20,185 nucleotides of DNA from a virus. The stretch spans positions 1 through 20,185 of the IMG/VR virus record IMGVR_UViG_3300033144_005065; one strand, given 5' to 3'. Under the pieces are notes generated by a model. The model ran no database searches and was not told the DNA's origin. It saw only the letters and a list, made by a program, of their open reading frames with translations. Both the position numbers and the translations under genes were made by a program. Below, one piece after another: positions 1-20,185 of this stretch. The first letter of the stretch is position 1. Each line of letters starts with the position of its first letter.

Positions 1-47
1 CAGTATCAGAAGTATGGTTATCCACTTCATAATCTATACATTCTTTG

Positions 48-110
48 TAATCCTATATAAACCTTTGTGAATCGTATACATCCATACAGAACACAAAGAT
101 ATATATAGTA
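48..110 (+). promoter_or_regulatory. Archaeal promoter region for the plus-strand lipoprotein operon
   Basis: Two TATA-box candidates are visible: TATATAAA at about 54-61 and an AT-only run GATATATATAG at about 98-108. The first would start a transcript near 83-88 with a leader of about 35 bases. The second would give an almost leaderless transcript starting near the ATG codons at 120 or 132. No Shine-Dalgarno sequence precedes the ATG, which favours the leaderless reading. A GTATAC element at 74-79 resembles the GTATAC boxes upstream of the gene at 9466. Confidence 0.45.
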
Positions 111-119
111 GTTCGTAAC

Positions 120-353
120 ATGTATAGAACTATGGCAGATCAAATAGACCCACTGTTGACATATTCATGTTCTATTTCCCCACAGGACTATGATAAGGCT
201 GGGAACCCAAAAACATTTAGTATCCATGCCGGAGACGCTGGTGGATTCGCATCCAATGTGCTCAAACACATGCCAGTCAGCAAAATCGCCGGGAAATACC
301 TAATGGTCTTCGATCCGGATAAAAAAATACTGACAGTCAAATTTCCTGAGTAA
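120..353 (+). CDS. Hypothetical small protein (77 aa)
   Basis: No family is recognised. The protein is soluble and slightly acidic, without membrane segments, and its C-terminus looks like a small beta-rich domain (GKYLMVFDPDKKILTVKF). The start is uncertain: ATG at 120 gives 77 residues, while ATG at 132 (MADQIDP) lies better placed relative to the TATA-like run at 98-108 for a leaderless transcript. Its TAA stop overlaps the ATG of the following lipoprotein gene (TAATG), so the two are probably translated together. The pair is transcribed towards the end of the tail operon, which suggests a moron-type insertion rather than a structural gene; that role is inference. Confidence 0.6.
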   Translation: MYRTMADQIDPLLTYSCSISPQDYDKAGNPKTFSIHAGDAGGFASNVLKHMPVSKIAGKYLMVFDPDKKILTVKFPE

Positions 354-670
354 TGATCATGAAACTGAAAATAGCAGCAATAGGACTAATATTGGTTGCA
401 GCATGTCTAAGCGGATGTGTCAACAAAGATCAATTGACAACCGACACCTACCGATGCGCAGTCGATGATGGGATACTGTACCTATCAAGCAACCAGAACT
501 ATGAAATGCTCATCGATGATGTGCATGGTGGTGGCGGCACATACGGCGAGTACATCACACGAGATAACCTGATACTCCTTAAAAGAGAGTTCCCGGGCGA
601 CATCGTACAGCTCGCAATCGACGGTCGCGACCTCATTGATCCGGATGGGGATCGATGGGTTCGCGACTGA
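353..670 (+). CDS. Putative membrane-anchored lipoprotein
   Basis: The 105-residue product starts with a typical secretion signal: basic start (MIMKLK), hydrophobic core (residues 7-18) and a lipobox-like LSGC at residues 19-22, so Cys22 would be the mature lipid-carrying or otherwise anchored N-terminus. The exported part (about 83 residues) is polar and rich in Asp and Gly, with no recognised domain. The gene overlaps its upstream neighbour by the TAATG arrangement and is followed by an oligo-T stretch. Small lipoproteins encoded singly or in pairs at the edge of phage tail modules often act in superinfection exclusion (for example Llp of phage T5, Ltp of TP-J34); by analogy this may block infection of the host by related viruses. 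The function is inference; export is well supported by the sequence. Confidence 0.75.
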   Translation: MIMKLKIAAIGLILVAACLSGCVNKDQLTTDTYRCAVDDGILYLSSNQNYEMLIDDVHGGGGTYGEYITRDNLILLKREFPGDIVQLAIDGRDLIDPDGDRWVRD

Positions 671-684
671 CTTCTTTTTTTCTC
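671..684 (+). terminator. Oligo-T terminator between convergent operons
   Basis: Directly after the lipoprotein stop codon lies a pyrimidine run with seven consecutive T (CTTCTTTTTTTCTCTG), without an obvious hairpin. Archaeal RNA polymerase terminates at such T-runs on the non-template strand. It would separate the plus-strand operon from the convergent tail fibre gene ending at 688. Confidence 0.5.
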
Positions 685-687
685 TGC

Positions 688-2091
688 TCACAGGTTGTAC
701 TCTATATCCTCATACACGACTTCTTCTATTTCTTCTTCTATCTCTTCGATTGCGTCTGCAAGTTTGTTCATCGCATTGCCTCGGTGGCCATTCTCGCTCA
801 CCCTGTGCGCCTTGCCAGTTCCAACATCGATGATACACCCTTCCTTAAGCTTGTGCCTCATGACGGTCTTCTTAACCGTCTTCTGCACACGCTGCACCTT
901 AAGCTCGCCAGTCTCCTCGTCGAGGATGTACTGATCCTCCATGACCCTGCGCTTAACTGTCACGATCTTCTTTGGTGCGTTTGCGCAGGACAGGTGCATT
1001 GGAAGGGTTAGGAGGTCACCGACTTCGTTGTGCCCAATCACATGCAGGATCAGATCATCACCGTCTTGGAACTCCTGCCCACACTTGGGGCAGTGGGTAT
1101 CAGAGAATATTAGGTCTGATGCGGCAGCCCAAACCAATGCATTTCCTGGCCCGACGGAAGTCAACTGGTATCCGAGTGTCCCGGGCAGCAGACCGTCTAT
1201 ACCTGCCACACCATACATATACAATGTCCCTGTCGATCCAGAAGTCGGGATTTTAAACACGTTGCCAGAAGAAGTTCCTGCATCACATCCATCCACCTTA
1301 TCAGCATCATAAGAGTCGTCAGATACTCCTGTGCCCCCATTAGCAACTGCGAGGATGCCTGTAATGGATGCTGCTGCCCACGTACCGGTTGTGCATTGCC
1401 TCGCCGATGGATGGGAATATGGGGCAGCCCAACGTGGATGATCCCCTGCTCCGTTTGATGTCAATTGATAGCCCGGTGACCCGTTTGTGGTTAAGTAGCT
1501 CATCCCAACTGCTGTAAACACTGGCAATCTACCCATCGCCACTGACGGTATCTTATAAACAGTGTTGGTAACAACCCCTGCACTGCATCCATCCACCATG
1601 GTCGCATTTACATCGGCGACACTGGAACTGGAGGTTACCCCAGTACCACCCCGCGCAACGGGTACTATGCTCGACTCTACCTCTACGACGCAGTCTATGA
1701 CCTCACTGTTCGTGATCTCAGTCTCGTTCGCAGCCACATCGACGATGGCAAGTAAGATGTCCCCTGCCGTGATGTCTGGCGGAACTGGTGGGGTTGCGGG
1801 GGTTCCAGTGACCACAAGTGGATTCGTGGTTGCAACATCGTAGATCACGAGGTCTTTCCGTGCATGTGCGACATCTGCAGCGGATATCACGAGGTTCACA
1901 ACCGAGCTTTCTGTGTACGTCGTCCCTCCCACAACTGCCGATCCAGTCGCAACATCAACACTCATATTCGCTCCTGCCCCACGTTCGGACACATCGAGCC
2001 CACCGACAACTCCATCTCCTGCCGCAGCAAGAACGATATTATTGATCTGTACGTGCTCCAATACCTGATTATAATCAAGTTCCATTACCAT
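688..2091 (-). CDS. Tail fibre / baseplate-attached protein with duplicated fibre domain and C-terminal Zn-finger-like region
   Basis: Residues 1-140 resemble the N-terminal attachment domain of phage baseplate or fibre proteins (MELDYNQVLEHVQ..., then a beta-rich segment). Two copies of a fibre module follow at about 148-222 and 252-322. Each runs GGTGV, then VDGC.AG, then KIP, then a GYQLTS..G motif ending in WAA, a pattern common in phage tail fibres. After the second copy comes CPKCGQEF (C334, C337) with HVIGH and HLSC (H350, H354, H366, C369), which could bind a metal. The C-terminus is charged and ends in a Glu-rich helix. The start may be ATG at 2091 or 2085. It is the last gene of the minus-strand tail operon, two bases after the preceding stop, where receptor-binding proteins usually sit. 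A role in host recognition is likely; the receptor is unknown. Confidence 0.75.
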   Translation of the reverse strand: MVMELDYNQVLEHVQINNIVLAAAGDGVVGGLDVSERGAGANMSVDVATGSAVVGGTTYTESSVVNLVISAADVAHARKDLVIYDVATTNPLVVTGTPATPPVPPDITAGDILLAIVDVAANETEITNSEVIDCVVEVESSIVPVARGGTGVTSSSSVADVNATMVDGCSAGVVTNTVYKIPSVAMGRLPVFTAVGMSYLTTNGSPGYQLTSNGAGDHPRWAAPYSHPSARQCTTGTWAAASITGILAVANGGTGVSDDSYDADKVDGCDAGTSSGNVFKIPTSGSTGTLYMYGVAGIDGLLPGTLGYQLTSVGPGNALVWAAASDLIFSDTHCPKCGQEFQDGDDLILHVIGHNEVGDLLTLPMHLSCANAPKKIVTVKRRVMEDQYILDEETGELKVQRVQKTVKKTVMRHKLKEGCIIDVGTGKAHRVSENGHRGNAMNKLADAIEEIEEEIEEVVYEDIEYNL

Positions 2092-2093
2092 TT

Positions 2094-2468
2094 TTACACA
2101 TCCGATAATTCTATTAGAATCTGATATTTCACTTCAAACGTAACATCCTTGTTGATAACCGTGTGCACCACTCGATTCGTAAGCGTGCCACCCGTTGCCG
2201 CATTCAACACCCCGACTTCGGTCAATGCATTACCGTTTGCATGTCCGGCGGCGAGGATCGTTTGGAGTCGGACTTTCTTTGCTGCTGGCTTTGTGCGAGT
2301 CGTGATCTCGTTTCGGTTTGCACCATCGGGGAATACTTCGGTCTCAAGTGTGGTGTCCCCCGCCGCTGCAGCAGTTGTTCCGGTCCCTATCGCAATGTGC
2401 GTCGGGGCTGTTATCGAGTCTCCATACATCCAATCTCGCAGATAATTTAAGAATGCATCAACGATCAT
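2094..2468 (-). CDS. Phage tail fibre/baseplate-type structural protein (124 aa)
   Basis: The N-terminus (MIVDAFLNYLRDWMYGDS) followed by a HIAIGTGTTAAAAGDTTLETEV motif (here abbreviated from residues 24-45) is characteristic of a family of small tail-associated proteins in many tailed viruses. The rest is predicted beta strand (HANGNALTEVGV, LTNRVVHTVI). A strong ribosome binding site (AGGAGG) lies five bases before the ATG and overlaps the end of the upstream 83-residue gene. The gene is followed after two bases by the fibre gene, so this protein is probably the fibre adaptor or part of the baseplate. The family placement is by pattern only. Confidence 0.65.
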   Translation of the reverse strand: MIVDAFLNYLRDWMYGDSITAPTHIAIGTGTTAAAAGDTTLETEVFPDGANRNEITTRTKPAAKKVRLQTILAAGHANGNALTEVGVLNAATGGTLTNRVVHTVINKDVTFEVKYQILIELSDV

Positions 2469-2469
2469 G

Positions 2470-2721
2470 TTATCCTCCTGACCACAGCAATACTTCGGCG
2501 GAACGCCGATCCCCCAATTTGTCTACACCCAATTTGCTTGTGCCAACCAGAAACGAGTCGTTCACATCTCGCTTGTAGATGTACACTGTATCTGTCGCCC
2601 CGACCTCCTCGTTGATCGCCAAGAATCGCAACACATAGTCTGCCGAAGTACCTATGTCTGACTCGAGCCGTTTGACCCTTGTATTGATCTCGTTTATGAA
2701 ACTCGCGAGTGGATTTGTCAT
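2470..2721 (-). CDS. Hypothetical small tail-module protein (83 aa)
   Basis: No family is recognised. The N-terminal 25 residues (ASFINEINTRVKRLESDI) look like a short coiled-coil helix, followed by a predicted beta-rich part (DTVYIYKRDVNDSFLVGT). The ATG overlaps the TGA stop of the hub gene (ATGA) and has GGAGG upstream, so it is translationally coupled. Its position between the tail hub and the fibre adaptor suggests a connecting or trimerisation role in the tail tip; this is inference. Confidence 0.65.
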   Translation of the reverse strand: MTNPLASFINEINTRVKRLESDIGTSADYVLRFLAINEEVGATDTVYIYKRDVNDSFLVGTSKLGVDKLGDRRSAEVLLWSGG

Positions 2722-4202
2722 CTTTCCTCCAAATATAGTTCGTTATAAATAAATATTTCTCCTAGTGTTTGCGTGCTGGTGATTACTTTCATGTTTTTGT
2801 TTATTGTTATTCCGGTTTCTGATATTGTCAATTTTACAATGTCTCCTGCAGTTATCGAGTCGCCGTGAATAATTATGCTTGCCACCTTTTTTGGTGTCGG
2901 ATGCAATAAGCTATTTGCTACGATCTCTGCGTATTGTGCTGCCTCTATCTTTTTGTCTCGATATACCGCAGTATACATCCCATATTTCGCTTGGGATGCG
3001 AGATCATTTGACATGATCGCAACCTGCACTGGCGAGTTTGTAACAAAGTCCAACACCGCACCACCATCCACCCCAACATCCACGCCGTCAGAAGTAGATC
3101 CCTTCAAGACGATCCAATAAGTATCTCCAGCTGTGAGCGTGACATCTCGCAGAAATCTGAACTCAGAATATCCACCATCGACGATGCTGTCAAACTTGAT
3201 GATTGCCACGCTGTTCGACAGGTTTTCACCATCTGGCGACCCCGTGCTGTCTTTTTGTATCGAAACCGTTAACAGCGATGCGCTATCGGGCACAACTTCC
3301 GTGTATACCTGCAGGCTTGAGAGATAGACTTCGGTGGGTACAAATGACTGATTCTTTGCAACGCTGTCGGTGACAGTCGTTGTTGTTGTTTGGGTATTGC
3401 CTGACTGATCTTCGTTTTGTTGGAACCCTCCCACCACTATCGCCCGGTTCACAATCTCGCCCTCATCAGTAATTTCGGGAGATCCGTCGAGATCAGTGTC
3501 CGTGATAGTAGCCACGACCGCTGCCGCAGTAGGATCATAGAAATGCAGCTTCTTGTCAATATCCCGGTACCATGCAAAGCCCACCGCGTCTGCGAGATCT
3601 TTTATCGCCGATGCCAACGACTTCCAGACATACGTCACGTCATCGAAAGTGTATATCGTGTTATCAATATATGTATCGCTAATATCAACATCTGCGAGAG
3701 TCCTATACGTCTTTCCAGTGGTGTAATCGACTGTGTCAAGAATCGCCTTCACGAGTGCGCTTATTTCGATGTCATGAAATCTGCCGGAGAAAAAGATGGA
3801 GTTGAGTCGAATCCCGCCGTCCTCTCCGGATACGCTCATGATAGGCTTGATCTGCCCATCGTCGAGGGTTTTCGATACTTCTGTCACAAATCCATCGAGT
3901 TTTTTTGTTGTGAGACCCATGCCCGTGTGGATCTCGATAGCACACCCCTTCTCAATGTAGGAGTATTCATCAGCATCGTTGAGAAGCGTAAATTCAAATG
4001 TGTCTGTGGCATCAGATAGTTCTATACAGGTCTCAAGTGCCTGCACATTCTCGGTTATGGTGTGGGGGTTTCCTGATAGGTCAGTCACGATGATCGAACA
4101 GGAAGGGAGTAATACCGCAGACATAGCTGACCAGTAGCCTTCTGTCCAGTAATCCGCCGGCCAATAGGCAGTCTGGAAATACCCGGCAGACGTCAAACTC
4201 AT
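2718..4202 (-). CDS. Tail tip / baseplate hub protein (tail lysin or late-control gene D type)
   Basis: The 494-residue protein begins with a Trp-rich repeat YWPADYWTEGYW, a type of N-terminal motif seen in several phage tail proteins. Residues 30-130 (SIIVTDLSGNPHTITENVQ..., FEFTLLNDADEYSYIEKGCAIEI, KLDGFVTEVSK) match the two-domain start of hub proteins of the T4 gp27 / phage P2 gpD fold, and ALVKAILDTVDY... with LADAVGFAWYRDIDKKLHFYDP continues that pattern. The segment of about residues 265-395 (FVPTEVYLSSLQVYTE... SEFRFLRDVTLTAGDTYWIVLKG) looks like an inserted beta-sandwich resembling carbohydrate-binding modules. The last 80 residues return to the hub fold (KVASIIIHGDSITAGDIVKLT). It follows the radical SAM gene in the same operon. 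Hub function is well supported by order and fold pattern; sugar binding is a guess. Confidence 0.75.
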   Translation of the reverse strand: MSLTSAGYFQTAYWPADYWTEGYWSAMSAVLLPSCSIIVTDLSGNPHTITENVQALETCIELSDATDTFEFTLLNDADEYSYIEKGCAIEIHTGMGLTTKKLDGFVTEVSKTLDDGQIKPIMSVSGEDGGIRLNSIFFSGRFHDIEISALVKAILDTVDYTTGKTYRTLADVDISDTYIDNTIYTFDDVTYVWKSLASAIKDLADAVGFAWYRDIDKKLHFYDPTAAAVVATITDTDLDGSPEITDEGEIVNRAIVVGGFQQNEDQSGNTQTTTTTVTDSVAKNQSFVPTEVYLSSLQVYTEVVPDSASLLTVSIQKDSTGSPDGENLSNSVAIIKFDSIVDGGYSEFRFLRDVTLTAGDTYWIVLKGSTSDGVDVGVDGGAVLDFVTNSPVQVAIMSNDLASQAKYGMYTAVYRDKKIEAAQYAEIVANSLLHPTPKKVASIIIHGDSITAGDIVKLTISETGITINKNMKVITSTQTLGEIFIYNELYLEER

Positions 4203-4247
4203 CTATACGTCCCCCACCAGCCAACCTTTTCAGCGATATGGCTCATT

Positions 4248-5333
4248 TCATTTCTCCACCGACATGTATGGCGGCACAAGTTGTTTATAATCCTCGATGG
4301 TAAGCCCACATCGATTTAGGATTGATTTGTACATATCAGCACCGCCGCCACAGTAAGGATCATAATCAAGTTTGTTCGAGTACGCGTTAGAGAAACATGT
4401 CCCCATGCAAATATATTTAAATTCGCATGTTTGGCACCGGGTCTGATATTCCACGCTGCGTTTAAAAAAATCGATGCGATTCTCATGATATAATAAATCA
4501 ATTATATGATCATTATTTATGTTTCCGAGCTTAAAAAATGGTTCGTTGGCATGGTGCGCACACGTCACGACTGTACCATTCCACTCGATATCGAGTGATG
4601 ACCCCATACACGTATGACAACATTGAGTGATATCCTCCCATCTCTTATTGTTGATGCGATCTATTACGTCTTCGAGTTTATGCCACCTGAATGGCATGGC
4701 AGTATCCATCCACATTTCAGCCATTTTTTGCATCGTTCGGTGGAAGTTTTGAGGGGTTACATGGGGTGTCCCTGGGGTGAACCGCATTGGGAGGGCTAAT
4801 GACGCGTACAGCTTGAAATTGTCTTCAACATACGAACTATAGTGATTAGATATTATAGACGATACAATATTTAATAACCCATAATCTTTGGCCATAGCAA
4901 TCCCCTCCAGCGTTTGAGAAAAAGAATTCGACCGAGTTGTATTATGGCAGTCAGGAACCCCGTCAAAAGTAATGCCCACTGTATATCCATTCTCTTTGAA
5001 AAAGTTACAAAAATCATCCGTCAAAAGCGTTCCGTTGCTTTGGACGAAACATGATTTGTTAATCCCATCAAATATTTCCTCGAAACGTTCGTAATATTCC
5101 ACTCCCGGGAGTAACGACTCCCCGCCGATGAAATCAATGTGTATCTCGTCGATGTGACAAAAATCCAGCCCTTCTCGAATCGAATGAAATGTTTCATCAG
5201 TGGTCACCCGTGGAACGCCTCTTGGCCGCCAGCCATCTTCATAGCAATACGAACACCGAAGATTGCAATCCGGTGTCGGATTTATTATGAGATTAGACAA
5301 GTGATCTAATTTTTCGTAACATTTCTTGGTCAT
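4248..5333 (-). CDS. Radical SAM/SPASM peptide-modifying enzyme within the tail operon
   Basis: The 361-residue protein has the radical SAM signature CNLRCSYC (C23, C27, C30) that binds the catalytic 4Fe-4S cluster, followed by the SAM-binding GGES motif at 70-73, SNGTLLTDDF at about 99-108 and ITFDGVPDCH at 121-130. The C-terminal SPASM domain is complete: C242, then G253 and C258 (CX10GX4C), then CX2CX5CX3C at C300, C303, C309, C313, and later Cys at 328 and 342. Those residues would ligate two auxiliary Fe-S clusters. Known members (anaerobic sulfatase-maturating enzymes and sactipeptide or other RiPP maturases) use an S-adenosylmethionine-derived radical to modify residues in a protein or peptide. 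The ATG lies inside the 3' end of the tape measure gene (41-base overlap), so expression is coupled to it. The position is where a distal tail protein gene is normally found. The likeliest substrate is a tail protein; see the finding on the tape measure Cys motifs. An enzyme of this class is certain by motif; the substrate is inference. Confidence 0.92.
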   Translation of the reverse strand: MTKKCYEKLDHLSNLIINPTPDCNLRCSYCYEDGWRPRGVPRVTTDETFHSIREGLDFCHIDEIHIDFIGGESLLPGVEYYERFEEIFDGINKSCFVQSNGTLLTDDFCNFFKENGYTVGITFDGVPDCHNTTRSNSFSQTLEGIAMAKDYGLLNIVSSIISNHYSSYVEDNFKLYASLALPMRFTPGTPHVTPQNFHRTMQKMAEMWMDTAMPFRWHKLEDVIDRINNKRWEDITQCCHTCMGSSLDIEWNGTVVTCAHHANEPFFKLGNINNDHIIDLLYHENRIDFFKRSVEYQTRCQTCEFKYICMGTCFSNAYSNKLDYDPYCGGGADMYKSILNRCGLTIEDYKQLVPPYMSVEK

Positions 5334-8010
5334 GTTTATTCAGCATCCTCTCGAAGTCGTTTACTCCCGTGACTTTATCGATATTATAATTTATCGTTAT
5401 ATTCACATCACTTTTCCGCCCTTCTACGACAGGGGTTCCGTGCACGGGTATTATATACTCGCCAGCATGGACATTCAAACCGGTATCCTGTTGAACAAAC
5501 CCACCAGTTGCACCGCCACCCCTATGATCACACCCTTTGCTACAAGAGCTCCCTTTGTCGCATGATGAGCCGCCGCCGCTGCCGCCGCTGCCGCTGTCGT
5601 AAGTGCCCTTAATCACAAGATCGGGTCCATCCGTTGACAGCGTCCATCCAGCGCCCCCAGTCGGAGTTCCTGAACCCGTGGACGTGGAGTCCGGTCCTCC
5701 TCTATGATCACATCCTTTGCTACAAGAGCTCCCGCTTGAACTGCTACCACCGCCACCACTTATGGTAGGGGGTGTCTCAATAGGCGTTTCTGGAATTATT
5801 AGTGGTTCGGCACCACATATTCCCATCCACTTGGCGAACCAATCCGGGATATATGCGCAGAAGTCGATGCCTTCGAATGGATTCGGGATTGTCGGCCACG
5901 AAAACTCGATCGACTTCATTTCTATGAACCATGTTTTGATGCTTGCGAACACCGTGAACAGTTTGTCAAGGCACATCTCCTTTAGTTTCGCAGTCGCCTT
6001 AATAATCGGATCCCACAACCCAAACCCATTCGACGATATCCAATTAGCTATCGCTTTAACCGCCCCCAAAACACTATTGAATCCACCAATCAACAAAGCA
6101 ATAGCGCCATCGACGATTGTTGTGAATGCTTTTTCCAGATCTTCACCCCATTTCCCGATGAACCCATCTATCAATCCAAACACTGTATCGACATACGTCT
6201 TCAATGCATCCCATGCTCCCTCCCAATCGCCCCGGATAAGTGCCATGACCAAACTGATGACGGTCCTGATAGAAGCCATTGCCAGACCGATGTATAGCTT
6301 AATAGCGTCCCAAATAAATGACACAGTCTTTAGTATAGCCTCGCCGTGAGCATCCCAGAACGCAGTGACCGCATCTAAGAAATCGCCTATTATCTTGCCG
6401 ATTGCATCAGTGACCATGAGCGTGGTTGTCTTGATCCCGAGCCAGTCATTGTCCCATGCAACAGCAAGCACTGCCAACGCGGCGATTATTGCAAGGATCG
6501 GTGATGTGATCAATGCAACAGCAGCGGCTATGGCGATTGCGAATTTCGTGATTGTCGGATGCTGTGCAAACCAGTCTACCACGTCTGCGATCACGTCTGC
6601 AAGCCAGTTCAGAACGTCTGCAACCACGTTTACGATTGATGTCAACGATGCGAATGCGTCTTCGCTATTCCCCATATCGGATATAAGTCCTCCGAATACC
6701 TTTCCAAGTGATTCAGCGATGCGCTTTACAGATTTGAACGCTGGCTGCAGTTTTTTAGCGAAATGTTTCACAAGGTCTTTGACACGCGGAATAATATCTT
6801 TCAGGAACTTACGCAACTTGAGGAAGGACGGCATGAGTTTTTTCTTAAGTTCTCCGCCAAGTTTCATGACAACGGGGATCATCTTTGTGATCCATTCTGC
6901 GAATGATTTGATGTAGGGCGCCAGTGCCTTCCCGAGCGTGATGGACACTCCTTCGAGTGCCGACTTAAGCAACGCGATCGAGCCAGATATAGTGTCGAGT
7001 TGCTGCGTTGCCATCGTTTCAGCAGTGTCGCCCGCTTCGCCCAATGCGGCGTCAAGTTCCCTGATTCCACCGGTGTTCCCAACAAGAGCGGTTATGGCTG
7101 GAGCCCCACGTAATCCGAATAACTCGAAGGTCTTCGTGGTGTCCAATCCTGCTTCGGTGAGCGTATCGAGGATGTCTGCGAAAGAATGTGTTTCTGGATT
7201 TACATCTTCAAGTGTTAGCCCCATTTCGGACAGGACTTCTTTCATTTTTGAGGTCGGACTCAACAGTTTCGCGAATGCCCCCCGAAGAGCGGCTCCTGCG
7301 TCCTCGCCTTTGAATCCTGCATTGTACAACTGCCCAAGAATCGCATTGACTTCTTCTATTTCGAGCCCCATCGAGTTCGCTACAGGTCCAACATACTTAA
7401 GAGAATATTCAAGTTTCTCAATCGTTGCTTTGCTGGATCCGATTGTCTTTGCGAACACGTCAGCGATCCTACCACTGCTCTCCATACCAAGCCCGAACTG
7501 TCCGAGCGTAGAAGTTACGACCTCCGTCGTCTTTGTTAAGTCGTTCTGTGTTGCCGCCGCAAGATCCATGATCGGCTTAAGTTCCGCCTTCGTCATGTTC
7601 GCGACATCATACCCCGCAGATGCCAGATCGTAGAATGCGCTTGCCGCTTGGGATGCGGTGAATACCGTAGTCTCTCCAAGTTCCCGGCTCACTGCCTCGA
7701 TATGCTTCTTCGTCGCCTCGAAGACCCCACCTGTTGCGCCCGTGACTGATGCGGCGTTCGCTATTGCCTTCTCAAAGTCTGTGAATGTGGAGATAGCATT
7801 CTTTGCCGCAAGCCCCACAGCAGCGATCCCGGCCACTCCTGCAAGCAGCGTGAACTTCTTCGCAAGTCCGGCGATGCTTTTGCCAAGAGAAGATACTTTA
7901 CCAGTAATAGTATTGGCAGATTTGTCAAACTGCCTGCTAACCTTCTTGAGTCCGGCCGTAGCTTTGTCCGAAAATTCAACGACTACTTCGAGACGGGCTG
8001 CTTCAGTCGT
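5293..8010 (-). CDS. Tail tape measure protein, with apparent ACG start
   Basis: The protein determines tail length and is threaded through the tail tube. The N-terminal part (SDKATAGLKK..., then the TP901-type core with ASAFYDLASAGYD and GLRGAPAITAL), a long helical region, hydrophobic segments (FAIAIAAAVALITSPILAI) and a C-terminal HAGEYIIPVHG motif are typical of tape measure proteins. The first canonical start is GTG at 7836 (847 residues), but the same frame is open upstream to 8016 and encodes a convincing N-terminus (TEAARLEVVVEFSDK). An ACG codon at 8010-8008 lies ten bases after a perfect AAGGAGG (8027-8021), so the ancestral ATG is probably here. No ATG, GTG or TTG exists between 8016 and 7836. 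The Gly/Ser-rich C-terminal region holds two copies of CSKGCDHRGG (residues 705-714 and 765-774 in GTG numbering) plus a CDKG, absent from ordinary tape measure proteins. Function is firm; the start is uncertain. Confidence 0.9.
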   Translation of the reverse strand, partial: TTEAARLEVVVEFSDKATAGLKKVSRQFDKSANTITGKVSSLGKSIAGLAKKFTLLAGVAGIAAVGLAAKNAISTFTDFEKAIANAASVTGATGGVFEATKKHIEAVSRELGETTVFTASQAASAFYDLASAGYDVANMTKAELKPIMDLAAATQNDLTKTTEVVTSTLGQFGLGMESSGRIADVFAKTIGSSKATIEKLEYSLKYVGPVANSMGLEIEEVNAILGQLYNAGFKGEDAGAALRGAFAKLLSPTSKMKEVLSEMGLTLEDVNPETHSFADILDTLTEAGLDTTKTFELFGLRGAPAITALVGNTGGIRELDAALGEAGDTAETMATQQLDTISGSIALLKSALEGVSITLGKALAPYIKSFAEWITKMIPVVMKLGGELKKKLMPSFLKLRKFLKDIIPRVKDLVKHFAKKLQPAFKSVKRIAESLGKVFGGLISDMGNSEDAFASLTSIVNVVADVLNWLADVIADVVDWFAQHPTITKFAIAIAAAVALITSPILAIIAALAVLAVAWDNDWLGIKTTTLMVTDAIGKIIGDFLDAVTAFWDAHGEAILKTVSFIWDAIKLYIGLAMASIRTVISLVMALIRGDWEGAWDALKTYVDTVFGLIDGFIGKWGEDLEKAFTTIVDGAIALLIGGFNSVLGAVKAIANWISSNGFGLWDPIIKATAKLKEMCLDKLFTVFASIKTWFIEMKSIEFSWPTIPNPFEGIDFCAYIPDWFAKWMGICGAEPLIIPETPIETPPTISGGGGSSSSGSSCSKGCDHRGGPDSTSTGSGTPTGGAGWTLSTDGPDLVIKGTYDSGSGGSGGGSSCDKGSSCSKGCDHRGGGATGGFVQQDTGLNVHAGEYIIPVHGTPVVEGRKSDVNITINYNIDKVTGVNDFERMLNKHDQEMLRKIRSLV
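5522..5733 (-). repeat. Duplicated Cys-motif DNA inside the tape measure gene
   Basis: Two 32-base copies at 5522-5553 and 5702-5733 differ at a single silent position (5533/5713). They are 180 bases apart, so the duplication keeps the frame. They encode the GSSCSKGCDHRG motifs. Near identity even at wobble positions indicates a recent duplication or selection on the DNA; the Gly/Ser-rich sequence between them is not repeated. Confidence 0.85.
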
Positions 8011-8228
8011 GCGGCTTCATCCTCCTTGATTTTATTGAATCGCTCCAATTTGCGTTCGAGTTCAGACTTCTCCGATGGTGGATCATTCTTTGTCGTCTGC
8101 TGCGGTTGAGGTATGATATAATCGATTAGCGTCTTGACCTCACCAAGATCGAGAGTGTCGATGTAGTCAAGACGATAATGATAGTGGTACGCTAATGCTG
8201 CCGCTAACTGACCGTGCTGGTCGGGGGC
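7983..8228 (-). CDS. T-like extension of a tail assembly chaperone, reached by -1 frameshift (gpGT)
   Basis: After the end of the gpG-like frame an overlapping frame, shifted by -1, runs without a stop from the region of 8228 to TAG at 7985-7983. It encodes APDQHGQLAAALAYHYHYR followed by an acidic and then a Lys/Glu-rich helical stretch ending KQPVSK. It has no suitable start codon of its own and lies between gpG and the tape measure gene. That is exactly the layout of the conserved programmed frameshift of long-tailed phages, in which a few percent of ribosomes make a gpGT fusion that chaperones the tape measure protein during tail assembly. A candidate slip site GCCCCCG is at 8228-8222 (frame-0 codons CCC CCG). 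The frameshift is inferred from layout, not shown. Confidence 0.7.
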   Translation of the reverse strand, partial: APDQHGQLAAALAYHYHYRLDYIDTLDLGEVKTLIDYIIPQPQQTTKNDPPSEKSELERKLERFNKIKEDEAARLKQPVSK

Positions 8229-8518
8229 GTAAAATCCATCTCGGAAAGCCCCTTGTTCGCGTTGGTGACAAGTTCAAGAAGTCTGATGAAATCGACCTGC
8301 TCAAGATTATCGACCTCTTTCGATGTGACGTTCGGGAACTCGCGTTTGAATGTCTCGAAGATCATCACCGAAATCATGTCCCCGGGGCCAAGTTTCTCCG
8401 CCGACAGCATCGCTTTGACACCGCCAAAATTGAGCGGACGCACCTTGAAAGAAATCCCATCGCGGAAGGAGGGGAGGGAGATCTCCCCACTATCAGCGGT
8501 CTTTGCTTTCGGGCTCAT
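8204..8518 (-). CDS. Tail assembly chaperone, gpG-like
   Basis: The 104-residue protein (MSPKAKTADSGEISLPSFRDG...) has the usual size, acidity and helical content of gpG-type tail chaperones, with a beta start (ISFKVRPLNF) and a helical C-terminal part (EQVDFIRLLELVTNANKGL). I chose the ATG at 8518 because it overlaps the TGA stop of the tail tube gene (ATGA); a GTG at 8530 would add four residues. It lies directly after the tail tube gene and before the tape measure gene, the conserved position of this chaperone. Its end overlaps the T-like extension described separately. Confidence 0.8.
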   Translation of the reverse strand: MSPKAKTADSGEISLPSFRDGISFKVRPLNFGGVKAMLSAEKLGPGDMISVMIFETFKREFPNVTSKEVDNLEQVDFIRLLELVTNANKGLSEMDFTPPTSTVS

Positions 8519-9341
8519 GAGGATGACCACACAAGTGATATGTCAGTATCCGCATCCTCCACGACGAATGGCAGATCGGTCTGTACCAGGGTCTCTGAAT
8601 CTCCGATAGGGAACGTGCCACCTGTGAAGAAACAGTTCGTCAGTGTCATCTGGAAGTATTTGCCGTTTGCGTCCTCCACCTTGCCAATGATGTCAAACTT
8701 GGTGGTTGTTCCGGGGGTTATTGTCTTTGTGTCCGCTACCCAGTCGATCTTCATCGTGTTCCACGTAGCCTCACCCGCGCCCTGCCGCAAGTTCGCAGAC
8801 ACATCGACATAAGTCACGGATGCAAATATCTGAGAGCCATACTTTATTTGGGCGGCATCGCCGCCGGTCATCGCTGAAAAGCTCATAACTTCAGCGACTG
8901 TGGCTCCACTCGAATTAGTCCCCTGGATGACAATGCTACCAGCAACATTGTCGCTCACATCACTTGAAGTCAGGGTCACTTTTACGCTTGTCGGGTTTGC
9001 TGATACGTCGTTTACCGTTATTTCTGTTCGCGTGTTGTCGCTCATGTCCGCTGCTGCGAGACATTCCGCGGCCGAACTTGTCGTGATGTCTCCCTCTGCT
9101 CCGATTAGTTTTGCAAGTAGATCACCTGTTATGAGTACTTGCGTGATTGTGCCCGTAAAATCCTTTTTTCCGGGATATTTAACGTCCGATACTTTTCCAA
9201 TCCGAGCGGAATTGATCACACCGACCGCAATGTCCACCTCGAAGTTTACGAGGGTCGTCGGAACTAGTTTACGAGGGTCGTCGGAACTCCACCGATCTGG
9301 ACCTCTCCATCGGATCCTGTGTAATGTGTTGGTAATGCCAT
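8515..9341 (-). CDS. Major tail tube protein, reading frame broken by a 23-bp tandem duplication
   Basis: The protein polymerises into the tail tube. ATG at 9341 follows a clear GGAGGT eight bases upstream and starts MALPTHYTGSDGEVQIGGVP, the usual N-terminal pattern of tail tube subunits. After codon 25 (GTA AAC) a TAG stop appears because 23 bases are exactly duplicated (9243-9265 and 9266-9288). Removing one copy joins the frame perfectly into NFEVDIAVGVINSARIGKVS and on to the TGA at 8515, giving a protein of about 267 residues. The remaining open frame can restart at GTG 9237 (240 residues: VKYPGKKDFTGTITQVLI... beta-rich domain with an Ig-like insertion, ending in EDADTDISLVWSSS). The position before gpG and the tape measure gene supports the identification. 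The lesion may be real decay, phase variation or an assembly error. Confidence 0.8.
9243..9288. repeat. 23-bp perfect tandem duplication in the tail tube gene
   Basis: The unit beginning AGTTTACGAGGGTCGTCGGA is present twice without any spacer. As 23 is not a multiple of three, it shifts the tail tube frame and creates an in-frame TAG. Deleting either copy restores the gene exactly. Confidence 0.95.
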
Positions 9342-9349
9342 TTTTGCGT

Positions 9350-9395
9350 ACCTCCGATTTTTACTTAATCATCGTTTATCCGCCAGATATAAATA
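9350..9395 (-). promoter_or_regulatory. Promoter and ribosome binding site of the late tail operon
   Basis: On the minus strand a TTTATATC element (9393-9386) lies about 45 bases upstream of the tail tube ATG. A transcript from about 9364 would carry a short leader containing GGAGGT at about 9355-9350, eight bases before the ATG. The same AT-rich stretch (ATATAAATAAG read on the plus strand) could also serve a plus-strand promoter, so direction is not certain. Since the genes upstream at 9466 onwards run the other way, the tail genes need a promoter here. Confidence 0.55.
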
Positions 9396-9410
9396 AGATT
9401 GTGATATATT

Positions 9411-9460
9411 GTATGCGTTATGTATGTGTGGCGTATACACCAATGTATACAAATGTATAT
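9411..9460 (+). promoter_or_regulatory. Array of five GTAT boxes at helical spacing: candidate operator
   Basis: GTAT(G/A)(C/T) occurs at 9411, 9422, 9433, 9445 and 9455. The intervals are 11, 11, 12 and 10 bases, close to one DNA turn each, so all boxes face the same side of the helix. The array ends six bases before the ATG of an RHH-like regulator gene and overlaps its probable TATA element. Ribbon-helix-helix repressors commonly bind such tandem short boxes, which suggests autoregulation. Confidence 0.55.
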
Positions 9461-9465
9461 ATCAG

Positions 9466-9666
9466 ATGAACGCAAACACTAAAATCATGCCGCCCGATTG
9501 CCCCATCCGGATCAAGTGTTCTACGAAAGAGTCGTTACGAGAGTTGAGCCTGATCCACGGTGCCGACGGAAGACCTACCGAGCCCTACGATTCGATCATC
9601 CGGAGGGCGATCATAACACTGAAAGCACAGCAGCAGCCAAAACACATCGATGTGAGTAGAATATGA
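9466..9666 (+). CDS. Putative ribbon-helix-helix DNA-binding protein (66 aa)
   Basis: The segment PIRIKCSTKESLRELSLI followed by EPYDSIIRRAIITLK (residues 13-53) fits the strand-helix-helix pattern of small RHH or antitoxin-like regulators (IRIKVS..T...L..L.. then YDdvIrR.I). I chose ATG at 9466 because the upstream in-frame ATG at 9409 would translate the promoter/operator region; ATG at 9487 (MPPDCPIR) is also possible. No Shine-Dalgarno is present, consistent with a leaderless transcript. The TGA overlaps the ATG of the next gene (ATGA). It heads the plus-strand accessory operon and probably controls it and perhaps the divergent tail operon. The fold assignment is moderate; it could also be the antitoxin of an unusual pair. 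Confidence 0.65.
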   Translation: MNANTKIMPPDCPIRIKCSTKESLRELSLIHGADGRPTEPYDSIIRRAIITLKAQQQPKHIDVSRI

Positions 9667-10352
9667 AAACAGAACAAGAACTCAAGAACGGTGCACGAAA
9701 AATTAAAACCGCCCTCGAAAAAGCCAAATCCGGCCGATGGAAGACAGAGCGAGTAATGAAAGCCATCAACAAGTATGGACTCGAGTGTGTGACTTTAGAT
9801 CGGTTCTCTGTCGAAGACATTAAAATACTCAATAACCTCGCAGAAACCGCAGATCGTGCAGACCGCCTGTATGAAAAAGGTGATAACTCTAACCGAGAAA
9901 AGGGGTTCACGTATAGCCCATATCATCATGTTCTCGGCAAGTTCTTTCAGCACGATATTAAGATGATCATCCGCAAAGCACTTGACACCGCAGAGTGGTG
10001 GATCGAGCATAAATACGATCGGGATGCTTTCGTGTATGATGCGGCATGGCTGCAACGGCTCGACAAATTCACAAAAGATTACATCGATGGACGGTTTCAA
10101 GAAGCAAATTATAAGCTGCGTTTCATGCACCAAATACGGCATATCGTATTATTCATCGCGAAAGAAGACCCGTTTTATACTTGCATCCTAAAAGACTTCA
10201 TCAACCAATTCGTTGTAGAGTTCCGGGACGGATTCGAACTCACCGAGTCTGAGCAATATAATCTGGAGATGGGGCACATCGGAACCCGGGAAGAGATCGG
10301 TGCCCGGACACGCGCAATCGAAGACCAGCCGTGGATGAAACGGGATGGGTGA
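9663..10352 (+). CDS. Hypothetical mostly helical protein (229 aa)
   Basis: No family is recognised. The protein is charged and rich in helices, without membrane segments or clear metal sites. The N-terminal third is Lys/Glu-rich (QELKNGARKIKTALEKAKSG), the middle contains YSPYHHVLGKFFQHDIKMII and DTAEWWIEHKYDRDAF, and the end is acidic then basic. It is coupled to the RHH-like gene by an ATGA overlap and to the small membrane protein gene by a GTGA overlap. As the second gene after a small DNA-binding protein it could be a toxin-like or host-takeover protein, but nothing in the sequence proves that. Confidence 0.7.
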   Translation: MKTEQELKNGARKIKTALEKAKSGRWKTERVMKAINKYGLECVTLDRFSVEDIKILNNLAETADRADRLYEKGDNSNREKGFTYSPYHHVLGKFFQHDIKMIIRKALDTAEWWIEHKYDRDAFVYDAAWLQRLDKFTKDYIDGRFQEANYKLRFMHQIRHIVLFIAKEDPFYTCILKDFINQFVVEFRDGFELTESEQYNLEMGHIGTREEIGARTRAIEDQPWMKRDG

Positions 10353-10498
10353 TTACAATACGAACAATTAAAAGAGATATTTTAGAGTGGGTCCTCGTAT
10401 GGTGGATAATTATCCCCTACGCAATAGCAGTATGCACAATATTATACCTAATTGAAAAATATGAGGATATAAGGTATAACAAAAAAATTGAGATATAA
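10349..10498 (+). CDS. Small single-span membrane protein (49 aa)
   Basis: A GTG at 10349 overlaps the TGA of the upstream gene (GTGA) and opens a 49-residue frame to TAA at 10496-10498. The product has a basic start (MITIRTIKRD), one hydrophobic segment of about 23 residues (LEWVLVWWIIIPYAIAVCTILYL) and a charged tail (EKYEDIRYNKKIEI), a convincing single-pass membrane protein. The AT-rich codon use differs from the flanking genes. It sits between the helical protein and the Mu gpF-like gene. A holin-like or membrane-targeting role is possible but unproven. Confidence 0.6.
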   Translation: MITIRTIKRDILEWVLVWWIIIPYAIAVCTILYLIEKYEDIRYNKKIEI

Positions 10499-10506
10499 TA
10501 GTAATA

Positions 10507-11283
10507 ATGGCGAACAAAATAAAGACGCTTGAATATGCAACAGAACGATCGATAAGAGCAATCCTGCGCGATGCGATGCGAGACATAACCTCCATCGATG
10601 ATTATGATTATGCTATCTCGCGAATCGATCGCACGGGATATGCCAGGATGCATGACGCAATCGCGAAAGTGTATCTCGAAGGTTACAATGCCGGAGGCGC
10701 ATTGATACGGAAGCATTTCAGAACAGCCGCTATGATCCAGGTCACCGACTCATTCGGAGATGTCCACGACATCGAAGATCCTTTGATCGCAAAGCACACC
10801 ACACGGCTGCTTAACGGAGTTAGTGGGATGGCCGCTGCGCAACGAGATGAGATCGAGGCAGCCCTCAGCAGGTACTACGAAAAGGGGTATACATCAGATC
10901 GGATCGCCAGAGCACTCGAAACGTTCTTCGACGATGATCCCACGTCTGCTCGCCGCTTCGCCCGCACCGCCACAAACGATATTTACAACCGGGCGCACCT
11001 GGATCGATATCAGGATTCCGGAGTCGTCGATGGCGTTGAGTTTTCGGCACATATCGATGATCGAACCAGCCCGCCATGTAGGATGCTTGATGGCACGATT
11101 TGGGCAGTTGGCAGCGACGATATTAAGATGCCTCCCCGAAATTTCAATTGTAGATCAAGAGTAATCCCCTACTTCGGAGGTATTCCAGGCGAGCGAGACT
11201 TTACGAAGGATTTCTCACCCGAGTTCATCGATGATGCTGAGCAGATGGAAGATACGTTCCGATCTAAGTACTGGAGTCTGTAG
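10507..11283 (+). CDS. Phage Mu gpF / SPP1 gp7-like minor head protein
   Basis: The C-terminal domain carries the hallmarks of the Mu gpF family: ARTATNDIYNRAHLDRY (152-168), DDRTSPPCRMLDGTIW (184-199) and PPRNFNCRSRVIPYF (209-223), with the conserved Cys pair C191 and C215. The N-terminal 150 residues are helical. In SPP1 the homologue gp7 binds the portal and affects DNA release. In other elements MuF domains are joined to effector toxins and the protein is delivered with the virion. Here it is short and has no extra C-terminal domain. It is unusual in being on the strand opposite to the other virion genes and not next to a portal gene. The family call is firm; a virion role is likely. Confidence 0.85.
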   Translation: MANKIKTLEYATERSIRAILRDAMRDITSIDDYDYAISRIDRTGYARMHDAIAKVYLEGYNAGGALIRKHFRTAAMIQVTDSFGDVHDIEDPLIAKHTTRLLNGVSGMAAAQRDEIEAALSRYYEKGYTSDRIARALETFFDDDPTSARRFARTATNDIYNRAHLDRYQDSGVVDGVEFSAHIDDRTSPPCRMLDGTIWAVGSDDIKMPPRNFNCRSRVIPYFGGIPGERDFTKDFSPEFIDDAEQMEDTFRSKYWSL

Positions 11284-11383
11284 AGTTCCGTTCTTTCATC
11301 CATTCTTTCAGTTTCTCGCAGTGTGTCGCCGAGATGTATGTGCATGGCGAGTGTTCACAGTCATCGCAGGGGGCATCATTCAC
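11264..11383 (-). CDS. Truncated copy of a small Cys-rich protein (39 aa)
   Basis: The frame starts at GTG 11383, overlapping the end of the upstream 138-residue gene, and stops at TAG 11264-11266, converging on and overlapping the Mu gpF-like gene by 20 bases. The product begins MNDAPCDDCEHSPCTYISAT and is identical for about 33 residues to the protein at 11850-12032 because it lies in the 103-bp direct repeat. The C-terminal tail differs (ERNSTDSST). CX2C plus two further Cys suggests metal binding. It may be an expressed paralogue or just the remnant of the duplication. Confidence 0.4.
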   Translation of the reverse strand: MNDAPCDDCEHSPCTYISATHCEKLKEWMKERNSTDSST

Positions 11384-11394
11384 GCGTACCTCGC
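11292..11394. repeat. 103-bp perfect direct repeat, copy 1
   Basis: All 103 bases are identical to 11905-12007, at a distance of 613 bases. It encodes, on the minus strand, the Cys-rich core shared by the 39- and 60-residue proteins. Perfect identity implies a very recent duplication, gene conversion or an assembly artefact. Confidence 0.95.
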
Positions 11395-11792
11395 AGTGAT
11401 GTCCATACGATGTTCAGATCTACGTTTGGATTTATTGTCGTAAATGTTAGATCACATGAAACTTTTTCACTACTTATTTTAGGCATGTCACCACATGAGG
11501 TAAAATAACAATTCGTACAAGCCAATTCTGCATAATTGATTAACTCATCGGTCACATCACCTACTATGTCAAAAGTTACCGAATCCAACATATCTGATGT
11601 TAATGGTTGGGAACGTTCGACCAACGATATCAATTCTAATGTGGTCTTGACATATGTGATGTATCCTACAAGATTGTGGGCGCATCTGGGGCAGATATGT
11701 GTCAATTCAATTTTAAATTCAATAGGGATATCCACACCATCGATGATAAGATGCCCATCAGTTGTCTCAAATACGTTGCTAAGTGATCTCAT
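11376..11792 (-). CDS. Putative zinc-ribbon protein (138 aa)
   Basis: No family is recognised. The protein holds two CX2C pairs, CPRC at about residues 34-37 and CTNC at about 92-95, followed by another Cys (SCGDM). That spacing fits a zinc ribbon interrupted by a helical segment (TTLELISLVERSQPL... DELINYAELA). The N- and C-terminal parts are predicted beta strands. It has its own promoter-like region upstream and is flanked by the two copies of the 103-bp repeat, so it could be gained or lost by recombination between them. Confidence 0.6.
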   Translation of the reverse strand: MRSLSNVFETTDGHLIIDGVDIPIEFKIELTHICPRCAHNLVGYITYVKTTLELISLVERSQPLTSDMLDSVTFDIVGDVTDELINYAELACTNCYFTSCGDMPKISSEKVSCDLTFTTINPNVDLNIVWTSLRGTRE

Positions 11793-11849
11793 AGCATTAA
11801 CCGCCCGTATATCCGATTATACTCCGCGAACATGTTCGGAAAGAAGTAC
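11793..11849 (-). promoter_or_regulatory. Leaderless promoter with a perfect 12-bp palindrome
   Basis: On the minus strand TATAATCGGATATA (about 11819-11804) lies roughly 20-25 bases before the ATG at 11792, the geometry of a leaderless archaeal transcript. Just upstream, CGAACATGTTCG (11827-11838) is a perfect palindrome placed where a regulator would bind next to the TATA box. Confidence 0.5.
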
Positions 11850-12032
11850 TCACGGAACTGCCTCATCGATATAAGTGTCTCGATCATGTGCATCATCCTC
11901 TTGCTCTTTCATCCATTCTTTCAGTTTCTCGCAGTGTGTCGCCGAGATGTATGTGCATGGCGAGTGTTCACAGTCATCGCAGGGGGCATCATTCACGCGT
12001 ACCTCGCTGCAAAGCTCTCGTTGCTCATGCAC
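11850..12032 (-). CDS. Small Cys-rich, probably metal-binding protein (60 aa)
   Basis: The product reads MHEQRELCSEVRVNDAPCDD followed by CEHSPCTYISATHCEKLKEW and a charged tail. Cys at about 8, 18, 21, 26 and 34 suggest a compact zinc- or cluster-binding fold. The start at 12032 overlaps the upstream TM2-domain gene by 40 bases. The central region is part of the 103-bp repeat and recurs in the 39-residue gene at 11264-11383. It is the last member of the overlapping small-gene operon that begins at 13032. No function can be assigned. Confidence 0.6.
   Translation of the reverse strand: MHEQRELCSEVRVNDAPCDDCEHSPCTYISATHCEKLKEWMKEQEDDAHDRDTYIDEAVP
11905..12007. repeat. 103-bp perfect direct repeat, copy 2
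   Basis: This copy is identical to 11292-11394 and lies inside the coding region of the 60-residue Cys-rich protein, partly overlapping the end of the TM2 gene. The two copies bracket the 138-residue zinc-ribbon gene and its promoter. Confidence 0.95.
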
Positions 12033-12199
12033 AGCCAGCGCATCGCTTCGATGAATGCGATTATCGCAGGTAGGAACGTCCAGCAGAACAGCAGATATAG
12101 TAGTCCCGTGCCCACTTTTCCAAGATAGAATTTGTGCGCACCTATGCCTCCTACAAATAGCGCCAGCAGCACAGCGACGGTTCGACTTTTTCCGGTCAT
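11993..12199 (-). CDS. TM2-domain membrane protein (68 aa)
   Basis: Residues 7-53 match the TM2 family: a first transmembrane helix, the motif GGIGAHKFYLGKVGTGLLYL (17-36) that contains the conserved G..G.H.FYLG, then a second helix ending before EAMRW. TM2 proteins are small two-span membrane proteins found in bacteria, archaea and phages; their biochemical role is mostly unknown. The ATG overlaps the stop of the preceding frame (ATGA). It is embedded in the accessory operon together with another two-span protein, so the operon probably acts at the host membrane. Confidence 0.8.
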   Translation of the reverse strand: MTGKSRTVAVLLALFVGGIGAHKFYLGKVGTGLLYLLFCWTFLPAIIAFIEAMRWLCMSNESFAARYA

Positions 12200-12270
12200 G
12201 GAATCACCTCAAGTGAGTGTATAACATCTTCTCGAGTTATCTTTGAAAAATCGTGTTTGTGTTCTAACAT
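12196..12270 (-). CDS. Possible 24-residue linker ORF in the small-gene operon
   Basis: ATG at 12270 overlaps the TAG stop of the two-span membrane gene and the frame ends at a TGA that overlaps the ATG of the TM2 gene (ATGA). The product is polar (MLEHKHDFSKITREDVIHSL...). The frame can be extended to an ATG at 12411 (71 residues), but that would overlap the membrane gene almost completely. The tight overlaps at both ends are the only support. Confidence 0.3.
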   Translation of the reverse strand: MLEHKHDFSKITREDVIHSLEVIP

Positions 12271-12479
12271 CCCTCTGTAGACTGTAGTAACATCCACAAT
12301 AGAATACTCTGTATATAACATATCCATATCACCGAGAGCCATGCCATAACACCGATCACCGATATTGCACACATGATCGACGAAGTGGGGGTGACCACAT
12401 AATAGCCACATACTACCATACCGAGCAATGATATCAAAAGCATGATGGTCGGTGCCACATATCTGATTCTTTTTGTCAT
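12264..12479 (-). CDS. Small two-span membrane protein (71 aa)
   Basis: Two hydrophobic segments are obvious, at about residues 9-28 (APTIMLLISLLGMVVCGYYV) and 34-61 (SIMCAISVIGVMAWLSVIWI and on), separated by a short polar turn, with a basic start (MTKRIR). The ATG overlaps the upstream TGA (ATGA), so it is coupled to the 48-residue gene. No family is recognised. A frame on the same strand overlaps it but has a much less protein-like start. Holin-like, membrane-stress or exclusion functions are all conceivable. Confidence 0.6.
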   Translation of the reverse strand: MTKRIRYVAPTIMLLISLLGMVVCGYYVVTPTSSIMCAISVIGVMAWLSVIWICYIQSILLWMLLQSTEGC

Positions 12480-12622
12480 TCGCTCACCTTTTCCACAGAA
12501 GTTATAACACCATCACCAATTTTAGTATCAACTGGATATGATACACAAATCTTAAACGATTCGCCAGAAGCACATTCGATAGGGGGGTTAATCAGCACCC
12601 TGCTTAAACATTTTGCGGTCAT
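12476..12622 (-). CDS. Hypothetical small protein (48 aa)
   Basis: I start this gene at ATG 12622 (MTAKCLSRVLINPPIEC...), one base after the TAA of the RHH-like gene, rather than at the upstream in-frame ATG at 12691, which would overlap that gene. The product is predicted beta-rich (SFKICVSYPVDTKIGDGVIT) with three Cys. Its end overlaps the next ATG. No family is recognised. Confidence 0.55.
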   Translation of the reverse strand: MTAKCLSRVLINPPIECASGESFKICVSYPVDTKIGDGVITSVEKVSE

Positions 12623-12623
12623 T

Positions 12624-12809
12624 TTATCGCCTCGATGCAATGCTCTCGCGCACAAACGCCTCGAACTCGTCTGCGTGTTTTGTGCGAACAAACTCCCATA
12701 GATGATTAGCCACGTCGCTGATGGATGTTTCTACGTCATCTGCAAGCAGTTCGCGGGCAAGATGACGTACTTCTGCATGGGTGGTATCAGTAACGTTTAT
12801 CGACGCCAT
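12624..12809 (-). CDS. Putative ribbon-helix-helix / VapB-type regulator (61 aa)
   Basis: The N-terminus MASINVTDTTHAEVRHLARE followed by SISDVANHLWEFV matches the strand-helix-helix layout of RHH regulators and VapB-like antitoxins (a short strand, then T..E...L..., then S.SDvi..L). The ATG at 12809 is chosen because it follows the TGA of the upstream gene by one base; an in-frame ATG further upstream would overlap that gene in another frame. It is the second gene of the accessory operon, whose promoter carries a palindrome, so it may repress its own operon like the Aca regulators of anti-CRISPR loci. No PIN-domain toxin is visible beside it. Confidence 0.6.
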   Translation of the reverse strand: MASINVTDTTHAEVRHLARELLADDVETSISDVANHLWEFVRTKHADEFEAFVRESIASRR

Positions 12810-12810
12810 T

Positions 12811-13032
12811 TCATGCCTCCCACACCATCGTATTAATTTGATCACGTAGCTCGCACCCAATACGTACTGCCTCGTCGAGAGAGACTGCCGCGCAGTCCAT
12901 AAACTCTGTTTCAAGTTGTTTCCTCATCGCTTTGTCGCTCAGGATTACCAAAGCACATAATACGGCGCCTTCCTCTTCCGAGATGTGCAACAGATCGAAA
13001 CTTCGCTTCTTTACAGTTGTTTGCGTATCCAT
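12811..13032 (-). CDS. Hypothetical acidic protein (73 aa), first gene of the accessory operon
   Basis: No family is recognised. The protein is acidic and helical (SFDLLHISEEEGAVLCALVI, then AMRKQLETEFMDCAA, then DEAVRIGCELRDQINTMVW). The ATG at 13032 lies about 25 bases after a clear TATA box, so the transcript is probably leaderless. It is followed after one base by the RHH-like gene. As a small acidic first gene in a separately promoted operon it is a candidate early inhibitor of a host system; that is inference from context only. Confidence 0.6.
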   Translation of the reverse strand: MDTQTTVKKRSFDLLHISEEEGAVLCALVILSDKAMRKQLETEFMDCAAVSLDEAVRIGCELRDQINTMVWEA

Positions 13033-13062
13033 AATATATCTGTAGATTCGTAGATATATAAA
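13033..13062 (-). promoter_or_regulatory. Leaderless promoter with operator-like palindrome for the accessory operon
   Basis: On the minus strand GTTTATATATC (13063-13053) sits 21-31 bases before the ATG at 13032, the standard TATA distance for a leaderless transcript. Between TATA box and start, ATATCTGTAGAT...GTAGATAT (about 13034-13057, plus strand) combines an inverted repeat (ATATCT/AGATAT) with a GTAGAT direct repeat. A protein bound there would block initiation. Confidence 0.65.
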
Positions 13063-13070
13063 CTTATTGT

Positions 13071-13511
13071 TCAGAATAGCTTATACAAGATGTCACACTC
13101 AAAGTGGATGCGATACACCTTCTCTTCGAGGTGACTAAGGTCTCGTGCAGGATACGTTTTCGTGATCTTCAATCCGTTTGAACTTAACACCCCGTCGGCG
13201 GTCTGCTTGAACCATAAGATAAGCTCCCGGGTGATCTCCCTCGAGATCTTGATGCCGTGCACGCCATTCGTATTGTCTGTTTTCGCAAGTACATCGACCG
13301 TGAGCCTGGCAGTGTCCCATTCTGCCGCAGTCCCGAGCGTTCCCTGCTTCTCCGATGCATCCCACAGGTAATTAAGCAGGATCACTGGGGTATCGAGCTC
13401 GCCCGACCAATGTGCAGAGTATGTGACCAAAGCAGTATAACTCGTTCCGTCGATGGTGTACACAGTTTCGATGTTCGTGAATACGGCGTTTCGTTGTGCC
13501 TGTGTAAGCAT
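13071..13511 (-). CDS. Tail terminator-like neck protein (146 aa)
   Basis: Size and position after the gp10/virion morphogenesis gene fit the tail terminator, which caps the tail tube. The sequence shows an N-terminal helix (TQAQRNAVFTNIETVY), a beta-rich middle, then GVHGIKISREITRELILWFK as a helix and a C-terminal strand (EEKVYRIHFECDILYKLF), comparable to lambda gpU/HK97 gp10-type folds. The ATG overlaps the stop of the upstream gene by one base. In related viruses the tail tube gene follows directly; here 3.7 kb of accessory genes intervene. The family call is by context and pattern. Confidence 0.55.
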   Translation of the reverse strand: MLTQAQRNAVFTNIETVYTIDGTSYTALVTYSAHWSGELDTPVILLNYLWDASEKQGTLGTAAEWDTARLTVDVLAKTDNTNGVHGIKISREITRELILWFKQTADGVLSSNGLKITKTYPARDLSHLEEKVYRIHFECDILYKLF

Positions 13512-13978
13512 TATAAGGCTCCTTTCTTAACACGCTTCTTAATATCTTCTGCCGCATCCTTCACGATGTCCTTGACCTGCTCATCGAAGACCGGTCTGAA
13601 TAAGGGTCGTGCAGGAATGTTCCGGGTCGGTGCCCCGTATTCCAGTGATGCCGCCACGACTGCAACGGTTGAGCCGGTCTCGGGATATTCTTCATGTTTC
13701 AGGATGCCGACGTGCACATCATCTCCTTCGATCGCGTATTCTATAGCGTTTTCGATCCGCCCGGTGTAGTACCACTGTTTGCCGTGCCCCTTCTTCTCGG
13801 CCCATGCGGATGATAGCGGTGCCCAAGATGAGTCGCTTTGTTTGATGCGCTCCACGAATGCCCGCTCTAACCGCAACCCGATAGATTCCTTAAGCCCCTT
13901 CATCTGTTTCGGATTGAGGGATGCGGCTATCTTCAACAGATTGTTCTTCGATGACTTGACACGCGTTTCTTTGCTCAT
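13511..13978 (-). CDS. Tail completion / virion morphogenesis protein (HK97 gp10 or Mu gpG type)
   Basis: The 155-residue protein shows the family's order of motifs: a helical start, SSWAPLSSAWAEKKG (the W.PL...KG box), YYTGRIENAIEYAI (TG.L...I), then VAASLEYGAPTRNIPARPLF, the highly characteristic YG...iPaRPf box, and a final helix. These proteins join head and tail. The ATG has GGAGGA upstream and overlaps the preceding stop (ATGA). It lies between the connector-like and terminator-like genes, the usual place. Confidence 0.8.
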   Translation of the reverse strand: MSKETRVKSSKNNLLKIAASLNPKQMKGLKESIGLRLERAFVERIKQSDSSWAPLSSAWAEKKGHGKQWYYTGRIENAIEYAIEGDDVHVGILKHEEYPETGSTVAVVAASLEYGAPTRNIPARPLFRPVFDEQVKDIVKDAAEDIKKRVKKGAL

Positions 13979-14394
13979 TGTTCCTCCATTCGAACTAAGA
14001 AATATGTCATTCCATACCCCGCCAAATTATTGAACGTTGTTAGCGTCTTGAGCTTCGTGATGACCCGCCAATACGTCTTCGATGATCCTGCTGCATCGTC
14101 ATACACTTCGAGGATGTCGTTGAGTGCTATGTCGCAGTCGGTGTGGCAGACAAAGTACTGATCACCGGTCTTGAACTGCCCTCCCGCAAGAGATGTCAGG
14201 TCTTCTTCTCGTAGCCCCCTGGTTCCGCGAGTGGTTCCGCGTCCGATTGATCCACATACTTCGATACTGCTCGTAGTCTCTTTGACCCATTCGCCGGTGC
14301 TTTGGCTGGTGCTTCCACCCGCCGTGACGCGCAATCTATTCACAGCGAACGGGTGGTTCGTGACAGACCACGGTGAAATATCTGTGCATGCCAT
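13975..14394 (-). CDS. Head-tail connector / head-closure-like protein (139 aa)
   Basis: The protein is predicted to be mainly beta (NRLRVTAGGSTSQSTGEWVK, SIEVCGSIGRG, QYFVCHTDCDIALNDILEVY, TYWRVITKLKTL). That is compatible with SPP1 gp16-like stoppers, which are small beta-barrel proteins that seal the head after packaging. It overlaps the virion morphogenesis gene by ATGA and is first in the neck cluster. No strong Shine-Dalgarno is visible; the leader contains a tandem repeat (14439-14522). The function is inferred from gene order. Confidence 0.6.
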   Translation of the reverse strand: MACTDISPWSVTNHPFAVNRLRVTAGGSTSQSTGEWVKETTSSIEVCGSIGRGTTRGTRGLREEDLTSLAGGQFKTGDQYFVCHTDCDIALNDILEVYDDAAGSSKTYWRVITKLKTLTTFNNLAGYGMTYFLVRMEEQ

Positions 14395-14438
14395 GATAAT
14401 AAATTATGCCTACCTCATTATGTAACTTTCGCTCTTGA

Positions 14439-14522
14439 TACCATCCGAAAGGAACACCCATCATCGATGTTGTGACAACCTTCCCATTTGGTACCGTTTG
14501 AAAGGAACACCCATCATCGATG
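14439..14522. repeat. Tandem repeat in the leader upstream of the neck genes
   Basis: A TACC-N4-GAAAGGAACACCCATCATCG unit occurs twice with a period of 53 bases; the 23-base cores at 14447-14469 and 14500-14522 are identical. The 147 bases between the neck genes and the helicase gene contain nothing else recognisable. Read on the minus strand the copies lie in the presumed 5' leader of the neck operon, so a regulatory role is possible. Confidence 0.8.
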
Positions 14523-14541
14523 AGTTGTGTTTTGTTGCGAC

Positions 14542-16443
14542 TCAAATTGTTCGCATCATGTACAAACCGTTCCCCAGAGATCCTATGTTCATCTTGTTGA
14601 TATATTTCGTGAGATACTTGTTGATGACAGCCTTTGGCAGTCCGGACTCTCGCGAAATATCTTCAACACAAACCCCATCGATGGAGGGGGGGTTTCCTGT
14701 CGCTTCTGAGATAGCTTTTCTTATCCTGTCTGCAACTACAGTATCAAAATCATCGCGTTTCGATGGGGCTGACGGCTGTGTCAACCCGTGACGACCTCCC
14801 CCTAATGTATTACCTACTGTCTCTCCCCTTATATTTGAATTTGAGGGTACACATAAGGGGAGGTCGTCACAGGTTGACACAGCCGTCAGGTTGCCACAAA
14901 TTTTGCTTTGGCTACCTCCATTTGTGGGATGCTTCTCAATTATGTACCCCCTTCGGGTTGAAGTTCTGTCTTCTTTTTTCCAATCTATCCCAAATCTCCG
15001 AAGGTTGGGGAGTATTCTTTCCCGCGTCATCCCAAGCGCGTTCACGCTTTTCATTCCTCGGATATCTCTTGGCGCCATCCCGTCCTCAACCACAAAGTCC
15101 GTCAGAGCCTCTCTTAGCTCCTTGGTGGTGCCACGCCACACATCCCGGGTCTCCATGAGTCTGATTATGAGCCCCGCCACAGGGGTCGCCTCTAGTGCGT
15201 CCTCGTTCGCATATTCTATTTTTCTGTTGTACGCGTCCATGAAGTCTTTCTGTGTATATCCCAATGCCTCCGAGATAGCGCAACCCCACCGGGCGAAGTC
15301 TGCCATCCGGGGGAGCTCCTTCATCGAAACCGTTGGGTAGATATTTATCGCATCGGCGAGTACTGTAAAAATCGATCCCAGTATCTCCCCCCGCATATCC
15401 TCAAACATAGAATTGACCTCTTCCTCCCCCTTCCTTTTCGAGTCGGGGATGGGTGACAACCTTATCGAAAGTGTGCGGTCAAGCAGGTCCGAACTCGTCA
15501 CGATCGAAGTTATTCCGTTCATGCCGAGGCACATTTTATACGAAAAAATATGATCATCCGATGTGGTGAAATACTCGCGTGTAACATCTGCCTGCCCAGT
15601 AACCGCCCTACAAAACAGATCGCTTTGCCACGGCTCGATCCAAGACACGTTATCGAACATCAGATACCAATGTTTCGATAGAACTTGGTGCATCCTGTCC
15701 GCAGCGCGTGGCATAGCCACTGTATCGATGACAGAAGGATCTATTAGCGCCTTAAGAACCTTGCTCGCCGAAGACTTTGCAGACCCCTGCTCACCGCCCA
15801 AAACTATCATGGGGTGTGGTATGTCAGGCACCAGACTCGAAACAATGTGAACGAGAGTAAGCAATTTATCCTCTGGAACCACGTTTATGATCGAGAAGAT
15901 TTCTTCAATAGCCCTCCCCATGGTGGGCTCTACTTGGGCGCTTTGGTGTGGGTGCCTCTTGAATGTCGGCGATGTGGAATTTTGCATACGCCATCCCGAC
16001 CCATCGATGACAACCTCTTCATGTCGCACATTCGTCATGTCGTAACATATCCCCCCATCCCTCCAAGCTACCCGGTTAGACAGTTTTTTCTCTGCCCCCC
16101 TGAATATAGCGTTCCCATTTAGGACCCCGATAGCCTCTTTAAACGATTTATCACTTATCGCCCTCCCATGCAATGTGAAATATCGTTCTGACAAGTAATA
16201 TTTCAATGCGGTCCCGATTATAGGGAGGATCGACACACCGCAACCATCTTTAGGTATGGATATGTACCCGGTTCCATCGGCATCATGAAACATCGTTGTT
16301 CCCGTGGACGCGAGCGCGATAAGGGAGGTCGTCATACTGGGTTTCTTGCCAGATTGTTTGGGTGCATCCACCCCTGTATTGGGGTTCCTTCCCTCTTCCT
16401 CCAAGAGGTGTCGTTCGTATTCCTGTGCGTCGCTGCCGTTCAT
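14542..16443 (-). CDS. Viral primase/helicase-type P-loop ATPase (D5/SF3-like)
   Basis: The 633-residue protein has Walker A GGEQGSAKSS (216-225), Walker B-like YLMFDN (260-265), a polar sensor region (CLGMNGI, 305-311) and an arginine-finger-like DLLDRTLSIRL (319-329). That combination is typical of the ATPase of phage and plasmid replication proteins related to the D5 helicase. The first 190 residues resemble the domain that precedes the ATPase in such proteins, but no archaeo-eukaryotic primase motif is evident, so a primase activity is not supported. Residues 440-505 look like a winged-helix DNA-binding segment (MKSVNALGMTRERILPNLRR). After a low-complexity linker (about 519-565, containing a DNA inverted repeat) comes a second small helical domain (DISRESGLPKAVINKYLTKY). 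The ATG overlaps the stop of a 37-residue upstream ORF (TAATG). It most likely drives viral DNA replication. Confidence 0.8.
   Translation of the reverse strand: MNGSDAQEYERHLLEEEGRNPNTGVDAPKQSGKKPSMTTSLIALASTGTTMFHDADGTGYISIPKDGCGVSILPIIGTALKYYLSERYFTLHGRAISDKSFKEAIGVLNGNAIFRGAEKKLSNRVAWRDGGICYDMTNVRHEEVVIDGSGWRMQNSTSPTFKRHPHQSAQVEPTMGRAIEEIFSIINVVPEDKLLTLVHIVSSLVPDIPHPMIVLGGEQGSAKSSASKVLKALIDPSVIDTVAMPRAADRMHQVLSKHWYLMFDNVSWIEPWQSDLFCRAVTGQADVTREYFTTSDDHIFSYKMCLGMNGITSIVTSSDLLDRTLSIRLSPIPDSKRKGEEEVNSMFEDMRGEILGSIFTVLADAINIYPTVSMKELPRMADFARWGCAISEALGYTQKDFMDAYNRKIEYANEDALEATPVAGLIIRLMETRDVWRGTTKELREALTDFVVEDGMAPRDIRGMKSVNALGMTRERILPNLRRFGIDWKKEDRTSTRRGYIIEKHPTNGGSQSKICGNLTAVSTCDDLPLCVPSNSNIRGETVGNTLGGGRHGLTQPSAPSKRDDFDTVVADRIRKAISEATGNPPSIDGVCVEDISRESGLPKAVINKYLTKYINKMNIGSLGNGLYMMRTI
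14769..14889. repeat. 33-bp inverted repeat inside the helicase coding region
   Basis: The arms 14769-14801 and 14857-14889 are complementary at 32 of 33 positions with a 55-base loop. A second, competing 10-bp perfect stem exists between CTCCCCTTAT (14823-14832) and ATAAGGGGAG (14853-14862), which shares bases with the right arm. The region encodes the linker at residues 519-559 of the ATPase (LTAVSTCDDLP ... GGGRHGLTQPSA). Confidence 0.9.
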
Positions 16444-16556
16444 TATAACCCCACTCTGACGGATTCAAGCTCTGATAAGTATACGATTCTCCGAATATGG
16501 TCTGTCTTTTTATATTGCTTGTACATAATTCGTTCCTGGGGTTTCCATAGCCCCAT
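16443..16556 (-). CDS. Small basic ORF coupled to the helicase gene (37 aa)
   Basis: ATG at 16556 opens a frame (MGLWKPQERIMYKQYKKTDH...) ending in a TAA that shares its last base with the helicase ATG (TAATG at 16445-16441). A TATAAA element starts 25 bases upstream of the ATG, the geometry of a leaderless transcript. An internal ATG at 16526 is a second possible start. The product is basic and Tyr/Lys-rich. It may be a short regulatory upstream ORF that couples helicase translation, or a true micro-protein. Support is positional only. Confidence 0.5.
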   Translation of the reverse strand: MGLWKPQERIMYKQYKKTDHIRRIVYLSELESVRVGL

Positions 16557-16584
16557 GGTATATTCTGCCCATGTGTTTATAAGG
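16508..16584 (-). promoter_or_regulatory. Promoters and start-site hairpin of the helicase operon
   Basis: Two minus-strand TATA boxes are present: CCTTATAAAC (16584-16575), placed for a leaderless transcript starting at 16556, and AATATAAAAAG (about 16517-16507), giving a leader of about 40 bases for the helicase ATG. At 16537-16555 TGGGG-TTTCCATAG-CCCCA forms a hairpin right at the 5' end of the longer transcript and would cover the first codons of the small ORF. Confidence 0.5.
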
Positions 16585-16863
16585 ATTGCTTAATCAAATA
16601 TGGGATGCGTCCCAGTTATAAGCAGCATCTCAAAAATGAGAAGTGTTTCAGATATGGGCTGTTATAACAAATCTCCGAATAGTGATGAAAGGAACGAACC
16701 CCGCCCAATGGACGGGGATGAAGAAACAAAACAGGTACAAACCGTTTCGCCGGGGTACACTTTATAATTGTTTCCCCTCCTTATAAATCTTTCCCTATAT
16801 AGATTTCAGATCCCTATATAGAAAGCAATAGGTTATATAATACTCCTTGCGCCCGTATAAAAC
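16557..16863. other. Gene-poor region with hairpins and repeats; candidate origin or small-RNA locus
   Basis: No convincing gene is seen in these 307 bases. Visible elements: TGGGATGCGTCCCA hairpin (16601-16614), CTCAAAAATGAG hairpin (16629-16640), GTTATAAC palindrome (16661-16668), a CCCCG...CGGGG hairpin at 16699-16717 followed by ATGAAGAAAC, the direct repeat CCCTATATAGA at 16793-16803 and 16811-16821, and several TATA-like runs (TTATAAATC, TATATAATAC). TCTCCGAATA occurs at about 16489 and 16672. Such clustering of inverted repeats in AT-rich DNA next to the replication ATPase gene suggests a replication origin, but promoter and leader functions are equally possible. Confidence 0.4.
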
Positions 16864-17136
16864 TTATCTGAGCCAGTTCCGGATATTCCATAGTTTCAGT
16901 TCTCGCCACTGGCTCCACTTCGTTGAGACCAGGATCCCGGCGAGAACCATCCCGCCACCAACATACTCATGTCCCCAGAAGTCGAGCAGGTCGAACCCGC
17001 CGAATGTGAAGAGATGCTCAAGCATCAACCCCGTGCCCCCCATGATCAAACATGCGGAAAGTGGTTTCTTGCAATACTCTGCAAACTCCCTGAGTTCTTC
17101 TGGTGTCATCTTCCAAGGCAAACTTTTTCCGGTCAT
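16864..17136 (-). CDS. Small two-span membrane protein, holin-like in layout (90 aa)
   Basis: Residues 1-23 are polar (MTGKSLPWKMTPEELREFAE). Two hydrophobic segments follow at about 26-47 (LSACLIMGGTGLMLEHLFTF) and 58-72 (EYVGGGMVLAGILVS), then a basic, Trp-rich tail (WSQWRELKLWNIRNWLR). Size, two spans and a positively charged C-terminus resemble class II holins, but no endolysin gene is adjacent and many viral membrane proteins look like this. GAGGG lies a few bases before the ATG. It is the last gene before the gene-poor region. Confidence 0.6.
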   Translation of the reverse strand: MTGKSLPWKMTPEELREFAEYCKKPLSACLIMGGTGLMLEHLFTFGGFDLLDFWGHEYVGGGMVLAGILVSTKWSQWRELKLWNIRNWLR

Positions 17137-17175
17137 ATTGCCCTCATGCTCTACCCGGACACCACTGCGTTGCGT

Positions 17176-17454
17176 TCATCGCTCATCGACGTGGATCATG
17201 ATCGTTCGTTCGTCTGTTCGCCCGAGACTTGTTGTGATCTCACAAGCCACCGTATAGGACTCTCCAACAGTTCCGCCAGAGAGCCATGTTGTTACTATCC
17301 CGTCGCTTTCGCTGTCGCTGTCTTTCGTAAGACCCGTTTCGACTGTCACGGTATGCGAACTGATCGTCTCGCCGGATTGCAACCAGTATGTGCCCCAGTC
17401 TAAAGCGTAATCGAGTACGCTGTCCGGGTCTTTAGCGAAAGATGCCTCAACCAT
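17176..17454 (-). CDS. Ig-like virion decoration/structural protein (92 aa)
   Basis: The sequence pattern ASFAKDPDSVLDYALDWGTY, then TISSHTVTVETGLTKDSDSE, then TTWLSGGTVGESYTVACEIT and a final GRTDERTIMIHV is the signature of a common small beta-sandwich phage protein often encoded among head genes (LDY..DW..WL..GDTI ... TVWLSGGT...Y.V...ITT..GR...R). I start at ATG 17454, which overlaps the TAA of the HNH gene (TAATG); an in-frame ATG at 17463 lies inside that gene. It is probably exposed on the virion. The identification is by pattern. Confidence 0.75.
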   Translation of the reverse strand: MVEASFAKDPDSVLDYALDWGTYWLQSGETISSHTVTVETGLTKDSDSESDGIVTTWLSGGTVGESYTVACEITTSLGRTDERTIMIHVDER

Positions 17455-18371
17455 TATAAGCACCCCACGATCATCATCCGAAGCTCTTCAACGAAGAGAT
17501 GTTCAGCTCCATAAATCGACTCATGACATCGCTTACACATCGAAATGCCATTGCCCACATCGAAAGCAAGATCGGGATATTTCTGCTTCGGCATGATATG
17601 GTGTGCATGAATCACACATTCAGCATCTCCACACACCTTACAAGTATATCCATCGCGGGCATACACGGCATATCTCCAGTCATCGATGGCGTATGTGTTG
17701 CAGATGCATGGATATATCCAATCCCGGATCGCCGAGCCGCTTATAAACGATCCGACAAGAGCATTCCATCGTTGATGTCTGAGGTGTCGTGATGTGGCTT
17801 TGCTTAGGTTTTGTTTATGTTCATCTGAGAACTTCATCCCCATACGTGCTTTGCTTATCTTCTGTCGTGTCTCGTCAGATAGGGATTTCCCATAATTTGG
17901 AGCGTCCGCCCCACGCTTGCCATATTGTGGGTGCTTCTCTCCTTTGAATGCCTCGCTTATCTTCTTCTTTGCCTCTTCGGTATGGTGGTTTCCGACATGC
18001 GATTCGCTGAACTTGCGTCGGGTTTCTTCGGTGTGTACTCTGTTACGATTTTGATGCCCATTGATGTACTTGCGCCCTGGATTAGCAAGTTCGCCACAAC
18101 CACATTCACATGGCTGCGGTTCAGGAGGGGGGGCACGTCGTTTTGCTTTAGCATCCCTCATTTTCTGCTTTGTTTCCGCAGTATGTTTACGTCCGCGCAT
18201 AGGCGAAGGCGAACCCTTTTTTGACTCGCTGATCAGCTGCTTAGCCTCTTCGGTGTGCTTGCGCCCCTTCATCCAAGGGGTTCTTCCGCGATTCTCATGC
18301 CCTTTAACAAACCGGCGGTTAGATGCTACCAATTCTCCGCAGCCACATTCACACAGTTTATTTTTAGACAT
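17454..18371 (-). CDS. Free-standing HNH homing endonuclease with NUMOD3 repeats
   Basis: The C-terminal part has the HNH nuclease motif RYAVYARDGYTCKVCGD, then HAHHI (255-259), N274, and CKRCH (279-283); C244, C247, C279 and C282 would bind structural zinc. The middle consists of several NUMOD3-like DNA-binding repeats (GRKHTEEAKQLISESKKG and variants at about 36-53, 60-75, 112-126, 130-144, 162-178). A CECGCGEL motif at residues 7-14 recurs at 88-95, pointing to an internal duplication. Such enzymes cut an intron- or gene-less allele and spread their own gene. It is inserted between virion genes and has its own TATA box, so it is likely a mobile passenger. Confidence 0.92.
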   Translation of the reverse strand: MSKNKLCECGCGELVASNRRFVKGHENRGRTPWMKGRKHTEEAKQLISESKKGSPSPMRGRKHTAETKQKMRDAKAKRRAPPPEPQPCECGCGELANPGRKYINGHQNRNRVHTEETRRKFSESHVGNHHTEEAKKKISEAFKGEKHPQYGKRGADAPNYGKSLSDETRQKISKARMGMKFSDEHKQNLSKATSRHLRHQRWNALVGSFISGSAIRDWIYPCICNTYAIDDWRYAVYARDGYTCKVCGDAECVIHAHHIMPKQKYPDLAFDVGNGISMCKRCHESIYGAEHLFVEELRMMIVGCL

Positions 18372-18383
18372 GGAACCGTTTTA

Positions 18384-18396
18384 GTGCTTTATAGCT
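18384..18396 (-). promoter_or_regulatory. Own leaderless promoter of the HNH gene
   Basis: CTATAAAGC on the minus strand (about 18394-18386) lies roughly 20 bases before the ATG at 18371 and no Shine-Dalgarno precedes that ATG. Independent expression is typical for inserted homing endonuclease genes. Confidence 0.5.
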
Positions 18397-18911
18397 TAAG
18401 AGGCGGCTGCTGTGGCAGTAATAGCCACATTAAGGACATCGTCATCATCGAGCGATTTATCACCCGCTGAAAACGCTCCGATTCCGTAAAGCGTGCCTGT
18501 TCCGCCGCCTTTGGTATCGTCAGTTGTTATGAAGCATCCTCCGATTGTGGTTGCGTTCGTGCTGATCGTGAATACTGCTTTGTTTCCGACGTTGTCCACA
18601 CTCTTTGCGGATACTGCGCCCCACGTTGCGGTCTGTCGTACCGCCTCATCGTAGAGTTCTACTTCCACCCATCCTGAGTGAGATGCCATCGTATCGCCTG
18701 GGGCGGGGGTAGGTGTGCCATCGGTGAGTCCGACATAGTGTGCCGCCGTATAGGTCGATCCATTCAGGTACTTGTCGAGAACGTCATTGAGCCCCTCATC
18801 AACGACAAGGTTCTTTATGGTGTCTCTCCATTTGAGAGTGCCGTATTTATCATAACACTCGACCTCGAACATGTCGCCGAGTGTAATTGCTTCGCGTGTT
18901 TCAGATTTCAT
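18396..18911 (-). CDS. Phage structural protein, tail/head-fibre type (171 aa)
   Basis: The N-terminus MFEVECYDKYGTLKWRDTIK followed by NLVVDEGLNDVLDKYLNGST and HYVGLTDGTPTPAPGDTMAS is characteristic of a widespread small virion protein family of tailed viruses (the N(V/L)V..GLN..LD..f.g......yvGL.dg motif). The second half is predicted beta (WVEVELYDEAVRQTATWGAV, VFTISTNATTIGGCFITT). GGATGTGATC, close to the consensus GGAGGTGATC, precedes the ATG by five bases. Neighbouring virion genes support a structural role, perhaps decoration or fibre base. Confidence 0.7.
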   Translation of the reverse strand: MKSETREAITLGDMFEVECYDKYGTLKWRDTIKNLVVDEGLNDVLDKYLNGSTYTAAHYVGLTDGTPTPAPGDTMASHSGWVEVELYDEAVRQTATWGAVSAKSVDNVGNKAVFTISTNATTIGGCFITTDDTKGGGTGTLYGIGAFSAGDKSLDDDDVLNVAITATAAAS

Positions 18912-18939
18912 GTGTGATCACATCCTATGATTGTGCGGC

Positions 18940-18951
18940 ATTTTATATATG
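18940..18951 (-). promoter_or_regulatory. TATA box upstream of the structural gene at 18911
   Basis: ATATATAAAAT on the minus strand lies about 30-38 bases before the ATG, immediately behind the stop codon of the repeat protein gene. A transcript starting near 18918 would have a very short leader containing part of the ribosome binding site. Confidence 0.5.
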
Positions 18952-18958
18952 TTTTTGG

Positions 18959-20173
18959 TTAGTTTGCCGACGGAATTACAGCCGTTCGATTCTCTATTGG
19001 TATTGTAGTCGTCCGGTTCTCGGCTGCGATACTTGTCGTCCGGTTCTCGAAGATTATCGTGTACGTCCTGCCGTCTGGCGTGATGAGTCCAACGATAACG
19101 GACGTTGCGGTTTGTGTGACCGTCTGGATCGACGATAAAGTGAGTCCTGCCTCGGCGATGGCTTGTGCAAGCAGGACTAATGACAGGTTTTGATTCAGGG
19201 TTATTCCGGCTCCTGCGGTTGCCTGTGCCGATTGTGCTGTCCCGAGGGTTTGTGTCAGTCCCATCGATGCGCCGTAATCGACCGCCACGGTTGCGCTTAT
19301 GCCTTGTTGCATGGCGAAGGAGATGGTTGCGCTCACTGTTCCCCCGCCCGTGCTTGTTAGGGCTGCGTGGTATGCGAGTGCGAGCGATGCTGCGGTGTTT
19401 GCCTGTGCTGTCGGTGATATGGCTATGATCTTCGATAGGAGTGTGTTTGCCTGTGCCACTGCTTGCGCTGCTTCGGTGATTCCCATCGATTGTGCAAGCG
19501 TTAGGTCTACGTCCACGCTCTGCCCGGTTGCCTGTGCGACAGTGAGTATCTGTGAGAGTGATAGAGACGCTCCTGTGGAGGCTATCGCTGAGGATGTGAG
19601 TGTTTGGTTGTGCGTGAGCGTGAGTGCCGCCTGTGCTGCTGCGACTGCCGCCTCCGTGATTGTCAGGGTTGTGCCGAAGGTCGCAGCCACGTCGATGTTT
19701 TGTGATGTGATCTGTGTGACTGCGAGGATGTTCGCGAGTGACAAGGATGCTTCGGTGACTGCGGTTGCTCCGGTCGAGATCGCCACTTCTGTGCCGAGTG
19801 TCAGGGTTGCCTCTGCTTCGGCTTGTGCTGCTGGTGTGATCGTCACGGTTTGGGATAGGCTCATCGATGCGAGTGCTGTTGCGAGTGCGCTTTCGGTGAT
19901 CCCGAGCAGTTTTGCGAGTGTAGTTGTTGCCTGTGTGTTTGCTTGTCCGCCTTCTGAGACTGTGGCTATCTGGTTTAGTGTGAGTGATGCGCCTGCGTTT
20001 GCTTGTGCGGAGTGTGTGAGGGTGTTGGACATTGCAAACGTGCAGTACACGTCGGTTGCTGCCGCTCCTGAGACGTAACCGTAGAGTTCCTCCGGGATTT
20101 GGTACATGAAATATGGGTTGTCCGATAGAAATTTGACTTGGGCTGCGATTAAGTTAGTATCAAAAACAATCAC
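18959..20173 (-). CDS. Ala-rich repeat protein, probably virion fibre or decoration; possibly incomplete at the 5' end
   Basis: After about 45 residues (YFMYQIPEELYGYVSGAAAT) the protein consists of about 15 tandem repeats of 19-21 residues with the consensus AQAxAxASLTLxQxxxITxA, running from residue 50 to about 360. The C-terminus carries PDGRTYTIIFENRTTSIAAE and further ENRT repeats, a sequence type common in phage head or fibre proteins. The alternation of small and aliphatic residues suggests a repetitive beta or helical rod. The start shown is GTG at 20173, with the frame open to the window edge, so the true start may lie outside. It is the first gene of the visible minus-strand block and is likely on the virion surface. 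Confidence 0.65.
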   Translation of the reverse strand: MIVFDTNLIAAQVKFLSDNPYFMYQIPEELYGYVSGAAATDVYCTFAMSNTLTHSAQANAGASLTLNQIATVSEGGQANTQATTTLAKLLGITESALATALASMSLSQTVTITPAAQAEAEATLTLGTEVAISTGATAVTEASLSLANILAVTQITSQNIDVAATFGTTLTITEAAVAAAQAALTLTHNQTLTSSAIASTGASLSLSQILTVAQATGQSVDVDLTLAQSMGITEAAQAVAQANTLLSKIIAISPTAQANTAASLALAYHAALTSTGGGTVSATISFAMQQGISATVAVDYGASMGLTQTLGTAQSAQATAGAGITLNQNLSLVLLAQAIAEAGLTLSSIQTVTQTATSVIVGLITPDGRTYTIIFENRTTSIAAENRTTTIPIENRTAVIPSAN

Positions 20174-20185
20174 ACTTTCGATATT

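Follow-up and report, generated by a model that had tools for sequence, protein, structure and literature searches.

We analyzed a 20,185-nt stretch of viral DNA (IMG/VR record IMGVR_UViG_3300033144_005065; hereafter the window) in which a gene for a radical SAM/SPASM enzyme lies between two tail genes, all on the minus strand. The enzyme, P0001 (361 aa, positions 4248–5333), was recognized by its open reading frame, Pfam matches, motifs and AF2 fold. Its start codon, ATG, falls within the final part of the gene encoding the tail tape measure protein (TMP; 5293–8010), whose 3′ end it overlaps by 41 nt, and the next tail gene (2718–4202) encodes a protein of 494 aa. P0001 matched both Radical_SAM (1.1e-15) and SPASM (4e-8) in Pfam above the gathering scores. 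It carries the CNLRCSYC motif at residues 23–30 (5244–5267), GGES at residue 70, and SPASM Cys ligands from C242 to C328 (4350–4610) at seven of seven canonical positions: C242-X10-G253-X4-C258, C300-X2-C303-X5-C309-X3-C313 and C328. This arrangement follows the superfamily pattern of CX3CX2C plus SPASM CX9-15GX4C ... CX2CX5CX3C ... C. The AF2 model (pLDDT 89.8, pTM 0.89) found its best PDB matches in anSMEcpe, ChlB, CteB, TigE and SuiB, all of which modify peptides or proteins. The initial annotation had read a complete radical SAM core and SPASM domain, starting within the tape measure gene, from the letters alone, and both points hold. In a profile search against NCBIfam, no score of P0001 reached a cut-off; the top matches, all below cut-off, included sulfatase maturases and dynobactin/darobactin-type peptide maturases.

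The TMP scored 184.6 bits against TIGR01760 (PhageMin_Tail; cut-off 28.8), placing it among TP901-type tape measures. Its first listed start is GTG at 7836, and its probable start is ACG at 8010–8008, where the relative L003 has ATG. The span first annotated (4248–5750) thus takes in the whole enzyme gene (4248–5333) but only the linker of the TMP, which reaches to about 8010. This Gly/Ser linker (5515–5724) is the candidate target region, based on its motifs and on shuffle counts. As originally described, it holds two near-identical CSKGCDHRGG copies (5724–5695 and 5544–5515) and a CDKG, and lies just before a conserved C-terminus of ~70 aa (5296–5505; 40% identical to the relative L004 by alignment). 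Together these make five CXXX tetrads (CSKG-CDHR at 5724–5701, CDKG at 5562–5551, CSKG-CDHR at 5544–5521). Over a shared stretch of 38 nt, the decamer copies differ at three positions, all third-codon and all synonymous. Upstream of the linker, the TMP has a Cys pair (FC...ICG; codons 5859–5857 and 5817–5815, within 5815–5859) that is kept in the relatives L004 and L007. Cys density in the linker is not unusual, with a maximum of 4 per 50 aa that 32 of 251 control genes also reach. Motif scans of the TMP yielded neither a [CS]x[PA]xR site of sulfatase type nor a CX3[DE] site of freyrasin type.

The window virus probably infects methane-making archaea, judging from sequence kinship: we call it archaeal because its TMP is related to those of a Methanosarcinales virus and a Methanosarcina MAG. 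A search for MCM as an archaeal signature gave one match, in the L005 record, and this match is not diagnostic because the bacterial controls also gave matches.

As far as the contigs of relatives reach, linker and enzyme occur together or are both absent. The L004 TMP is 54% identical to that of the window over 579 aa, and L004 encodes a radical SAM/SPASM enzyme in the same slot, between the TMP gene and downstream tail genes; its homolog of the 2718–4202 protein (41% over 457 aa) follows the enzyme gene. The two enzymes are only ~21% identical, and all seven SPASM Cys are kept in both. In the matching L004 linker, Cys is largely replaced by His or Tyr (HDKS, HDKG, YDRA, YDRG). The L007 TMP also bears the linker, within which its contig stops. 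Tetrads in L004 and L007 are mostly His- or Tyr-first, with aromatic/His-x-residue units such as HDK and YDR, and those of the window are Cys-first. Counted as [CHY][DS][KRHQM], a pattern picked after L004 and L007 had been seen, such units number five in the window (0.18 in shuffles), seven in L004 and six in L007, against 0.2–0.8 in shuffles across the three. At least 15 complete related TMPs have no linker, and no radical SAM/SPASM gene adjoins them; in vir515, a distant homolog of the 2718–4202 protein comes directly after the TMP with no enzyme there. The predicted co-occurrence in relatives therefore holds as far as data exist, with two complete TMP–enzyme pairs known (window and L004), but conservation does not extend to the exact sequence CSKGCDHRG. 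Direct searches of viral contigs with P0001 found no close relatives, and neither a two-sequence enzyme profile nor the L004 enzyme as a lone query retrieved anything beyond L004. TMP searches of 238 genomes of the class Methanosarcinia and 393 of the phylum returned no TMPs other than distant ones, which had neither the linker nor the enzyme. L014 and L015 were rejected as relatives of the pairing, their match being limited to the common TMP C-terminal HAGEYV motif.

Surveys of viral radical SAM/SPASM enzymes in ~130 other viral DNA pieces covered a first set of 80 contigs and a hold-out of 48. We defined a motif neighbor as a protein within 3 kb that has a Cys-rich (mostly CXXXC) or His-x-Asp/Asn array, with a Cys-density threshold of 8 per 50 aa. 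Motif neighbors were present at 61 of 80 loci in the first survey (by gene, 78/634 near, 10/422 far and 0/251 control) and at 32 of 48 in the hold-out (37/424 genes near versus 2/242 far; Fisher p = 3.6e-6). Among the Cys of the Cys-type repeats, 57% are followed at +4 by a further Cys, and T/E/N/D/S/Q occupies +1 in about three quarters, a feature shared by CSKGCD; in repeats of the His type, D or N stands at +2 of 95% of His. The CXXX repeats resemble targets of thioether maturases, and the His-x-Asp/Asn repeats resemble three-residue cyclophane sites. Cultured examples include the Thermus phages Cumys and phiMa and jumbo phages of Erwinia, Salmonella and Cronobacter. The window linker falls below the survey threshold (4 versus 8 Cys per 50 aa), and its five CXXX tetrads form only two tandem pairs. 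Repeat type tracks the enzyme tree with three changes. P0001 forms a long branch whose nearest rows include enzymes both with and without motif neighbors, and an AU test did not reject its grouping with the His-type clade (p = 0.61); the window enzyme and its motif therefore cannot be matched by phylogeny. Assigning P0001 to the Cys side of the tree looked neat, but we dropped this placement, as the AU test gave it no support.

Among characterized enzymes, anSMEcpe (PDB 4K36–4K39) is both the closest solved fold and the nearest PDB sequence to P0001 (E 6e-16, TM-score 0.79). However, P0001 scored only 119.8 bits against the anSME family TIGR03942 (cut-off 349.45). The catalytic residue of anSMEcpe, Asp277, aligns with Ala259 in P0001. 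With this substitution and a TMP free of [CS]x[PA]xR, we rejected formylglycine formation of the anSME type, the oxidation route that the initial annotation had offered. The TIGR04115 maturases offer an analogy in that they are radical SAM/SPASM enzymes beside CXXX-repeat proteins, and the window motifs are CXXX tetrads; to our knowledge, the function of this family is uncharacterized. This model was matched by 38 of 62 aligned enzymes, and the L106 enzyme scored 341.7 bits (cut-off 350), but it did not appear in the top 25 listed for P0001, and the window repeats are few and sit inside a tape measure protein. The ranthipeptide maturases PapB and CteB/SCIFF, together with QhpD, form Cys–Asp/Glu thioethers and resemble the window system in their SPASM architecture, in using Cys as donor and in having neighbors that are acidic or Ser/Thr; CteB is a structural neighbor of the P0001 model, and QhpD acts on a protein subunit. 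Unlike these enzymes, P0001 lacks an extra N-terminal domain, its CX3CX2C beginning at residue 23; it scored 62.7 bits against PapB (cut-off 340), and the window TMP lacks the CX3D/E spacing. Enzymes that form three-residue cyclophanes (YhhB, YxdB, HaaB, OscB/GrrM; triceptides) recall the aromatic-x-residue layout of the His-type viral arrays and of HDK/YDR in L004 and L007. YhhB makes Tyr-x-Arg and His-x-Arg links, and Tyr-x-Arg, His-x-Arg, Tyr-x-Asp and Cys–Asp links have been reviewed (PMC11002830). In contrast, P0001, the L004 enzyme and Cumys_12 all fall below the NCBIfam cut-offs, the putative targets form extended arrays within proteins of the virus instead of short precursor peptides, and the first position in the window is Cys.

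From the family and fold of the enzyme, its linkage, the co-occurrence and the repeat types, we infer a substrate, a bond type and a role in the tail. We propose, at a probability of roughly 60%, that P0001 is a peptide-modifying maturase whose substrate is the TMP and which installs Cys cross-links in the linker near the tail tip. P0001 would act on the TMP made from the very gene that its own gene overlaps. Under anaerobic conditions, its [4Fe-4S] cluster would cleave SAM, the resulting 5′-deoxyadenosyl radical would abstract a hydrogen from the linker, and the auxiliary SPASM clusters would assist cross-link formation. The likely products in the window are thioether links from Cys of the CXXX tetrads to neighboring residues; in L004, aryl or imidazole carbon links may form on the His/Tyr-first tetrads. 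In siphoviral tails, the TMP C-terminus lies at the tail tip, and the stiffened linker would sit between the TMP body and this conserved end. The initial claim that the enzyme modifies the TMP is partly supported: it gains from co-occurrence in relatives and from the surveys, which lend weight, well outside this window, to the notion that viruses modify proteins of their own, and it loses the anSME route.

Three other explanations deserve weighing. The Cys/Asp/His motifs might instead form a metal site, for example for zinc, that folds the TMP end, with the enzyme modifying something else. CX3CXH occurs twice and resembles a metal-binding arrangement, L004 and L007 have His/Asp-rich equivalents, and the protein at 688–2091 of the window contains another possible zinc-ribbon motif (CPKC...HVIGH). 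We nevertheless consider a metal site unlikely, as it leaves unexplained why the two viruses whose linkers are complete have an enzyme gene in one and the same slot, why linkerless TMPs have none beside them, and why arrays neighbor such enzymes in most surveyed viral contigs. That same slot in two diverged viruses, together with the survey association with repeat proteins, also fits a viral substrate better than a host-directed accessory gene that sits in the tail operon by chance, for example one whose product matures a host protein or small secreted peptide. Such a role, to which we likewise give little credence, could draw on the sulfatase and dynobactin/darobactin-type matches and on the DNA modification suggested for the Thermus phage enzyme (PMC11437467), but the anSME Asp is Ala in P0001 and the NCBIfam cut-offs all exceed its scores.

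Coincidence, meaning that a mobile enzyme gene inserted on two occasions between the TMP gene and the tail gene that follows, beside unconstrained low-complexity linkers, appears quite improbable. The ~21% identity of the enzymes, the ease with which Gly/Ser linkers drift and the sample of two would allow it; retention of all seven SPASM Cys in both enzymes, linker units far above shuffles, decamer copies that differ only synonymously and a general association that held in a separate set argue against it.

The frequent proximity of these enzymes to repeat-rich viral proteins suggests that many viruses cross-link parts of their own tails. In the proposed maturation of the TMP, the window would represent a sparse instance, carried by a tape measure, of a broader tendency among viruses to combine a radical SAM/SPASM enzyme with a repeat-bearing viral protein. 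We lean slightly toward the broader view that many tailed viruses of bacteria and archaea use such enzymes to cross-link CXXX or His-x-Asp/Asn arrays in their own virion proteins into rigid, resistant structures, the same principle applying to the TMP at the tail tip. Radical SAM/SPASM maturases are known from peptide natural products and from the maturation of a few cellular proteins, and we found no description of viral radical SAM tail modification in openly licensed PMC papers. If true, cross-linking of tail proteins by viruses would be a widespread way of maturing virions that has gone unreported and is linked to anaerobic chemistry; it would suggest what several families of uncharacterized viral proteins do and offer a large natural set of enzyme–substrate pairs with readable motifs. 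Thermus phage Cumys and the Erwinia, Salmonella and Cronobacter jumbo phages provide test systems in culture. The Thermus phage module has been noted (PMC11437467), and the portion of that paper at hand does not mention the HxD array beside it. As in the window, the radical SAM gene of Cumys and phiMa is a phage gene in a structural neighborhood, the baseplate/tail-fiber region; it is directly preceded there by a protein about two thirds of which consists of HxD repeats and which, unlike the window protein, is not a tape measure.

The minus strand of the window, a 20,185-nt IMG/VR virus record, carries a tail tape measure protein (TMP) gene, from about 8010 to 5293, whose product passes TIGR01760, and a radical SAM/SPASM gene (5333 to 4248) that overlaps it by 41 nt and encodes the 361-aa enzyme P0001; a further tail gene follows on the same strand (4202 to 2718). 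P0001 contains the CNLRCSYC and GGES motifs and all 7/7 SPASM cysteines, and matched the Pfam families Radical_SAM (1.1e-15) and SPASM (4e-8). Its AF2 model, with 62 viral sequences as input, reached a pLDDT of 89.8 and a pTM of 0.89, and the nearest solved folds were anSMEcpe, ChlB, CteB, TigE and SuiB. In the C-terminal Gly/Ser linker of the TMP, CSKGCDHRGG occurs twice and CDKG once, giving five CXXX tetrads (CSKG-CDHR, CDKG and CSKG-CDHR); the two decamer copies show three base differences over a shared 38-nt stretch, all synonymous. These results confirm the enzyme and the TMP Cys motifs as described in the initial annotation. The TMP reading frame seems to start at ACG (8008-8010), with a GGAGG-like site upstream and with ATG at that place in the relative L003; this ACG may be an uncommon start codon, or it may reflect a mutation or an error in sequencing.

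A search with the window TMP yielded the relatives L003-L008. The L004 TMP is 54% identical to that of the window over 579 aa and 40% over the last 70 aa. Downstream of its gene, and sharing 4 nt (ATGA) with it, lies a radical SAM/SPASM gene whose product has only about 21% identity to P0001; the gene after that is homologous to the next tail gene of the window (41% over 457 aa). The Methanosarcinales virus vir515 has a distant homologue of this tail gene directly after its TMP gene, without an enzyme between them. The L004 linker reads HDKS-HDKG-HSKS...HDQS...YDRA...CSMK...YDRG, and that of L007, which ends inside the linker at the contig end, is similar. Units of the form [CHY][DS][KRHQM] number 5, 7 and 6 in the window, L004 and L007, against 0.18, 0.77 and 0.58 in the respective shuffles, a descriptive comparison because the pattern was picked after the sequences were seen. 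The family includes at least 15 further complete TMPs (from L002, L008, L013, L018 and proviruses of Methanosarcinia, the latter covered for only about 1-1.5 kb downstream) without the linker and without an adjoining enzyme; these contain at most one Cys in their last 220 residues. L003, L005 and L006 stop before the linker and are uninformative on pairing; complete TMP-enzyme pairs are thus far two only, in the window and L004. Kinship of the TMP points to a possible host among Methanosarcinales, but bacterial phage TMPs are as close by identity.

The main wider result is that, in viruses, radical SAM/SPASM enzymes are associated with proteins bearing CXXX or His-x-Asp/Asn repeats, a pattern that our search of openly licensed papers did not find described. 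Among the 80 best viral contigs encoding P0001 relatives in a profile scan, many enzymes adjoin proteins with striking low-complexity arrays. A gene reaching ≥8 Cys or ≥5 His-x-Asp/Asn per 50 residues lay within 3 kb of a radical SAM gene at 61 of these 80 loci (by gene, 78/634 near and 10/422 farther on the same contigs); none of 251 control genes, from 11 viral loci without such enzymes, reached the thresholds. Because the thresholds had been set after inspection of this set, they were used without change on the 48 new contigs from a second scan, in which the L004 enzyme served for ranking. Such genes were found at 32 of the 48 loci, comprising 37/424 near versus 2/242 far genes (Fisher p = 3.6e-6), although near-duplicate contigs make the effective numbers smaller in both sets. 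The window TMP linker, at 4 Cys per 50, falls below the threshold, and this density, reached by 32/251 control genes, is not rare among viral genes.

Another Cys stands at +4 (CXXXC) of 57% of the Cys in Cys-type arrays, and the residue directly after Cys is T, E, N, D, S or Q in about three quarters of cases; D or N stands at +2 of 95% of the His in His-type arrays, where FxN and YxD are also present. Only three changes of repeat type occur among the labelled rows of the enzyme tree, where P0001 is tentatively drawn beside the Cys side, its forced placement in the His clade not being rejected (p = 0.61). Of 62 aligned viral enzymes, 38 match the CXXX-repeat maturase family TIGR04115, and the L106 enzyme falls just short of its cut-off (341.7 against 350), but the family is not among the best 25 matches of P0001. 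Of the 37 repeat proteins scanned against PHROGs, a few matched families of tail, tail-fibre, baseplate or virion structural proteins, and most had no match of known function; that they belong to the virion is therefore shown only in part.

In ranthipeptides and quinohemoprotein amine dehydrogenase, radical SAM/SPASM enzymes link Cys to Asp, Glu, Thr or Asn (PMC11002830), and such thioethers would suit the viral CXXX arrays and the window tetrads. In triceptides, the bond runs from Trp, Phe, Tyr or His to the beta carbon of the second residue after it, YhhB making Tyr-x-Arg and His-x-Arg links and YxdB Tyr-x-Asp (PMC11002830), a layout also seen in the viral HxD/HxN arrays and, in L004 and L007, in the HDK/YDR units. 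The TMP linker is probably a substrate that P0001 cross-links. The L004 pairing and the surveys lend comparative support to the initial proposal that the enzyme modifies the TMP, which is plausible, with a chemistry that we infer. Repeat-directed maturation by such enzymes is already known; a tape measure protein would be a new kind of target. In siphoviral tails, the TMP C-terminus is located at the tail tip, where a rigid cross-linked stretch could, speculatively, hold the TMP in place or set the timing of its release.

Cultured phages encode comparable arrangements. In the Thermus phages Cumys and phiMa, the enzyme directly follows a repeat protein within the baseplate/tail-collar region. 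This protein (Cumys_13, 343 aa; L121:5961-6992 in Cumys and L122:3964-4992 in phiMa), annotated as hypothetical, consists of about two thirds HxD repeats and makes a good test case for cyclophane arrays. The Cumys paper describes the rSAM module and proposes DNA modification (PMC11437467). A DUF483-domain protein follows the Cumys radical SAM gene (L121:8253-9191); no gene for such a domain was noticed among those of the window. Two radical SAM genes are preceded by small Cys-rich (CXXXC) ORFs in the jumbo phages Erwinia phage Asesino (L038:2408-2863), Salmonella phage STsAS (L124:2148-2956) and Cronobacter phage CR5 (L126:2106-2917), the latter two having two ORFs each. Several of these ORFs are unannotated (L124), and the annotation in L126 is of a gene on the other strand; a Cys-rich ORF of L126 matches phrog_6085 (function unknown). 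Campylobacter phage F379 and Phass-1 likewise have Cys-rich ORFs close to the enzyme.

Elsewhere, the window Mu-F-like head protein (10507-11283, plus strand) is, by eye, without the apparent intein-like insertions seen at a conserved NF-NC-RSR site in its counterparts L005:3787-6132 and L006:5810-7618 (both minus strand). A probable homing endonuclease (17454-18371, minus strand) combines group I intron endonuclease-type repeats with a Cys/His-rich end weakly similar to an IscB model. A baseplate/fibre-like protein (688-2091, minus strand) contains, near its C-terminal part, a CPKC...HVIGH segment resembling a zinc ribbon.
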